Shown in pieces: positions 1-64,000 of a stretch of DNA of 64,000 bases. Origin of the DNA: Lysobacterales bacterium PRO7 (GTDB taxonomy: Bacteria; Pseudomonadota; Gammaproteobacteria; Xanthomonadales; Rhodanobacteraceae); the NCBI GenBank assembly GCA_021404785.1, contig QWHH01000012.1, positions 23,838 to 87,837 of the forward strand. The letters are read 5' to 3'. Under the pieces are notes generated by a model. It worked only from the letters and a program-made list of their open reading frames with translations. It ran no database searches and was not told the origin of the DNA. Every line of letters starts with the position of its first letter. Position 1 is the stretch's first letter. The position numbers were made by a program, and so were the translations under genes.

Positions 1-1529
1 GCATCGCCCGTGGAGCCGAGCGGCAGGTAGCGGCTCTGCGCGAGTTTCAGCACGGGCTGTTTGCCGCTGCAATCGAGTTGCGTCGTCACCATCGGCACCC
101 CGGACTGGTCGAGGAAGCTGCCGAACGCCTGCTTGAACCTCACGCCCTTGTCGGCCGCCTTGGCGATCGCGTCGATCAGATCCTCGGCGCTGGCGTTGCC
201 GAACTGGTGATTCTTGATGTAGGCGCGCATGCCGTCGCGGAACGTGTCCGCACCGACGAAGGCCTCGAACATGCCCAGCACGGCGGCGCCCTTGCGGTAG
301 GTGATGCTGTCGAACGCCGTCTGGATGTCGCCGTTGCCGGTGATCGGCTGGCGGATCTTGCGCGCGCTCACCAGGGAGTCGTTCGCCATCGCGCGCTGCG
401 CGCCGTCGACGCGTTGCAGGTCGGCGCGGTACTCCGGATGCACCTTTTCGGTGACCTTTTGCTGCATCCAGGTGGCAAAGGCCTCGTTCAACCACAGGTC
501 GTTCCACCAGGTCATGGTGACGGTGTCGCCGGTCCACTGGTGCGCGAGTTCGTGCGCGGTGACGTCGAAGGAGCCTTGCACGTAGCGCTGGGCGGAATCC
601 GGATCGAGCAGCAGCAGCCAGTCGCGGAACGTGACCAGGCCCGCGTTTTCCATCGCGCCGGCGCTGAAATCGGGCACCGCCGCGAGATCGAGCTTGTCGA
701 ACGGATAGCCGAAGCCGTAGTAATCCTCCAGCGTGCGGATGATCACCGGCGTCTCGACGAGGACGTGCGCCATGCGGTGCGCCTGCCCCGCGGCGGCGAT
801 GCCGCGCAGCGGCAGCGGCTGCTTGCGCCACTGGCTCGGAGGAATGTCCGCGGCGGGATTGATGTCCCACGGCCCGACCATGTAGGCGACGAGGTAGGTC
901 GGCAGCGGTTGCGTCGTGGCGAACGTCACCGTCTTCCAGTCCTTGTCCGCCTTGGCCGACTTGACCTGGGCGGTGTTGGCAACGGCAACGTCGTGCTCGG
1001 GCAGGGTGATGCGCAGGTCGAACGGGGCCTTGAAATCCGGCTCGTCGAAACCCGGAAACGCGTAGCGCGCGCTGATCGGCTCCATCTGTGTCATCACGTA
1101 GGGATTGCCGGCGAGCTCGACCTTGTACAGACCTTCCAGGTGACCGTTGTAGGGTGCCGTGTAGACGAAGTTCAGGGTCAATTCCTGCGCGCCAAGTTCG
1201 CGCCCGAAATCCACGCGCACCACGCCGGCCTGCGGCGCGGCGTCGACGTATTTGGCCGGATGCGCCTTGCCCTTGGCATCGACGACCGTGACCTTCTCGA
1301 CCTTCAGGTCCTTGCCGTGCAGCCAGACGTGGTCGGATGGCTGCTTGAGCTGCAGCTTGATCGCGACCTTGCCGCTGAAGTCTTTTTGCGCCGGATCGAT
1401 GCGCAGGTCGAGCGCGTAGGATTCGGGCACGGCCCAGCGTGGCAGGGTTTCCAGCGGCGGCTGGTCGGTCGTGGCGGCGAATACGGATGCACAGGCCAGC
1501 GCGAGGCTCGCGCCGAGTAATGAACGCAT
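1..1529 (-). CDS. M1 family metallo-aminopeptidase, 5' part (3' end cut by window edge)
   Basis: Zinc aminopeptidase of the M1 (PepN/ERAP) family, which removes N-terminal residues from peptides. The translation starts MRSLLGASLALACASVFA, a clear Sec signal peptide, so it is probably periplasmic or exported. About 509 residues are visible. The exopeptidase motif GAMEN is at 291-295, the zinc motif HELAH at 326-330, and the third zinc ligand lies in NEAF near 349, in the usual spacing. The N-terminal 200 residues match the M1 beta-saddle domain. The C-terminal helical domain lies outside the window. No clear Shine-Dalgarno is seen before the ATG at 1529; this start was chosen because it begins directly with the signal peptide. 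Family assignment is firm; substrate is unknown. Confidence 0.93.
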   Translation of the reverse strand, partial: MRSLLGASLALACASVFAATTDQPPLETLPRWAVPESYALDLRIDPAQKDFSGKVAIKLQLKQPSDHVWLHGKDLKVEKVTVVDAKGKAHPAKYVDAAPQAGVVRVDFGRELGAQELTLNFVYTAPYNGHLEGLYKVELAGNPYVMTQMEPISARYAFPGFDEPDFKAPFDLRITLPEHDVAVANTAQVKSAKADKDWKTVTFATTQPLPTYLVAYMVGPWDINPAADIPPSQWRKQPLPLRGIAAAGQAHRMAHVLVETPVIIRTLEDYYGFGYPFDKLDLAAVPDFSAGAMENAGLVTFRDWLLLLDPDSAQRYVQGSFDVTAHELAHQWTGDTVTMTWWNDLWLNEAFATWMQQKVTEKVHPEYRADLQRVDGAQRAMANDSLVSARKIRQPITGNGDIQTAFDSITYRKGAAVLGMFEAFVGADTFRDGMRAYIKNHQFGNASAEDLIDAIAKAADKGVRFKQAFGSFLDQSGVPMVTTQLDCSGKQPVLKLAQSRYLPLGSTGD

Positions 1530-1666
1530 GAAGGATGGCAAGAGGAAGCTCGTCGATGGGGCAGAAAAACCAACTGATAAGCACACCACGTCCCAGTTCC
1601 GGCGACACGTGCCAAAAGACATGATCTGCGAGACCCCGCAGCGACGGGCAGCAATCTGGACTTTCG

Positions 1667-2365
1667 TCAACCGGCCTGGGGCAGGAAGGAAGTGTCGACG
1701 TGATAGCGCCTGGGGTTGTCCATGTCCACCAGCACGTCGAGCGTTTCGCGCTTGACGAACGAGGTGGGATCGAACCAGATGTTCGCACTCTTGAACAGGT
1801 AAACCTTTTGCGTTACCGGATGCTGCCACTGGCAAATCAGCCGCCATGGACTGCGGCCATTGACCTTGAGACTGGTGTCGTACAGCACGTTTTCGAGCTT
1901 TGCCTGCACGCGCAGGCCGTTTGTGGCCAGCCATTTGTTGACCCGGCGCGTGCGCAGGCCGCTGTAAATCATGCCGCCGCCGATCAAACCGAAAATCAGG
2001 CCCATACCGCCCAGTATCAGCACGCCCAGCCAGTTCTCGGAAAAGCTGTCGATGTGCGCGCCTTCCGGGTTTCCCGGCGCGTAAAGCAAATCGACCTTTT
2101 CGCCGCGAGTGTAGGCTGCGGGATTGGAGCCGGTCGAACCGGTGATGTGCACCATGCTGCCGTTGGGCGTGGTGAATTCCACCTCGGGCACATAGGTGCC
2201 GCTGTCGCCATTGGAGCCACTGCGATAGTGCAAATCGATGACCACACCATCCGCACGCACCGCGTGCATGGCGAAATTGGCCTTGCTACGCCAAATGAAT
2301 CCGGCGCCAGTGAGCAGTCCCAGTCCGATTACGAAAAACAGCACGCTGATGAACTTCACGACCAT
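1667..2365 (-). CDS. DUF3592 membrane protein
   Basis: A 232-residue protein with a transmembrane helix at about 4-26 and a second at about 115-137. Between them is a soluble, probably periplasmic, beta-rich segment containing PEVEFTTPNG and the phrase LLYAPGNPEGAHIDSFSENW, typical of DUF3592. A second copy of that fold seems to follow helix 2 (residues 150-230). No enzymatic motif is seen and the function of the family is unknown. Start: a purine-rich GGGGAG touches the ATG at 2365, which is too close. The GTG two codons on (2359) has a 6-base spacing and may be the true start. It is transcribed divergently from the export operon at 2539. Confidence 0.75.
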   Translation of the reverse strand: MVVKFISVLFFVIGLGLLTGAGFIWRSKANFAMHAVRADGVVIDLHYRSGSNGDSGTYVPEVEFTTPNGSMVHITGSTGSNPAAYTRGEKVDLLYAPGNPEGAHIDSFSENWLGVLILGGMGLIFGLIGGGMIYSGLRTRRVNKWLATNGLRVQAKLENVLYDTSLKVNGRSPWRLICQWQHPVTQKVYLFKSANIWFDPTSFVKRETLDVLVDMDNPRRYHVDTSFLPQAG

Positions 2366-2538
2366 CTCCCCGGCTGCGCAGCGGGCGCAAGCATGCTGGT
2401 TTCGGCGGTACTGCGCAAATTCTTGCGGCTCTGACAGTTGTCACCCCTGATTCGTGACCTCCGGCTCTGTTGCATTGCGGCACGGGCTGCGACTCTATGG
2501 CACACTTGAAGGCCGGCTTTTTGACGCACATGGGCATC

Positions 2539-3774
2539 ATGGATCAATCCGATTTGTTGAAGGAATTGCGCATCGATTCGCGCCATCGCGAGGATGCCGG
2601 CGGCGGCTCGCGCTGGCCGTGGATCGCGGGCGCGTTCGTGCTGGCGCTCGCGCTGATTGGCGGTGGCGTCTGGTTTTTCTTCGGCGGCAAGACGTTCGAT
2701 GTGCAGGCGGCGACGGCGACCGCGCCATCGACCAGCGGCGGTGATACCGCAGTCTTGCAGGCGACCGGTTACGTCACCGCGCGGCGCGAGGCGACCGTTT
2801 CGACGCAGATCACCGGTACCCTGACGCAAGTGCTGATCGAGGAAGGCGAGCACGTCGACAAGGATCAGGTGCTTGCGCATCTGGATGACACCGCGCAGAA
2901 AGCCACGCTGGCCCAGGCGCAGGCGCAGGCGAGCGCCGCGCTGGCGACGTTGGCCCAATTTCAGGCGCAGTTGGCGCAGGCACAGCGCGATCTCAAGCGC
3001 GCGCAGGATCTTGTCGGCCGCCATCTGGTGTCGCAGCAGTCGCTGGAAGACGCGCAGACGCAGGTGGCCACGCTCACCGCGCAGCTCGACGCGCAGCGCA
3101 GGCAGATCGATCTGGCCCAGGCCGGCGTGAAGGCCGCCCAGGTGCAACTCGACTACTGCACCGTGCGCGCGCCGTTCGCGGGCGTCGTCATAGCCAAGAA
3201 CGCGCAGGTCGGCGAAATCGTCTCGCCGTTCTCCGCCGGCGGCGGTTTCACCCGCACCGGCGTCGGCACCATCGTCGACATGGACTCGCTGGAAGTGGAC
3301 GTCGACGTGAACGAGTCCTACATCAACCGCGTGCAGGCGAACCAGAAGGCGCAGGCCGTTCTCGACGCCTATCCCGACTGGACGATTCCGGCGCACGTGA
3401 TCGCGGTTATCCCGACCGCCGATCGCGGCAAGGCGACGGTCAAGGTGCGCATCGCGCTCGACCAGAAGGATGCGCGCGTGCTCCCCGACATGGGCGCGCG
3501 CGTGTCGTTTCTGGAGGAAGCGAAGAAGAACGGCGCGGCCGTGCAACTCAAGGGCGTGCTGGTGCCGGCGACGAGCATCGTGCAGCGCGATGGCAAATCC
3601 GTGGTGTTCACGATCGACGGTGGCCGCGCGCATGCGCGTGTGGTGAGTCCCGGACAAACCTTCAGCGACCTGCGCCTGGTCGAAGGCATCGTGGCGGGCA
3701 CGCAAGTGGTGAAACAGCCGCCGGCCGATTTGGGCAATGGCGCGAAAGTGACGGCCGAAACGGCCGCGAAATAA
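2539..3774 (+). CDS. HlyD/MacA-type periplasmic adaptor of an ABC exporter
   Basis: A 411-residue membrane fusion protein. A single N-terminal transmembrane helix (about 21-43) is followed by a biotinyl-lipoyl half domain (TGYVTARREATVSTQITG), an Ala/Gln-rich coiled-coil hairpin (about 110-190), the second lipoyl half (LDYCTVRAPFAGVV) and beta-barrel/membrane-proximal domains. Such adaptors bridge an inner-membrane transporter to a TolC-type outer-membrane channel. It is first in an operon with an ATPase (3798) and two FtsX-type permeases, so it is MacA-like rather than RND-linked. Start codons at 2497 and 2530 are also in frame; 2539 gives MDQSDLLKEL, a normal cytosolic leader. No outer-membrane channel gene is nearby and the substrate is unknown. 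Confidence 0.88.
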   Translation: MDQSDLLKELRIDSRHREDAGGGSRWPWIAGAFVLALALIGGGVWFFFGGKTFDVQAATATAPSTSGGDTAVLQATGYVTARREATVSTQITGTLTQVLIEEGEHVDKDQVLAHLDDTAQKATLAQAQAQASAALATLAQFQAQLAQAQRDLKRAQDLVGRHLVSQQSLEDAQTQVATLTAQLDAQRRQIDLAQAGVKAAQVQLDYCTVRAPFAGVVIAKNAQVGEIVSPFSAGGGFTRTGVGTIVDMDSLEVDVDVNESYINRVQANQKAQAVLDAYPDWTIPAHVIAVIPTADRGKATVKVRIALDQKDARVLPDMGARVSFLEEAKKNGAAVQLKGVLVPATSIVQRDGKSVVFTIDGGRAHARVVSPGQTFSDLRLVEGIVAGTQVVKQPPADLGNGAKVTAETAAK

Positions 3775-3797
3775 CCAATACGAACGAGGATCGAACG

Positions 3798-4487
3798 ATG
3801 GGCAATCTGGTCGAAATCCGCAATGTCAGCAAAGTCTACGAGCGCGGCAAGCAGAAGGTCGAAGTGCTGCACCACATCGACCTCGACATCGCGCAGGGCG
3901 ATTTCCTCGCCTTGATGGGTCCGTCGGGTTCGGGCAAGACCACGTTGCTGAACCTGATCGGCGGGCTGGATTCGCCCAGCGACGGCAGCATTGCCGTGGG
4001 CGGCGCGCGCATCGACCAGCTCGGTCAGGGCGCGCTCGCGAAATGGCGCGCGGCGAATGTCGGTTTCGTGTTCCAGTTCTACAACCTGTTGCCGATGCTC
4101 AGCGCGCAGAAGAACGTGGAACTGCCGCTGCTGTTGACCAAGCTGTCGGCGGCGCAGCGCAAGAAGAACGCGAGCGTCGCCCTGCAACTGGTCGGTCTTG
4201 CCGATCGCGCCACGCACAAACCGACCGAGCTTTCGGGTGGCCAGCAGCAACGCGTGGCGATCGCGCGCGCGATCGTGTCCGATCCTTCATTGCTGGTGTG
4301 CGACGAGCCGACCGGCGACCTCGATCGCCAGTCCGCAGAAGATGTCCTCAAATTGCTGCAGACGCTCAATCGCGAACACGGCAAGACCATCGTCATGGTC
4401 ACGCATGACCCCAAGGCCGCCGAACATGCGCGCCAGACCCTGCATCTGGACAAGGGCACGCTCGTTGAACAAGCCGCGCATGCCTGA
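3798..4487 (+). CDS. MacB/LolD-type ABC transporter ATPase subunit
   Basis: A 229-residue ATP-binding subunit. Walker A is GPSGSGKTT near residue 38, the Q-loop lies in [12 protein letters not shown], the signature is [14 protein letters not shown] and Walker B is [12 protein letters not shown]. This is the LolD/MacB/FtsE subfamily, which powers mechanotransmission-type exporters rather than import. It starts 23 bases after the adaptor gene and is followed after 12 bases by a permease, so the four genes 2539-6998 form one operon. The ATP is used in the cytoplasm to drive the two FtsX-like permeases encoded next. Confidence 0.93.
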
Positions 4488-4499
4488 GGGAGCATTGTC

Positions 4500-5666
4500 A
4501 TGAAATATTTCCATCTGATCTGGGCCGCGCTGTTCCGGCGCAAGACGCGCACGATCCTGACCCTGGTCTCGATCATCGCCGCGTTCCTGCTGTTCGGATT
4601 GCTCGATGCCGTTCGGGTTTCGTTCGAGCAGGCCGGCCAGAGCGCGAATGGCGCCGAGCGCCTGCAGACCGGCGCGCGCCTGTCCTTCATCGAAACTTTG
4701 CCGTTCAGTCTCGGCGCGCAGATCGAGCGCGTGCCGGGCGTGAGTGCGGTTGCCTACGCGAATTGGTTCGGCGGCGCCTACCAGGATGCGCACAATCAGA
4801 TATTCACGTTTGCGGTGAGCCCGAACTACATCGACATGTACCCGGAGTTCGTGCTCGATGCGGCGCAACGCAAGACCTGGGATACCGACCTCAACGGTGT
4901 CGTGGTCGGCTCGGTGCTGGCCAAGCGCTACAACTGGAAAGTCGGCGACAAGTTGCCGTTGATGTCGCAGATCTTCCCGAACAAGGAAGGCAGCAAGAAC
5001 TGGAATTTCACCATCGACGGCATCCTGCATTCCAAGGATCCGAACCAGAACGGCTTCTTCGACGCCATCGTGCTGATGCACTGGAAAAATTTTGACGAAA
5101 CCACGCCCTACAACCGCGGCCAGGTGGGCTGGTACATCTCGCATGTGACCGATGTGAACCAGTCCGACCGCGTGGCCAAGGCGATCGACGCGCTGTCGGC
5201 GAATTCCGATCACGAAACCAAGACCCAGACCGAGCAGGCGGCCAGTGCAAATTGGGTCAAGCAGATGATGAACATCGGCCTGATCGTCACCTCGATCATG
5301 GGCGCGGTGTTCTTCACCCTGCTGCTGCTCACCGGCAACACCATGATGCAGGCGGTGCGCGAGCGCACCTCGGAACTGGCCGTGCTCAAGACGATCGGAT
5401 TCTCCAACACGAGCGTGCTCGGCATGGTGCTGGCCGAATCGGTCTTGCTGCTGGTGCTCGGCGGCGTGATCGGGCTGGGGCTGGTCAGCATCCTTGCGCC
5501 AGCCATCTCCGCCGGCAGCGGCGGCATGCTGCATCTGCCGAGTGTGGGCGCCAGCAGCTGGGCGCTCGGCATCGCACTCGCGCTGGGCATCGGATTCGTC
5601 GTCGGCGCGCTGCCGGCAATGCGCGCGATGCGGTTGAACATCGTCGACGCGCTGGCCGGACGCTGA
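4500..5666 (+). CDS. FtsX/MacB-type ABC transporter permease (first of pair)
   Basis: A 388-residue permease. One transmembrane helix at about 17-40 is followed by a large periplasmic MacB core-type domain (about 45-250), then three helices (about 255-280, 308-330 and 352-372), the standard four-helix FtsX layout. The phrase [15 protein letters not shown] just before the third helix is the coupling segment of this family. It lies between the ATPase gene and a second permease with 12-base gaps. It probably pairs with the 5679 product as a heterodimer, because each is a half-size transporter without its own ATPase domain. Substrate unknown; peptides, antibiotics and lipoproteins are typical for the family. 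Confidence 0.9.
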
Positions 5667-5678
5667 GGAGAACAGCTA

Positions 5679-6998
5679 ATGAAATTCCTGAAAGGATTGC
5701 TCACCCTGATCGTCGTCTTCGCCGGCATCGCCGTGTTCCTCGTGTTGCCGTGGCCGGGACTGGCGGCGATCGTCGTGCTGCTCGGACTCTGGATGGCGCT
5801 GACCCGGCGCGGTCAGCAGGCGGCTTCGGTCGCCGCGATCGGCATCGCCACGCTGGCGCAACGCGCCGGTTCCGCGGCCGTTATTGTCGTCGGCATTGCC
5901 GGTGTGGTCGGCGTGCTCGTGGCCATGCTTGCGATGGCGCAAGGTTATGCCGACACCTTGCGCCGAACCGGCAGCGACGATACTGCGATCGTGCTGCGCG
6001 GCGCGTCCGCATCGGAAGTCTCGTCGGTGCTTGCGCACGACAGTGTGGTCGTGATCGAACAGGCTCCGGGCGTGGCCAGGGACGACGCCGGCAAACCGAT
6101 CGTGTCGCCCGAGCTCGTGGTCGCGGCGAACCTGCTGGTGCGCGGAGCCAAGAATGACGACGACATGGGCAGCGTGCAGTTGCGTGGCATCGGCGACGAG
6201 GCGTGGAAACTGCGCACGAACGCGAAGATCATCGCCGGGCGCAAATTCGAGCCGGGCAAGTACGAACTGGTCGCCGGCAAGGGCGCGCAGGCGCATTTCG
6301 CCGGACTCGAACCCGGCGCGCAGATCAGGATCGGCAGCCGGGTCTGGACTGTCGCCGGCATCTTCGAAAGCGGCGATGCGCTGGATTCGGAAATCTGGGC
6401 CGATGCAAAAGTGGTCGGCGATACGTATCGTCGTGGCGCCAGCGTGACCAGCGTGTTCGCCAGACTGACCAGTCCGGCTGCATTCGACTCGTTCAAGAAC
6501 GCGCTCACCACTGACCCGCGCCTGCAGGTGGATGTCGACACCTCGCAGCACTATTTCAGCAAACAATCCGAAGGCACCTCGAAAGCGATCCGCATCATCG
6601 GCATCGTGGTCGGCGTGATCATGGCGATCGGCGCGATCTTCGGCGCGCTCAACACCATGTTCGCCGCAGTCGCCGTGCGCGCGCGCGAGATCGCCACCCT
6701 GCGCGCGATCGGATTCCGCGGCTTGCCGGTCGTGGTCGCGGTGATGCTGGAGACGATGTTGCTGGCGCTGGCCGGCGGCGTGCTCGGCGGCCTGATTGCG
6801 TGGCTCGTATTCAATGGCTATTCGGCGTCAACCCTGAGCATGGGCAGCACGGGACAATTGATGTTCCAGTTCAATGTGGCGCCATCGGTGTTGTGGACGG
6901 GCATCAAGTGGGCGCTCGCGATCGGATTCGTCGGCGGCCTGTATCCGGCGTTGCGCGCCGCGCGCTTGCCGGTGACGGTGGCGTTACGCGAGCAGTGA
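5679..6998 (+). CDS. FtsX/MacB-type ABC transporter permease (second of pair), with extra N-terminal helices
   Basis: A 439-residue permease, last in the export operon. Residues about 5-45 form an extra helical hairpin rich in Leu/Val (FAGIAVFLVLPWPG) ahead of the usual first helix at about 65-90, so it probably has six helices rather than four. The periplasmic domain runs about 95-290. The last three helices and the coupling phrase REIATLRAIGFRGLP are typical of FtsX permeases. The extra hairpin is the main difference from the 4500 partner. The TGA abuts the stop codon of the convergent EamA gene with no gap. Confidence 0.9.
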   Translation: MKFLKGLLTLIVVFAGIAVFLVLPWPGLAAIVVLLGLWMALTRRGQQAASVAAIGIATLAQRAGSAAVIVVGIAGVVGVLVAMLAMAQGYADTLRRTGSDDTAIVLRGASASEVSSVLAHDSVVVIEQAPGVARDDAGKPIVSPELVVAANLLVRGAKNDDDMGSVQLRGIGDEAWKLRTNAKIIAGRKFEPGKYELVAGKGAQAHFAGLEPGAQIRIGSRVWTVAGIFESGDALDSEIWADAKVVGDTYRRGASVTSVFARLTSPAAFDSFKNALTTDPRLQVDVDTSQHYFSKQSEGTSKAIRIIGIVVGVIMAIGAIFGALNTMFAAVAVRAREIATLRAIGFRGLPVVVAVMLETMLLALAGGVLGGLIAWLVFNGYSASTLSMGSTGQLMFQFNVAPSVLWTGIKWALAIGFVGGLYPALRAARLPVTVALREQ

Positions 6999-7898
6999 TC
7001 AACGCGGCTTGGCTTTCGCCAGCGTGATCGCGACCACGCCAGCGAGAATGATGGCGGTGCCGACGATATCCAGCGCGTGCACCGCCTCGCCGCCGAGCGC
7101 GACGCCGACGAGTACGGCCACCGGCGGATTGACGTAGGCATAGCTCGTCGCCAGCGCCGGGCGCACGTTGTGCAGCAGGTAGATGTACGCGGTGAATCCG
7201 ACGATGGAACCGGCGACGATCAGGTAAGCGAGCGCGAGCGTGGCATGCGCAGACGGCACATGCGTGAAACGCTCGCCGGCCACCAGCGCCATCAAACCCA
7301 GCGGAATGCCGCCGCAGATCATCTGCGCGGCGGCGCCCATCGCCGGCGCGGGCATGTCGCGACGTCGGCTCCAGATGGAACCGAAGGCCCAGCCGGCAGC
7401 TGCCAATACCAGCGCCGCGGCGCCAAGCGGCGAGGCACGCAGGCCGTTGCCGAGATTGAGCACCACGACACCGGCAAAGCCGATGATGAGTCCGAGCCAT
7501 TCGAGCCGGGTTGGCCACTGGCCGTAGAGTCCCGCGAAAATCGCCATGAATAGGCCGACGCTGGCGACCGCGACGGCCGCGATTCCGGATGGCACGGTCT
7601 GTTCGGCGTAGCACACCAGGCCGTTGCCGAGACCAAGCAGGAATACCGAGGTGATCAGGCAGTTGAACCATTGCTGGCGCGTTGGCGCGGGCATGCCGCG
7701 CCAGCGCAAAAACGCGTACATCAAGCCGCCAGCGATCGGAAAGCGGATCGCCGCCATCAGGAACGGCGGATAGTCGGCGACGCCGATGCGGATGGCAAGG
7801 TAGGTCGAACCCCAGATCAGGTATACGCCGATCAGCGCCAGCGGCACGAGGACGCGCGGCGAGGACAGTGCGGAATCGCCGGGTGCGGCATTGTTCAT
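6999..7898 (-). CDS. EamA/DMT-family permease (YedA-like)
   Basis: A 299-residue integral membrane protein with ten predicted helices in two EamA repeats. The family phrase WGSTYLAIRIGV lies in helix 1 and the second half begins near SIWSRR (about residue 155). Members of the 10-TMS drug/metabolite transporter family export amino acids and other metabolites; the substrate cannot be read from sequence. The start at 7898 (MNNAAPGDS) is preferred over a longer frame because it puts a short hydrophilic leader before helix 1. It stops flush against the convergent export operon, so the two units share a terminator region. Confidence 0.88.
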   Translation of the reverse strand: MNNAAPGDSALSSPRVLVPLALIGVYLIWGSTYLAIRIGVADYPPFLMAAIRFPIAGGLMYAFLRWRGMPAPTRQQWFNCLITSVFLLGLGNGLVCYAEQTVPSGIAAVAVASVGLFMAIFAGLYGQWPTRLEWLGLIIGFAGVVVLNLGNGLRASPLGAAALVLAAAGWAFGSIWSRRRDMPAPAMGAAAQMICGGIPLGLMALVAGERFTHVPSAHATLALAYLIVAGSIVGFTAYIYLLHNVRPALATSYAYVNPPVAVLVGVALGGEAVHALDIVGTAIILAGVVAITLAKAKPR

Positions 7899-7992
7899 CG
7901 AGGCACATCGAAAATCGGTTGCGCACTGTAACCGCTCACGGTGCCGTGCGACAGCGCCACTGGTCACATGCCGGACAGGGCCGTCGCCGGTT

Positions 7993-8268
7993 TCAGTGTT
8001 TCAGGGCGGCCGGATCGTTGCGCACGACCACAAATTCGCCTTCGATCACGCGAGGATCGCTAACCCGCGAGGTCGTGTTGGCTGGCGCATGCGTACGCGT
8101 CAGCGCGCGCACGATGGCGACGACCGTGCCAATGAACGCGAACGCAAGCAGGGCAAAGAATCCGAGCACGACGATGCCGGCCACGAACACGATGGCAAGC
8201 ACACCCAGCAACAAACGCAGGGCGGGATGCTGTGGGCGTTGGATCCATTGCCAGTGAAAAATGGCCAT
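7993..8268 (-). CDS. Small two-helix membrane protein, function unknown
   Basis: A 91-residue protein beginning MAIFHWQWIQRPQHPALR. Residues about 19-60 form an almost continuous hydrophobic stretch (LLLGVLAIVFVAGIVVLGFF...), enough for two helices, followed by a polar tail ending NDPAALKH. The start at 8268 is fixed by a good ribosome site, AGGAAG, six bases upstream. A longer frame to 8433 exists but overlaps the divergent Rieske gene. I do not recognise a named family. Confidence 0.72.
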   Translation of the reverse strand: MAIFHWQWIQRPQHPALRLLLGVLAIVFVAGIVVLGFFALLAFAFIGTVVAIVRALTRTHAPANTTSRVSDPRVIEGEFVVVRNDPAALKH

Positions 8269-8329
8269 GTCGCTTCCTGTGGCAGAATGATGACCGCGAA
8301 TGCGGGTCGTGGAAGGGCTAGATACGCCA

Positions 8330-8662
8330 ATGGACGTTAGAAAATCGTTAGCCGGCATCGACGACATCCCGGACGGAGGCGCCATCGCGGTACATGTGGA
8401 CTCGAGTACGGGTGGCTTCGATTTGATCCTCACGCGAAGCGGCGAAAGCGTATCCGCATTTCACAACGAGTGCCCGCACGCCGCCCGCCGCCTGGATTAT
8501 GCGCCGGGGAAATTCCTGATCGACAACAGCATGCTCATTTGCGCCGCACATGGCGCGGTGTTCGGCCTGGAATCCGGGCACTGTTACGGTGGCCCATGCC
8601 GCGGCAGCGGTTTGCGTTCGGTGCGTGTGGAAATCATCGATGGGAAAGTTTGCCTGCCCTGA
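8330..8662 (+). CDS. Rieske [2Fe-2S] domain protein
   Basis: A 110-residue stand-alone Rieske ferredoxin. The two cluster boxes are visible: C-P-H in NECPHAARRL and C-A-A-H in LICAAHGAVF, spaced as in arene-dioxygenase-type ferredoxins. No membrane segment is present, so it should be a soluble cytoplasmic electron carrier. The ATG at 8300 gives ten more residues (MRVVEGLDTP); 8330 is preferred because MDVRKSLAGIDD matches a normal Rieske start. No oxygenase or reductase gene lies nearby, so the partner is unknown. Confidence 0.85.
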   Translation: MDVRKSLAGIDDIPDGGAIAVHVDSSTGGFDLILTRSGESVSAFHNECPHAARRLDYAPGKFLIDNSMLICAAHGAVFGLESGHCYGGPCRGSGLRSVRVEIIDGKVCLP

Positions 8663-8668
8663 ATCCTT

Positions 8669-9022
8669 TCAATAGACCAGTGCGCGGACGTCGGTGCGAG
8701 CCGTGCTTCCTGCCATGCAGGTGAACGCGGGCGACATGCCGACGATCGACCGCGTCGACAGGCGCGAGCCGGTGACGGCGGTCGGCGCACTGAGCAGGTC
8801 GACGCGATAGCGCGTACCGGGCGCGAGATCGGCAAAGGCGAAGCCGGCGCTGGCGTCGGTGACAAAAAATGCGGCGTTTTGGTTTTGCGTGTCGGTCAGG
8901 CGCACCACGGCTGCGCGCAATGGCTGACCGTGGTAGCCATAGGCAGTGCCGGATACGCTGCATGTGTTTGCCGTAGCGACGGCGGGAACGCAAAGAACCA
9001 GAATCACGGCGAGACGGATCAT
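8669..9022 (-). CDS. Small secreted protein with carboxypeptidase-regulatory-like (Ig-like) fold
   Basis: A 117-residue protein with a signal peptide (MIRLAVILVLCVPAVATA, cleavage before NTCS). The rest reads like a single transthyretin/CarboxypepD_reg-type beta sandwich: CSVSGTAYGYHGQPLRAAVVRLTD, then a hydrophobic strand pattern and LAPGTRYRVDL. Two cysteines (near 21 and 102) could form a disulfide. It is convergent with the Rieske gene. Such domains bind carbohydrate or protein or act as structural modules; no enzymatic residues are seen. Confidence 0.7.
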   Translation of the reverse strand: MIRLAVILVLCVPAVATANTCSVSGTAYGYHGQPLRAAVVRLTDTQNQNAAFFVTDASAGFAFADLAPGTRYRVDLLSAPTAVTGSRLSTRSIVGMSPAFTCMAGSTARTDVRALVY

Positions 9023-9111
9023 GGCGAACCTCCGATTGATGCGTTACGCATCCGTGCGGAGCGGATTCCTGCGCCGATTCTAGCGCAACTCAGAAGCGGT
9101 GGCGTACCGCG

Positions 9112-10956
9112 TCAGCGGAACACCAGATTCACGGCGACCAGCATCACCACCAGCATCAGGATGGTCAGCGGCAGGCCGACGCGCACGAAATCGCGACTGG
9201 TGTAACCGCCGGGTCCGGCGACGATCAGGATGGTCGGGCTCGCGCCGGGAATGATGAACGTGTTCGACGTGGATATCGCTACCACAATGGCGAACGCGGC
9301 GGGATTGCCACCAGCGGCCAGTGCGATGTTGATCGCGATCGGCACCATCATCACCGCGGCGCCGACATGCGAAATCACCTGCGCGAACAGCAAGGTGATG
9401 ATCGCCACGCAGGCTTCCAGCGCCCAGATCGGCAGGTGGCCGGCGTAGCGCATCAGTTCCTGCGCCAGCCATGCCGCCGCGCCGGTGGAATCCATCGCCC
9501 AGCCGAGCGGGATCAGGCAGGCCATGATGAAGATGGTTTTCCAGTTGATCGCGCGGTATGCCTCGTCCATGTTGAGCACGCCCGCGAGCAGCATGCCGAC
9601 CGCGCCGGTCATCATCGCCACCGACAATTTGATGTCGGTGAACAGGCCCAGGCCCATGGCCAGCGCAAAAAATGCGACCGCGTGCCAGATCTTGGCCGGG
9701 CGGTGGTCTTCTTTCGGATAATCGGTGATGACGGCGATGTCGCGCTCTTCCGACGCCATCGCCAGATCGCGCCAGAACCCGTGCAGCACCAGGGTATCGC
9801 CGGCGCGCAGTGCGGTCTTGCGCACGTCTTCGCGGAACACTTCCTCGCCGCGGTACACGGCCAGCACGCTGATGCCGAAACGTTTGCGCAGGCGCAACTC
9901 GCCGACCTCCTGCTTGATGAAGCGCGAGGTCGGCGGCACCACCGCTTCGGCGATGCCGGCACGGTTCGGGTTGAACATGTCGCGGAACACGCGCAGGCGC
10001 GACTGCACGCGCAAAAGATTCAGGTTGGCGAACTCGTTCACCGCCTCGCGCTTGCCGAGCGCGCCGAGCACGGTGCCGACCCAGATCATGGTGTCCGCGG
10101 GCGGCGCCAGACGCGTTTCATCGCCATTCTTGATCGCCAGCATCAGCGGTGCGCCACGCAACGCCTCGGTTTCGGCGATGCTCATGCCGACCAGCGGGCT
10201 TTCGGCGGTGACGGTGAGTTCGAACACTTCGCCGTCGATGCCATAGGTTTCGGCAAAATAGGTTTCGGTGCGGCCGGGCGTGACGCCCTGCGATTCCTCG
10301 TCGCCCGGCAGCAACTTGCGCGTGAACAGCGCGAAGTAGGCCAGGCCCACGATCAGCAGCGGCAATCCGACCGGGGCGATCGCGAACAGCGAAAACGGTT
10401 CGATCGTCTGCGCGCCCGGTGGCAGGTTGCGGTTCGCGCTGGCAATCAGGTCGTTGAGCAGGATCAGCGGCGAATTGCTGATCATCGTCATGTTGGTGCC
10501 GGCCAGGATGCAGCACGCCATCGGCAGCAGCAGGCGCGAAATCGGTACGCCGGTGCGTGCGCTGACGCGGCTGGCCACGGGCAGGAACAACGTCGCCAAT
10601 GCCTGGCTCTGGATGATCGACGACAGCGCGCCAGCCATGGAATTGATGAGCAATCCCAGGCGCGACTCTATGCCGCCGGCCAGGCGCAGGATGAACGACG
10701 CAGCCTTGTTCAGCACGCCGGTGCGGTCCAGTCCCGCGCCCATGATCATGATCGCGAGCAGGGAGATCACCGCGTTGCCGGCAAAGCCATCGAACAGGCG
10801 CTCGACCGGAATCAGGCGCGTGATGCCGATGACGACGATGACCAGCAGTGCGACCAGGTCGGCACGGATCCATTCGAGCACCAGCATCAACACCGTGAAC
10901 GCGACCAGACCAAGCACGAGCATCATGTCGTGGCTGAGGACGAGTCCAGTGTTCAT
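9112..10956 (-). CDS. SLC13-family permease with two RCK_C (TrkA-C) domains
   Basis: A 614-residue transporter. The N-terminal third and C-terminal third are hydrophobic, each giving about five to six helices of the ArsB/NhaD-DASS fold (for example ITRLIPVERLFDGFAGNAVIS near the start and GASPTILIVAGPGGY near the end). Residues about 210-400 are hydrophilic and contain two TrkA-C repeats (FELTVTAESPLVGMSIAETE, and GISVLAVYRGEEVFREDVRK). This architecture is seen in sulfate and C4-dicarboxylate permeases where the RCK_C domains regulate transport. The substrate is not determined. It is a single gene, separated by about 50 bases from trmB upstream. Confidence 0.88.
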   Translation of the reverse strand: MNTGLVLSHDMMLVLGLVAFTVLMLVLEWIRADLVALLVIVVIGITRLIPVERLFDGFAGNAVISLLAIMIMGAGLDRTGVLNKAASFILRLAGGIESRLGLLINSMAGALSSIIQSQALATLFLPVASRVSARTGVPISRLLLPMACCILAGTNMTMISNSPLILLNDLIASANRNLPPGAQTIEPFSLFAIAPVGLPLLIVGLAYFALFTRKLLPGDEESQGVTPGRTETYFAETYGIDGEVFELTVTAESPLVGMSIAETEALRGAPLMLAIKNGDETRLAPPADTMIWVGTVLGALGKREAVNEFANLNLLRVQSRLRVFRDMFNPNRAGIAEAVVPPTSRFIKQEVGELRLRKRFGISVLAVYRGEEVFREDVRKTALRAGDTLVLHGFWRDLAMASEERDIAVITDYPKEDHRPAKIWHAVAFFALAMGLGLFTDIKLSVAMMTGAVGMLLAGVLNMDEAYRAINWKTIFIMACLIPLGWAMDSTGAAAWLAQELMRYAGHLPIWALEACVAIITLLFAQVISHVGAAVMMVPIAINIALAAGGNPAAFAIVVAISTSNTFIIPGASPTILIVAGPGGYTSRDFVRVGLPLTILMLVVMLVAVNLVFR

Positions 10957-11008
10957 GTCAGGCCGTTCATCGGGGCTTGTTGTTGTTCGGCGGCGTCAGC
11001 GCTGAGAG

Positions 11009-11719
11009 TCAACAGCGTTCATAGAGCAGGTCCCAGACGCCGTGACCGAGCTTGCGTCCGCGTTTCTCGAAATGCGTCTGCGTGCGCCATGGTGGCTGCG
11101 CGACGGAACCATCCGCGCCGCCGAGGTTGCGCCAGCCGCTCGCGTTGTCCAGGACCTCGTGCATCTGCGCCGCATAGTCCGCCCAGTCGGTTGCCAGATG
11201 CAAGCGTCCGCCGGCAGCCACGCGCGTTGCCAGTCTTGCCACGAATTCCGGCTGGATCAGGCGGCGCTTGTTCTGGCGTTTCTTCGGCCACGGATCGGGG
11301 AAGTAGATGCGCACCTCGCTCAGAGCCGCGCGTGCGATCGCCGCGTCCAGCACGCCGACAGTGTCGGAATTATACAAACGCACATTGTACACATTGGCGC
11401 CTGCCAGCGCGTTGAGCAGGCGGCCGACGCCCGGACGGTGCACTTCCACGCCGATGAAATCCTTGTCCGCTTCGCGCTGTGCCGACCACAGCAGCTGCTC
11501 GCCGTTGCCGAAGCCGATTTCCAGCACCAATGGCGCGCGCCGGCCAAACACGGCGGCGGCATCGAGCCGCGCCTGCGGATCGAGACCATAGCGTTGCCAG
11601 TGCGCATCGAATGCGCGTTGCTGCGCGGGCGTGAATCGGCCCTGACGCAGCACGAAGCTGCGGAGGTGGCGGGTGGTCGCGAGCGCGGCGGCGCCCGCGG
11701 AGTCAGGCAATGGTTCCAT
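11009..11719 (-). CDS. trmB: tRNA (guanine-N7)-methyltransferase TrmB
   Basis: A 236-residue enzyme that methylates N7 of guanosine 46 in the tRNA variable loop using S-adenosylmethionine. The SAM-binding motif is [14 protein letters not shown], followed by the acidic EVHRPG. The family signature [17 protein letters not shown] and the C-terminal THFEKRG are present. The start at 11719 (MEPLPDSAG) lies inside the 3' end of thiG (17-base overlap), so it is translationally coupled to the thiamine genes. A longer in-frame start at 11779 would overlap thiG deeply and is rejected. Confidence 0.95.
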
Positions 11720-12512
11720 CGATCGGACTCGATGCGGAAGCGTAGCGTTTGCGCGGGATGCGACCGGCGCGAAATGCATCGCGCCCGGCTTCGACCGCCT
11801 TGCGCATCGCCGCGGCCATCAGCACCGGATCCTTCGCGCCGGCGATTGCGGTGTTCATCAGTACGCCGTCGCAACCCAGTTCCATGGCGATGGCGGCATC
11901 GGATGCGGTGCCGACGCCGGCGTCGACGATGATCGGCACCTTCGCGTTCTCGACGATCTCGAGGATGTTCCAGCGGTTCTGGATGCCAAGGCCCGAGCCG
12001 ATCGGCGCGGCCAGTGGCATCACCGCGACGCAGCCGATTTCCTCCAGCCGTTTGGCCAGGATCGGATCGTCGCTGGTGTAGACCATCACTTCGAACCTTT
12101 CCGCGACCAGGGTTTCGGCGGCCTTGAGCGTTTGCACGACATCCGGGAACAGCGTCTTCTGGTCGCCGAGGACTTCTAGCTTGACCAGGTTGTGCCCGTC
12201 GAGCAGCTCGCGCGCGAGGCGGCAGGTGCGCACGGCGTCGTCGGCGTTGTAGCAGCCGGCCGTGTTCGGCAAAATTGTATACTTTTGCGGCGGCAGCACG
12301 TCGAGCAGGTTCGGCGCATTGCGGTCTTGTCCGATATTCGTGCGCCGGATCGCCACGGTGACGATTTGCGCGCCCGCCGCTTCGGTGGCGCGACGCGTTT
12401 CGTCCAGATCCGTGTACTTGCCGGTGCCAGTGAGCAGGCGCGAGCGGTAGGATATTCCGGCGATGACCAGCGCGTCGTCGAATGTGGCGGCGGTTTTCAG
12501 TTGCGCATTCAT
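11703..12512 (-). CDS. thiG: Thiazole synthase ThiG
   Basis: A 269-residue TIM-barrel enzyme that builds the thiazole phosphate of thiamine from deoxyxylulose 5-phosphate, dehydroglycine and the ThiS thiocarboxylate. The Schiff-base lysine lies in VKLEVLGD; phosphate-binding loops are seen in [15 protein letters not shown] and [14 protein letters not shown]. It starts 3 bases after thiS and overlaps trmB at its end, so thiS-thiG-trmB is one transcript. The C-terminal tail after RAGRIP is a few residues longer than usual. No other thi gene is in view. Confidence 0.96.
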
Positions 12513-12515
12513 GAT

Positions 12516-12719
12516 TCAACCTCCACCCAGCGCATGTACGATTTCGATGCGATCGCCATCGCGGATTTCGCGCTGCGCGTGCTCGCTCTTCGGCACGATT
12601 TCGTGATTGATCTCCACGGCGACGCGGCGTTGCGCGTAGCCGGCCTCGTCGAGCAGATCGCGCAGCGTGCGCCCTGCAGTGCAAGTGCGGGAGTCTCCAT
12701 TCAGGACGATCGAGATCAT
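12516..12719 (-). CDS. thiS: Sulfur carrier protein ThiS
   Basis: A 67-residue ubiquitin-like protein, MISIVLNGDSRTC to a C-terminal ALGGG. The Gly-Gly end is adenylated and thiocarboxylated and then delivers sulfur to ThiG. The family normally ends in exactly GG; here there is a third glycine, which does not argue against function. No Shine-Dalgarno precedes the ATG, and a promoter-like pair upstream would put the transcript start at or within a base of the ATG, so translation may be leaderless. Confidence 0.93.
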   Translation of the reverse strand: MISIVLNGDSRTCTAGRTLRDLLDEAGYAQRRVAVEINHEIVPKSEHAQREIRDGDRIEIVHALGGG

Positions 12720-12725
12720 TGCACT

Positions 12726-12753
12726 AGTTTAGCCGGTTGACCGTGCCGGTGAA
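12726..12753 (-). promoter_or_regulatory. Predicted sigma-70 promoter of thiS-thiG-trmB (leaderless)
   Basis: Reading the minus strand, TTCACC (12753-12748) is followed after 16 bases by TAAACT (12731-12726). Transcription would begin about 7 bases later, at the thiS ATG (12719-12717). No TPP riboswitch fits in so short a leader. Confidence 0.4.
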
Positions 12754-12766
12754 ATTCGCGGGCCGC

Positions 12767-12799
12767 AAAAAACCGCGCCCGGACTTGCCGGGCGCGGTT
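12767..12799 (-). terminator. Intrinsic terminator of the FecR/DUF6600 gene
   Basis: A perfect 12-bp stem (AACCGCGCCCGG at 12771-12782 on the plus strand with its complement at 12788-12799) around a five-base loop, followed on the minus strand by a run of T. It lies 24 bases beyond the stop of the gene ending at 12823 and insulates it from the thiS promoter. Confidence 0.85.
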
Positions 12800-12822
12800 C
12801 GCAGGATCACGGATGCTCGCGA

Positions 12823-15225
12823 TCAATTGCGATGATCCTTGTTGTCGTCGTTCTTCTTGTGTTCCTGCGCATTGCCGCGCTGCACCGGTTCCGCCACGCG
12901 TGCGTTTGGCTGGGCGTTGCCCTGCGGCGCGCGGTACTCCTGCACGTTGCGTTGCGGTGCGCGATATTCCTGCTGCGGTTGCTGGACCGGAGCACGGTAT
13001 TCCTGCACGTTGCGCTGCGGTGCGCGATATTCCTGCTGCGGTTGCTGGACCGGAGCATGGTATTCCTGCACGTTGCGCTGCGGTGTGCGGTATTCCTGCT
13101 GCGGTTGCTGGGCCGGAGCATGGTACTCCTGCACGTTGCGCTGCGGTGCGCGGTATTCCTGTTGTGGAGCGCGGTTCTCCTGCACGTTGCGCTGCGGGGC
13201 CCGGTATTCAGGCTGCGCTTGCGCCGGCGCCACCGTGCGGTTGCCGAAATTGGTGGTCGCGCGTCCGTTGTCGCTGGCATTGCCGCGATCCTCGTTGGAC
13301 GTTGGCTTGGTTGCCGGCACGGTGCGCTGGATTTCACGGTTCGGCACGGCACGCGCCGGTTGTGCGTCGCGCACGCCGGTTTCTTGCGGGTGGGCAAATC
13401 GCGACGAGTCCAGGTGCCGCGGTGCTTCGTTCACCGTCTGCGGTCGCACCGAACCGTCGCCCAGGCGCTGTGTACCTGGCGCAACGGGACGTACCGATCC
13501 GTCTCCCGCGCGCTGCAATACCTCACGCGTCGGATTCGGACGCACCGAACCATCTGCAGCACGCTGTGCGGCGGGCTGGTCAGGTGCTACCGACGCGCGC
13601 GCCGGCAAGGCCTTGGCGGGCGTGAAGGTCGGCGCGCCATGCTCAGTGACCACGCGCACATTCGGACGCGCGCCGATGGCGTGCGCCTCCGCGGCACCAC
13701 CGGCGACGGCTCCCGCGGCAACCGCCGCGGTGCGCAGCTGGTGTTCGCTCAACGGCCGGCCCGGATTCTTGTCCAGCACGGCCTGGCGTTGCGCGAACGA
13801 GGCCACTCGCGGCGGCGGCTGGGTTGCCGCGACGATCGGACGATTGACCACGGTCGCCGCCGGTACTGCGCGTGCCGCGACGGCTGGCGCAAGGCTGGCG
13901 CGGGTCGGGGCGATCGCGGCGAAACCGGAGACGCGCGCGTTGGCGAAGGTTTCGCGATTGACGGCGATGGCCGCGCCGGCAACCGGACGCGAAGCGACGA
14001 ACGCCGCCGCCGGCACCGCGGTCACCGCGCCGGCGATGTTGCGGTTGGCGTAGTTGATGCGCGTGTAATCGACGTTGCCGCGTGAATAGTTGCCGTAATA
14101 GTTGTTGATCACGGTATTGTTGATCACCGTGTTGGTCACGTTTACTCGCGTGAAATAATTGCGGCTGACGCGATACGGCGGGATGTAGACGTCGCGATAG
14201 CCAAGCGGGAACCAGCCGATCGGTCCGCCCACCGAGATGTTGACGCCGAATCCGCCGCGACCGCCGATGAAGGCGACCAGCGCAGGCGCATAGACCGGGC
14301 GCACCGCGACCGGACCCGGGCACCAGCCCCAGCGGTTGCCGATGTAGGCCCAGCGACCATAGTGGAACGGCGCAAAGCCCCACGGCGAATCATCGATCCA
14401 GGTCCAGCCGTAGGCGCCGACCCAGGCCCAGTGGCCGGAGTGGTACGGAGACCAGCCCACGGCGACCGACGTCGGATACCAGACGTTGCCGTACTCGGGC
14501 ACGTCGTTCCACGAGCCGTAGTTGTCCAGGTCCTGGTAGCCGATCACGTCCTCGGACACATAGCGGCGCGAGGATGAATTGTCCCAGCGCGTGTCGCGTT
14601 CATGGCAGAAATCGTCGAACGCGTCGGTCCGCGGCAAGCCGTTGACCTGATAATCGCGCAATTGCGCGTCATGGAACGTCACCGACTGGCCTTCGTCGAC
14701 GGCAAAGCGCGCGCCGCCTTCGCCATAAACATCGCCGCCGCCGCTGAGCACGGTGACGACGGTCGAACGGCCGTCGGGTTCCACATCGATGCGGAACACG
14801 CCGACGCGATTGACCACGAACGCAAGCGTGGGTGTGTCGATCTCGTAGCTCTGGCCGTCATACAGGCGGCGCACGCGCAGGTTAAGCGTGCCTTGGGTCA
14901 ATTCCATCTGCGCGACGTTGTCGGTGAGATTGAGGAAGTCGAAACTCGTGCTCTGGTCCATGCGCACGGCGGCGGCGCCGATTTCCAGCGACGCGCGCGA
15001 GCTGCGGTCGGTCCACAGCTTGTCGCCGGTGATCAGCGGACGATTCAATTGCGCCTGCACCCAGTCGTTTTCGCCGGCCGGTACGAAGCTGACATCGCCC
15101 TGCATGTAGGAAAGCCGGGCCACGCGGCCGGGCGGGTCGACCGGCGTGCCGTTGTCTTGCGCCAACACGGCGAAGGCAAGGCCGAGGCCGGCCAGTAGGA
15201 CAGCGATTCGAGAGAGTCGGAACAT
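12823..15225 (-). CDS. Large secreted FecR/DUF6600 protein with C-terminal tandem repeats
   Basis: An 800-residue exported protein. A signal peptide (MFRLSRIAVLLAGLGLAFAVLA) precedes a FecR-like beta domain (about 30-170; SYMQGDVSFVPAGENDW, GTLNLRVRRLYDGQSYEIDTP). An aromatic DUF6600 region follows (about 220-330), with repeated Trp/Tyr/Gly phrases such as VGWSPYHSGHWAWVG and FAPFHYGRWAYIGNRWGW. The middle is Ala/Val-rich and contains three copies of a GDGSVRP-like motif. The last 110 residues are 21-residue repeats (QEYRAPQRNVQEY type). The start at 15225 has AAGGAG upstream. Function is unknown; the aromatic region and charged, Gln-rich tail suggest an envelope or surface-binding role. Confidence 0.85.
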   Translation of the reverse strand: MFRLSRIAVLLAGLGLAFAVLAQDNGTPVDPPGRVARLSYMQGDVSFVPAGENDWVQAQLNRPLITGDKLWTDRSSRASLEIGAAAVRMDQSTSFDFLNLTDNVAQMELTQGTLNLRVRRLYDGQSYEIDTPTLAFVVNRVGVFRIDVEPDGRSTVVTVLSGGGDVYGEGGARFAVDEGQSVTFHDAQLRDYQVNGLPRTDAFDDFCHERDTRWDNSSSRRYVSEDVIGYQDLDNYGSWNDVPEYGNVWYPTSVAVGWSPYHSGHWAWVGAYGWTWIDDSPWGFAPFHYGRWAYIGNRWGWCPGPVAVRPVYAPALVAFIGGRGGFGVNISVGGPIGWFPLGYRDVYIPPYRVSRNYFTRVNVTNTVINNTVINNYYGNYSRGNVDYTRINYANRNIAGAVTAVPAAAFVASRPVAGAAIAVNRETFANARVSGFAAIAPTRASLAPAVAARAVPAATVVNRPIVAATQPPPRVASFAQRQAVLDKNPGRPLSEHQLRTAAVAAGAVAGGAAEAHAIGARPNVRVVTEHGAPTFTPAKALPARASVAPDQPAAQRAADGSVRPNPTREVLQRAGDGSVRPVAPGTQRLGDGSVRPQTVNEAPRHLDSSRFAHPQETGVRDAQPARAVPNREIQRTVPATKPTSNEDRGNASDNGRATTNFGNRTVAPAQAQPEYRAPQRNVQENRAPQQEYRAPQRNVQEYHAPAQQPQQEYRTPQRNVQEYHAPVQQPQQEYRAPQRNVQEYRAPVQQPQQEYRAPQRNVQEYRAPQGNAQPNARVAEPVQRGNAQEHKKNDDNKDHRN
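12931..13210. repeat. 63-bp tandem repeat array inside the FecR/DUF6600 gene
   Basis: Between three and four imperfect copies of a 63-bp unit, recognisable by CCTGCACGTTGCG and GATATTCCTGCTGCGG recurring at 63-base intervals (for example 12961 and 13024). The unit is a multiple of three, so copy-number change would lengthen or shorten the protein in 21-residue steps without frameshift. Adjacent copies differ at only a few bases, which suggests recent expansion. Confidence 0.85.
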
Positions 15226-15413
15226 GGCAGCGCTCCTTGGCGCGTCACGCGGTGGTTGAAAAACTGCCGGCGAGTCCGGGTTGCCGAACGACCCCGCCGG
15301 ATCCCTAACTTTACGCCACAAATCTTTGCGCGGTGAAGCTGAATGGCCGCCTTCCCCCGCGGCATGCGTGCATGCTGCATTAGCCGCCATTCAGCCGGCG
15401 TGAACGGCGGCGC

Positions 15414-15442
15414 TTGCCCGATTCGGCCCTGCTTCGTACAGT
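15414..15442 (+). promoter_or_regulatory. Predicted sigma-70 promoter of the tRNA-Gly gene
   Basis: TTGCCC (15414-15419), a 17-base spacer and TACAGT (15437-15442), giving a start about five bases before the mature tRNA. The same transcript could continue into rimB-rimK. Confidence 0.55.
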
Positions 15443-15453
15443 AGCGTCCCGGC

Positions 15454-15527
15454 GCGGGTGTAGCTCAATGGCAGAGCTGTAGCTTCCCAAGCTACTGACG
15501 AGGGTTCGATTCCCTTCACCCGCTCCA
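15454..15527 (+). tRNA. tRNA-Gly, anticodon CCC
   Basis: A 74-base cloverleaf. The acceptor arms GCGGGTG and CACCCGC pair fully; the anticodon stem GTAGC/GCTAC encloses the loop TTCCCAA, so the anticodon is CCC. The T loop is TTCGATT on a GAGGG/CCCTT stem, and the 3' CCA is encoded. It decodes GGG glycine codons. The CCA is followed after 18 bases by rimB. Confidence 0.97.
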
Positions 15528-15545
15528 ATCGTACGGACCCGCGTC

Positions 15546-15992
15546 ATGCAAGAACCGCTACTGATCGGCTGGCGCGAATGGGTGTCCCTGCCGCAGCTCG
15601 GGCTGACGGCGATCAAGGCCAAGATCGATACCGGCGCGCGCTCGTCGTCCCTGCATGTAACCGCACTCGAAGCGTTCGAGCGCGATGGCCGCACCTGGTT
15701 GCGTTTTGCGGTCGCGCCACGGCGGCGCAGCGCGCGCACCGTGGCGTGCGAGGCGCCGGCACTGGAACGCCGCGCGGTGACGGATTCCGGCGGATGCACC
15801 ACCCAGCGCTGGTTTATCCGCAGCACGATCGCACTTGGAGGTAATCGCTTCGACGCAGAGATCAACCTCAGCGATCGCGGCGGCATGCTGTTTCCGATGT
15901 TGCTCGGACGCACGGCCCTGCGCGGGCGCTTTCGCGTCGATCCGGACCTGTCGTGGGTGTGCGGGCGCCGCAAGCGGAGCGCCCGCGCATGA
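15546..15992 (+). CDS. RimB-like retropepsin-fold peptidase (ATP-dependent zinc protease family)
   Basis: A 148-residue protein of the family annotated as putative ATP-dependent zinc protease. The aspartic-protease-like motif [13 protein letters not shown] (residues about 26-38) marks a retropepsin fold, and the C-terminal half has [15 protein letters not shown]. In Pseudomonas the RimB member acts with RimK in control of glutamate tails on ribosomal protein S6. Here it overlaps a rimK-type gene by 4 bases (ATGA), which supports that role. The assignment rests on family and context. Confidence 0.85.
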
Positions 15993-16882
15993 AGATCGCC
16001 ATCCTCTCGCGCAATGCCAAGTTGTACTCGACGGCGCGCCTGGTCGAGGCCGCGCGCGCGCGCGGGCACCGCGTGCGTGTGCTCGATCCGCTGCGCTGCT
16101 ACATGCGCATTGCGCCTGGCGATTTCGCCGTGCACTACAAGGGCCGTGCGCTGGCCGGCTTCGACGCGGTGATTCCGCGCGTCGGTGCCTCGATTACGTT
16201 TTATGGCACCGCAGTGCTGCGCCAGTTCGAGATGATGGGCGTCTACACGCCCAATTCATCGGACGCGATCCTGCGCGCACGCGACAAGCTGCGCTGTTTG
16301 CAGTTGCTCGCGCGCGAAAACATCGGCCTGCCTACGACGGTGTTCGGCGACTACCCGGATGACACCGTCGACCTGCTGGCCATGCTCGGCGAACCGCCGC
16401 ATGTCATCAAGCTCAACGAAGGCGCGCAAGGGCAGGGCGTGCTGCTCGCCGAGAAGCGATCGGCCTCGCAGGGTGTGATCGAGGCGTTTCGCGGGCTGTA
16501 CGCGAATTTCCTCGTGCAGGAATTCATCCGCGAGGCACGCGGCGCGGACATCCGTTGCTTCGTCGTCGGCGGCAAGGTAATCGCGGCAATGCGCCGGCAG
16601 GCGCGCGCCGGGGAATTTCGTTCCAACCTGCATCGCGGCGGATCGGCGACGGCGGTGAAGCTCAGTCAGGCCGAAATCGATACCGCGCTGCGAGCGGCGC
16701 GCACGATGGGCCTGAACGTGGCTGGCGTCGATTTGCTGCGCTCGCGCCGCGGGCCGCTGGTGCTGGAGGTCAATTCCTCGCCCGGATTGGAAGGCATCGA
16801 GTCCGCCACCGGCGTCGACGTGGCCGGCGAGGTGGTCGAATACCTGGTGCGGCGCGTGCGCAAGCGCCGCGCGCGCGAATAG
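15989..16882 (+). CDS. rimK: RimK-type alpha-L-glutamate ligase
   Basis: A 297-residue ATP-grasp enzyme that adds glutamate residues to the C-terminus of ribosomal protein S6 in species where this is known. It starts [15 protein letters not shown]. Features of the ATP-grasp fold are visible: [12 protein letters not shown] (nucleotide loop), [23 protein letters not shown], and the metal-binding [14 protein letters not shown] near residue 260. Length is normal for RimK. The ATG overlaps the rimB stop codon, giving tight coupling. The longer frame from 15953 would overlap rimB by 40 bases and is rejected. Confidence 0.93.
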
Positions 16883-16968
16883 TACGAAAGTCATCGTTGA
16901 CAGGGGCCGATTGGTGTGTCTACGATACTTGCCGTACATCTTGATCCCGAACCAAACAGGAGCCTGCA

Positions 16969-17460
16969 ATGAACCGTTTCGCCACATTTTCCGCCGCGCT
17001 GGCCCTGGTCTCGTGCGCCGCATGCATTCCCGCCGCGCTCGCCGCGCCGCCGGTCGCCAAACCGCTGGTGGCGCAGTCGCTGGATTCGTTCATGCGGGAC
17101 CAGGCGCGCATTCGCAAGGACATGCAGCCTGGCGGCCAGTACGGATACATTTCGAACCTCGAAAAAAATCGCGTGGAAGCGAGCCTGGCCCAGATGCAGA
17201 GCCTGCTGACCGCGAACAAGTCCAAGGCGGACATGCCCGAGTCCGACAAGGTTGCGTTGGTCAATGCACAGGAAGAGATCAACGGCATTCTCGAACACAA
17301 CGACAACAACCGCCTGGTTTGCGAGCACGTAGCGCCGGTCGGTTCGCACCGTCCGATCACCACGTGCCATACCTACGCCGAGATCATGGAACAGCGCGAG
17401 CGTACCCAGCACGACATGCAGCGCATGCAGGCCACGCCACAATTCAAGTCTGGCGGCTGA
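16969..17460 (+). CDS. Secreted protein of unknown function
   Basis: A 163-residue protein with a signal peptide (MNRFATFSAALALVSCAACIPAALA) and an AGGAG ribosome site nine bases upstream. The mature part is mostly helical and charged (QARIRKDMQPGGQYGY, LEKNRVEASLAQMQSLL), with two cysteines near 124 and 138 that may pair. I do not recognise the family. It lies between rimK and the blaI-like gene, with 64 bases before the latter, and could be part of that regulated group, but this is not shown. Confidence 0.72.
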   Translation: MNRFATFSAALALVSCAACIPAALAAPPVAKPLVAQSLDSFMRDQARIRKDMQPGGQYGYISNLEKNRVEASLAQMQSLLTANKSKADMPESDKVALVNAQEEINGILEHNDNNRLVCEHVAPVGSHRPITTCHTYAEIMEQRERTQHDMQRMQATPQFKSGG

Positions 17461-17524
17461 TCCGGGCTTTCCCGCCTGCACGCCGCGAGCAGGGTGCAGG
17501 CGGATTTCGAGGGGGTAGTCCAAC

Positions 17525-17932
17525 ATGAGTCCGCGCCACGCTTCCGATTCGCATTGGCCCACGAGTGCCGAACTCGGCATCCTGCGCGTATTGTGGGATC
17601 GTGGCCCCTGCACCGTGCGCGAAGTGCACGATGCACTTTATGCGGACGACGGCGCCGGCTACACCACCGCCCTCAAGCTCATGCAAGTCATGCATGCCAA
17701 GGGTCTGGTCGAGCGCGACGATTCGCAGCGCGCGCACGTGTATCGCGCCGCAATCAACAAGCAGCGCACGCAGAAGCGCTACCTCACCGACATGGCGCGC
17801 CGCCTGTTCAACGGCTCGACCCCGCAGATGGTGTTGCACGCGCTGGGCAACCATCCCGGCGCTTCGCGCGAGGAATTGGCGCAGATCCGCGCCTTGCTCA
17901 ACAAGATCGAGGCGGAAGGGGGCAGGTCATGA
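17525..17932 (+). CDS. BlaI/MecI/CopY-family transcriptional repressor
   Basis: A 135-residue winged-helix repressor. The N-terminal DNA-binding part is typical (TSAELGILRVLWDRGPCTVREVHDAL, then GYTTALKLMQVMHAKGLVERD), with a C-terminal helical dimerisation region. In the classical systems a BlaR1/MecR1 membrane peptidase signals cleavage of this repressor. Its gene overlaps the M56 peptidase gene by 4 bases (ATGA), in the order repressor then peptidase. GAGGGGG nine bases upstream supports the start. No beta-lactamase gene is adjacent, so the target genes are unknown. Confidence 0.92.
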   Translation: MSPRHASDSHWPTSAELGILRVLWDRGPCTVREVHDALYADDGAGYTTALKLMQVMHAKGLVERDDSQRAHVYRAAINKQRTQKRYLTDMARRLFNGSTPQMVLHALGNHPGASREELAQIRALLNKIEAEGGRS

Positions 17933-19506
17933 TCGCATCGATGAACTGGATGGCTGCGATCGACGCGATCGGCACGGCATTGCTGCATTTCCTGTGGCAG
18001 GGCGCCGTGCTGGGCTTGTTGTACTTCGTGTTGCGGCCGCTGTGCACGACTGCGCACGCGCGTTATCGCCTGGGACTTTGCCTGATCGCTGCACTTGCGC
18101 TGTGCCCGCTGCTGACCCTGGCCTGGCTGTGGCCCGCCGCGGATTCGTCGGCAACATCCGTCAGTTTCGGGACCATCGCGGCGGTCGGCGCACAGGAATT
18201 GCCACGTTGGCAACTGCGTGCGTGCCTGCCGTGGCTGGTGGCGGTCTGGTTTGGCGGCATGCTGGTGATGGCGTCGCGTTCGCTGTGGCAATGGCGCAAC
18301 CTGCAGCGCCTCGTACGCGATGCCGGCAGCGCAGGTGCGGTTTGGGAATCGCGAATGGCACACCTGCGTGAACGCTTCGGAATCACCCGTCCGGTGCGCC
18401 TGCTGGCCAGTGCGCGCGTGCTCACGCCGATGCTGGTCGGCTGGATCAAGCCCGCGATCCTGCTTCCTGCGAGCCTGCTCAGCGGATTTCCACCGCAACA
18501 GGTGGAACTCATCATCGCCCATGAACTGGGCCACATCCGGCGCTGGGATTACCTCGTCAATCTGGCCCAGGTTGTCGTCGAAACCGTGCTGTTTTATCAC
18601 CCGGTCGTGCACTGGATTTCACGCGACGTGCGTAATGCGCGCGAGGAATGTTGCGACGATCTAGTCCTGCAAGTGGCTTCGGGCAAGGCCCTGGCGTATG
18701 CGCGCGCGCTGGCCGGGCTCGAGGAATTGCGCCACGACCCGGGGTTCGCCGGTGCGGCGCTGGGCGCCGGTGGCGGCGAGCTGCTGGCGCGCATCCGCCG
18801 CATCGTCGGCGTCAACGCGATTGCGCAGCCGGCGCCGCGCAATGTCCTGGTGCCCATGGTGCTGGCGGCGGCAACCCTGGCATTCGGCACGTGGCGCGTG
18901 CAACAACACAATGCTGATTTCGCGCTTGTACTCGATGCCTTGCCGGCGCGCTCACTTGCCGTGATCAGTGGTAATCCGCAATTGATTGCTGTGCCGGAAT
19001 TCACCGTACCGCTGCCTGCTACGCACATCGCGCCGTTGGCGCTCGCCAGCGTGGCACAAGCGGATGTGCAGAATTCCGTACGCATCGATCCGGTGCACAC
19101 CGCACTCACCGCTGTCGCCGTGGAACGCGTACGCGATCTGGCGCCGGAACCGGTGCACCCGGTTTTCGCGTCGCCGCCGATTTCCGCGCCAGTCACCGAA
19201 ATCGCGCCGTCACAAGTCGTGCAACCGGTGTATCCGCAACGCGCGATGCTCGGCGGCATCCAGGGCAATGTGGAGTTGTCCTATCGCATCGGCGCTGACG
19301 GCGCGGTGACCCAGATACGCGTGCTGCATGCCCGCCCCGCCGGCTTGTTCGAGGACGCGGCCAGGACGGCGCTCGGCGCCTGGCGTTTCCCGGCAGCGGC
19401 CGCGGGGCAGCAGCGTACCCAGAATTTCGCCTTTGCCTTGCGCGGCAAGGACGACAAGTGCCAATCGCCGACCGGAACCCTGATCTGCCGTCACCCCGGG
19501 GATTGA
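17929..19506 (+). CDS. BlaR1-like M56 metallopeptidase fused to a TonB C-terminal domain
   Basis: A 525-residue membrane protein. Helices at about 10-35, 45-70 and 95-120 precede an M56 zinc peptidase domain with HELGH at 198-202 and a downstream ARECCDD-like segment (REECCDD). Another helix follows near 300. The usual penicillin-sensor domain is missing. Instead the C-terminus (about 420-510) is a TonB-type domain: VVQPVYPQRAMLGGIQGNVELSY and ARTALGAWRFP. It pairs with the BlaI-type repressor just upstream. The likely role is a periplasmic signal sensor that triggers repressor cleavage; the signal is unknown. Confidence 0.88.
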   Translation: MIASMNWMAAIDAIGTALLHFLWQGAVLGLLYFVLRPLCTTAHARYRLGLCLIAALALCPLLTLAWLWPAADSSATSVSFGTIAAVGAQELPRWQLRACLPWLVAVWFGGMLVMASRSLWQWRNLQRLVRDAGSAGAVWESRMAHLRERFGITRPVRLLASARVLTPMLVGWIKPAILLPASLLSGFPPQQVELIIAHELGHIRRWDYLVNLAQVVVETVLFYHPVVHWISRDVRNAREECCDDLVLQVASGKALAYARALAGLEELRHDPGFAGAALGAGGGELLARIRRIVGVNAIAQPAPRNVLVPMVLAAATLAFGTWRVQQHNADFALVLDALPARSLAVISGNPQLIAVPEFTVPLPATHIAPLALASVAQADVQNSVRIDPVHTALTAVAVERVRDLAPEPVHPVFASPPISAPVTEIAPSQVVQPVYPQRAMLGGIQGNVELSYRIGADGAVTQIRVLHARPAGLFEDAARTALGAWRFPAAAAGQQRTQNFAFALRGKDDKCQSPTGTLICRHPGD

Positions 19507-19534
19507 ATCGGGCGATTAACGAAAGTCCGCGCCG

Positions 19535-19570
19535 GATTTAACGCCGATTTAATCGCACCGCACCTAGTAT
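19535..19570 (+). promoter_or_regulatory. OmpR/PhoP-type direct-repeat operator and promoter before the candidate sRNA
   Basis: Two GATTTA hexamers (19535-19540 and 19546-19551) lie 11 bases apart in the same orientation, the spacing used by OmpR/PhoP-type regulators. A -10-like TAGTAT (19565-19570) follows 13 bases later, and no good -35 box is present, as expected for an activator-dependent promoter. The OmpR-type regulator at 19742 is a natural candidate to bind here. Confidence 0.5.
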
Positions 19571-19576
19571 CGACCC

Positions 19577-19699
19577 CACTGTAGGCTGCTCGACACTCCT
19601 AAGGTCAGGTCAGGTGACAGGCAGATTACGGTAATCGGGGCAGTAGCTTTAGGCCCAAGGCAGGTGTGTTCCCCCAATGACACCTCCTTGGGCCTTTTT
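19577..19699 (+). ncRNA. Candidate small RNA (about 120 nt) or terminated leader upstream of the response regulator
   Basis: No convincing reading frame lies between 19507 and 19741. The stretch has a promoter-like start (about 19577), a short inverted repeat GATTAC-G-GTAATC (19624-19636) and a very strong terminator hairpin whose loop carries CCCCC. C-rich loops are used by some Xanthomonas and Gram-positive sRNAs to pair with G-rich ribosome-binding sites. It could instead be an attenuated 5' leader of the two-component operon. Confidence 0.5.
19651..19699 (+). terminator. Strong intrinsic terminator upstream of the response regulator gene
   Basis: AGGCCCAAGG (19651-19660) pairs with CCTTGGGCCT (19686-19695), and inside it AGGTGT (19662-19667) pairs with ACACCT (19680-19685), giving 16 base pairs with a single bulged C. 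The 12-base loop contains CCCCC, and a run of five T follows (19695-19699). Confidence 0.88.
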
Positions 19700-19741
19700 A
19701 TTGCCTGCGATTTCCCAATGCCAGAGTGTATGCTTGCATCC

Positions 19742-20428
19742 ATGCGAATTCTTGTCATCGAAGACAACAGCGACATCGCCGCGAATATCGGCGACTACCT
19801 CGAAGAAAAAGGCCATGTGGTGGATTTCGCCGGCGACGGCGTGACCGGCCTGCATCTGGCCGTGGTGCACGAGTTCGACGCCATCGTACTCGACCTGACC
19901 TTGCCCGGCATGGATGGTCTGGAATTGTGCCGCAAGCTGCGTCAGGAAGCGCGCCGGCAAACACCGGTGCTGATGCTCACCGCGCGCGACGCGCTGGAGC
20001 AAAAACTTACCGGCTTCGATTCCGGCGCCGACGATTACATGGTCAAGCCGTTTGCGCTGCAGGAACTCGAAGCGCGCCTGCAAGTGCTCGGGCGTCGCGG
20101 CAAGGGCGTGCAGAGCCGACTGCTGCAACTCGCCGATCTCACCTACAACCTCGACACGCTCGTGGTCACGCGCGCGGGCAAGTCGATCCAGCTCAATCCG
20201 ATCGGGCTGAAGCTGCTGCAGCATCTGATGGAATCCAGTCCCTCCGTGGTCACGCGCCAGGACCTGGAAACTCGCGTTTGGGGCGAGGAGCTTCCAGACA
20301 GCGACAGCCTGCGCGTGCATATCCACGGCCTGCGTGCGGCGATCGACAAGCCGTTCGGCAAGCCGCTGATCCAGACCCGCCACGGCATCGGCTATCGCAT
20401 GGTCGATCCCGATGCCGCCGTAGCGTAA
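19742..20428 (+). CDS. OmpR/PhoP-family response regulator
   Basis: A 228-residue regulator. The receiver domain (1-115) has the acidic pocket VIEDN, the phospho-acceptor aspartate in IVLDLTLPGMDG, the switch threonine in MLTARD and the lysine in MVKPF. A winged-helix Trans_reg_C domain (about 125-220) ends VHIHGLRAAIDKPFG...QTRHGIGYRM. The start is MRILVIEDNSD; an upstream in-frame ATG at 19664 falls inside the terminator hairpin and is rejected. It is followed after 10 bases by its kinase. A direct repeat at 19535 may be its own operator. Confidence 0.94.
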   Translation: MRILVIEDNSDIAANIGDYLEEKGHVVDFAGDGVTGLHLAVVHEFDAIVLDLTLPGMDGLELCRKLRQEARRQTPVLMLTARDALEQKLTGFDSGADDYMVKPFALQELEARLQVLGRRGKGVQSRLLQLADLTYNLDTLVVTRAGKSIQLNPIGLKLLQHLMESSPSVVTRQDLETRVWGEELPDSDSLRVHIHGLRAAIDKPFGKPLIQTRHGIGYRMVDPDAAVA

Positions 20429-20438
20429 GCTCCGGCGC

Positions 20439-21740
20439 ATGCCGAGAATCCATTACCGTCGGCGGCTGCGCAGCCGCATCATCATTTCGTTCGTGCTGTT
20501 CGGTTTCGCGCTGACGGCGCTGTTCGCGCTGAGCGCGATTTACCTGCGCGGTTATCTCGAGGACAAGCTCATCGGCGGTACGCTGGAGCAGAATCTGCAA
20601 GGCTATGCCGATGCGTTCTACAAGGATCCGAATACGCCTGGCGTGCCGTTCGACAAGATCGTCGGCTATACGCTTGGCCCAGACAAGTTCGCTAACGTGC
20701 CTTTCGCGTGGCGCGACTTGGCCAATGGGGTATACGACCTGACTGAACCCGACGGCCGCGGTGGCCGCATCATCTACAAACTCGCTGTCCGCAAGGATCC
20801 CGGGCGCTGGTTCTTCCTCAAATACGACACGACGCAGGAACGCCACAGCCAGCGTTTGCTGGAAGGCGCGCTGTTTCTTTCCGTGCTGGCATTCCTCGTG
20901 GTTTCGCTGGTGCTCGGGTTCTGGCTTTCCGCGCGCGTGATGAGTCCGGTGACGGATCTCGCGCGGCGCGTGCAGGCGATGGGTCGCAGCGGCAAGTCCG
21001 AGGCGCTGGCGCCGCATTTCGCCACCGACGAGGTCGGCGCGCTCGCCGCTGCATTCGACGACTATGCGCGCAAACTCACTGCGCTGGTAGAGCGCGACCG
21101 TGAATTCAACGCGGACGTCAGCCACGAATTGCGCACGCCGCTGGCGGTGATTGCCACCACGACGGAACTGTTGCTCAACGCCGAGAACCTCACCGACAAG
21201 GTGCGCGAACGCTTGAAGCGCATCGAGCGCGCCTCGCGCCAGTCCGCGGAACTGACCAATGCGCTGCTGCTGCTCTCGCGCAGCGAACGCTCTGCGCCGG
21301 TCGATGGCGAAACCACGGATGTTGCGCAGGTCGTCGAGCAAGTCATCGACGTGTATCGCGCGCACCTTGGCAAGAAGCCGGTCGAGGTCAGGATGGATCT
21401 GGAAAACACGGTCGAGGTTGTTGCGCCGGCGTCGGTCGTCGCGGTCGCGCTCGGCAATTTGATCGGCAATGCGTTCAAGTACACCCAGGCCGGTGAAGTG
21501 GTGGTCACGGTCGGTTCGGGCAAGATCACGGTCGAGGACACCGGCCCGGGCATCAAGCCGGAGGATGCCGAGCGTTTGTTCGAGCGTGGCGTGCGCGGCG
21601 AAGGCGCCGGCGGCAAGGGTGCTGGCCTCGGGTTGGCGATCGTGCGCCGCCTGTGCGAACTCTACGACTGGCGCGTGTCACTCGCGCCAAGGCCCCAGGG
21701 CGGAGCGGTCGCGACGCTGGATTTCCGCTTGCGCGCCTAA
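20439..21740 (+). CDS. Sensor histidine kinase partner of the OmpR-type regulator
   Basis: A 433-residue inner-membrane kinase. Helices at about 13-35 and 147-168 flank a periplasmic sensor of roughly 110 residues. A HAMP linker follows, then the H box FNADVSHELRTPLAV, the N box NLIGNAFKYT, the G1 box EDTGPGIKPEDAERLF and the G2 box GAGLGLAIVRRL. The sensor segment has no domain I recognise. The gene order, receiver then kinase with a 10-base gap, fits one operon. The signal is unknown. Confidence 0.94.
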   Translation: MPRIHYRRRLRSRIIISFVLFGFALTALFALSAIYLRGYLEDKLIGGTLEQNLQGYADAFYKDPNTPGVPFDKIVGYTLGPDKFANVPFAWRDLANGVYDLTEPDGRGGRIIYKLAVRKDPGRWFFLKYDTTQERHSQRLLEGALFLSVLAFLVVSLVLGFWLSARVMSPVTDLARRVQAMGRSGKSEALAPHFATDEVGALAAAFDDYARKLTALVERDREFNADVSHELRTPLAVIATTTELLLNAENLTDKVRERLKRIERASRQSAELTNALLLLSRSERSAPVDGETTDVAQVVEQVIDVYRAHLGKKPVEVRMDLENTVEVVAPASVVAVALGNLIGNAFKYTQAGEVVVTVGSGKITVEDTGPGIKPEDAERLFERGVRGEGAGGKGAGLGLAIVRRLCELYDWRVSLAPRPQGGAVATLDFRLRA

Positions 21741-21752
21741 GCCGGATTTTCA

Positions 21753-21774
21753 CCTCTCCCGCAAGCGGGAGAGG
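21753..21774. repeat. Single REP palindrome (CCTCTCCCGC type)
   Basis: CCTCTCCCGC and its exact complement around AA, in the 38-base gap between the convergent kinase and ilvE genes. No T-tract follows on either strand, so it is more likely a REP of the same family as the pair inside the gene at 40180 than a standard terminator, although it may act as one. Confidence 0.65.
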
Positions 21775-21778
21775 GGCT

Positions 21779-22696
21779 TCAGACGTATTCCAGCCAGCCA
21801 CGGGTGTCCGGCGTACTGCCATCGAACAATCCGAAGAACAGCTTTTGCATCTTGGCCGTGACCGGCCCGGGCTTGCCCGCGCCCACCGGTTTGCCGTCTA
21901 CCGAACGGATCGGCGTGATCTCCGCCGCCGTGCCGCACATGAACAACTCGTCGCACAGATACAGGTACTCGCGCGGAATGTCGCGTTCGACGACTTCGAT
22001 GCCGGCGTCGCGCGCCAGCGTCATCAGCGAATTGCGCGTGATGCCATTCAACAGCGCGGCGCTCACCGGCGTCGTGTGCAGCGCGCCGTCGAAGACCATG
22101 AACAGATTCTCGCCCGCGCCTTCGCTCAACAATCCGGTGGACGCCAGCGCGATGCCTTCGCCGAATCCCAGGCGCCGCGCTTCGCGCGCAATGAGCTGGC
22201 CGGAAAGATAATTGCCGCCGGCTTTCGCGCCGGCCGGAATCGTGTTCGGCGCAAAGCGCTGCCAGCTCGACACGCAAGCATCGATGCCTTGCTCGATTAC
22301 GCCGGGGCCCAGATACGGGCCCATATCCCACGCCGCCACGGCGACATCGGTCGGGCATTCGGCGGATAGACCGAACCCGCCGAGTCCGCGAAACGCGACC
22401 GGGCGCAGATACGCTTTCGGAAGTTTGTTGGCGCTGATGACATCGCGGCTGGCGCGCGCGAGTTCGTCCTGCGCGAATGGCATCGGCAGATCGTAGATTT
22501 TCGCCGAATGGAACAGGCGCTTGAGATGATCGCTCAGGCGAAAGATCGCCTGGCCCTTCGGCGTTGTATAACTGCGGATGCCTTCGAAGACCGACGAGCC
22601 GTAATGCACCGCATGCGCCATCACGTGCGTGGTGGCCTCGGCCCAGGGCTTGATCTTGCCGTTGTGCCAGATGAACGGCGGGTATTCTCGGGCCAT
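21779..22696 (-). CDS. ilvE: Branched-chain amino acid aminotransferase IlvE
   Basis: A 305-residue fold-type IV PLP enzyme that catalyses the last step of leucine, isoleucine and valine synthesis. The start MAREYPPFIWHNGKIKPW and FEGIRSY are typical. The PLP lysine is K158 in GAKAGGNYLSG, and SEGAGENLF and CGTAAEITPI are the cofactor-phosphate loops. Length equals the E. coli enzyme within a few residues. It is monocistronic, convergent with the kinase gene and divergent from the TauE gene. Confidence 0.96.
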   Translation of the reverse strand: MAREYPPFIWHNGKIKPWAEATTHVMAHAVHYGSSVFEGIRSYTTPKGQAIFRLSDHLKRLFHSAKIYDLPMPFAQDELARASRDVISANKLPKAYLRPVAFRGLGGFGLSAECPTDVAVAAWDMGPYLGPGVIEQGIDACVSSWQRFAPNTIPAGAKAGGNYLSGQLIAREARRLGFGEGIALASTGLLSEGAGENLFMVFDGALHTTPVSAALLNGITRNSLMTLARDAGIEVVERDIPREYLYLCDELFMCGTAAEITPIRSVDGKPVGAGKPGPVTAKMQKLFFGLFDGSTPDTRGWLEYV

Positions 22697-22770
22697 GGTG
22701 ATTCTCCGTGCGGCGAAAAAGTTGCCAATTATGGCATGCTAGCCTTTTGCATGATTCGGGACGATTGCGC

Positions 22771-23511
22771 ATGAGCGAGCACGAACTGCTTCTGACCGTG
22801 GCGTTTGCGCTCGTCGCGTTGCTGTATTCCAGCGTCGGCCATGCCGGTGCGTCGGGATACCTTGCGGTGATGGCGCTGGCCGAGCTTGCGCCCGCGCAGA
22901 TGAAGCCCGTCGCATTGGTGATGAATACGGCGGTCGCCGCGATCGGCACCTACAATTTCTGGCGCGGCGGCTGGTTTCGGTGGCACCTGTTCTGGCCGTT
23001 TGCGATCACCTCGATTCCGCTCGCGCTCTTCGGTGGAGCGATCACCTTGCCTGATATCTACTACAAGCCGCTGGTCGGCGCGGTATTGCTCTATTCGGGC
23101 GCGCGCTTGATGTTTCCGCCGCGCGGCCGCGAAACGAACCTGCATCCGCCCGCGATTCCGGTCGCGGTCGGCACTGGCGCGGGTCTGGGATTCCTGTCGG
23201 GTCTCACCGGCGTCGGCGGCGGAATTTTCCTGAGTCCCGTTGTCATGTTTGCCGGATGGGGCAATGCGCGCGAGGCATCCGGCGTCGCCGCGCCGTTCAT
23301 CCTGGTCAATTCCATCGCCGGCCTGGTCGGGCGCGGGCTCGTCGACACATCCATTCCCGGTCCGACTCTGCCGTGGCTCGCCGCCGTGCTTGTCGGCGGC
23401 GCGGTGGGATCGTGGCTCGGCAGCCGCCGCTTGCCGATGCCGTCGATCCGGCGTCTGCTTGCGGTCGTGCTGTTTCTTGCCGGCGCGAAGATGCTGTTCG
23501 GGCTGGGTTGA
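22771..23511 (+). CDS. TauE/SafE-family (UPF0721) membrane permease
   Basis: A 246-residue integral membrane protein with about eight helices in two repeats. The first repeat has VALLYSSVGHAGASGYLAVM and the second has FLSGLTGVGGGIFLSPVVM, the paired signature of the TauE/SafE family. Members export sulfite, sulfoacetate or other organosulfur anions, but the specific substrate cannot be told. The start MSEHELLL (22771) was chosen over a longer frame from 22708. Confidence 0.9.
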   Translation: MSEHELLLTVAFALVALLYSSVGHAGASGYLAVMALAELAPAQMKPVALVMNTAVAAIGTYNFWRGGWFRWHLFWPFAITSIPLALFGGAITLPDIYYKPLVGAVLLYSGARLMFPPRGRETNLHPPAIPVAVGTGAGLGFLSGLTGVGGGIFLSPVVMFAGWGNAREASGVAAPFILVNSIAGLVGRGLVDTSIPGPTLPWLAAVLVGGAVGSWLGSRRLPMPSIRRLLAVVLFLAGAKMLFGLG

Positions 23512-23518
23512 GTAGCTT

Positions 23519-23630
23519 GTCATTCCGGCATGGAATGCCGGAATCCAGAAGCCAGGGAAGGCAGACTTGTCGGTTCATCCAGCATGGCATCCATGCAGTC
23601 TGGTTCCCGGCAATCCATGCCGGGATGACG
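23519..23630. repeat. REP/BIME-type palindrome pair (ATTCCGGCATGG family)
   Basis: Two inverted palindromic units: the first around CATTCCGGCATGGAATG (23521 on) and the second CCCGGCAATCCATGCCGGG (23606 on), separated by about 60 bases. They fill the gap between the convergent TauE and metF genes. Related copies occur at 44651 and 54330. No REP-associated transposase (RAYT) gene is in the window. Confidence 0.8.
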
Positions 23631-23641
23631 ACATTCCAAGC

Positions 23642-24463
23642 TCAAAGCCGCTCGCAGACCGCCAGCGTCGCTTTCGCACGGTTCAATGTGTAGAAGTGGA
23701 TTCCTGGCGCTCCGCCGGCGATGAGCTTGCGGCACAGGTCGGCGACCACGTCGGCGCCGAATTCGCGGATCGCTTCGACGTCGTCGCGATACGCTTCCAG
23801 GCGCTTGGCGATCCAGCGCGGGATTTCCGCGCCGCACAGGTCGGAGAACCGGCGCAGCTGCGCGTACTGTGAAATCGGCATGATGCCCGGAACGATGGGA
23901 ATATCGATGCTGTGCTTGCGCGCCTCGTCCACGAAGCGGAAGTAGGCATCCGCATTGTAGAAATATTGTGTGATCGCGCCGTTCGCGCCGGCCTTCACCT
24001 TGGCCGCGAAATTTTTCAGATCCGCGTGCGCATCGCCGGCCTGCGGGTGCATTTCCGGATAGCAGGCCACCTCGATGTGGAAGAAACCGTCGCATTCGCG
24101 GCGGATGAATTCCACTAATTCGCTGGCATAACGGAAGTCGCCATAGCTGGCCATGCCCGAAGGCAGGTCGCCGCGCAGCGCGACGATGCGCTTGCAGCCC
24201 ATCGCCTTGTAGTCGTCGAGCAAGGCGCGGATTTCCGCGCGCGTGCCGCCCATGCACGAGACATGCGGCGCGGCGTCGAGGCCGTGCGCGTCGCGCAGAT
24301 GGCGCACGATCTGCGGCGTATAGGCGAGCGTAGATCCGCCCGCGCCGAACGTGACGCTGACGTAATCCGGATTCAGCGCCTTCAGTTTCGGCAGCGCCGC
24401 TTCGAGCGTGGCCTTCTGCTCATCGGTTTTCGGCGGAAAGAATTCGAGGCTGATCAGTGGCAT
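23642..24463 (-). CDS. metF: 5,10-methylenetetrahydrofolate reductase MetF
   Basis: A 273-residue flavoenzyme that makes 5-methyltetrahydrofolate for methionine synthesis. The catalytic glutamate lies in SLEFFPPKT near the N-terminus. FGAGGSTL, HVSCMGG, ALRGDLPSG and ITQYFYNAD are the folate/FAD-binding segments. The C-terminus HFYTLNRAKATLAV is typical. It lies on the same strand as ahcY, 4.7 kb downstream, and is probably now expressed from its own promoter (-10 TATACT at 24498-24493) with a leader of about 23 bases. Confidence 0.96.
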   Translation of the reverse strand: MPLISLEFFPPKTDEQKATLEAALPKLKALNPDYVSVTFGAGGSTLAYTPQIVRHLRDAHGLDAAPHVSCMGGTRAEIRALLDDYKAMGCKRIVALRGDLPSGMASYGDFRYASELVEFIRRECDGFFHIEVACYPEMHPQAGDAHADLKNFAAKVKAGANGAITQYFYNADAYFRFVDEARKHSIDIPIVPGIMPISQYAQLRRFSDLCGAEIPRWIAKRLEAYRDDVEAIREFGADVVADLCRKLIAGGAPGIHFYTLNRAKATLAVCERL

Positions 24464-24492
24464 CGCGGCGAAAAATGCTGGGCAGATGCGCC

Positions 24493-24523
24493 AGTATATC
24501 TCTTCGTCGCGATGAAGCGATAT
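24493..24523 (-). promoter_or_regulatory. metF promoter overlapped by a 28-bp palindromic operator
   Basis: The palindrome spans 24496-24523. Reading the minus strand it begins ATATC-G-CTTC-A-TCG and is mirrored by CGA-C-GAAG-A-GATAT, with 24 of 28 positions symmetric. Its last three bases are the first three of the -10 box TATACT, and no good -35 is seen. The same motif in the same register occurs before ahcY (30753-30780). An ArsR-type regulator such as SahR, which controls methionine-cycle genes in other proteobacteria, is the likeliest binder, but I cannot confirm its motif from memory. Confidence 0.7.
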
Positions 24524-24572
24524 TCGAACGGACGCTCCGGCACGAGGTCAGTCGCGCCGGAGTTTCGCATGG

Positions 24573-25436
24573 TCAGTTCATGCTGCCGAAACGCCCGCTG
24601 TTGAAATCCGCCATGGCCTGGTTGATTTCGTCCGCCGTGTTCATCACGAACGGGCCGTAGCCGACGATGGGTTCGTCGATCGGTTCACCGCTGAGCACGA
24701 CGAGTTTGGCGTCGTTGTTCGCCTCGATGTGCACGCCGCTGCCGCTGCGGTCGAATAGCACGAGTTGCGCGTCGCGCGCGAGTTGCGTGCCGTTGATCTG
24801 CACGGTGCCGCTCAACACCGCCACGGCGAGCGTGCGTCCTTCGGCGACGTCGAAACGCGCCGTGCCGCCCTGTTTCAGGCGCACGTCCCACACGTCGATC
24901 GGCGTGAACGTGCGCGCCGGACCGTGTTGCCCTGCGTATTCGCCGGCAATCACGCGCAACGTGCCCGCGCCGTCGGGCAATGCGACCGACGGAATGTCGC
25001 GGTTGAGCAGGGTCTGGTAACCCGGCGTGGCCATCTTGTCCTTGGCCGGCAGGTTCACCCACAACTGCACGACTTCGAAGCGGCCACCCTTGCGCGTGAA
25101 CTCGGGCGAATGGAATTCCTCGTGGATGATGCCGGACGCCGCCGTCATCCACTGCACGTCGCCGGGACCGATCATGCCGCCCGCGCCGGTGGAATCGCGG
25201 TGCGTGACTTCGCCGTCGTAGACGATGGTGACGGTTTCGAAACCGCGGTGCGGATGCTGGCCGACGCCGCGCGGACGCGCCGCCGGGATGAAGTCCATCG
25301 GGCCGGCGTAGTCGAACAGCAGGAACGGGCTGGTGTGCTTGCCGTGGCTGTCGTAGGAAAACAGCGAGCGCACCGGAAAACCGTCGCCGACCCAATGCTG
25401 GCGCGGGGCGGAGTAGACACCTTGAATCGCTTTCAT
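24573..25436 (-). CDS. Pirin-family bicupin protein
   Basis: A 287-residue pirin. The N-terminal cupin has the metal-binding phrases QHPHRGFETVTIVYDGEVTH and GPGDVQWMTAASGIIHEE. The C-terminal pirin_C domain runs from about residue 170 to the end. Bacterial pirins are often quercetinase-like or redox regulators; the exact role is unknown. GAGGAA six bases before the ATG at 25436 fixes the start, and a longer frame to 25622 is rejected. It lies between metF and mazEF. Confidence 0.92.
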   Translation of the reverse strand: MKAIQGVYSAPRQHWVGDGFPVRSLFSYDSHGKHTSPFLLFDYAGPMDFIPAARPRGVGQHPHRGFETVTIVYDGEVTHRDSTGAGGMIGPGDVQWMTAASGIIHEEFHSPEFTRKGGRFEVVQLWVNLPAKDKMATPGYQTLLNRDIPSVALPDGAGTLRVIAGEYAGQHGPARTFTPIDVWDVRLKQGGTARFDVAEGRTLAVAVLSGTVQINGTQLARDAQLVLFDRSGSGVHIEANNDAKLVVLSGEPIDEPIVGYGPFVMNTADEINQAMADFNSGRFGSMN

Positions 25437-25581
25437 GTCGGATTCCTCGTGGAGTTTGCGTGGCGGACGATATGGGTCCGCGAGGCGGCTTTTCCAGTGG
25501 ATGGCATGAAGCCTTCTTGAAAGGTTGCGCCCGAAACCGGCGAAGTTTAGACTTCGTATAAACGTATCGAAGGAGCGTGTC

Positions 25582-25836
25582 ATGGCAATGGTCGAACTGG
25601 ACATCAAGCAGTGGGGCAACAATCTCGGCGTGCGCTTGCCGGTGGCGATCGCGCGCGCGGCGCATCTGCGCGCGGATCAGCGCGTGAGCATCGCCGTCGA
25701 GGATGGCCGCGTCGTCGTCACGCCGATGGACGACGCGCCCCTCACGCTTGAACAACGCCTTGCGCGGTTCGATCCGCAAAGCCACGGCGGCGAAGCCATG
25801 GCCGCCGATGAGCGCATCGGGGCCGAGCGCTGGTGA
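25582..25836 (+). CDS. mazE: MazE-type (AbrB-fold) antitoxin
   Basis: An 84-residue antitoxin: MAMVELDIKQWGNNLGVRLPVAIARA is the swapped-hairpin AbrB DNA-binding fold, and the acidic C-terminal tail (DDAPLTLEQRLARFDPQ) would wrap the toxin. AAGGAG six bases upstream supports the ATG at 25582. Its stop overlaps the GTG start of the toxin by 4 bases. The pair usually represses its own promoter. Confidence 0.93.
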   Translation: MAMVELDIKQWGNNLGVRLPVAIARAAHLRADQRVSIAVEDGRVVVTPMDDAPLTLEQRLARFDPQSHGGEAMAADERIGAERW

Positions 25837-26234
25837 ACAAGCGCGTTGGAAAACGCATCATCAATCCGGCGCGTGCATGGGTGCCGGATCGGCAGGACGT
25901 GATCTGGATCGACTGCAACCCGCAAGCCGGGCGGGAAATGCGCGACGTGCATCCGTTCCTCGTGCTGTCGCCCAAGGCATTCAACCAGCGCACTTCGCTT
26001 GTCGTCGGGCTACCCATGACGACTGCCGAGTACAACGCGAGCAATCCGTTCGCCGTTGCCGCTGGTGTTGCGAGTGGGCGCAAGTCGGGCGCGACGAGTT
26101 ACGTGCTGTGCCATCAGCCCAAATCGTTCGATTGGCGATTGCGCGGCGGCAAGCCGCATCCCATGCGCAGGCTGGATGACAAACCGTTCGCCGAGGTGCT
26201 GCTGGTGTTGAACCAGATTGTGCAGTTGGCGTAG
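25833..26234 (+). CDS. mazF: MazF-family endoribonuclease toxin
   Basis: A 133-residue MazF/PemK toxin starting at GTG. The family hallmarks are VIWIDCNPQAGREMRDVHPFLVLSP (with the RP/H pair at the RNA-binding edge), the conserved TTS-like LVVGLPMTT and VLCHQPKSFDW. It would cleave mRNA at short specific sequences. About 20 N-terminal residues precede the usual MazF start, so a downstream start is possible, but the 4-base overlap favours 25833. Confidence 0.92.
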   Translation: MNKRVGKRIINPARAWVPDRQDVIWIDCNPQAGREMRDVHPFLVLSPKAFNQRTSLVVGLPMTTAEYNASNPFAVAAGVASGRKSGATSYVLCHQPKSFDWRLRGGKPHPMRRLDDKPFAEVLLVLNQIVQLA

Positions 26235-26266
26235 ATCGCCACCAGATTGCGAAGCAACGCGGTACG

Positions 26267-26357
26267 GTAGGGCGGGGGAAATCGCGTAGCGGCGCATCCC
26301 GCCGTCGCCGCGCTGAGACTATGAAAGGCGGGATACGCTTCGCTCCTCCCGCCTTAC
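26267..26357. repeat. Inverted GGCGGGA intergenic repeat
   Basis: Three GGCGGG/CCCGCC blocks (near 26270, 26297 and 26327-26353) with the typical filler ATACGCTTCGCTCCTCCC. Similar GGGCGGG...CCCGCC elements are common between genes in many proteobacteria. This fills most of the 170-base gap between mazF and the ParA gene; nothing else is seen there. Confidence 0.45.
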
Positions 26358-26404
26358 GCGGGCTATGTTATTTTCCAGTGGCCTGTCTGCAGGGGAGGGG
26401 AGAC

Positions 26405-27286
26405 TTGAAAACTATCGCAACGATCAACTTCAAGGGCGGCGTTGGGAAAACCACAGCCACTTGGGCTCTGGGGAACGTCGCGGCTCGCGACACTGGAATC
26501 CGATCGCTGATCTTCGATCTGGATGCCCAGATGTCGCTCACGCAAGCGATTGCGCTCAACGAGGACGGCAATCCGTTCAAGGACTTTACCAATTGGTATG
26601 AGCGATCAATCAGCAAGAAAAAGACAATATTTGATGCGCTTGATGAGTTCACGAAGCCAACGACGTTCAATTTCGGCATTAATCATGATTTCATCTACAA
26701 AATCTCGGAGCGCTATCACTTTATTCCATCGGTCGAAGATCTCTATTGGACCGAACTTGAGCTATTTGATCGAGAGAAGGTTAAGTTCTTCATTCAACGC
26801 TTACTGGAGAAGGTTCAGAATTCATCGAATGTCCCCAAATACGACTACGCGCTATTCGATTGCCCGCCTTCTTTTAGCCTTTTGAGCTATTCGGTCTTGT
26901 CTACCTGTGACCTTGTGCTTATCCCCATCAATCCTGATTTCTTCGCTGCTAAGGGCCTATCGCTGCTGTTGAACAGTCTTCGCATGCGCATAGAACCATT
27001 CCCTGTTCCGAAGATCGGTGTCTTCATGAATCGTGCGAAGAAGCCAGGTGGGAGTTCCGTCAAACGATACAGCAATGAGACACAGCGCTATCTCGATGAT
27101 GCCGCGGACGTGCTAAAACACGTCGCTGCCGACCGCGGCCTGAATGTCCGGCTTTTTGATCAGGCCATCTTTGAGAAGGTCGGCATGAAGCGAGCGATTC
27201 AAGAGGGATTGCCCACTGACTTTGCGGCACAATACGCAGCTCTTTGGAAACAGGTTCAAGGCTTCTTAAATGAGAAGACCAAATGA
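26405..27286 (+). CDS. ParA-family ATPase (orphan, accessory)
   Basis: A 293-residue ParA/Soj-type ATPase starting at TTG with a strong AGGGGAG site just upstream. The deviant Walker A is NFKGGVGKTT (residues about 8-17), Walker B is YDYALFDCPPSFS and switch I is LIFDLDAQMSLT. It lacks an N-terminal DNA-binding domain, so it resembles small type Ib ParA proteins. No ParB is adjacent; instead a small coiled-coil protein overlaps by 4 bases. Codon use is clearly more AT-rich than in the neighbours, a sign of transfer. The role is unknown: segregation, positioning or defence are all possible. Confidence 0.88.
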   Translation: MKTIATINFKGGVGKTTATWALGNVAARDTGIRSLIFDLDAQMSLTQAIALNEDGNPFKDFTNWYERSISKKKTIFDALDEFTKPTTFNFGINHDFIYKISERYHFIPSVEDLYWTELELFDREKVKFFIQRLLEKVQNSSNVPKYDYALFDCPPSFSLLSYSVLSTCDLVLIPINPDFFAAKGLSLLLNSLRMRIEPFPVPKIGVFMNRAKKPGGSSVKRYSNETQRYLDDAADVLKHVAADRGLNVRLFDQAIFEKVGMKRAIQEGLPTDFAAQYAALWKQVQGFLNEKTK

Positions 27287-27684
27287 CTAACGACAACCTC
27301 CGACTGGAAATTTCGAAGCTTCATGAAAAGCTGGATCGCATACTTGTTTTGCTCGATGCAAGAACTGCATCTGCGCAGAAGAAAGCAGCTGATCGCAAGG
27401 CAAAGCAACAAAAACCTAAACCTTTGACTGAGGCTGAGATTAGGTTACAACAGGAGCATTTCCAGGAACTTTTCTCTCGCTGGATGAATGGCTCCGAGGT
27501 CGAGGTTCAGAATGAACTTGAGCGGGAAGATGCAGATGCGCTCAGACGGTTTGCCGATGCGAACAACTTGAACATCACTACTAAGACACCCAAGACCAAG
27601 GCTCTACAACTGATCGCAGCGAGATTCCGAGAAAAACGGCAACTCATGCAGGGGCTCCCGTCGCGACGAGACGTTGACCTTTAG
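27283..27684 (+). CDS. Small coiled-coil protein partnered with ParA
   Basis: A 133-residue hydrophilic protein. Residues 5-40 look like a heptad coiled coil (LRLEISKLHEKLDRILVLLD), followed by a Lys-rich linker and a helical C-terminal domain (LTEAEIRLQQEHFQELF...FREKRQLM). The ATG overlaps the ParA stop (ATGA), so the two are coupled. Its size and position suggest a ParA cofactor in place of ParB, but no DNA-binding motif is clear. Composition is AT-rich like ParA. Confidence 0.8.
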   Translation: MTNDNLRLEISKLHEKLDRILVLLDARTASAQKKAADRKAKQQKPKPLTEAEIRLQQEHFQELFSRWMNGSEVEVQNELEREDADALRRFADANNLNITTKTPKTKALQLIAARFREKRQLMQGLPSRRDVDL

Positions 27685-27780
27685 TGCGGGAACAAAGTGA
27701 ATGTCGCGTGGCGCCAGTCTTGTTTTCAGCAATGAACAGTTCGAAGGTCAGTAGCGATAACGTCTCCTTATGTATGGCTC
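27685..27780. repeat. Decayed copy C of the ahcY 3' end and downstream region
   Basis: On the minus strand it reads through a TAT-CGC-TAC-TGA end that matches the last codons of ahcY, followed by sequence like the ahcY downstream region up to GGCGCC. By hand alignment 44 of 67 positions from 27715 match the native copy from 29163. It separates the ParA pair from the Zn-ribbon gene. Confidence 0.65.
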
Positions 27781-27804
27781 TTTCAGCACGTTACCCCACG
27801 AGAC

Positions 27805-28347
27805 TCAGTCCCAGCATCCCGCGCTTTTAAAATGCAGGGTTCTCTGTTCGCATTTCGGGCATGGATAGGCACAGTCATAGAGGGTGTAATACTCGCCCGC
27901 TCGAACTTTCTCCCATGTGGCTTCATAGTTGGCAACAAGCTCAGCCCGTAGCCCGTTCAGATCAAGTTCAAGATCGGACAAGATCGCTTCGAATTGAGCG
28001 CGACTGTCGTCAGTATCGCCCCTCTCCATCTGGATGATGTCATCAGCAAAGGCTTCAGCTGACGGCGCACGCAGGATGCTTGAGTTGGGGTGCTCGTGCC
28101 ACTCATATACCGTATGGTGCAACGGTTGGCCCAAAAACATCGACGGGTCGCTGTAAGGTGTCACTGCGGCCCCCTGGCATTGATTGCAACGAGGTTCCGG
28201 ATCCATGGCGTTCAACACCACGAGTTCGGAGCATGCCTCGCACAAGTAAGGGAAGGCATTGCGCTCTGTGAAATCATCGAAGCCACCGCCAAGAGCCATA
28301 CTGGTCTTGTAGCCACATTTGCACGATGCACTGACCATGGTACCCAC
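27805..28347 (-). CDS. Zn-ribbon protein of unknown function
   Basis: A 180-residue soluble protein with several paired cysteines: CKCG (about 9-12), CEAC (about 36-39), CNQC (about 55-58) and CPKC near the C-terminus, consistent with two zinc ribbons. The middle is acidic and helical (DDIIQMERGDTDDSRAQFEAIL). I do not recognise the family. ATG at 28347 or 28338 may be used. It lies between two decayed ahcY-end copies, so it appears to be independent cargo of the accessory block. Confidence 0.72.
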   Translation of the reverse strand: MGTMVSASCKCGYKTSMALGGGFDDFTERNAFPYLCEACSELVVLNAMDPEPRCNQCQGAAVTPYSDPSMFLGQPLHHTVYEWHEHPNSSILRAPSAEAFADDIIQMERGDTDDSRAQFEAILSDLELDLNGLRAELVANYEATWEKVRAGEYYTLYDCAYPCPKCEQRTLHFKSAGCWD

Positions 28348-28453
28348 ACCACACCCCCGATTGCCTGGAGTTTGAAATTCCGCAGTTTCTCATCAACCGT
28401 GATCTCACCGAGGGCAGTATCTTCCGGAGTCTGTGTCAGAGTCCACTATCGAC

Positions 28454-28520
28454 CGAGTCGAAATAAAAACGAGCGCCCTTTTCGTTTCCAGCGATGACCA
28501 GCCCGACGATCAGTCGCGAA
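28454..28520. repeat. Copy B of the ahcY 3' end and terminator
   Basis: Identical to the native copy over TTCGTTTCCAGCGATGACCA (28481-28500 against 29167-29186); 15 of the next 21 bases also match. The terminator stem is reduced to AAACGA/TCGTTT with a T-rich tail on the minus strand and may still end brnTA transcription, since it follows the brnA stop directly. Confidence 0.8.
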
Positions 28521-28521
28521 C

Positions 28522-28827
28522 TTATTGCTTCACCGAAGCCGACAACCGCGCGACCATGCGCGTTTGCCAGCCGGGGCCGGTAGCTTTCCAGCGTTCGATA
28601 ACCGACACCGGGACACGCAGGGAGATGGCGGTTTTCGCTTCGCCGACGACAGGGCGGCCGCGCTTGCGCGCGATCAGCTCGCCGATCTTGCGGTCCCATT
28701 TGACGGCGCGCGGGTCTTTGCGCGCTTCACGGCGCACGCGTTCCCAATCGGTGCGATCTTCGCCGCGCGCGCGGGCGGCGCGCATCTGTTCACTGGTCAT
28801 CACGGTAATCTTTTTCGAGCCACGCAT
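28522..28827 (-). CDS. brnA: BrnA-family antitoxin
   Basis: A 101-residue antitoxin. The N-terminal half is charged (TSEQMRAARARGEDRTDWERVR) and the C-terminal half is a ribbon-helix-helix-type DNA-binding segment (KTAISLRVPVSVIERWKATGPGWQTRM). It neutralises BrnT and represses the operon. GGGAG upstream supports the ATG at 28827, which gives a 38-base overlap with brnT; ATG 28800 is the alternative. The gene ends against copy B of the ahcY repeat. Confidence 0.92.
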   Translation of the reverse strand: MRGSKKITVMTSEQMRAARARGEDRTDWERVRREARKDPRAVKWDRKIGELIARKRGRPVVGEAKTAISLRVPVSVIERWKATGPGWQTRMVARLSASVKQ

Positions 28828-29089
28828 AGTAGTTCTCCCGTTCTTTCCGCTTCGCTTGGCGGAAACTCACGATGCGGCAGCGTTCTTCTCCGGAAACAAA
28901 CGCAACCGTCAGCACTGTCAACACATCGAACACATAGGCGAATGCTTGCTTCCGGGCTTCGCCTTTGCGTTCGCTGTCCACGATCAGGACGTAATCGCTT
29001 TCGAGCACCAGGTCGGCGTCGGCGAAATCCAGCCCGTGCTTGTGCAGGTTCGCGGCACGCTTGGCTTCGTCCCATTCGTAGATCATCAT
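28790..29089 (-). CDS. brnT: BrnT-family ribonuclease toxin
   Basis: A 99-residue RelE-fold toxin. The family opening is IYEWDEAKRAANLHKHGLDF, followed by acidic ADADLVLESD and the C-terminal RIVSFRQAKRKERENYY. It cleaves RNA and is inhibited by BrnA. ATG codons at 29089 and 29086 are equivalent; a longer frame to 29122 would run through the operator palindrome and is rejected. Together with brnA it forms a complete type II toxin-antitoxin unit. Confidence 0.93.
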   Translation of the reverse strand: MMIYEWDEAKRAANLHKHGLDFADADLVLESDYVLIVDSERKGEARKQAFAYVFDVLTVLTVAFVSGEERCRIVSFRQAKRKERENYYAWLEKDYRDDQ

Positions 29090-29096
29090 GAATAAT

Positions 29097-29112
29097 GTAT
29101 ATACGTATATAC
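29097..29112. promoter_or_regulatory. brnTA operator palindrome
   Basis: GTATATACGTATATAC is a perfect 16-bp palindrome ending 7 bases before the brnT start at 29089. BrnA-type antitoxins autoregulate by binding such palindromes, and the TATA content suggests it also contains the -10 region. Confidence 0.65.
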
Positions 29113-29125
29113 GAAATGTCAAGTT

Positions 29126-29195
29126 CTGCGGGACTCAAAGCAAAACGGGCGCCTCTCGGCGCCCGTTTCGTTTCCAGCGATGACCAATCCGCCGA

Positions 29196-29223
<28 letters not shown>
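29126..29223. repeat. Native ahcY 3' end and terminator (copy A of the repeat)
   Basis: This stretch covers the last codons of ahcY (ending Tyr-Arg-Tyr-stop), its terminator and the bases beyond. Copies B (28454) and C (27685) lie further downstream on the same strand, each separated from the next by a cargo gene or gene pair. Confidence 0.75.
29141..29168 (-). terminator. Intrinsic terminator of ahcY
   Basis: AAACGGGCGCC (29143-29153) and its exact complement (29158-29168) around TCTC form an 11-bp stem, followed on the minus strand by TTTTG. It lies about 30 bases past the ahcY stop codon. Confidence 0.85.
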
Positions 29224-30620
<1,397 letters not shown>

Positions 30621-30674
30621 TGGCGTAGCTCCGTTGCGTTGGAGGGCGCGGTTTCGGTTGATGGAACCCGAAAA

Positions 30675-30738
30675 CCCGCCGAGCCTGATTTCGCGTCCGT
30701 ATCGATCACGGCGGGAAAATGCAGCGCCCCTCGGCGGG
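30675..30738 (-). promoter_or_regulatory. SAH riboswitch upstream of ahcY
   Basis: Reading the minus strand, CCCGCCGAG (30738-30730) is followed by GGGCGCTGC, then by CAGGCTCGG. The two ends CCCGCCGAG and CTCGGCGGG (30683-30675) pair perfectly over 9 bp to form P1. These blocks match the conserved core of the SAH riboswitch, which turns on ahcY expression when S-adenosylhomocysteine accumulates. A small hairpin around GGGTT-CCATC-AACC follows and may be the expression platform before the CGGAG ribosome site. Confidence 0.92.
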
Positions 30739-30749
30739 GAGGGGCGCGC

Positions 30750-30780
30750 ATTGTATCGCTTATTCGCGATGAAAGGATGA
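30750..30780 (-). promoter_or_regulatory. ahcY promoter with operator shared with metF
   Basis: The -10 box TACAAT (30755-30750) would start transcription about five bases before the riboswitch. A 28-bp element (30753-30780) matches the metF operator at 20 of 28 positions by hand count, including the core TTCATCGCGA, and its last three bases are again the first three of the -10 box. No good -35 is seen. Confidence 0.65.
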
Positions 30781-30788
30781 ATACGCGG

Positions 30789-31454
30789 TCAGTGCTGCTC
30801 GAAGCGGGCGATTTCGTCCAACGCGTTGCTTGCATCGCGCAGGCCGCGCGGCGTGTCGGCGTCGTCCGCCTGCCCGGCCAAGCGGGCATTGCGCCTGCGG
30901 AAGTACCAGACGGTTGCGGCGAATCCGATCACGCCGATTGCGCCTGTTATCCCGATGAAGGCGGGGGCGGCCACGAAGAGATCGACACCGACGTTCGCCT
31001 TCATTTCCAGCACGAAGATGGCGATCCACAGGAACCACCACGGCAGGCCGAGGCACCAGTTGGCGAGGACGTGGGTGCGACGCAAGGTGTCGACGCGCTT
31101 GGAGATTTCCGCGACCGGAGCCGTGTAGTCGATGCCGGCGATCCTGCCCAGGGACACGCCGCCGAATACGACGGTCAGCAATCCATAGGCGAGCATGAAC
31201 AGGCTGCAAGCCAGCAAGTGCGGCACGTCGCGATGGCGGATCGCGGCCATGATGCCGAAATAAATCAGTGCGTCGCCGAACAGGATCTGCACGATCTTGC
31301 CCCAGTACAGCCGGCGCAAGCCCGAGCGCGCCTTGTCGAGCTTGCGTTCGAGGAACAAGTGCAGGTTCAGCGTGGATTGCTGCTGTACATGGCGGTCCAG
31401 CGTCTGCCATGCGGATTTGAGTTCATCGATGTCCATCGTCGTCTCCATCTTCAT
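30789..31454 (-). CDS. Four-helix membrane protein coupled to a sigma factor gene
   Basis: A 221-residue protein: a cytosolic N-terminal segment of about 55 residues (MDIDELKSAWQTLDRHVQQQ), then four helices (about 58-75, 82-105, 138-158 and 165-188) and a charged C-terminal tail. The start overlaps the sigma factor stop by 4 bases. It could be an atypical anti-sigma factor, because the partner is an ECF-type sigma and the short cytosolic region could bind it, but it lacks a zinc anti-sigma motif. Family not recognised with certainty. Confidence 0.78.
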   Translation of the reverse strand: MKMETTMDIDELKSAWQTLDRHVQQQSTLNLHLFLERKLDKARSGLRRLYWGKIVQILFGDALIYFGIMAAIRHRDVPHLLACSLFMLAYGLLTVVFGGVSLGRIAGIDYTAPVAEISKRVDTLRRTHVLANWCLGLPWWFLWIAIFVLEMKANVGVDLFVAAPAFIGITGAIGVIGFAATVWYFRRRNARLAGQADDADTPRGLRDASNALDEIARFEQH

Positions 31455-31972
31455 TTCTCGCTCATGTCGTTGCGCAGGCGTTCCTTCAAACGCCCGATCC
31501 GGGTGGCCACGTTCGTTTCGCTGATGCCAAGGATGTGCGCGATGTCGCGCTGGCTGCGCTCGTCCAGATACAGGATCAGCAGGGCGCGGTCGAACGGATC
31601 GAGGCGGTCGATGCAGCGGTACAGCTCGCGCACGCGCGCGTCCGCCGCCGGATCGGAATTCGCGTCGGCCGTGTCGTGGACGGCGACGTCCAGCGGTTCA
31701 TGGTGCCGCTCGTAGCGGCTGCGTTCGCGCAGGTGCGAGATCGCCACGTTCAGGGCGACGCGGTACATCAAGGTCGAAAAACTCCGCGAGCCATCGTATT
31801 TCGGAAACGCGCGCCACAGCTGCACGGCGATTTCCTGCGCCAGGTCTTCGCGGTCCTGCGCGCCGCGCGCATAGCTGTTCGCCACCTTGAACACGATGCC
31901 GCGATGGCGCTCGAGCAATTCGCGGAATTGTCCGTCGAAATCCGCCGTCGTCATTGTCAAAGTCTGCTCCAT
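31451..31972 (-). CDS. ECF-type RNA polymerase sigma factor
   Basis: A 173-residue sigma-70-family protein with region 2 (ARGAQDREDLAQEIAVQLWRAFPKYDG...FSTLMYRVALN) and region 4 (LLILYLDERSQRDIAHILGISETNVATRIGRLKERL). The linker is short, as in ECF sigma factors. It is translationally coupled to the membrane protein at 30789. No target promoters can be assigned. The start MEQTLTMTTADFD at 31972 may be replaced by the second ATG at 31954. Confidence 0.9.
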   Translation of the reverse strand: MEQTLTMTTADFDGQFRELLERHRGIVFKVANSYARGAQDREDLAQEIAVQLWRAFPKYDGSRSFSTLMYRVALNVAISHLRERSRYERHHEPLDVAVHDTADANSDPAADARVRELYRCIDRLDPFDRALLILYLDERSQRDIAHILGISETNVATRIGRLKERLRNDMSEK

Positions 31973-32032
31973 TTCCCGGGTTCCGTGTGTGTCTCGGAAC
32001 CGTGATTCGCGCGGAAGCGGAAAAAATCACAC

Positions 32033-32061
32033 AAAAAGAAAGCGGCCCGAAGGCCGCTTTC
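32033..32061 (-). terminator. Intrinsic terminator of the TonB-dependent receptor gene
   Basis: GAAAGCGGCC (32038-32047) pairs exactly with GGCCGCTTTC (32052-32061) around CGAA, with T-rich sequence following on the minus strand. It lies 30 bases past the receptor stop. Confidence 0.87.
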
Positions 32062-32090
32062 AAGATAGGGCAGTAAATGCCGCGGACGCT

Positions 32091-34832
32091 TCAGTGGCTG
32101 CCGCCGAAACGATAGTTGAACTCGAGCATATAGGTGCGGCCCATCGGGTTGAACCAGCGCCGCGCATAGTACGGATAGCTGATCCAGGTGGCGTCGCGAC
32201 CTGGCTTGGAATCGAACAGGTTGTCGACGGTGAAGCCGATGTTGACGTCCTTGCTCCAGCGGTAGCCGAACGATGCGTTGTACAGCATGGTCGGGCCCAT
32301 GCGCTGGTCGCCGTCGTAATTCGGCAGGCCGCCGAGGCGCGCGCCGTACAGCGTGGTGGTGAAGTTGCCGTAGTTCCAGGTCACCGAACCGTTGGCCTTG
32401 CTGCGCGGAATCACGTAGTCGTAATAATCCTCGATCTCGCTGACGAACGGATCGCCCGGGTAGTTCTGGATGCGGTTGGTGACGACATAGGTGCCGCCGA
32501 GGTTGAAGTCGAAACTGCCGAAACGGTTGGTTTGCCACAGGTAGTGGATCTTGAAATCCGTGCCTGAGGTGCGATGCGTGGCCGCATTGATCGGCAATAC
32601 CAGCACCGATGTGATGTCACCGGCCGAATTGCGGAAAACCTGGTTGACCGCCGCCTGGCACAGACCTGAATTGATGTCCAGTTCGCCCGTGCGGCATTGC
32701 GCTTCCCAGCGCAGGATCTGGTCGCTGCTCTGGTAGACGAGTTCGTTCTTGAGGTTGATGATGTAGTAGTCGGCGCTGAAGTCGAGATTGCTCAACGGCG
32801 AGTAGACGAAGCCCCACGTCGCGGATTTGCTGGTCTCGTTGTTGAGGTCGATGCTGCCGTGGCTGCGGCCGTTGAAGCTGACGTCGCTCCAGTCGCAGTC
32901 GCCGATATCCACGTCGGGTTCTTCCGTGGCGCAGCGGTAGTAGTCGGTGCCGCCTGAACTGGATCCGCTAGGACCGGCGTACAGGTAGGCAAGGTCGGGC
33001 GCGCGGAAGCCGGTCGAGTACGAGCCGCGCAGCAGCAGCGTGTCGATCGGGCGGTATTCCAGGCCGAGCGCGTAGGTGAACTTGCTCGCCGAATTGCCGC
33101 TGTACTCGTAACGGTCGAAGCGCCCGGCTGCCGTGGCGGTCAGTTTAGAGAACACCGGCACGCTGAACTCGAAGCCCGCGCCGGAGTGGCTGCGCGAACC
33201 GACGGCAACGGTGTTGTGCAAGCCGAAATAACTGCCGTCAAGCGACAGCGGATCGGGCTTGAGGCCGAAATACTGGTTGCCGAATTCGGCGGTCGCGGCG
33301 AAGCCAACCGATCCCGCGGGCAGCTGGAACAGCTCGGTGTTGTTCACCGTCAGCGAGAAATTTTCGGCACGGCTGGTGTCGTGGTCGATCGAATCCTGCG
33401 TGATCGAAGCGAACTGCGCCGGCGTCAGCGGCGTGTACAGGCGCTCGTGCGGCGCGTAATACATCTGGTAACCCGAATCCGGATCCACGCCCAGGGACGG
33501 GCCGAGGTAGAGCATCTGCGCCTTGGCGGCGACCAGCGCCGGCCATTTCGCTTCGAGGTCGTTCTGCGCATGGCTGAACATGGCCTCGTAATTCCACGCC
33601 TCTCCGAACGTGCCCTTGATGCCGGCGTTGAGCGAATACGTGTTGTTGATGTTGCGGATCATGGCGCGATCCAGGCCGCCGTTCTCCTCGTAGGTGAAAT
33701 ACTGGCGTTGCCATTGCTCGACCTGGTCGGTCGCGGTGTTGTAGAACGGCGTCGGCGAGGAGTCACCATCGACCGGGTAGCTGTTTTCCCACTTCAACGA
33801 GGTGTTATAGGTTTCCTGATGCGAGGTGCTGTACTGCAGGTCGGCGAAGAAATCCATGTGATCGTTGAAGTGATAGGTGGCCGAGCCGTAGAAATTTGCC
33901 GCTTTGCGACCATTTTGCATCGTGCCGTAACCGACGTCCGCGAGGCTGCCGCAATACATGCCGTAATTGCGGCGTTGCAGGTATTGCACGGTGCCCTGAT
34001 CGAGATAGGCGAGCTTGTCGCAGGTCGCCTTGCCCGGGTCGATGTAGTTTTCGTCCTCGTCGAGGATGACGAACGTCGGTGCGGCGACGCGGGTCGGACT
34101 GGTGGCGTAGCGCGGATCGTTGGTGCGCGAGGCGAGGAATTTTCGCTGGTACGCCCACAGCGGATTCTGGTTGTACAGTTCCACGCCAAAGGTCGAATCG
34201 AACTTGTCGTTCGACCAGCCGCTGGTCAGGGTGAATCGCTGCGAAGCGCCGCCGCCGTGCTCGGAGTCACCGACGCGAAAATCGAGCGTGGTGCCGTTGG
34301 CCTTCTTCTTCATGATGAAGTTGACTACGCCGGAAATCGCGTCCGAACCGTAGATCGCCGAAGCGCTGCCGGTAAGGATTTCCACGCGCTCGATCATCGA
34401 GGTGGGGATGTTCGTGATGTCGGTGAAATTGCTTTCGCCGTTGTATGACTGCGGATAGTCGGCGATGCGGCGGCCGTTGATCAGGATCAGGGTGTGGTTC
34501 GGGCCGAGGCCGCGCAGATCGACGGCCTGCGCACCATTGGAGAAGCCATTGGTGATCTGGTTGTTGTCGATGTTGCCCAGGTTCTGGCTCAGCGAGGTCA
34601 TGATGTCCGCCGCCGTGGCGAAGCCGCGCTCGCGGATGTCCTTGTCGGTGATGACCGTGATGGGCGCGGGCCCCTCGACCTGCGCGCGCGGAATGAGCGA
34701 GCCGGTCACCTGGATGGTTTCGAGTTTTTGCGTGGATGTACTCGTCGTCGCGGTGTTGTCCTGCGCGATGGCGGGTGTGGCCGTGCAGGCAAACGCGGCA
34801 AACACTGCCATGGCCAGTAGATCGTGCTTCAT
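32091..34832 (-). CDS. TonB-dependent outer-membrane receptor
   Basis: A 913-residue receptor. The signal peptide is MKHDLLAMAVFAAFACTATPAIA. A TonB-box-like segment (QKLETIQVTGSLIPR) precedes the plug domain (about 60-175; SQNLGNIDNNQITNGFSNG, DLRGLGPNHTLILINGRR). The 22-strand barrel then runs to a terminal ...YMLEFNYRFGGSH. The LNGRRIADYP and SGVVNFIMKKKANG phrases are typical of the large oar-less xanthomonad receptors for peptides or carbohydrates. Substrate unknown. GAGGGGG six bases upstream fixes the start at 34832. Confidence 0.94.
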   Translation of the reverse strand: MKHDLLAMAVFAAFACTATPAIAQDNTATTSTSTQKLETIQVTGSLIPRAQVEGPAPITVITDKDIRERGFATAADIMTSLSQNLGNIDNNQITNGFSNGAQAVDLRGLGPNHTLILINGRRIADYPQSYNGESNFTDITNIPTSMIERVEILTGSASAIYGSDAISGVVNFIMKKKANGTTLDFRVGDSEHGGGASQRFTLTSGWSNDKFDSTFGVELYNQNPLWAYQRKFLASRTNDPRYATSPTRVAAPTFVILDEDENYIDPGKATCDKLAYLDQGTVQYLQRRNYGMYCGSLADVGYGTMQNGRKAANFYGSATYHFNDHMDFFADLQYSTSHQETYNTSLKWENSYPVDGDSSPTPFYNTATDQVEQWQRQYFTYEENGGLDRAMIRNINNTYSLNAGIKGTFGEAWNYEAMFSHAQNDLEAKWPALVAAKAQMLYLGPSLGVDPDSGYQMYYAPHERLYTPLTPAQFASITQDSIDHDTSRAENFSLTVNNTELFQLPAGSVGFAATAEFGNQYFGLKPDPLSLDGSYFGLHNTVAVGSRSHSGAGFEFSVPVFSKLTATAAGRFDRYEYSGNSASKFTYALGLEYRPIDTLLLRGSYSTGFRAPDLAYLYAGPSGSSSGGTDYYRCATEEPDVDIGDCDWSDVSFNGRSHGSIDLNNETSKSATWGFVYSPLSNLDFSADYYIINLKNELVYQSSDQILRWEAQCRTGELDINSGLCQAAVNQVFRNSAGDITSVLVLPINAATHRTSGTDFKIHYLWQTNRFGSFDFNLGGTYVVTNRIQNYPGDPFVSEIEDYYDYVIPRSKANGSVTWNYGNFTTTLYGARLGGLPNYDGDQRMGPTMLYNASFGYRWSKDVNIGFTVDNLFDSKPGRDATWISYPYYARRWFNPMGRTYMLEFNYRFGGSH

Positions 34833-34934
34833 GATGGTCCCCCTCACATGTGAATTGAATCCGCCAAGATCGATGGCGGTTCCCCAAACCCCGCCATCGT
34901 GGCTGGTTCCCGAACAGTCGTCAATTTCGGAAAA

Positions 34935-34964
34935 CTTATACGGCTGCCGAAGTTGCCGTGACAA
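34935..34964 (-). promoter_or_regulatory. Predicted sigma-70 promoter of the TonB receptor gene
   Basis: On the minus strand TTGTCA (34964-34959), an 18-base spacer and TATAAG (34940-34935), each one mismatch from consensus. The leader would be about 95 bases. Confidence 0.6.
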
Positions 34965-35000
34965 GGCCGGAAGTCATGATCCGGCCATGTCGTCCCGGGT

Positions 35001-37211
35001 TCACGGATCGCTGCGCAACAGCGATCCGAAGGTCAGGTACAAGGCATTGTGGCCGCCTTGCGCGTAGCCGTAGCCGAGGAAGATCGGGCCGAGGAAGGTG
35101 TCCACGCCCAGGAACACGCTGCCCGCGCCGATCCAGTCGCGACCGATCTGGCGGCGCGATTCCCAGAAGCCGCCGGCTTCCAGGCTTCCGCCCAGGTACA
35201 CCGGCACGCTGAACAGGTGCTGCGCGTCGGTCAGGCGGCGGTAGTACACGCCGCGCAACAACGCGGTTTGGGTGGCGAACAACTGGTTTTCGGTGTAGCC
35301 GGAAAGATTGGTCAGGCCGCCGAGTGGACTGTAGGCGGCGATCTGCACGTCGCGGCCGCCGCCACTGGAACTGCTCAGGTTTGCGCCGAGCAGAAAGGTG
35401 TTCGCGCCCGTTGTCAGCGCAGTGTCCCAGCGCAGGCGTGTGATTTGCGCCGATGCGGTCGAACCCAGCTCCGCGATCAGGTATTCCTGCGAAACATCCA
35501 GGCGCGTGCCATGGCGCGGAAATCCCGAGCTGTCCAGATCGTCGAACACCGCGTGCGCGATGATGCCGCCAAAGGCTGAAGAAATGTTCGGAAAATCCGG
35601 CGTGCCGATGCGCAGCCGCGCCGCGTCGCGCCCGTATTCGAGCGCGCCGGAAAATTGCCAGCTTTCGTCCGGCGTGAAGCCGAATTCCAGCGCGCCGACG
35701 CCGCGCGTATGGCGGTATTCGGCATAGTCGATTTTGGCGCCATTGTTGATCGGGAAGTCGTTGGCCCGATACTGCAGGTAGGGCGCGATGTAGTATTGCC
35801 CGCGATTGCCAAACGGTTGCAGGAATTCGCTGTACATTTCGGTGACCCGACCCAGCTGCACGCGGTTGCGGCTTTCGCCGCCATAGGCATTCAGGCCGGT
35901 GAAATTCGCCTCGCTGATGAGCTGATAGCTGTTGCTGCCGTTGAAGTTGTCGGAAAGGCGCAGGCCCACGCGCAGGAAGTTTGGCCCCCAACCCTTGTCC
36001 ACCGGCTCCACGGTCAGGCCGGTGGCGCCGTCGTCGCGCCGGGTCAATTCGTAGCCGATGCGTTCGTAGCTGCCCTCGCCATAGGCCTGGCCGATGCGTT
36101 GGTCCACGGTCTTGGCGTCGAACGGTTCGCCGACGAGGCCGGACAGATGCTGCTCGACATAACCGGCGGTGCGGCTGCGATCGTGCAGCACGTCGAGGAA
36201 CGCGATCAGCGGCGGATCGAATTTCGGCAGGCGATGCGCTTGCGTGAATCGCGCATAGTCGTCCGCATCGACCGCATCGCGGCGCAGCGCCGCGAGCTTT
36301 TCTTCCGCCGCCGCCATGCCGATCTGCACGGCTTGTGGCGCGCGGTCGAAATTCGCGCTGCCCAGGTCGCCCAGCTCCGGTGTGATCAGTACGTCGTCGG
36401 GCCCGAGTGTGGCCAGTTGCGCGTCGGTTTGCTTCTTCATCATCACCGTGAGCATCTGGCTGGCTATCGCGAACGGGGAATTGAGCTGGTCGGCAGGGGT
36501 CAGCCGCTCGCCCACGTCGACGACGATCATGCGCTGCGCGCCAAGTGCGCGCGCCACGTCGATCGGCACGTTGTCGCTGATGCCGCCGTCCACGAGCATG
36601 TGGCCATGGTAGCGCAGCGGCGCGAACGCGGCCGGCACCGACATGCTGGCGCGGATCGCCATGGCCAGGTCGCCCGAGCCGAACACCACCCGTTGGCCGT
36701 TGCCGATATCGGTGGCGACGGCGCGAAACGGAATCGCCAGGTCGTCGAAATCTTGCGAGATGCCGACGGGCAACAGCAGGCGACGCAGCAGCAATTGCAG
36801 TTTCTGGCCCTGCACGGCGCCACGCGGAAACGCGATCTTGCCGTCGCGCAGACCGAGTTCGACACCACCGAGAAAGCGCAGCTCGTCCTGCTTGCGCCGC
36901 ATCGGCAGTTCGGCGCGCGACGGATCGTCGCTGAACATGTTCTTCCAGTCGATGTGGTCGAGCACGTCACGAATATGCGTCGCGTCGTAGCCGGCGGCGT
37001 ACAGGCCTCCCACGATCGCTCCCATCGATGTGCCGACCACGCAGTCCACGGGAATGTGCTCGCGTTCGAGCACCTCGAGCACGCCGATGTGTGCCGCTCC
37101 ACGCGCGCCGCCGCCGCCAAGGACGAGACAGGTCTTCGGCCTCTGCGTCGCCTGCGCAATCGAGCAAACCGACAACACGATCAGGCACAGGCAAAAGCGA
37201 AGGCGCGGCAT
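35001..37211 (-). CDS. Type Vd autotransporter: patatin-like phospholipase with POTRA and beta-barrel (PlpD-like)
   Basis: A 736-residue protein. A signal peptide (MPRLRFCLCLIVLSVCSIAQA) leads to a patatin domain with oxyanion loop GGGGARG (32-38), nucleophile S62 in GTSMG and aspartate D208 in DGG, forming the Ser-Asp dyad of a phospholipase A. A POTRA-like region (about 320-390) is followed by a 16-stranded BamA-like barrel ending FGSLLRSDP. This is the PlpD layout, in which the barrel helps export the lipase to the surface. All catalytic residues are intact. The barrel phrase ASAFGGIIAH varies from paralogues only in detail. Confidence 0.92.
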   Translation of the reverse strand: MPRLRFCLCLIVLSVCSIAQATQRPKTCLVLGGGGARGAAHIGVLEVLEREHIPVDCVVGTSMGAIVGGLYAAGYDATHIRDVLDHIDWKNMFSDDPSRAELPMRRKQDELRFLGGVELGLRDGKIAFPRGAVQGQKLQLLLRRLLLPVGISQDFDDLAIPFRAVATDIGNGQRVVFGSGDLAMAIRASMSVPAAFAPLRYHGHMLVDGGISDNVPIDVARALGAQRMIVVDVGERLTPADQLNSPFAIASQMLTVMMKKQTDAQLATLGPDDVLITPELGDLGSANFDRAPQAVQIGMAAAEEKLAALRRDAVDADDYARFTQAHRLPKFDPPLIAFLDVLHDRSRTAGYVEQHLSGLVGEPFDAKTVDQRIGQAYGEGSYERIGYELTRRDDGATGLTVEPVDKGWGPNFLRVGLRLSDNFNGSNSYQLISEANFTGLNAYGGESRNRVQLGRVTEMYSEFLQPFGNRGQYYIAPYLQYRANDFPINNGAKIDYAEYRHTRGVGALEFGFTPDESWQFSGALEYGRDAARLRIGTPDFPNISSAFGGIIAHAVFDDLDSSGFPRHGTRLDVSQEYLIAELGSTASAQITRLRWDTALTTGANTFLLGANLSSSSGGGRDVQIAAYSPLGGLTNLSGYTENQLFATQTALLRGVYYRRLTDAQHLFSVPVYLGGSLEAGGFWESRRQIGRDWIGAGSVFLGVDTFLGPIFLGYGYAQGGHNALYLTFGSLLRSDP

Positions 37212-37334
37212 GAAGGCGATCTCCGGTTACACGCCCAGCCTAACCAAAGCGACTGGGCAAGAAAACCTCAAGGCGCACTTGAAGCGCAGGCAATGCGGCC
37301 ATACAGTGGGATTTCCTGCACCGGAGCCCGCACC

Positions 37335-37529
37335 ATGCCGACCTTCATCCTGTGGCTGTTGCTGTTGATCTTCTGCTGGCCGCTGGCATTGCTCGCGCTG
37401 GTCCTTTATCCGCTGGTATGGCTGATCCTGCTGCCGTTCCGCCTCGTCGGCATTGCGGTGGAAGGCGTGTTCGCGTTTTTGCGCGCGTTGATCATGCTGC
37501 CGGCAAGGGTGCTGGGCGGTCGCGCCTGA
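37335..37529 (+). CDS. Small hydrophobic membrane protein
   Basis: A 64-residue protein, MPTFILWLLLLIFCWPLALL onward, almost wholly hydrophobic with two helices (about 4-34 and 38-57) and a basic end (RVLGGRA). The ATG at 37335 is the only start that gives a sensible short product; a long overlapping frame to its left is antisense to the patatin gene. Its stop abuts the uup stop (convergent). Function unknown. Confidence 0.68.
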   Translation: MPTFILWLLLLIFCWPLALLALVLYPLVWLILLPFRLVGIAVEGVFAFLRALIMLPARVLGGRA

Positions 37530-39395
<1,866 letters not shown>

Positions 39396-39455
39396 GGCGC
39401 ATTGTAAACGCTGGTGATGCTGCGCGGACCATTCGCGTCCGGTATTCTTGCGTCG

Positions 39456-39470
39456 GTCCCAAAATGGGAC
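39456..39470. promoter_or_regulatory. higBA operator palindrome
   Basis: GTCCCAAAATGGGAC is a perfect inverted repeat (five-base arms, AAAAT centre) ending 14 bases before the higB start. HigA-type antitoxins bind such sites for autoregulation. Confidence 0.6.
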
Positions 39471-39484
39471 TAAGCTGCCGATCG

Positions 39485-39787
39485 ATGCGAATCATTGCCG
39501 TCTCAACGCTCAAGGTATTCTGGACAGGCAAGCCCGAGTACCGTGATGCGGAGAAACCCGTGTTGGCCTGGTATCGTGAAGTCCTGCGGGCCGATTGGGC
39601 CAGGCCTGCTGGCGCGAAAGCGCAGTTCGGAAATGCCAGCATCCTGCGCGATGGCCGTGCCGTGTTCAACATCGGCGGCAACAAATACCGCATCGTGGTC
39701 TGGGTCAACTATCCGTACCGCGTGGTTTACATTCGCTTCATCGGCACGCATGCGCGATACGACGCGATCGACGCGCAAACGATTTGA
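39485..39787 (+). CDS. higB: HigB-type mRNA interferase toxin
   Basis: A 100-residue RelE-superfamily toxin: MRIIAVSTLKVFW at the start, KAQFGNASILRDGRAVFNIGGNKYRIVVWV in the middle and VVYIRFIGTHARYD at the end are all hallmarks of HigB_toxin. It would cut mRNA in translating ribosomes. It precedes its antitoxin, the order usual for higBA, with a 10-base gap. Confidence 0.94.
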   Translation: MRIIAVSTLKVFWTGKPEYRDAEKPVLAWYREVLRADWARPAGAKAQFGNASILRDGRAVFNIGGNKYRIVVWVNYPYRVVYIRFIGTHARYDAIDAQTI

Positions 39788-39797
39788 GGGTACGTCA

Positions 39798-40175
39798 ATG
39801 AACATCAAACCGATCCGCACAAAATCCGACTACCGCGCTGCGCTGGCCGAGATCGAAACCTTGATGACCGCCAAGGCGCGCACGCCGCAGGGCGATCGCC
39901 TGGATGTGATCGTCACGCTCGTGGAGGCATACGAACGCGTGCATTTTCCAATGGATTTGCCCGACGCGGTCGACGCGATCAAGTTCCGCATGGAGCAGCA
40001 AAATCTCTCCATCGAAGACCTCGAGCCGGTAATCGGACGCCGCAACCGCGTGTACGAAGTGCTGGCACGCAAGCGCCCGTTGACATTGCGCATGATCGAG
40101 GGCCTGCATGCACGGTTTGGAATTCCCGCGGAGAGCTTGCTCAAGCAGTCGCACGAACCGCGCAAGGCGGCTTGA
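39798..40175 (+). CDS. higA: HigA-type antitoxin
   Basis: A 125-residue antitoxin with an N-terminal toxin-binding part (MNIKPIRTKSDYRAALAEIE) and a C-terminal helix-turn-helix (IKFRMEQQNLSIEDLEPVIG...LARKRPLTLRMIEGLHARFGIP). It represses the operon through the upstream palindrome. Only 4 bases separate its stop from the start of the large restriction-modification gene, so all three are probably cotranscribed; HigA could therefore also control the restriction enzyme. Confidence 0.93.
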   Translation: MNIKPIRTKSDYRAALAEIETLMTAKARTPQGDRLDVIVTLVEAYERVHFPMDLPDAVDAIKFRMEQQNLSIEDLEPVIGRRNRVYEVLARKRPLTLRMIEGLHARFGIPAESLLKQSHEPRKAA

Positions 40176-40179
40176 ACCC

Positions 40180-43100
40180 ATGTCCAAACTCCTGATCCAG
40201 AACTACCTCGCCGATCTCGCCAAACTGCGCCAGGTCGGCGGCACGCATCGCGAATCCGTGGTGCGCGAGGCGTTCAAGGATCTGCTCAAGGGCTGGGCGC
40301 GCGCGCACGATCTCACCTTCGTGCCCGAGTACGAAATCGAATCGCCGGCCAAGGAACGTCGCTACGTCGATGGCGCGTTGCTCTACGGCCTGCGCTTGCC
40401 GTTCGGCTACTGGGAAGCCAAAGACGAAAAGGACGACCTCGACGCCGAGATCGAAACCAAGTTCAAGCGCGGTTATCCGACCGACAACATCATCTTTGAG
40501 GATTCGCGTGCAGCGGTGCTGATCCAGGACCGGCGCGAAGTGCTGCGCTGTGCAGTGGACGATGTCGACAAGCTGCAGCGCCTGCTGGAACTGTTCTTCG
40601 CCTACGAGCGTCCGGAGATCGCCGAATTCCGCAAGGCGGTCGAACAGTTCAAGACCGACCTGCCCGCGGTGTGCGGCGCGCTGCGCGAGATGATCGAAAA
40701 AGCCTATGCCGACAACGCGAAGTTCCGCACCGCCGCCGACAAGTTCCTGAAAACCGCGCACGAGTCGATCAATCCGGCGCTGACCGAAGCCGACGTGCGC
40801 GAAATCCTGATCCAGCACATCCTCACCGAGGAAATCTTCGCGCTGGTGTTTCCGGGCACCAGCTACCACGAGGACAACAACATCGCGCGCGAGTTGTACC
40901 GGCTCGAACACACCTTTTTCACCGGCAACACCAAGCACCAGACCCTGCGCGCGCTGGAACCCTACTACGCCGCGATCCGCCGCTCGGCCGGGCAGATCGC
41001 CAGTCACCACGAGAAGCAGACCTTCCTGAAGGTCGTCTACGAGAATTTCTACAAGGTCTACAACCCCAAGGCGGCCGACCGCCTCGGCGTGGTGTACACG
41101 CCCAACGAGATCGTGCGCTTCATGATCGAATCCGCGGATTGGCTGTGCGAGCAGCATTTCGACCGGAACCTGATCGATCGCGATGTCGAAATCCTCGATC
41201 CGGCCGCCGGCACCGGCACCTTCATCTGCGAGCTGCTCGAACACTTCCGCGGCCAGCCGGCGAAGTTGAAGCACAAATATCTGGAAGAACTGCACGCCAA
41301 CGAAGTGGCGATCCTGCCGTACTACGTCGCCAACCTGAACATCGAGGCGACGTACGCGGCGATCAGCGGCGAATACCTGGAATACCCGAACCTGTGTTTC
41401 GTCGACACGCTCGACAACGTCGCCGGCCTGCGCCGCTACACCGGACAGCACGTGGGCGACCTGTTCGGGCTGGGCGAGGAGAACATCGAGCGCATCAAGC
41501 GCCAGAACCGGCGCAAGATCAGCGTGGTGATCGGCAACCCGCCGTACAACGCCAACCAGGCCAACGAGAACGACAACAACAAGAACCGCGAATATCCGGA
41601 TATCGACGCGCGCATCAAGGACACCTACATCAAGGCCAGCACCGCGCAGAAGACCAAGCTCTACGACATGTACGCGCGGTTTTTCCGCTGGGCCAGCGAC
41701 CGTATTGCGGAGAATGGGGTGGTGGCGTTTGTCACCAACCGCAGCTATATCGAATCGCGCACGTTCGATGGATTCCGCGACGTGGTAGCGCGCGAGTTCA
41801 ACGAAATCCATCTCGTCGATCTCGGCGGCGACGTGCGCGCGAATCCGAAGCTGTCGGGCACCAGGCACAACGTGTTCGGCATCCAGACCGGCGTCGCGAT
41901 CGGTTTTCTGGTCAAGCGCGCCAAGGCGCAGGGTTGCCGCGTGTTCTACGCGCGCCGGCCCGAGCTGGAAACCGCCGAGGAAAAACTCGCGTGGCTGTCG
42001 AAGGCGAAACTCGCCGACTTGCCGCGCACCGAGATTCGACCGGATGCGAAGCACAACTGGCTGAACCTCACCGACAACGATTTCGACACGCTGATTCCGG
42101 TGGCGACCAAGGCCGCGAAAGCGGCGAAGAAGCCGGCGCAGGAAAAGGCGATTTTCAAGTTGTTTTCGTTGGGGGTGGTGACTGCGCGTGACGAGTGGGT
42201 TTACGGTGATGGCGTTGACGACGTCGCGGCGAAGATGGGCGCGCTGATTGACGGCTACAACGCCGACCGCAAGCGCCTTGTGGGCGCGGCGAAGGACGAC
42301 ATTGCTTCACTCCTCGACTACTCGATCAAGTGGACGCGTGCGGTCAAGCGCGATCTTGCGAAAGGCGTCGCCTACAAGTTCGACGGGAAGCTGATCGTGG
42401 ATTCGCTGTATCGACCCTTCGTCAAGAAATCGATGTACTTCAGTCAACAGCTCAATGAAATGCAGTATCTGCAACGCGAAGTTTTTGGCTTCGGCGCATC
42501 GAACATCGCCATTGCGGTTTCAGGTGCGCCTGCGGCAAAGCCATTCCAAACGCTCGCAACGAACATCGTGCCTTGCTACGACGAGTTGGAGAAAACGCAA
42601 ACGTTGCCACTTTACCGCTACGTTGACGGCAACCGCATCGACAACATCACCGACTGGGCGTTGAAGCAGTTTCGGGATCGGTACAAGGCTCTTCCCTCTC
42701 CCACCGGGAGAGGGTGGCCCGAAGGGCCGGGTGAGGGAAAGGCGCTTGACGAAACCACTCCCTCATCCGGCGCTGCGCGCCACCTTCTCCCGGCGGGAGA
42801 AGGAAAATCCAAAGCGCGCGCGATCGGCAAGGAAGATATTTTCCACTACGTCTACGCCGTCCTGCACGATCCCGTCTACCGCGAGAAATACGCGCAGAAC
42901 CTCAAGCGCGAATTCCCGCGCATTCCGTTCTACCCAAATTTCTGGCAGTGGGCCGACTGGGGCCGGCAACTGATGGACCTGCACATCGGCTACGAACAAG
43001 TCGAAGCCTGGCCGCTCGCGCGCCTCGACACGCCCGACGAAAAAGCGCGCAAGAATGGCGCGGCGCCCAAGGCGCTACTCAAGGCGAACAAGGACACCGG

Positions 43101-43365
43101 CTCCATCGCGCTGGATTCGGAAACGACCTTGAACGGTATTCCGCCGCAAGCCTGGGATTACAAACTCGGCAACCGCTCGGCGCTCGAATGGATCCTCGAC
43201 CAGTACAAGGAAAAAAAGCCGAAAGACCCGACCATCCGCGCCAAATTCAACACCTACCGCTTCGCCGACTACAAAGACAAGGTCATAGCCCTGCTCGCGC
43301 GCGTCACGCGCGTGAGCGTGCAGACGCAAGCGATAGTCGAGGCGATGAAGGAAGCGGCGCGGTGA
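40180..43365 (+). CDS. Type ISP-like restriction-modification enzyme lacking a helicase
   Basis: A 1061-residue single-chain enzyme. Residues 40-130 form a PD-(D/E)XK-type nuclease (D64 and E79-A-K81 in GYWEAKDEKDD). The methyltransferase motif I is DPAAGTGTF (340-348) and motif IV is NPPY (453-456), giving N6-adenine methylation. The C-terminal part resembles the type ISP specificity region (EDIFHYVYAVLHDPVYREKYA). Classical type ISP enzymes such as LlaGI are about 1600 residues with a helicase between nuclease and methylase; here that is absent, as in type IIG/IIL enzymes. An in-frame REP doublet encodes residues about 838-876. AAGGCGG precedes the ATG. Confidence 0.9.
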   Translation: MSKLLIQNYLADLAKLRQVGGTHRESVVREAFKDLLKGWARAHDLTFVPEYEIESPAKERRYVDGALLYGLRLPFGYWEAKDEKDDLDAEIETKFKRGYPTDNIIFEDSRAAVLIQDRREVLRCAVDDVDKLQRLLELFFAYERPEIAEFRKAVEQFKTDLPAVCGALREMIEKAYADNAKFRTAADKFLKTAHESINPALTEADVREILIQHILTEEIFALVFPGTSYHEDNNIARELYRLEHTFFTGNTKHQTLRALEPYYAAIRRSAGQIASHHEKQTFLKVVYENFYKVYNPKAADRLGVVYTPNEIVRFMIESADWLCEQHFDRNLIDRDVEILDPAAGTGTFICELLEHFRGQPAKLKHKYLEELHANEVAILPYYVANLNIEATYAAISGEYLEYPNLCFVDTLDNVAGLRRYTGQHVGDLFGLGEENIERIKRQNRRKISVVIGNPPYNANQANENDNNKNREYPDIDARIKDTYIKASTAQKTKLYDMYARFFRWASDRIAENGVVAFVTNRSYIESRTFDGFRDVVAREFNEIHLVDLGGDVRANPKLSGTRHNVFGIQTGVAIGFLVKRAKAQGCRVFYARRPELETAEEKLAWLSKAKLADLPRTEIRPDAKHNWLNLTDNDFDTLIPVATKAAKAAKKPAQEKAIFKLFSLGVVTARDEWVYGDGVDDVAAKMGALIDGYNADRKRLVGAAKDDIASLLDYSIKWTRAVKRDLAKGVAYKFDGKLIVDSLYRPFVKKSMYFSQQLNEMQYLQREVFGFGASNIAIAVSGAPAAKPFQTLATNIVPCYDELEKTQTLPLYRYVDGNRIDNITDWALKQFRDRYKALPSPTGRGWPEGPGEGKALDETTPSSGAARHLLPAGEGKSKARAIGKEDIFHYVYAVLHDPVYREKYAQNLKREFPRIPFYPNFWQWADWGRQLMDLHIGYEQVEAWPLARLDTPDEKARKNGAAPKALLKANKDTGSIALDSETTLNGIPPQAWDYKLGNRSALEWILDQYKEKKPKDPTIRAKFNTYRFADYKDKVIALLARVTRVSVQTQAIVEAMKEAAR
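42692..42806. repeat. REP doublet inserted in frame in the restriction-modification gene
   Basis: Two palindromes, CCCTCTCCC-ACC-GGGAGAGGG (42694-42714) and CCTTCTCCC-GGC-GGGAGAAGG (42783-42803), in inverted orientation with similar flanks (GGTGGCCCGAAGGGCCGG against its complement). It is translated as a Gly/Pro-rich stretch (LPSPTGRGWPEGPGEGKA) interrupting a region otherwise conserved in the family. Confidence 0.88.
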
Positions 43366-43446
43366 TGGATCAGGGTCGGTCGCGGATTTGGGCAGCACGC
43401 GACGCGCAGGCTTCCAGTATTCGTTCAAAAACCGGGAGCTTCCGGG

Positions 43447-43481
43447 AGTTATACGCAATTATCTATTGATTGCGTATAACT
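43447..43481. promoter_or_regulatory. 13-bp inverted repeat, probable operator of the nucleotidyltransferase gene
   Basis: AGTTATACGCAAT (43447-43459) and its exact complement (43469-43481) around a 9-base AT-rich spacer. No T-tract follows, so it is not a terminator. It lies 43 bases before the start of the next gene and is far more AT-rich than its surroundings. Confidence 0.6.
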
Positions 43482-43524
43482 TTCAGCGTAGGCTGGTTTG
43501 CGCCCATTGCACCGGAGCATTCCG

Positions 43525-44586
43525 ATGGCCCGCTTTCAAACACTGTCCGCGTCCGCGCAAACGGCCTATGCGCAATTGCTCGATGCCACGCAAGGCGCCG
43601 AGTTGAGCCGCACGGTGGCGAGTTTGCCGGGAACCTTCGCGCGCAAGCAGGTGAAAGGGCGCACCTACTGGTACTACCAGTATCTCGAAGTTTCAGGCAA
43701 GAAGCGTCAAGTTTATATCGGCCCGGAGAACGAGCGTGTACGCGGCCTGCTCGATGCGCACGCGGCGGGTGGAGCCAGTGACGCCATCGATGCGCTGGCG
43801 CGTTCTGCGGTGGCGCTCGGCAACGCGGCAATGCTGGCGCGGCATTTCCGCATCGTTGCACGTCTGGCCGATCACGGATTCTTTCGCGCTGGCGGTGTGT
43901 TGATCGGCACGCATGCGTTTTTGGCGTTCGGCAACATGCTCGGTGTGCGCTGGAGCGATGGGCAGCGCACGCAGGATGTCGATTTCGCTCACGCCGGCAA
44001 ACAGCTGGCCATCGCCTTGCCGACCGATGTACAGCTCGACACGCACGCTGCGATCGAGTCCTTGCAGATGGGTCTGCTGCCGATCGAACACACCGACGGC
44101 AAGACCGGCGCAACGTATCTCGACCCACGTGATCCAGAATTCCGGATCGACTTTCTGACGCCACTGCACCGCGGCGGCACGCAGCCGTACCGGCATCCGC
44201 AACTGGGTATCAAATTGCAGCCTCTGAAGTTCATGGAGTATTTGCTGCAGGATATTCAGCAGGCGGCAGCGCTCAGTGCGTCGTCTGCCGTGCTGGTGAA
44301 CGCGCCGAATCCCGCTCGCTTCGCGCTGCACAAACTCATCGTGGCTGGCGAACGGCCGCTCGCCAAGGCGGCCAAATCGAACAAGGACTTGATGCAGGCC
44401 GCTGCGCTGTTGTCGGTGTTGCGCGAGCATGCCGGCAATTCCGTAGGCGAGGCGTGGGACGATCTGATTGCCCGTGGTCCAGGCTGGCGTGCGCGCGCAA
44501 TGAGCGGACGCGCAGCGTTGGCCAGACTGGCGCCGGAACTCGACCTCGATGGTCTATTGCCGACTTCGGCGCGACGGAAGCGCTAG
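43525..44586 (+). CDS. GSU2403-family nucleotidyltransferase-fold protein
   Basis: A 353-residue protein with a polymerase-beta-type nucleotidyltransferase core. The GT motif is at 128-129 (GGVLIGTHAFLAF), the metal aspartates are D151 and D153 in TQDVDF, and the third is D209 in FRIDFLTP. The N-terminus has the family phrase GRTYWYYQY...KKRQVYIGPE. Such proteins resemble MNT/AbiEii toxins that modify RNA, tRNA or proteins, but the family function is not established. It follows the restriction enzyme and may be an independent defence gene. No antitoxin partner is seen. Confidence 0.85.
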   Translation: MARFQTLSASAQTAYAQLLDATQGAELSRTVASLPGTFARKQVKGRTYWYYQYLEVSGKKRQVYIGPENERVRGLLDAHAAGGASDAIDALARSAVALGNAAMLARHFRIVARLADHGFFRAGGVLIGTHAFLAFGNMLGVRWSDGQRTQDVDFAHAGKQLAIALPTDVQLDTHAAIESLQMGLLPIEHTDGKTGATYLDPRDPEFRIDFLTPLHRGGTQPYRHPQLGIKLQPLKFMEYLLQDIQQAAALSASSAVLVNAPNPARFALHKLIVAGERPLAKAAKSNKDLMQAAALLSVLREHAGNSVGEAWDDLIARGPGWRARAMSGRAALARLAPELDLDGLLPTSARRKR

Positions 44587-44650
44587 GTGTCTGTTGAAAA
44601 TGCACACGGGCCGCTTGCGCAGCCCGTTGAGTGCATATCATCCCTGATTT

Positions 44651-44681
44651 CTGGATTCCGGCAATCCATGCCGGAATGACG
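44651..44681. repeat. Single REP palindrome (ATTCCGGCAATCC family)
   Basis: CTGGATTCCGGCAATCCATG and its mirror half CCGGAATGAC form one unit, related to those at 23519 and 54330. It lies between the convergent nucleotidyltransferase and metK genes. Confidence 0.75.
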
Positions 44682-44688
44682 TCTTGGC

Positions 44689-45903
44689 TTACTTGATCTT
44701 CGCTGCGGCGCGCAGCGCGTCGGCGCGGTCGGTCTTTTCCCACGAGAACGCGGTCGCGGTCTGGGTTTTGCCCTTGGCGTCCTTGTAGCTGACCTTGTGC
44801 GGCTTGCGGCCGAAGTGGCCGTAGGCGGCGGTGAGCTGGTACATCGGATGGATGAGGTCCAGCATCTTCAAGATGCCGTAGGGGCGCAGGTCGAAATGCT
44901 TGCGGATCAGCTTTTCGATCTTGTCGTCGCTGATCTTGCCGGTGCCGAACGTGGTGACCGAGATCGACGTCGGATGCGCCACGCCGATCGCGTAGCTCAC
45001 CTGCACTTCGCAGCGGTCGGCAATGCCGGCGGCGACGATGTTCTTGGCGACGTAGCGCGCGGCATACGCGGCCGAGCGGTCGACCTTGGACGGATCCTTG
45101 CCGGAGAACGCGCCGCCACCGTGGCGGGCCATGCCGCCGTAGGTGTCGACAATGATCTTGCGTCCGGTCAGGCCGCAGTCGCCGACCGGCCCGCCGATCA
45201 CGAACTTGCCGGTCGGGTTGATGTGCACCTTATTTCTAGGCAGCGCGTCCAGCCACTTTTTCGGCAAGACAGGTTTAAGCACCAGCTCGCGCACGCCATC
45301 GACGAGATCTGCATGCTTGATATCCGGATCGTGCTGGGTGGAAAGCACCACGGCATCCAGGCCAATGACCTTGTGCGCGTTGTCATAGCGCAGCGTGACC
45401 TGCGACTTCGCGTCCGGGCGCAGCCACGGCAGCTTGCCGGCCTTGCGCACCTTGGCCTGCTGCTCGACGAGGCGATGCGAGTAGTAGATCGGCGCGGGCA
45501 TGAATTCCGGCGCCTCGGTGCAGGCGTAGCCGAACATCAGGCCCTGGTCGCCGGCGCCCTGTTCTTCGGGCTTCTTGCGATCCACGCCCTGGTTGATGTC
45601 GGGCGACTGCTTGCCGATGAGGTTGAGCACGCCGCAGGTGGCGCCGTCGAAGCCGACGTCGGACGAGTCGTAGCCGATGTCGAGGATGACCTTGCGGGTG
45701 AGCGCTTCCAGGTCGATCCAGGCGCTGGTCGTGATTTCGCCGGCGACGATGGCGACGCCGGTCTTGACCATGGTTTCGCAGGCGACGCGCGCGCGCTTGT
45801 CCTGCGCCAGGATCGCGTCGAGGACGGCGTCGGAAATCTGGTCGGCGACCTTGTCCGGATGGCCTTCGGACACGGATTCGGAAGTGAAAAGATAACTGCT
45901 CAT
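44689..45903 (-). CDS. metK: S-adenosylmethionine synthetase MetK
   Basis: A 404-residue enzyme that makes S-adenosylmethionine from methionine and ATP. The start [22 protein letters not shown] carries the GHPDK motif; [12 protein letters not shown] and [19 protein letters not shown] are the ATP and triphosphate-binding signatures. Length is slightly above the usual 384-400. The ATG at 45903 is chosen over a longer frame because it gives the canonical N-terminus. A tandem MET-box-like site and a hairpin lie upstream. Confidence 0.97.
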
Positions 45904-45981
45904 CGCGCTCAATACCTGCAAGGGGAATGGGAAACAGCCGCGCATGATACAACGCACGGGCCTGCTTTGCAGCAGTGCCGC

Positions 45982-45998
45982 CACGGCGTTGTGCCGTG
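45982..45998 (-). other. Small hairpin in the metK upstream region
   Basis: CACGGC and GCCGTG around GTTGT, 80-95 bases before the metK start. A weak -10-like TATCAT lies between it and the gene, so the hairpin may be upstream of the transcript. No known SAM riboswitch core is recognisable. Confidence 0.3.
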
Positions 45999-46008
45999 AT
46001 TCAGAATT

Positions 46009-46024
46009 GGACGTCTAGACGTCT
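46009..46024. promoter_or_regulatory. Tandem MET-box-like site upstream of metK
   Basis: GGACGTCT followed directly by AGACGTCT, that is, two adjacent octamers matching the enterobacterial MetJ consensus AGACGTCT with one mismatch in 16. It contains a perfect 14-bp palindrome (46010-46023). It overlaps the dusB stop codon and lies about 105-120 bases before the metK start. Confidence 0.45.
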
Positions 46025-47009
46025 ACGCAGCCAGTGGCAGCTCAGCGGACAGCACGGCGAAGTAGTCGCGCGTCAAACGCAACTGTTCGTGCGCCGTTTC
46101 GGCGCGATTGACCACGGCGCGAAATGCCGCGTTTTCCGACCTGTCCTTGGCATACCAGGAAAGGTGCTTGCGCGCGATGCGCACGCCGGCCACTTCGCCG
46201 TAAAACGCGTACAGCGCTTCGAGATGTCCGCACAGGATTTCGCAAACCGCGCTCGTGTCGGGTGGGGCAAGCAGTTCGCCGGTCGCCAGGTAATGCGCGA
46301 TCTCGCGGAAAATCCACGGCCGGCCTTGCGCGGCGCGGCCGATCAGCAGGCCATCGCATTTCGTGGAATCGAGCACGGCCTTGGCCTTCTGCGGCGTGTC
46401 GACATCGCCATTGGCGAACACGGGAATCGACACGGACTGCTTGATCGCGGCGATGGTGTCGTATTCGGCCTCGCCCTGATACAAATCGGCGCGCGTGCGC
46501 CCGTGCACGGCCAGCGCGGCGATGCCGGAATCCTGCGCGATGCGCGCGATACGCACACCGTTCTTGTTGTCGCGATTCCAGCCGGTGCGGATTTTCAACG
46601 TCACCGGAATGTCGACCGCCGCGACGACGGCGGGCAGGATGCGCGCGACCAGTGCCTCGTCTTGCATCAGCGCGCTGCCGGCGTAGACGTTGCACACCTT
46701 CTTGGCCGGACATCCCATGTTGATATCGATGATCTGCGCGCCGTTGTCGGCGTTGTAGCGCGCGGCATCGGCGAGCATGGCCGGATCGTAGCCGGCGATC
46801 TGCACGCTCACCGGTTCCGGCTCACCGGCGTGATCCATACGATGCAGCGACTTGCGCGTCGTCCACAATTTCGGATCGGACGTAGTCATCTCGGTCGTGG
46901 CCAGCCCCGCGCCCAGCCGTTTGCACAGCAGCCGGAACGGTTTGTCGGTGACGCCGGCCATGGGCGCGAGTCCCACGGGCGGGTCGATGGAATAGGGGCC
47001 GATGCGCAT
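46023..47009 (-). CDS. dusB: tRNA-dihydrouridine synthase DusB
   Basis: A 328-residue flavoenzyme that reduces uridine in the D-loop of tRNA. The start MRIGPYSIDPPVGLAPMAGVTDKPFR is DusB-like; IDINMGCPAKKVC holds the catalytic cysteine, and HGRTRADLYQGEAEYD and GRAAQGRPWIF bind FMN and tRNA. In many gammaproteobacteria dusB precedes fis, but the next gene here is metK. It follows the kinase gene by 27 bases on the same strand. Confidence 0.94.
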   Translation of the reverse strand: MRIGPYSIDPPVGLAPMAGVTDKPFRLLCKRLGAGLATTEMTTSDPKLWTTRKSLHRMDHAGEPEPVSVQIAGYDPAMLADAARYNADNGAQIIDINMGCPAKKVCNVYAGSALMQDEALVARILPAVVAAVDIPVTLKIRTGWNRDNKNGVRIARIAQDSGIAALAVHGRTRADLYQGEAEYDTIAAIKQSVSIPVFANGDVDTPQKAKAVLDSTKCDGLLIGRAAQGRPWIFREIAHYLATGELLAPPDTSAVCEILCGHLEALYAFYGEVAGVRIARKHLSWYAKDRSENAAFRAVVNRAETAHEQLRLTRDYFAVLSAELPLAA

Positions 47010-47036
47010 CGGCGCATTGTAACCGGCGCGGCCGCA

Positions 47037-48002
47037 TCAGTCCGGAAAGCGCCTGGTTACCGCACCGAAATTGGGCATTGCCGGCGCGGTGCCGACGGTT
47101 TCGGTGGACACGGCGGCGACGCGGTTGGCGTGGGTCACCGCGCGGCGAAATGGCGCATTGTGGAAAAGTACCATCGCGGCGGCGAGCGCGCCGGAGAACG
47201 CGTCGCCGGCGCCGGTGGTGTCGATCGTGTTCACGAGTTCCGGCGCGAGGCGGTAATGGTCGGCATCGTCGCCCCGCCGGTTCGCGCCGTGCGAGACGAG
47301 GCAGCCCTGTGCGCCGAGCGTAATCACAACCGTTTCGACACCGAGCCGGCGCGCGAGCGCGTGCAGCTCGGTGTCGCTGCGCGCGGCGAGTGTGGCGGCA
47401 TCGACGTGCGTTTCGCCGATGCGCTCGAGCAGTAGCGAGAATTCGGTTTCGTTCGGGGTGACAATGTCGGCACGGCGCAGCAAGGCGGCATCGATGCCCG
47501 GTACGGCGGGCGCCGGATTGAAGATGCGCGTGAGCCGGTGGCGTTCGCCAAGTTCCAGCGCCATGGCGATGGCGTCGAGGTTGTTTTCCGCCTGTACCAG
47601 CACGATTTTCGCCCTGGCGAAGGCGTCGTCCTGCGCGCGCACGAAATCCGTGTCCAGATGCTCGTTTGCGGCGAAGTTCACCGCGATCTGGTTGGCGCCG
47701 TTGGCGGCAACCACGATGCTGGATGCTGCGGTGGGATGATCCTTGTGAAGCTGCCAGCGACAGGGCAGGTTTTCCGCTCGCGCGAAATTCTGCGCAATCG
47801 CGCCCAGGTGGTCGTCGCCGATCGCGCCGATGAACGCGGTGGTGACGCCCTGCCGCAAACACGCAACGGCCTGGTTGAAGCCCTTGCCGCCGGGGCCGGT
47901 GTTGAAGCCGTGCGCGCGCCGCGTTTCGCCGGGTTGCGGAAAGCGATCGACCAGCCAGGCGTGGTCCTGCACGTAGCTGCCGACGACGACGACCTGCGCC
48001 AT
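47037..48002 (-). CDS. PfkB-family sugar (ribo)kinase
   Basis: A 321-residue kinase. The N-terminal PfkB motif is NTGPGGKGFNQAVACLRQG and the C-terminal one is DTTGAGDAFSGALAAAM, with the catalytic Asp in GAGD. It resembles ribokinase. The neighbour, a nucleoside permease gene ending 4 bases upstream, suggests the pair imports nucleosides and phosphorylates ribose or a nucleoside directly. The substrate is inferred from context only. The ATG at 48002 was chosen over a longer frame. Confidence 0.88.
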   Translation of the reverse strand: MAQVVVVGSYVQDHAWLVDRFPQPGETRRAHGFNTGPGGKGFNQAVACLRQGVTTAFIGAIGDDHLGAIAQNFARAENLPCRWQLHKDHPTAASSIVVAANGANQIAVNFAANEHLDTDFVRAQDDAFARAKIVLVQAENNLDAIAMALELGERHRLTRIFNPAPAVPGIDAALLRRADIVTPNETEFSLLLERIGETHVDAATLAARSDTELHALARRLGVETVVITLGAQGCLVSHGANRRGDDADHYRLAPELVNTIDTTGAGDAFSGALAAAMVLFHNAPFRRAVTHANRVAAVSTETVGTAPAMPNFGAVTRRFPD

Positions 48003-48006
48003 GGCG

Positions 48007-49266
48007 TCAATGCGTGGGGACCGGCATCGCCGCACCCGGCGTGTGCTTGTGCTTGAATAGCGGCACAAATGCGATCGCCATGGCCAGTGAATACACGGCG
48101 AACGCGATCCAGATGCCGTGCCAATCCTTAACGCCGGCCGCATCGGTGTACCAGCGGTCGATCATCCAGCCGCTGATCGAGGAGCCGAGCACCGCGCCGA
48201 TGCCGTTCGTCATCAGCATGAACAGGCCCTGCGCGCTGGCGCGGATCTTCGGATCGGCCTGGCCTTCGACGAACAGCGAGCCGGAGATGTTGAAGAAGTC
48301 GAACGCCATGCCGTAGACGATGCACGACAGCACGATCATCCACAGGCCCGGGCCGGGATCACCGTAAGCGAACAGGCCGAAGCGCAGGAACCACGCCAGC
48401 ATGCTGATCGTCATCACGGTCTTGATGCCGAAGCGCTTGAGGAAAAACGGAATCGTCAGGATGAACAGGGTTTCCGACACCTGCGAGATCGACATGATGA
48501 TGGCCGGATAGCGCACCGCGAGCGCATCCTTGAATGCCGGATTAGTGCCGAACTCGCCGAGGAAGGTGCCGCCGTAGGCATTGGTCAGTTGCAATGCCGC
48601 GCCGAGCAGCATCGCGAAGAAGAAGAACACCGCCATGTTGCGATCGCGCAGCAGCCGGAACGAGGTGAGTCCCAGCACGTCGAGCAGCGAGCGACTGTCG
48701 GTGCGGGTCATGCGCGGCGGGCAGCGTGGCAAACTGAAGGCGTACACGCCGAGCGCGACCGCAGCGGCCGCGGCAACATAGAATTGTCCCGGCGAGGTTT
48801 CCAGGCCCAGCAGGCTGGTCGTCCACATCGCGGCGATGAAACCGATCGTGCCCCAGACCCGGATGGGCGGGTAGTCACGCACGACGTCGAGGCCGTTTTC
48901 CTTCAGCGCGTTGTAGGCGACCGTGATTGCCAGCGAGATCGTCGGCATGTAGCACAGCATCGTCGCCAGGATCAGCCAGAAGAACGCATGCGGATCGCCC
49001 GCCTGCGGCAACAGGCACAGACAGACTGCGCCGAGGATGTGCAGCACGCCGTACAGGCGCTCGGCGTTGATCCAGCGGTCGGCCACGATGCCCATCAGCG
49101 AGGGCATGAACAGCGCCGAGATGCCCATGGTCGAGAAGATGGCGCCAAAACTCGTTCCCGACCAGTGCCGGGTTTCGAACCAGTAGCGGCCAATCGTGAT
49201 CAGCCACGCTCCCCACACGTAGAATTGCAGGAAGTTCATCACGATCAGGCGCAATTTCAGGCTCAC
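48007..49266 (-). CDS. NupG/XapB-type nucleoside:H+ symporter (MFS)
   Basis: A 419-residue major facilitator protein with 12 helices. The N-terminus SLKLRLIVMNFLQFYVWGAWL and the phrase SFGAIFSTMGISALFMPSLMG are characteristic of the NupG nucleoside permease group, as are PPIRVWGTIGFI and FEGQ-like SLFVEGQADPKIRASAQG. It precedes the kinase gene by 4 bases on the same strand, so uptake and phosphorylation are coupled. It is divergent from the GGDEF gene. Confidence 0.87.
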   Translation of the reverse strand: MSLKLRLIVMNFLQFYVWGAWLITIGRYWFETRHWSGTSFGAIFSTMGISALFMPSLMGIVADRWINAERLYGVLHILGAVCLCLLPQAGDPHAFFWLILATMLCYMPTISLAITVAYNALKENGLDVVRDYPPIRVWGTIGFIAAMWTTSLLGLETSPGQFYVAAAAAVALGVYAFSLPRCPPRMTRTDSRSLLDVLGLTSFRLLRDRNMAVFFFFAMLLGAALQLTNAYGGTFLGEFGTNPAFKDALAVRYPAIIMSISQVSETLFILTIPFFLKRFGIKTVMTISMLAWFLRFGLFAYGDPGPGLWMIVLSCIVYGMAFDFFNISGSLFVEGQADPKIRASAQGLFMLMTNGIGAVLGSSISGWMIDRWYTDAAGVKDWHGIWIAFAVYSLAMAIAFVPLFKHKHTPGAAMPVPTH

Positions 49267-49357
49267 GCGGCTCTCCCCCGGTGGCTGTATGGTGCTGGCG
49301 AGCGTACGTCAATCGGCGCCATCCTGCTAGACTTCCGCAGTCTCGGGGGAGGCAGTA

Positions 49358-50380
49358 ATGGCGTTGGGCATCAGGCACCGCTTGCTGATAAGTCACCTGT
49401 TCGCGGTGATCGTCGTCGCCGGCACGTTCGGTACGGTCGTGTATTGGGTGGCGGCCGAACAGGTCGCGCGGGTTGGTGAACTGAACACCTTGCGACTGTA
49501 CGCCGCACTTGCGTTTTGCGTGTGCGTGCTGGCGGCGCTGATGCTCGCCCGTCATCTCGCCGGCCGCTTCCTCGCGCGCATTACCGACCTGACCGCACGC
49601 TGTCGCGCGCTGGCCAGCGGCGAATCGCTGCCGCCGCGCAAGCCCGGTCCGCGCGACGAGTTCGACAACCTCGGCCGCGAATTCGACGCCATGGCCGGAC
49701 GCCTGCGCCATAGCGCGCAGGATCGCGAGCGCGCGCACGCCGCGGTGCGCGAGGCGAATGCGAAACTCGAGTCGCGCGTGCGCGAACGCACCGCCGAACT
49801 CGAAGCCGCGACCGCGCAATTGAGAAAGGAAATCGAAAACCGCGTGCATGTGGAAACGTTGCTCGCCGAAGCGGCCATGACCGACGGCTTGACCGGACTG
49901 CTCAATCGCCGCGCCATGCTCGAGATGCTCGAGCAGGCCAGCGCGCAAATGCGGCCCGGGCAGGCCGGTTTGTGCGTGATCATCGCCGACGTCGATCACT
50001 TCAAGCGCATCAACGATGCCCATGGCCACGATGTCGGCGATCGCGTGCTGGTCGCAGTCGCGACGCGCCTGCGCGAACTGGCGGGCGAGCAGCAACACGT
50101 CTCGCGCTGGGGTGGCGAGGAATTCCTGGTCCTGCTGCCGGACTTGCGCATGGCCGCGGCCTGCCAGCGCGCCGAAGCGATCCGCCGCGACGTCGAGCGC
50201 ACGCACGTCGGCGGCGGCGACCTGCGCATGACGATCAGTCTCGGCGTGGCCGAACTCAATGCCGGCGAAAAGCTCGATGATTGCCTGCGTCGCTGCGACC
50301 AGGCGCTGTACCGCGCGAAGGACGGTGGCCGCAATGCCGTCGTCGCCGCGCACGGGGCCAAGTTCGCGACGATTTCCTGA
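49358..50380 (+). CDS. Membrane-bound diguanylate cyclase with HAMP domain
   Basis: A 340-residue protein: two helices (about 8-30 and 47-66) with a very short periplasmic loop, a HAMP domain (about 68-120), a coiled coil (about 122-175; RERAHAAVREANAKLESRVRERTAELE) and a GGDEF domain with the active motif GGEEF at 252-256. No RxxD inhibitory site precedes it. It should make cyclic di-GMP. The tiny periplasmic loop suggests that it senses a membrane or cytosolic signal. Confidence 0.92.
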   Translation: MALGIRHRLLISHLFAVIVVAGTFGTVVYWVAAEQVARVGELNTLRLYAALAFCVCVLAALMLARHLAGRFLARITDLTARCRALASGESLPPRKPGPRDEFDNLGREFDAMAGRLRHSAQDRERAHAAVREANAKLESRVRERTAELEAATAQLRKEIENRVHVETLLAEAAMTDGLTGLLNRRAMLEMLEQASAQMRPGQAGLCVIIADVDHFKRINDAHGHDVGDRVLVAVATRLRELAGEQQHVSRWGGEEFLVLLPDLRMAAACQRAEAIRRDVERTHVGGGDLRMTISLGVAELNAGEKLDDCLRRCDQALYRAKDGGRNAVVAAHGAKFATIS

Positions 50381-50407
50381 CACGGACCGCGCAGATTCAT
50401 CCAGCGC

Positions 50408-50427
50408 TGCGCGCATCCCTGCGCGCA
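50408..50427. terminator. Hairpin between convergent genes
   Basis: GCGCGCA and TGCGCGC around TCCC (50409-50426), in the 55-base gap between the GGDEF and PDZ genes. There is no T-tract, so termination is only possible. Confidence 0.3.
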
Positions 50428-50435
50428 ATATCGGG

Positions 50436-51611
50436 TTACACGGTTTCGTCGCCATCCGGCGCTGGCGCAGGCGGCGCTGGCGGAGCCGGGGGCACGGGCG
50501 GGACTGGCGCCACGCCGGGCACGGGTGGTGCTGGTGGCGCTGGCATCGCGGGAGGAGCCGGTGGCGCGGGCGGCGGTGGCGGCACGAAAATGTCCTTGAA
50601 CTCCGGCGCCTTGATGCTCAGCGTCACCGGCTTGCGCTGGCGCAGCACCTGCACCTTCACTTCGCTGCCGGCGGGCGCATCGCGCAACAGGCGCAGCGCA
50701 TCCTCGGGCCGGGTCACGGCGTGGCCACCGACATCCTGCACGACGTCGCCGGATTTGAGCCCCTTGAACGAATTCGCGTCGGCGGACAGCACGAGCACAC
50801 CCTTGTCGGTGCCGAAATATCCGCCCAGGTCGGGATTGAGCGCGGCGAGGTTCAGACCCCACCACGGCGTGAACGACGCCAGCGGCGCGAGTTGGTGCAA
50901 TTCGCGCATGCCCTGGTTCGCGTGGCGCATTGCGTCGTGGACCCTTACTTCAACCTGGTGCTCGAAATCCGGCGCCAGCGCGCCGTCCTTGCCGAATGCT
51001 TCGGAGAAGACGAACGGCTCGCGGCGCTCGGCCTTGAGCGCGACCTCGCGCGATTTGCCGTCGTGCCGGACCGAAAGCTTCACAGCCTGGCCGATCTTGA
51101 GATCGTGCAGCGCGTCCGGCGCGTCGTCGTCGCCGGCCAGTGTCTTGCCGTCGATCGCGGTGAGCACGTCGCCGGCGCGCACACCGGCCTTGTCGGCGGG
51201 GCCGCCGGGCGTGACCGCGGTCACGCGCAAGCCGTCCTTGCCCGGCGTCAGCACCACGCCGATCATGCCGCGGTCGGGATCGCCGATGTAGCGGAATGCG
51301 TAGGCGCGTGGCCCGACATCGCCGAGCTTCACCGACAGATCCGCCATCTTGCGCGACATCTCTCGCATCTGCCCGCGCAATTGCTCGAGCTGACGCTGCG
51401 CATCGGCACGCGCGGCTTCGGCCTGCGTGCGCGCGGCTTGCGCAGCGGTTTGCGCAGCCTGCGCGGCCGTGCGCTCGCTTTCGGCGGCGCTGCGCGCGGT
51501 TTCGGCGGTGGTGCGCGCTTGCACTTCCGCGTCGGTCGGCGTGCTGGCGGCGAACGCGGGCAAGGCCAGCGCGCAGGTCAGGAGTGGAAATTTATACAAC
51601 TTGCGAGTCAT
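50436..51611 (-). CDS. Periplasmic protein with two PDZ domains and a proline-rich tail
   Basis: A 391-residue exported protein: signal peptide (MTRKLYKFPLLTCALALPAFA), an Ala-rich coiled coil (about 28-95), a PDZ domain (about 115-200; GMIGVVLTPGKDGLRVTAV, GVRAGDVLTAIDGKTL) and a second PDZ-like domain (about 265-345; GLKSGDVVQDVGGHAV). A low-complexity Pro/Ala tail follows (345-385). No protease domain is present, so it probably binds unfolded or C-terminal peptides. It is the third gene of a sigma/anti-sigma-like operon, which suggests a sensing role in envelope stress. Confidence 0.87.
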   Translation of the reverse strand: MTRKLYKFPLLTCALALPAFAASTPTDAEVQARTTAETARSAAESERTAAQAAQTAAQAARTQAEAARADAQRQLEQLRGQMREMSRKMADLSVKLGDVGPRAYAFRYIGDPDRGMIGVVLTPGKDGLRVTAVTPGGPADKAGVRAGDVLTAIDGKTLAGDDDAPDALHDLKIGQAVKLSVRHDGKSREVALKAERREPFVFSEAFGKDGALAPDFEHQVEVRVHDAMRHANQGMRELHQLAPLASFTPWWGLNLAALNPDLGGYFGTDKGVLVLSADANSFKGLKSGDVVQDVGGHAVTRPEDALRLLRDAPAGSEVKVQVLRQRKPVTLSIKAPEFKDIFVPPPPPAPPAPPAMPAPPAPPVPGVAPVPPVPPAPPAPPAPAPDGDETV

Positions 51612-51622
51612 GCGATTCTCCG

Positions 51623-52210
51623 TCAGTCGATCCGGGTTGATGCGGCCAGTTGGCTGCCCGCCGCGAGGCGGTAGCTGGAATAGCGCAGCGCGGCCAGGTC
51701 CTCGAGCAGCCCGACGCGGCGCTGCCACAATGCCTGTGCCCGCGTTTGCCGCGGCGCGGCAAGTTCGACGTCGACGAGGCCGATAAGGTTTTCGATCTCG
51801 GCCGCAGCGGCCAGGTCCTGGCCTTGCAGCGGTGAAGCGTCGCGTCCGGTTTCGCGCAGCCAGCGTTCCAGTGCCTGTGAGTGCTGTTGCAGTTGCGCGA
51901 GCCGCTCGTCGTGATTTGCCACATTTTGCGCATTGTGGATTTGTGCCGATGTTGCGCCATTCGTGGATGAAGATGCCTCGACGTGGGCAACGGTCGCAGG
52001 CGCAGGTGCGGGCGCGGGACGCAGGATGACGAACGCAGCGGCCAGCGTGGCCGCCAGCGCGGCGGGCAGGGCATAGCGACGCAGTGCGGATGGTCGAACA
52101 GATGCCGGGCGCAAACGCTCGCGCAGCAGCATCCATTCGTCGCTGGGTGGCGCGGCCTGCGGCAAGTGCCGCAATGCCTCGCCCAGGGTCAGGTTGTCGT
52201 GAGCGGACAT
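51623..52210 (-). CDS. Probable membrane anti-sigma factor
   Basis: A 195-residue protein with a cytosolic N-terminus (about 1-45, MSAHDNLTLGEALRHLPQAAPPSDEW), one helix (about 48-63, LPAALAATLAAAFVIL) and a periplasmic part that is helical (LQQHSQALERWLRETGRD, EIENLIGLVDVELA). The gene overlaps the sigma factor by 22 bases, and this size and topology are typical of anti-sigma factors. No zinc motif is seen. Function is inferred from position and topology. Confidence 0.75.
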   Translation of the reverse strand: MSAHDNLTLGEALRHLPQAAPPSDEWMLLRERLRPASVRPSALRRYALPAALAATLAAAFVILRPAPAPAPATVAHVEASSSTNGATSAQIHNAQNVANHDERLAQLQQHSQALERWLRETGRDASPLQGQDLAAAAEIENLIGLVDVELAAPRQTRAQALWQRRVGLLEDLAALRYSSYRLAAGSQLAASTRID

Positions 52211-52809
52211 GATTCCACCTCGGATTCCGGCTCGGGAATTTCCGGATCAAGCATTTCTGGATCGAGAATTGCGCGCAGGCGCGCAATGCCGCGCGCGAGC
52301 TGCGATTTGGAAAAGCTCGTGGTCTTGCGCATTGCCGCGGCGATTTCCGGATGCGTGTAGCCTTCCACGTGATACAACCACAGCACGCTGCGCGTGACTG
52401 CTGGCAACTGCGCAAGCGCATGTTCAAGTAGCTGCGCGTCCGCATGCGCCCACGGCGCGGGGGCATCGTCGGCGAATGCATCCGCATCCAGGCCGGCCGC
52501 TTCCATGCTCATGATGAAGCGCTCGCCGATGCGCAGGCGCATCAGCGCTTCGTTCAGCGCGATCTGGCGCAACCAGGCCCAGAATGGCGCATCGCCACGA
52601 TACTGGTCTGCGCGCTGGAACGCCTTGAGCATCGCGTCGTGCAAGGTGTCGCGCGCGGCTTCCGCATCGCCGAGCATGCGCAGGGCAAGTGTGTACACGG
52701 GGCGTTCGAAGCGGCGATAGACCTGCTCGAAAGCGCCCACGTCGCCACGCCTGACGCGTTCGACCAGGGCTTGCGGCAGATCGATCTGGAAGGCGGACGT
52801 ACTCACCAT
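52189..52809 (-). CDS. ECF-type RNA polymerase sigma factor
   Basis: A 206-residue sigma factor: region 2 (VGAFEQVYRRFERPVYTLALRML...FWAWLRQIALNEALMRLR) and region 4 (LPAVTRSVLWLYHVEGYTHPEIAAAMRKTTSFSKSQLARGIARL) are clear. The C-terminal tail (PEMLDPEIPEPESEVES) is acidic. It is the first gene of a three-gene operon with the anti-sigma-like and PDZ proteins. The start MVSTSAFQIDLPQ at 52809 is preferred over a longer frame that would cross the divergent sigma-54 promoter region. Confidence 0.88.
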   Translation of the reverse strand: MVSTSAFQIDLPQALVERVRRGDVGAFEQVYRRFERPVYTLALRMLGDAEAARDTLHDAMLKAFQRADQYRGDAPFWAWLRQIALNEALMRLRIGERFIMSMEAAGLDADAFADDAPAPWAHADAQLLEHALAQLPAVTRSVLWLYHVEGYTHPEIAAAMRKTTSFSKSQLARGIARLRAILDPEMLDPEIPEPESEVESCPLTTT

Positions 52810-52872
52810 TCGTAGTCTGATGCACGAACGCGCGGAAAGGTCGCAGCGCCATTTCGGGCGGCGTTCGCGCCA

Positions 52873-52914
52873 CTGTCCGCCACCTGTCCGCGGACACTTT
52901 TGCGAAGCGGACTG
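52873..52914 (+). promoter_or_regulatory. Candidate enhancer sites of the NtrC-type regulator
   Basis: A perfect palindrome TGTCCGCGGACA (52885-52896) is flanked by the half sites TGTCCGC (52874-52880) and GCGGACTG (52907-52914). They lie 50-90 bases upstream of the sigma-54 promoter at 52961, the usual place for enhancer-binding proteins. Confidence 0.6.
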
Positions 52915-52960
52915 CCTTCGCAATGCATTGATCCAACTGGATTTTATGCCATCGCAGCAA

Positions 52961-52976
52961 CTGGCACAGCGCTTGC
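52961..52976 (+). promoter_or_regulatory. Sigma-54 (-24/-12) promoter of the second export operon
   Basis: TGGCACAGCGCTTGCT matches the consensus TGGCAC-N5-TTGC, with the invariant GG and GC 10 bases apart. It lies about 55 bases before the adaptor start at 53030 and downstream of palindromic sites. The NtrC-type regulator at 62579 carries the GAFTGA loop needed to activate such a promoter. Confidence 0.78.
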
Positions 52977-53029
52977 TCTTGTCATGCCGACGCCGCGGTG
53001 TGCGGCAAGACGAAGCAGCAACCTTCGAC

Positions 53030-54304
53030 ATGGCAATCAAGGACACCTCATCGCAGGATCGCATCATCGCGCCGCAAGTGAATCACAAGCGCCGCGCGCT
53101 GCTGATTGGCGGCGCCGTGGTCGCGTTGCTCGTGATCGCGTGGCTGGCGCCGTCGGCGTGGAGACTGTTCACGGCGGGACGTTCGGTCAGCGCTGCGCGC
53201 CTGCAGATCGCCACGGTCGAGCGCGGCGCGTTCGTGCGCGACATCGCCGCCGAAGGCAGCGTGGTCGCGGCGGTGAGTCCGACGTTGTACGCCTCCGCTC
53301 CCGGGGCCGTGGTGCTGAAGGTGCACGCCGGCGATGCAGTGCAAAAAGATCAGGTCGTCGCTGTGATCGACAGTCCGGAACTGAAGAACAAGCTGGCGCA
53401 GGAACAATCCAACGCCGACGCGATGAACGTCGACTACAAGCGCGCGCAGATCGATTCGCGCAAGCAGCGCCTGGAACTGCAGAAGAACCTGGACAACGCC
53501 GGCATCGACGCGAAGAGCGCGCAAACCGACCTGGAGCGCAACGAAAAGGCGTTCAAGAACGGCGCGATCGCGCAGATGCAGGTCGCGCACGCGCAGGACG
53601 CGCTGGACAAGGCGCGCATCGCGCTCAAACACGCGCAAGAGGACATGGGCCTGGACAACGACAGCCTGACGTTCAACGTACAGTCGAAGAAGCTCGCCTG
53701 GGAACGCCAGGTGCTGATCGTCAAGGACTTGCAGCGTCAGGTCGACGACTTGAACGTGCGCTCGCCGGTCAACGGCCAGATCGGGCAGCTGTTCATCGCG
53801 CCGAGTGCGACCGTGGCCAAGGACGCGAAATTGCTCAGCGTGGTCGACCTGTCTGCGCTCGAAGTCGAGGTGAAGGTGCCGGAGAGTTTCGCGCGCGATC
53901 TGGCCATCGGCATGAGTGCGCAGATCAGCGGCAACGGCAACCAGTGGAAGGGCACGGTCGGCGCGATCTCGCCCGAAGTCGTCAACGGCGAAGTCGCCGC
54001 ACGCGTGCGTTTCGACGGCGACGAACCCGCGCACCTGCGCCAGAACCAGCGCCTGTCGGTGCGCATCCTGCTCGACAAGCGCGAGAACACGCTCACCGTC
54101 GCGCGTGGCTCGTTCGTCGACGAATCCGGCGGCCGCTACGCCTATGTCGTGCGCGACGGCATCGCGGTCAAGACGCCGGTGACGCTGGGCCCGAGTTCGA
54201 TCGACAAGGTCGAAGTCCTGCAAGGGCTCAAGGCCGGCGACAAGGTCGTCATTTCCGGCACCGACAATTTCAACGGTGCGGCACGCATTGCCATCAGTAA
54301 TTAA
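53030..54304 (+). CDS. HlyD/MacA-type periplasmic adaptor of the second export operon
   Basis: A 424-residue membrane fusion protein. Helix at about 22-43, lipoyl halves around GSVVAAVSPTLYASAPGAVV and LNVRSPVNGQIGQLF, a long coiled-coil hairpin (about 115-245) and C-terminal barrel domains (ISPEVVNGEVAARVRFDGD). It would link the four permeases to an outer-membrane channel. The start MAIKDTSSQDRI lies about 43 bases after the predicted sigma-54 start site. The longer frame from 52820 crosses that promoter and is rejected. Confidence 0.9.
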   Translation: MAIKDTSSQDRIIAPQVNHKRRALLIGGAVVALLVIAWLAPSAWRLFTAGRSVSAARLQIATVERGAFVRDIAAEGSVVAAVSPTLYASAPGAVVLKVHAGDAVQKDQVVAVIDSPELKNKLAQEQSNADAMNVDYKRAQIDSRKQRLELQKNLDNAGIDAKSAQTDLERNEKAFKNGAIAQMQVAHAQDALDKARIALKHAQEDMGLDNDSLTFNVQSKKLAWERQVLIVKDLQRQVDDLNVRSPVNGQIGQLFIAPSATVAKDAKLLSVVDLSALEVEVKVPESFARDLAIGMSAQISGNGNQWKGTVGAISPEVVNGEVAARVRFDGDEPAHLRQNQRLSVRILLDKRENTLTVARGSFVDESGGRYAYVVRDGIAVKTPVTLGPSSIDKVEVLQGLKAGDKVVISGTDNFNGAARIAISN

Positions 54305-54329
54305 AGCCAGAGATTTGCAAACCGCATTG

Positions 54330-54418
54330 TGTCATGCCGGCATGGATTGCCGGCATCCAGACCGCAAGGATGCCATCCCTGGCAACTGGATTCCGGCAGT
54401 CCCTGCCGGAATGACGAG
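54330..54418. repeat. REP/BIME pair inside the export operon
   Basis: Two inverted units, ATGCCGGCATGGATTGCCGG (54334 on) and ATTCCGGCAGTCCCTGCCGG (54390 on), in the 171-base gap between the adaptor and ATPase genes. A REP inside an operon may set the relative expression of upstream and downstream genes by stabilising or ending the transcript. Confidence 0.8.
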
Positions 54419-54475
54419 AAAAAGAGTCGCCCGGCGTCACAGGTTTCGTAAATTCAAATCGGAAAGGAGAACACC

Positions 54476-55189
54476 ATGCTCACCATGACCAAACTGTCCA
54501 AGGTTTACCGCACCGAAATGGTCGAGACCTATGCGCTGCGCGAATTCGACATCGACGTGAAGGAAGGCGAGTTCGTCGCCGTGACCGGACCGTCGGGTTC
54601 GGGCAAGACCACGTTCCTGACCATCGCCGGCCTGCTCGAAACCTTCACCGGCGGCACCTATCACCTCGATGGCATCGAGGTCAGCCAGCTCGACGACAAC
54701 GCGCGCTCGAAGATCCGCAACGAGAAAATCGGCTTCATCTTCCAGGCCTTCAACCTGATTCCCGATTTGAACGTGTTCGACAACGTCGACGTGCCGCTGC
54801 GCTACCGCGGCATGAAGTCCGACGAGCGCCGCCGCCGCATCATGGAATCGCTCGAGCGCGTGGGACTGGCCGCGCGTGCGAAGCACTATCCGGCGGAATT
54901 GTCCGGTGGTCAGCAGCAACGCGTCGCCATCGCCCGTGCCCTGGCCGGCAGTCCACGCCTGCTGCTCGCCGACGAGCCCACCGGCAACCTCGACACGCAG
55001 ATGGCGCGCGGCGTGCTGGAGCTGCTGGAGGAAATCCACCGCGAAGGCGCGACCATCGTCATGGTCACGCACGACCCGGAACTGGCCGCGCGCGCGCAGC
55101 GCAACGTCCACATCATCGACGGCCAGATCGTCGATATCGCCGAAGAACCTCGCTTCCGCGCCCATGCCGCGGTGGCGCAACACGCCTGA
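54476..55189 (+). CDS. MacB/LolD-type ABC ATPase subunit of the second export operon
   Basis: A 237-residue ATPase: Walker [11 protein letters not shown]-loop in [12 protein letters not shown], signature [15 protein letters not shown] and Walker [13 protein letters not shown]. It has AAAGGAG upstream and begins [18 protein letters not shown]. It is the only ATPase for four downstream half permeases, so it is presumably shared by both permease pairs. Confidence 0.93.
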
Positions 55190-55217
55190 ACGCACGCGCA
55201 CCCACGAGGAGACAACC

Positions 55218-55502
55218 ATGAACGCACGCAAACACTTCATCGCCTTGGCAATTGCAATTGCGATCACCACCGTCGAGTTCACGGGATTGAGCTTGATGGT
55301 AGGCGAGGCCCAGCAGACCGCACGCCGCATTGCCGTGCCCGACCTCGGGATTCCGGTGCTGCCGGAAATCCAGGTGCGCCCGACTCACGAGGAAGTGCGC
55401 GCCGCGTTTGCCGGCGCCGACCTCGCCAGCGCCGCGCATCCGGATTTCTCGATGCCGTTCTTTTCGTTCGCCAGCAAGCCGGTCGTGGCGAACAAGGGCT
55501 GA
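55218..55502 (+). CDS. Small exported protein between ATPase and permease genes
   Basis: A 94-residue protein starting [23 protein letters not shown], with a hydrophobic N-terminal segment (about 6-28) that may be a signal anchor, then a polar part ([29 protein letters not shown]). GAGGAG lies seven bases upstream. It ends 4 bases before the first permease gene, so it is a true operon member. I do not recognise the family; an accessory subunit is possible. Confidence 0.8.
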
Positions 55503-55506
55503 TCAC

Positions 55507-56820
55507 ATGTTCACCTATTATCTGGATCTCGCCCTGCGCAGCCTCAAGCGCAGTCCCGGCCTCACCGCCTTGATGGTGCTGACGATCGCATTCGGCGTCG
55601 CCGCGTCGATGACCGCGTGGTCGGTGTTCCGCGCTGTGTCGGGCGATCCGATCCCGTGGAAATCCGCGCAGCTCTACGTACCGCAGATCGACATGTGGGG
55701 ACCTCAGGCTCAGGCCAGCAATCCCGATTCGGACAAGGGGCCGCCGGATGCGCTCGACTACGGCGATGCCGTTGCGCTGATGCGCGATCACCGCGCGAAG
55801 TTGCAATCGGCGATGTACCAGATCGGCCCTGCGGTGGTGCCGGCCGACGCGGCCAAGCATCCGATCCAGACCGATGGCCACGCGGTGTTCAGCGAGTTTT
55901 TCCCGATGGTGGACGCGCCGTTCCAGTACGGCGGCGGTTGGACCGCAGCCGACGATGAACATCGCGCCCAGGTTGTCGTGATCGGCAGCAAACTCAACAC
56001 CAAGGTCTTCGATGGCGGCAACAGCGTCGGCAAGATGCTCAACGTCGACGGCCGCGATTACCGCGTCGTCGGCGTGCTGAAGGAATGGAATCCGCAGCCG
56101 CGCTTCTTCGACGTAGTCAACACCGGTGGATTCGCCAGCGATGGCGAGGGCATGTTCATGCCGTTCACGACGGCCATCGCCGCCGGCATCAGCAACAACG
56201 GCAACACCAATTGCAACGAAGTTCCGGAGGCCGGCTTCGAAGGCCTGCAGCGATCGGCGTGCATCTGGATCGCGTACATGGTTCAGCTTGACGACGCGGC
56301 CGCGGCCGAAAAGTACAAGAACTACCTGGAAGGTTTCGCGCGCACGCGCTATCCGAACTGGGCGCCGAACGTGCGCCTGCGCAACCTGCCGGACTGGCTC
56401 GATCACGAACACGTGGTGCCGAGCGACACCAAAGTATCGCTGCTGATCGCGCTCGGCCTACTCATCGTGTGCCTGGTCAACACCGCCGGGTTGCTGCTCG
56501 CGAAATTCCTGCGCCGTTCGTCGGAAATCGGGGTGCGCCGCGCGCTCGGCGCTCCGCGCCTGGCGATCTACGCGCAGTTCCTGACCGAAGGCGCGGTCAT
56601 CGGCCTTGCCGGCGGTCTGCTCGGTCTTGTGCTGACCGGCATGGGCGTGGCCTGCGTCGGTCTGGTGCTGCCGCGCGACATCGCCAATCTGGCGCATCTG
56701 GACGTGTCGCTGCTCGCGACAACGCTCGTCGTGTCGGTGCTCGCCAGCCTGCTGGCCGCGCTGTATCCCACCTTCCGTGCCGCGCACGTGGTGCCGGCGT
56801 GGCAGCTCAAATCCAATTGA
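55507..56820 (+). CDS. MacB-type ABC permease, pair 1 subunit A
   Basis: A 437-residue permease. N-terminus MFTYYLDLALRSLKRSPGLTAL with helix 1 at about 18-40, a periplasmic domain (about 45-310) and three C-terminal helices. The coupling phrase SSEIGVRRALGAPRLAIYAQF precedes the third-last helix. It is a close relative of the 58085 product, which starts with MFGYYLDLALLSLKR, so the two A-type genes arose by duplication. Confidence 0.9.
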   Translation: MFTYYLDLALRSLKRSPGLTALMVLTIAFGVAASMTAWSVFRAVSGDPIPWKSAQLYVPQIDMWGPQAQASNPDSDKGPPDALDYGDAVALMRDHRAKLQSAMYQIGPAVVPADAAKHPIQTDGHAVFSEFFPMVDAPFQYGGGWTAADDEHRAQVVVIGSKLNTKVFDGGNSVGKMLNVDGRDYRVVGVLKEWNPQPRFFDVVNTGGFASDGEGMFMPFTTAIAAGISNNGNTNCNEVPEAGFEGLQRSACIWIAYMVQLDDAAAAEKYKNYLEGFARTRYPNWAPNVRLRNLPDWLDHEHVVPSDTKVSLLIALGLLIVCLVNTAGLLLAKFLRRSSEIGVRRALGAPRLAIYAQFLTEGAVIGLAGGLLGLVLTGMGVACVGLVLPRDIANLAHLDVSLLATTLVVSVLASLLAALYPTFRAAHVVPAWQLKSN

Positions 56821-56831
56821 GGACTGCGAAC

Positions 56832-58085
56832 ATGACTCTGCATCCCCTGCTCGCCGCGTTGCGCCGCCACAAGGCCGGCGTCGTGCTGATCGCCCTGCAG
56901 ATCGCGCTGACTCTGGCGATCGTGTGCAACGCGATCTTCATCATCGGCAGTCGCGTCGAGCGTATCCAGCGACCGAGCGGGCTGAACGAAAATGACCTCT
57001 TCATGGTATCGCAGCAATTTGTCGGCGCGCCAAACGGCGACGATCAGGCAACGACCGATAAGCTCGACTCCCTGCTGCAGGCAGATGTGGCCACGTTGCG
57101 CAACCTGCCTGATGTGGAATCGGTCACGCCAATCAATTCGCTGCCGCTGGCGAACAGCACGTGGAGCGGCGGCGCCAGCACCAAGCCGGACGAAAAGAAC
57201 GAACCGGCTCACGTGGCGTACTACTTCGGCGGCAAGGATCTGCTCAAGACCCTCGGCGTACACCTGACTTCCGGGCGCGATTTCACGAATGACGAGTACG
57301 ATAATCGCGCCTTCCGCGCGCCGAACAAGCCCGCAGTCGCGATTATCTCGCAAGCATTGGCCGACAAGCTGTATCCGGATCACGACGCGCTCGGCAAGCC
57401 GATCTATTTCGACGGCGGCACCACGCCGACCACGATCGTGGGCATCGTCGAGCGCCTGCAAACCCCGTCCGTGGATTCCTGGGCCAACGATTTCGCCTGG
57501 AATACCGCGCTGATTCCAACGCGTCTGGATGCTGGCTACTCGCGCTATGCGGTGCGCGCCAAGCCCGGGCGCATGGACGCGGCGATGAAGGCCGCGACTG
57601 CCGCGCTGTATACGGCCAACCCGATGCGCGTGTTCTTCCTTGATGGCAAGGGCGCGCGCGCATTTTCAGAAATTCGCGCCAACACCTATCGCGCCGACCG
57701 CGGCATGGCGATCCTGATGGGCGTGATCTGCCTGATCCTGCTCGCCGTCACCGGTGCCGGTATCGTCGGGCTTACCAGTTTCTGGGTCGGCCAGCGCCAC
57801 AAGCAGATCGGCGTGCGTCGCGCGTTGGGCGCGCGCAAACGCGACATTCTGCATTATTTCCAGACCGAGAACCTGCTGATCGCGGGCGGCGGTGCCGTCG
57901 TCGGCATCGTGCTCGCGATCGGACTCAACCTGTGGCTGATGAGCCGCTTCGAGATGGATCGCATACCGGTGTTGTACGTGCTGTTCGGCGTGGCGGTAGT
58001 GCTGCTGCTCGGGCAGGCCGCCGTGTTCGCCCCCGCGCGGCGCGCGGCGAACGTGCCGCCGGTGGTGGCGACGCGGAGCATTTGA
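56832..58085 (+). CDS. MacB-type ABC permease, pair 1 subunit B
   Basis: A 417-residue permease starting MTLHPLLAALRRHKAGVVLIALQIALTLA. Periplasmic domain about 45-285 and helices at about 290-315, 340-365 and 380-400. The coupling phrase QIGVRRALGARKRDILHYFQTENLL is typical. It is paralogous to the 59415 product. It shares one base (TGATG) with the next gene. It probably pairs with the 55507 product. Confidence 0.9.
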   Translation: MTLHPLLAALRRHKAGVVLIALQIALTLAIVCNAIFIIGSRVERIQRPSGLNENDLFMVSQQFVGAPNGDDQATTDKLDSLLQADVATLRNLPDVESVTPINSLPLANSTWSGGASTKPDEKNEPAHVAYYFGGKDLLKTLGVHLTSGRDFTNDEYDNRAFRAPNKPAVAIISQALADKLYPDHDALGKPIYFDGGTTPTTIVGIVERLQTPSVDSWANDFAWNTALIPTRLDAGYSRYAVRAKPGRMDAAMKAATAALYTANPMRVFFLDGKGARAFSEIRANTYRADRGMAILMGVICLILLAVTGAGIVGLTSFWVGQRHKQIGVRRALGARKRDILHYFQTENLLIAGGGAVVGIVLAIGLNLWLMSRFEMDRIPVLYVLFGVAVVLLLGQAAVFAPARRAANVPPVVATRSI

Positions 58086-59404
58086 TGTTCGGCTATTACC
58101 TCGATCTTGCCCTGCTCAGCCTCAAGCGCAACCGTGTGCTGACAGCACTGATGGTGCTGGCCATTGCGGTCGGCATCGGCGCGAGCATGACCACGCTCAC
58201 GGTGATGCATCTGCTATCCGGCGATCCACTGCCCGGACGCAGCGCACACCTGTTTTATCCGCAGGTGGACGCCAGTCCCGCGGGTTTCACCCGGCACGGC
58301 CCGCTGGACATGCTCGATTACCGCTCGGCCATGGATTTGTGGAGCGCGCATCGCGCCGACCGGCAAGCCCTGATCGTCAACAGCCAGATCAAGGTGCGCG
58401 CGCCGGATGCGAATCTGCCGCCGCTGATGGTGAACATGTTGTCGACCACATCGGATTTCTTCCCGATGTTTGACGTGCCTTTTGCATACGGTAGCGGCTG
58501 GACGCCATCGGACGATGAGAGTCGTGCGCGCGTAGCGATCATTTCCAGCGATCTCAACGACAAGATGTTCGGCGGCACGGACAGCGTCGGCAAGACTCTA
58601 CGATTGAAAGACAGCGACGTGCGCATCGTCGGCGTGCTGGCGCCGTGGCGGCCCTCGCCACTTTTTTACGACGTGCGCGGCGGCCGTTTCGCCAACGGCG
58701 ATACCGCGGATTTCTATGGCAAGCCCGAGGATGTTTTGACACCGGTTTCCACAGGGCTGGAAATCAACGCCGGCAATTTCTGGCAGTTCACCTGCTGGCA
58801 CGCGCCGGAAAAGCCGGGGTATCTGGAAAATGCGGGTTGTGTCTGGGTGGCGCTGTGGGTGCAACTGGACGATGCGGCCAAGGTTGCCGTATATCGCGGG
58901 TTTCTCGATCATTACGCGCAGGAGCAAAAAGCGCTCGGCCGTTTCGCCAGCACGCAAACGCGCCTGCCCTCGCTCACGCAGTGGCTGGATTTGAACGGCG
59001 TGGTGCCGGCCGACGTGAAACTGCAGACCGGGCTCGCGTTTGCGTTCCTAGCGATATGTCTTTTCAACACGATCGGTTTGCTGCTGGCCAAATTCCTGCG
59101 CCGCGGCGGCGAGATCGGCGTGCGCCGCGCGCTGGGCGCTTCGCGTCGTGCCATCTTCGCGCAATGCCTGGTTGAAGCGGGATTGATCGGCCTGCTCGGT
59201 GGCATCGGCGGCTGGCTGCTGACCCTGGGCGGCCTGTGGCTGGTGCGCCGGCAGCCGGTCGCCTATGCGGATCTGGCACATCTGGACCTGGGCATGTTCG
59301 CGGCCACCTTCGCGGCGGCGATTGCGGTAAGCCTGCTCGCCGGTGGATTGCCTGCGCTGCGCGCCAGTAGCATTGCGCCCGCGTTGCAGTTGAAGACCTT
59401 GTGA
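58085..59404 (+). CDS. MacB-type ABC permease, pair 2 subunit A
   Basis: A 439-residue permease, MFGYYLDLALLSLKRNRVLTALMVLAIA onward, with the same four-helix plan and the phrase GEIGVRRALGASRRAIFAQCL. Its A of ATG is the last base of the preceding stop codon. The pattern A-B-A-B (55507, 56832, 58085, 59415) shows that a two-gene unit was duplicated in tandem and has since diverged. Two different heterodimers may therefore export different substrates using one ATPase. Confidence 0.9.
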   Translation: MFGYYLDLALLSLKRNRVLTALMVLAIAVGIGASMTTLTVMHLLSGDPLPGRSAHLFYPQVDASPAGFTRHGPLDMLDYRSAMDLWSAHRADRQALIVNSQIKVRAPDANLPPLMVNMLSTTSDFFPMFDVPFAYGSGWTPSDDESRARVAIISSDLNDKMFGGTDSVGKTLRLKDSDVRIVGVLAPWRPSPLFYDVRGGRFANGDTADFYGKPEDVLTPVSTGLEINAGNFWQFTCWHAPEKPGYLENAGCVWVALWVQLDDAAKVAVYRGFLDHYAQEQKALGRFASTQTRLPSLTQWLDLNGVVPADVKLQTGLAFAFLAICLFNTIGLLLAKFLRRGGEIGVRRALGASRRAIFAQCLVEAGLIGLLGGIGGWLLTLGGLWLVRRQPVAYADLAHLDLGMFAATFAAAIAVSLLAGGLPALRASSIAPALQLKTL

Positions 59405-59414
59405 GGTGACGACG

Positions 59415-60629
59415 ATGCAAATCCAGCCCATTTTCGCCGCACTGCGCAAGCACAAGCTCGCCGCCATGTTGATCGCGCTGGAAATCGCATTCGCCTGTGC
59501 GGTGCTGTGCAACGCCTGTTTCATGATCGCCAGCCGGCTTTCGATGATGGGCATCGACAGCGGTGTGGATGAAAGCGCGTTGGCGACGATGCAGTTGACC
59601 GGCTACGATGCAAGCAAGGCCGCCGACGTGGACGCGCGCGCGTTGACCGCGTTGCGCGCGATACCCGGCGTGCAAGACGTCGCCTTGCTCAATTCCATTC
59701 CGTTCGGCGCGCGTCGCGGCACCGCCGGCATCACCACTGATGCCGGCGGGCAGCATTTTGGCGGCGTCATCGAGTTTTACGTCGGCGGGCCGGGCAGCTT
59801 CGAAGCGCTTGGTCTGCAACTCGAGTCCGGGCGCGGACCGCAGACGGACGATTACCGCGCTTTCACCGGATTGATGCCGGGCGATGCCTCGATCCAGATT
59901 ACGCAGGCATTGGCCGAACATCTGTGGCCCGGCGCCAATCCGCTGGGCAAGGAAATCTGGATGGAAAAATTCCATTACCGCGTGGTTGGCGTGATCCGCA
60001 CGCTGGTGCGTCCCGATCCGCCCGGATGGCCGGCGGCGCAACGCGACTGGTGTGTTTTCGTGCCGGCCTTGCCGGGGCCGTATTTGACCGGCAGCTATCT
60101 GCTGCGCGCCGCGCCGCAGGATCTGCCGCGCGTGATGCGCGACGCCAGCGTGGCGATCGGCAAGGCATTGCCCGACGTGGTGATCGATCGGCAAGCCAGC
60201 CGCACGCTGGGCGATCTGCGCGACAACGTGTTCCGCAATGATCGCGCCATGGCCGGATTGCTGGTCGGCGTCATCGTCGCGCTGCTCGGCGTTACCGCCT
60301 TGGGCATCGTCGGGCTGGCGAGTTTCTGGGTGGCGCAGCGGCGCAAGCAGATCGGCATTCGGCGCGCGCTCGGTGCGACCCGCGGTGACATCCTGCGCTA
60401 CTTTCAGACCGAGAATTTCCTGATCGTCACGTTTGGCGCAATGCTCGGAGTCGCACTGGCGATCGGCATCAACCTGATGCTGATGAGATTCTTCGAGATG
60501 CCGCAGTTGCCGTTGTGGTATCTGCCGGTCGGCGTACTGGTGTTGTGGGCATTGGGCCAGCTGGCGGTACTCAGTCCCGCGCTGCGTGCCGCCAAGGTTC
60601 CGCCGGTGGTGGCTACGCGCAGCGTGTGA
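59415..60629 (+). CDS. MacB-type ABC permease, pair 2 subunit B
   Basis: A 404-residue permease starting MQIQPIFAALRKHKLAAMLIALEIAFACA; GAGGTG seven bases upstream fixes the ATG, and the GTG at 59406 is less likely. The coupling phrase QIGIRRALGATRGDILRYFQTENFL matches the 56832 paralogue almost exactly. The periplasmic domain (about 45-275) is the most divergent part, which suggests a different ligand. Confidence 0.9.
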   Translation: MQIQPIFAALRKHKLAAMLIALEIAFACAVLCNACFMIASRLSMMGIDSGVDESALATMQLTGYDASKAADVDARALTALRAIPGVQDVALLNSIPFGARRGTAGITTDAGGQHFGGVIEFYVGGPGSFEALGLQLESGRGPQTDDYRAFTGLMPGDASIQITQALAEHLWPGANPLGKEIWMEKFHYRVVGVIRTLVRPDPPGWPAAQRDWCVFVPALPGPYLTGSYLLRAAPQDLPRVMRDASVAIGKALPDVVIDRQASRTLGDLRDNVFRNDRAMAGLLVGVIVALLGVTALGIVGLASFWVAQRRKQIGIRRALGATRGDILRYFQTENFLIVTFGAMLGVALAIGINLMLMRFFEMPQLPLWYLPVGVLVLWALGQLAVLSPALRAAKVPPVVATRSV

Positions 60630-60708
60630 AGCGCAATCCATGCCATCCGGCACGTTCGCGTGGCGTGCCGGATACGCACAATCGCGCGTCCACATTTTGG
60701 AGAATCCC

Positions 60709-62511
60709 GTGAAACTGTTGCCGATGATGATTTGCGCGGCGCTGGCTGGAACAGCCGCTGCCGCGACTCCCGCGCTTGCCGATCCTGCAGTGCACGCCAT
60801 GCCGGCGACCGATGTCGCCACCCGCGTCAAGGCGTTGAACACACTGCTCGCCGAGCAGTGGCAGCACACCATGGAAAGCACACCCGAGTTCGCGACCATG
60901 CTTGGCGACCTGCGTTACAACGACCGCTGGAGCGACATGTCGCTGGCGCACATCGACGCCGAGCAGAAAGTGACGGCGGATTTCCTCAAACGGTTCGAGG
61001 CGATCGATACCGGCGGATTTTCCGACTCCGACCGCCTCAACCAGCAGTTGATGGTGCGCCAGCTCAAGGACAACATTGCCGCGCATGAACTCAAGCTCGA
61101 TGAAATGCCGCTCGACCAGATGAGCGGAGCGCACATCATGCTGGCCGGTTTCGTCAGCTCGATTCCCTTCGACAACGCCAAGCAGTACGAGGATTACCTC
61201 AAGCGCCTGCAGGCGGTCCCGCAGGTATTCGACCAGGTCATTGCGCTGGCGCGCCAGGGCATGGCCGACAAGATGATGCCGCCGAAATACCTGCTGGAAA
61301 AAGTCGCGGTACAGGCCGGCGCGATCGAAAAGCCCGCCGGCAGGGACAGCGTGTTTGCCGAGCCGCTCAAGCACTTTCCGAAATCGGTATCGGCAGCGGA
61401 TCAGAAGCGCCTGAAGACCGCGATCCTCGCCGCGATCGACAGCGACGTGCGCCCGGCTTACGCCAAACTCGGCGAATTCGTGAGCAAGGACTACGCGCCG
61501 CACGGGCGCAGCGATTTCGGCATCTGGGCGCTGCCGAACGGCGATGCGATCTATCGCTACGACGTGCGGCAAATGACTACTACCGACAAGACGCCGCAGC
61601 AGATCCACGATCTGGGATTGTCGGAAGTCGCGCGCATTGAAGGCGAGATGACGAAGATCGCCAAGGCGCAGGGCTTCAAGGATCTGGCCAGCTTCCGCGC
61701 GTCGCTCAAGGACAATCCGAAGACGCATGCCAAATCGCGCGAAGACATCCTCGAACGCTACCGCGGCTACATCGCCGGCATGCAGCCCGAGCTGCCGAAG
61801 CTGTTCGGCCTGTTGCCGAAGACGAAGGTCGAGGTGGTGCCGGTCGAGGCGTTTCGCGAGAAGGAAGCGGCCGGCGCCGAATACCATCCGGGCACACCGG
61901 ACGGTTCGCGGCCCGGGATGGTATTCGTCAACACCGGCGATTTTGCCAATCGCAGCGTGCTGAGCATCGAATCCACCGCGTACCACGAGGGCATTCCCGG
62001 CCATCACATGCAGATTTCGATCGCGCAGACGCTGCCGCACCTGCCGCCGTTCCGCCAAAACGCGGGTTACAACGCGTATGTCGAAGGCTGGGCGCTGTAT
62101 GCCGAACAGCTCGGCAAGGAAATCGGTTTCTACAAGGATCCGCTGTCCGACTATGGTCGCCTGTCCGATGAACTGCTGCGCGCCGATCGCCTCGTACTCG
62201 ATACCGGCGTGCATTACAAGCATTGGACGCGCCAGCAGATGGTCGATTACTTCCACGCGCATTCGAGCCAGGACGAGCCCGACGTGCAGGCCGAAACCGA
62301 CCGCTACATCACCTGGCCGGGACAGGCTCTGGCCTACAAGATGGGCGAGCTGAAGATCCTCGAACTGCGTGCGCGCGCGAAAACGGCGCTTGGCGGCAAG
62401 TTCGACATCCGTGCGTTCCACGACGCGATCCTGGATGGTGGCGCGCTACCGCTGGACGTGCTGGAAACACGGATCGACGGCTGGATCGCCGTGCAAAAAG
62501 CGAAGATCTGA
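60709..62511 (+). CDS. DUF885-family secreted metallopeptidase-like protein
   Basis: A 600-residue protein starting at GTG (GGAG nine bases upstream) with a signal peptide (KLLPMMICAALAGTAAAATPALA). The helical DUF885 fold carries the zinc-like motif HEGIPGHH at 426-433 and, later, VEGWALYAEQLGKEIGFY, the glutamate-bearing helix of the family. Known members hydrolyse peptides. It lies between the last permease and the regulator and might process an exported peptide or act on the signal, but this is speculation. Confidence 0.9.
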   Translation: MKLLPMMICAALAGTAAAATPALADPAVHAMPATDVATRVKALNTLLAEQWQHTMESTPEFATMLGDLRYNDRWSDMSLAHIDAEQKVTADFLKRFEAIDTGGFSDSDRLNQQLMVRQLKDNIAAHELKLDEMPLDQMSGAHIMLAGFVSSIPFDNAKQYEDYLKRLQAVPQVFDQVIALARQGMADKMMPPKYLLEKVAVQAGAIEKPAGRDSVFAEPLKHFPKSVSAADQKRLKTAILAAIDSDVRPAYAKLGEFVSKDYAPHGRSDFGIWALPNGDAIYRYDVRQMTTTDKTPQQIHDLGLSEVARIEGEMTKIAKAQGFKDLASFRASLKDNPKTHAKSREDILERYRGYIAGMQPELPKLFGLLPKTKVEVVPVEAFREKEAAGAEYHPGTPDGSRPGMVFVNTGDFANRSVLSIESTAYHEGIPGHHMQISIAQTLPHLPPFRQNAGYNAYVEGWALYAEQLGKEIGFYKDPLSDYGRLSDELLRADRLVLDTGVHYKHWTRQQMVDYFHAHSSQDEPDVQAETDRYITWPGQALAYKMGELKILELRARAKTALGGKFDIRAFHDAILDGGALPLDVLETRIDGWIAVQKAKI

Positions 62512-62520
62512 TGCAACCGT

Positions 62521-62557
62521 GCGGCGCCCGGCAGCATCCAAGCTGCCGATGCGCCGC
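62521..62557 (+). terminator. Strong hairpin before the regulator gene (possible terminator)
   Basis: GCGGCGC (62521-62527) pairs with GCGCCGC (62551-62557), and inside, CGGCAGC (62529-62535) pairs with GCTGCCG (62542-62548) around ATCCAA. There is no T-tract. It begins 10 bases after the DUF885 stop and covers an ATG at 62549, which argues for the regulator starting at 62579. Confidence 0.5.
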
Positions 62558-62578
62558 CAAATCCTTCAGAATGTGCCC

Positions 62579-63916
62579 ATGCGCACCGTTCTGACCATCG
62601 ACGACAATCCCACGATCGGGCAAGCCCTGTCGTTGCTGCTGTCGTTGCACGACATCCGTCCGCTGGTCGCACTGACGCCGGACGAAGGTCTCGCGACGCT
62701 CGCGCGCGAGCGCGTGGACGTCGTCATCGCCGACATGAACTTCAGCGTCGATACGACATCGGGTGAGGAAGGCGCCGAACTGTTCCGCGCGATCCGCGCG
62801 CGCCATCCGGACTTGCCCGTCATTCTGCTCACCGCATGGACGCACCTGGAAACGGCAGTGGAACTGGTCAAGGCCGGCGCCGCGGATTACCTCGCTAAAC
62901 CCTGGGACGACGCCAAGCTGCTGGCCACGGTCGAAAACCTGCTCGAGCTTTCCGAGAACGCACGCGCCGCGGAATCCGCACGCGTCTCGCGGCGCAAACG
63001 TCGCGAGGCACTCGAACGCGATTTCGATCTGTGCGGCATCGTGTTCGCGTCCGACGAATCCTTGCGTACGCTGGAACTGGCCTGCCGCGTCGCCCGCGCC
63101 GACGTGCCGGTGCTGATCACCGGACCAAACGGCGCCGGCAAGGAACGCATCGCGCAAATCGTACACGCCAATTCCGCGGTGCGCGCCAAACCGCTGGTCG
63201 CGGTCAATTGCGGCGCGCTGCCGGGTGAATTGATCGAGGCCGAATTGTTCGGCGCCGAGGCCGGCGCGTTCACCGGCGCGGTGCGCGCGCGCGAAGGCCG
63301 TTTCGAGGCGGCCGATGGCGGCACCTTGTTCCTCGACGAGATCGGCAACCTGCCGCCGGCGGGGCAGATGAAATTGTTGCGCGTGCTCGAGACCGGCGAA
63401 TTCGAGCGTCTGGGCTCCACGCGCACGCGCCGCGTGAAAGTGCGCGTGATCAGCGCAACCAATGCCGACCTGCCCGCGCTGATTCGGGACGGAAAATTTC
63501 GCGAAGACCTCTATTATCGCCTCAACACGATCCAGGTCGCGTTGCCGCCGCTGGCCGAGCGGCCCGACGATATCCTGCCGCTGGCCGAGCATTTTCTGGA
63601 TGGCGCCGTGTTGTCGGACGCTGCGCGCGAGGCGCTCGCCGATTATCCGTGGCCGGGCAACGTGCGCGAACTGAAGAACACCATCGACCGCGCGAAATTG
63701 CTGTGCGGCGCCGGACCGATCGAGGTCGAGCATCTTGGCTTGCCGGCGCTGGCCAGCGCCGCTTCGCGCAACCTCGACGAACCGTCACGGGAAGCCGTTG
63801 AGGATGCGCTGAAGAAAAACGGAGGCGTGATAAGTCACGCCGCGCGCTCTCTCGGACTTTCACGCCAAGCCTTGTATCGACGGATGCAGCGATACAACAT
63901 TCCGATCCAGGATTAG
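62579..63916 (+). CDS. NtrC-family sigma-54-dependent response regulator
   Basis: A 445-residue regulator: receiver domain (1-115, phospho-acceptor D52 in VVIADMNFSVD, lysine in YLAKPW), AAA+ domain with Walker A GPNGAGKE (normally GESGTGKE), the sigma-54-contact loop GAFTGA and Walker B GGTLFLDEIG, then a Fis-type helix-turn-helix (NGGVISHAARSLGLSRQALYRRM). It should activate sigma-54 promoters when phosphorylated; the export operon promoter at 52961 is the likely target. Start MRTVLTIDDN at 62579; 62549 is an alternative. It overlaps none of its neighbours. Confidence 0.94.
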   Translation: MRTVLTIDDNPTIGQALSLLLSLHDIRPLVALTPDEGLATLARERVDVVIADMNFSVDTTSGEEGAELFRAIRARHPDLPVILLTAWTHLETAVELVKAGAADYLAKPWDDAKLLATVENLLELSENARAAESARVSRRKRREALERDFDLCGIVFASDESLRTLELACRVARADVPVLITGPNGAGKERIAQIVHANSAVRAKPLVAVNCGALPGELIEAELFGAEAGAFTGAVRAREGRFEAADGGTLFLDEIGNLPPAGQMKLLRVLETGEFERLGSTRTRRVKVRVISATNADLPALIRDGKFREDLYYRLNTIQVALPPLAERPDDILPLAEHFLDGAVLSDAAREALADYPWPGNVRELKNTIDRAKLLCGAGPIEVEHLGLPALASAASRNLDEPSREAVEDALKKNGGVISHAARSLGLSRQALYRRMQRYNIPIQD

Positions 63917-63923
63917 CGCTGGC

Positions 63924-64000
63924 ATGCGCGCATTCACGCTTGAAGGCAAACTGGTCGCGCTGTTGTTCGCGGCGGCGGTGCTGGCGGCAGTGCTGGCCGG
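63924..64000 (+). CDS. Membrane protein, probable sensor kinase (5' end only)
   Basis: Only 25 codons are visible: MRAFTLEGKLVALLFAAAVLAAVLA, a start followed by a helix. It begins 7 bases after the NtrC-type regulator and so is most likely its partner histidine kinase. The rest lies beyond the window. Confidence 0.6.
   Translation, partial: MRAFTLEGKLVALLFAAAVLAAVLA

Follow-up and report, generated by a model that had tools for sequence, protein, structure and literature searches.

Accessory genes are often found in hotspots that carry no identifiable integrase, and the route by which they enter such places is an open question. The ahcY gene of Lysobacterales bacterium PRO7 (Rhodanobacteraceae) raises this question in a concrete form. 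In the stretch of 64,000 nucleotides analysed here (the window), taken from a genome of 2.8 Mb, copies of the 3′ end of ahcY alternate with accessory genes. Are these copies genuine, what lies between them in the window and in related genomes, and by which route did it arrive?

Organization of the ahcY-metF interval

Read in the orientation of ahcY, the interval starts with the native tail (copy A) and its terminator, followed by brnT-brnA, a second tail (copy B), a cysteine-rich gene and a third tail (copy C). Beyond copy C, on the strand opposite to ahcY, lie the genes for a ParA-type ATPase and a 133-aa partner, then mazEF on the same strand as ParA. A gene that we take to be pirin-like comes after mazEF and is followed by what is presumably metF. 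The features are listed below in window coordinates.

30637 to 30738, minus strand: SAH riboswitch upstream of ahcY (Rfam RF01057, 44.5 bits, E 6.6e-6)
29196 to 30620, minus strand: ahcY, S-adenosylhomocysteine hydrolase, the anchor gene (Pfam AdoHcyase, E 3.5e-151)
29159 to 29205, minus strand: copy A, native ahcY 3′ end with last codons, UTR and start of the terminator (repeat search)
29138 to 29173, minus strand: terminator-like hairpin of ahcY, intact (inverted repeat)
28790 to 29089, minus strand: brnT toxin gene (Pfam BrnT_toxin, E 2.9e-19 on 28790-29122; ATG start picked by eye)
28522 to 28827, minus strand: brnA antitoxin gene (Pfam BrnA_antitoxin, E 5.6e-11)
28473 to 28519, minus strand: copy B, apparently displaced ahcY 3′ end, terminator partly decayed (42/47 to A; left boundary -10)
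28435 to 28447, minus strand: flank behind copy B, also present behind the native ahcY terminator of genome G002
27805 to 28347, minus strand: cysteine-rich (CxxC) gene of 180 aa, second cassette
27711 to 27757, minus strand: copy C, most decayed ahcY 3′ end (36/47 to A; hairpin gone by eye)
27283 to 27684, plus strand: 133-aa ParA partner gene (no family match)
26405 to 27286, plus strand: ParA-type ATPase gene (Pfam AAA_31, E 1.2e-32)
25833 to 26234, plus strand: mazF toxin gene (Pfam PemK_toxin, E 3.1e-20; found behind ahcY in three genera)
25582 to 25836, plus strand: mazE antitoxin gene (Pfam MazE_antitoxin, E 1.3e-9; ATG start by eye, ORF opens at 25525)
23642 to 24463, minus strand: metF, far border of the hotspot (conserved neighbour across relatives by tblastn)

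BrnTA and MazEF both belong to type II toxin-antitoxin families, with Pfam matches above the cut-off. The gene content given in the initial annotation is confirmed for brnTA and for ParA, whereas its 'Zn-ribbon' label for the second cassette goes no further than the CxxC pairs of the protein. This cysteine-rich protein has no match in Pfam, NCBIfam or PADLOC and no significant one among solved structures, and a search of 234 family genomes returned a single weak relative (G094, E 2.7e-6). The 133-aa partner of ParA is likewise without a family match in the same three collections. PADLOC gave a weak match for ParA and an AbiZ match for a gene of G012, and no others. As had been noticed from the sequence, the ParA pair differs in base composition from its surroundings: its GC content is 49%, against 54% for the cysteine-rich gene, 59% for brnTA and 63% for the window.

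Copies B and C derive from the ahcY 3′ end

A repeat search of the window returned one family with three 47-nt copies, at 29159-29205, 28473-28519 and 27711-27757. Scored without gaps against the native 47-mer, copy B has 42 and copy C 36 identical positions, and the next best place in the whole window reaches 26 on the same strand and 27 on the other. The highest score in 2000 first-order Markov resamples of the 5-kb region downstream of ahcY was 31/47, so that copy C, for which statistics no better than shuffled sequence had been named as a possible refutation, exceeds every one of them. One hundred control 47-mers taken from the body of ahcY scored at most 30 in the same region. Genome-wide, a 135-nt query gave E-values of 2.9e-11 for copy B and 9.2e-5 for copy C; with an 80-nt query lacking the hairpin, copy C drops to E 0.016. 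The three tail copies initially proposed are real, and B and C stand clearly beyond chance.

Could they merely be similar rho-independent terminators, alike by chance or convergence? The hairpin part alone does match other places in genomes, with weak E-values, and the copies of a relative, G008, are of the hairpin kind apart from 15-20 bases of UTR. Copies B and C, however, also match upstream of the hairpin, in the UTR and the last codons, far above resampled sequence, and in relatives the copies extend over as much as 534 nt of the ahcY coding region. Mere similarity between terminators is thus refuted for B and for most relatives, and for C it is opposed by the score of 36/47; taken as a whole, we regard it as extremely improbable.

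The sequence just behind copy B bears on its history. The 13-mer AGTGGACTCTGAC (28435-28447) occurs elsewhere, among 159 loci of which several overlap the two places holding it, only behind the native ahcY terminator of G002. In local alignments, the similarity between the flank behind B and the native flank of G002 was reached by none of 300 shuffles; the scores of the other eight flanks compared were equalled by between 13 and 246 of the 300 shuffles, with 64 for the sequence that follows B in G012. Because it shares its flank with a native ahcY end, copy B looks like an older end that was pushed away when brnTA arrived, and restored and displaced gene ends are indeed present as direct repeats. 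Copy C is likely to be older still, judging from its decay. The view that the oldest insertion lies furthest away agrees with this decay, but in its strict form it is unproven, since G012 shares brnTA and copy B with the window and no copy C was found there. The possibility that the 13-mer marks the end of a dispersed repeat was considered and rejected, as it is confined to two places.

Extra ahcY ends and variable cargo in related genomes

The region downstream of ahcY was compared in 54 genomes, including that of the window, with one genome per species; they were partly chosen for having several matches, and the counts are therefore not frequencies. Interval lengths were taken from 62 genomes. 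The gene corresponding to metF lies on the same strand as ahcY in 46 of these and on the other strand in two, and was not found within the stretch examined in 14; the shortest ahcY-metF interval among the 46 measures 65 bp and the longest 25 kb.

Extra copies of the ahcY 3′ end were found behind ahcY in seven of the 54 genomes, belonging to three genera. Five were recovered by blastn with the genome's own tail at E ≤6e-6 (G000, which is the window's genome, G008, G015, G093 and G152). We also counted G012, in which a 150-bp insertion interrupts the native tail, and G097, where a complete ahcY comes first and an ahcY fragment follows 1.7 kb downstream. Weak matches of about E 1e-3 in G089, G237, G104 and G255 were left out, the row of G089 being uninformative because its tail was misplaced, with GGC where the stop codon should stand. 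A control query from the inner part of ahcY gave two matches in the 54 genomes (E 1.3e-4 and 5e-3). At the protein level, two matches to the AhcY C-terminus were present in four of 399 genomes of the order (G093, G097, G152 and G301). Of 10 extra copies inspected at the sequence level, 8 still have the hairpin, judged by eye. The remaining 47 genomes carry no scar, many of them with intervals of 2-12 kb. The relatives with short intervals (65, 199, 203 and 214 bp) showed no extra copy; repeats in genomes lacking the cargo had been named as a possible refutation. The initial suggestion that insertions behind ahcY were repeated and additive is supported.

Different relatives harbour different cargo between ahcY and metF. 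G012 carries brnTA at the same place as the window, with 88% DNA identity; behind copy B, where the window has copy C, it carries an AbiZ-like/DUF6161 gene and mazEF remnants. The insert of G097 consists of a nucleotidyltransferase remnant and mazEF, and that of G152 of an Rhs-type fragment (a weak YD-shell match, E 0.007, below the cut-off), a small ORF and a DUF4265 gene. G093 has two inserts. G015 has a 0.7-kb insert and another of 12 kb, which encodes a sigma factor, a TonB receptor and a peptidase. In G008 the inserts measure about 6 and 5 kb and include an S41 peptidase and a fucosidase; its copies comprise the UTR end and the hairpin, with no ahcY coding part. Measured by the positions of the tails, seven of the 10 inserts fall between about 0.7 and 2.1 kb, the three large ones being those of G015 (12 kb) and G008. 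A Pfam survey of the relatives' intervals covered 127 of 135 chosen ORFs; among the commonest 25 of its 60 families, those of cytochrome oxidase and associated genes were the most frequent, and neither serine recombinases nor transposases occurred. The notion that the cargo consists mostly of toxin-antitoxin pairs was discarded, as the survey of insert genes showed such pairs to be only part of it.

Boundaries of the copies and the G097 junction

The left edges of the copies were estimated as change points and are given relative to the stop codon. Copy B starts at -10 in both the window and G012, and the two are probably the same insertion. Copy C of the window starts at -12 (interval -11 to -49), the middle copy of G015 at -37, that of G093 at about -51 (interval -37 to -57), the distal copy of G093 at -182, the copy of G152 at -184 and that of G097 at -534. 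The edges at -182 and -184 come from different genera and lie at nearly the same base. Apart from this near coincidence, no constant crossover core emerges, and the spread from -10 to -534 makes a single integrase core unlikely. A fixed core near -38, first seen by eye, was dropped after the change-point estimates.

One junction can be read to the base. G097 presents, in order, a complete ahcY, a terminator, mazEF and an ahcY 3′ fragment of 534 nt of coding sequence plus UTR (551/594 identical), both tails having the UTR in common. The junction is readable because the window shows what may be the ordinary flank of the mazEF cassette. Comparison of the window's mazE flank (CTTCGCCGGTTTCGGGCGCAAC), the G097 junction (CTTCGGCGGTTTCGAGATCAACACC) and ahcY (GGAAGGTTTCGAGGTCAACACC) points to a 7-bp microhomology, GGTTTCG, common to the region upstream of mazE in the window and to ahcY. 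In simulated random joins of mazE-upstream and ahcY sequences, 7 bp or more occurred at 0.0013. This single junction uses a donor flank taken from the window; the flank differs in part in G237, which has CGGTTTCAAG at that place, and L160 (see below) differs again. The scattered left ends and the apparent microhomology do not support site-specific integration at the ahcY stop codon, as had been proposed initially, while the repeated-insertion part of that model appears largely right.

A mazEF module recurs behind ahcY

MazF of the type encoded in the window (E ≤1e-20) was found in four of the 234 family genomes, every time behind ahcY: at +60 in G241, +103 in G237, +482 in G097 and about +3000 in the window. 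In all four, mazEF is opposite in orientation to ahcY. Remnants of mazEF occupy the same place in G012 and G002, and G237 and G241 carry the module without a clear duplicated ahcY tail. The window's genome also encodes a weaker MazF paralogue elsewhere (G000:C12, E 3.7e-16). The mazEF genes of the window and of G097, which belong to different genera, are 86.9% identical, whereas those of G237 and G241, from one genus, are 78.2% identical. This closer relationship between genera than within one points to horizontal spread into the same spot.

A fifth case is L160, a short contig titled Bacteroidetes whose ahcY is 88% identical to that of the window; there, an XRE/ImmA-type and PIN-like pair (read from the translation) precedes mazEF. 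Outside the family, an order-wide draw of 399 genomes gave seven further genomes with MazF, none with ahcY in the stretch of up to about 1.5 kb examined on each side, and a distance of 219 kb separates the two genes in G372. The 80 MazF loci that matched best in the GTDB collection, 53 of them with at least 12 kb of sequence, comprise seven with ahcY and 73 without. Four of the seven (L160 to L163) are of the type described here; the others are three Zhongshania loci from two genomes, with ahcY and metF about 3 kb off on the other side. One of the 73, L164 from a Lysobacterales MAG, encodes a MazF 85% identical to that of the window and has no ahcY within about 6 kb. As far as seen in these collections, the mazEF module is mobile in general, and its tie to ahcY is a feature of Rhodanobacteraceae.

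Search for an integrase or a carrier

The recombinase domain PF00589 was searched in 12 genomes. It is absent from the ahcY contig in 10 of them, some of these contigs being short, and in the other two its nearest occurrence is 148 kb (G008) and 196 kb (G028) from ahcY. Home-made HMMs of tyrosine recombinases, applied to 54 ahcY loci, found none; as a control, the HMMs recovered five of six known recombinase loci, four of these five being also in the training set, and missed L100. No tyrosine recombinase gene was therefore met near the ahcY site, in line with what had first been noted for the window, and no attC-like site was noticed by eye.

The alignment across genomes proposed in the initial annotation brought out the extra copies and the variable interval; the mobile element ending in the same tail that it envisaged did not come to light, the phage collection giving only two weak matches, both to the hairpin part. 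Plasmids gave 44 records matching the ahcY tail, and among the 20 listed, 17 are annotated ahcY genes of other bacteria. Six viral contigs encode a relative of AhcY, at 48-70% identity. The idea that the ahcY tail travels on phages, plasmids or viruses was rejected on these grounds, since the matches listed are weak and confined to the hairpin, belong mostly to the ahcY genes of other bacteria or concern distant AhcY relatives. In the titles and opening lines of abstracts surveyed, no report of insertion behind ahcY was found.

These searches bear on the idea of decayed or satellite integrative elements whose integrase, of the tyrosine or serine type, has since been lost or works in trans. Such elements would use a site in the ahcY 3′ end, each bringing a replacement 3′ end and leaving the displaced one as its distal repeat. 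They would account for the anatomy of a restored gene and a displaced end, for left boundaries that coincide in two genera (-182 and -184) or lie side by side (-37 in G015 and -51 for the middle copy of G093), and for the inserts of 5-12 kb in G008 and G015. They fit poorly with the lack of tyrosine recombinases in the 54 loci, even with one of six controls missed, and with PF00589 being off the ahcY contig or at least 148 kb away in the 12 genomes. The wide scatter of boundaries, the predominance of inserts of 0.7-2.1 kb, the microhomology junction of G097, the near silence of the phage collection and the distance of the viral AhcY relatives also argue against them. We consider integrative elements of this kind rather unlikely.

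Relatedness of the tails

Tail scoring gave a mixed picture. Copies B and C of the window score best against the window's own native tail, whereas both copies of G093 and the middle copy of G015 score best against the window's tail and not against their own. The tails had been supposed to be lineage-specific, an idea that the copies of G093 and G015 led us to reject.

Tandem duplication in place would have copied the ahcY ends by unequal crossing-over or replication slippage, the cargo coming independently. It would explain the kinship of B and C with their own native tail, the UTR shared by the two tails of G097 (56/60) and the likeness of the proximal and distal coding tails of G152, identical at 180 of 184 positions, as against at most 170 of 184 for the 12 other genomes compared. 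Import nevertheless fits better for G093 and G015, whose tails are closest to that of the window. In addition, the window, G012, G015, G093, G097 and G152 all have their cargo precisely between copies, mazEF at the locus looks horizontally spread over three genera, and duplication would not place the flank of a cassette into ahcY at the break point. We therefore judge duplication in place to be quite improbable. In G152, the bases behind the stop codon agree at only 5, 3 and 6 of 12 positions in three bins, and no simple version of the explanation that we prefer accounts for such unlike bases next to near-identical coding tails.

A possible route of capture without an integrase

The explanation that we favour, and hold to be somewhat probable though far from assured, is that the interval between ahcY and metF is a hotspot that works without an integrase. 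It would be supplied by homologous exchange and by homology-facilitated illegitimate recombination (HFIR), the tails being its scars. Donor DNA carrying ahcY and a downstream cassette would enter the cell, where homologous recombination within the conserved ahcY would anchor it. Its other end would be joined illegitimately at a short microhomology, sometimes within the ahcY of the recipient. The product would be an intact ahcY with the 3′ end and terminator of the donor, then the incoming cassette and, as a scar, the ahcY tail that the recipient had before; repeated rounds would give the order tail, cassette, tail, cassette, tail. Cassettes already in place would pass from one species to another by ordinary homologous recombination in ahcY and at the far flank, and toxin-antitoxin cassettes may persist as their loss is costly.

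Inserts of mostly 0.7-2.1 kb (7 of 10), varying boundaries and one microhomology junction are what HFIR would be expected to produce. A study of HFIR (PMC3240628) describes microhomologies of 3-10 bp in most cases and inserts of about 1 kb. Against this reading, a single junction is available and the coincidence at -182/-184 need not follow from random joining. The missed HMM control, the large inserts, the mixed relatedness of the tails and locus L164 led us to lower our estimate of HFIR with homologous exchange, and to raise those of an integrase and of duplication in place. DNA uptake, dependence on RecA, retention by addiction and an HFIR origin of copies B and C in the window are features that we infer. 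The window's genome encodes a ComEC family protein, which is poor evidence for competence because the same search also gave hits in 10 of the 14 control genomes, including E. coli.

A broader proposal, conceivable but one that we would not count on, is that the ahcY 3′ end of Rhodanobacteraceae acts as a general capture site where cassettes, some of them toxin-antitoxin pairs, gather without a recombinase of their own, each carrying or gaining a host tail and terminator, and that homologous recombination by itself allows the arrays to grow, move between genera and shrink, as would an integron run by RecA. Since ahcY bears insertion scars, one toxin-antitoxin module recurs at this spot in three genera and a junction can be read to the base, comparative genomics can put integrase-free capture to the test here.

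Comparison with known systems

The minimal mobile elements of Neisseria are variable cassettes between conserved genes that are exchanged by transformation. The ahcY locus may resemble them: differing cassettes lie between the same two conserved genes in different species, no tyrosine recombinase was found in the 54 loci and no other mobility gene was recognised in the Pfam families surveyed, and exchange through flanking homology fits the distribution of mazEF. In classic minimal mobile elements, one cassette is swapped for another and such scars are not known to be left, whereas the cassettes behind ahcY come one after another, and copies of the upstream gene's 3′ end stay behind.

Integron arrays follow a repeat, cassette, repeat order, with new cassettes at a fixed end. 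The ahcY array has the same order and its newest cassette apparently enters at the fixed end; as opposed to integrons, no tyrosine recombinase was found at the locus and what is repeated is a housekeeping gene's tail. Genomic islands inserted in gene 3′ ends share with the ahcY locus the restored gene end, the displaced end as a direct repeat and tandem insertion. They differ from it in that the ahcY locus has no integrase found, no common core boundary and mostly cassette-sized inserts.

A parallel to the proposed junctions is HFIR itself as described in PMC3240628, with one homologous anchor, one microhomology junction (3-10 bp) and inserts of about 1 kb. There it was obtained by laboratory transformation or conjugation, whereas the ahcY case is deduced from natural genomes, with repeated events and some larger inserts. 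According to a survey of seven lineages (PMC4239095), Xanthomonadales are the only one in which metF does not belong to the ahcY operon. The ahcY-metF interval may be the place where the ahcY operon was pried open, which fits that observation.

Copies and interruptions of the ahcY 3′ end

In the G152 genome (locus L055), the coding parts of the two ahcY tails, one proximal and one distal to the gene with cargo between them, show 180/184 identity. Unlike these coding parts, the sequences 3′ of the stop codon diverge strongly between the two tails. The AhcY C-terminus was matched twice in G301, an f8 genome from the order-wide draw, and the second match may be a paralogue or another insertion scar.

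The native ahcY tail of G012 (L034, around 14637-14769) is split by a 150-bp insertion located directly 3′ of the stop codon, which gave us the impression of a dispersed intergenic repeat. Loci L045 (G017) and L046 (G003) carry an alike short sequence immediately 3′ of the ahcY stop, and inspection by eye did not reveal the usual terminator behind ahcY in these two loci.

mazEF and a related MazF near ahcY at other loci

A contig labelled Bacteroidetes (L160) carries an ahcY 3′ end with 88% DNA identity to that of the window, together with a mazEF module 84% identical to the window's; it is probably a misbinned gammaproteobacterial contig. In two genomes titled Zhongshania, three loci (L176, L182, L200) encode a related MazF; it is separated from ahcY-metF by about 3 kb and lies on the opposite flank of ahcY, which may reflect an older link or chance.

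Other features of the window

30637-30738, minus strand: SAH riboswitch, immediately 5′ of ahcY
12862-13222: tandem repeat (period about 63 bp) in which a 60-nt unit is present in five copies
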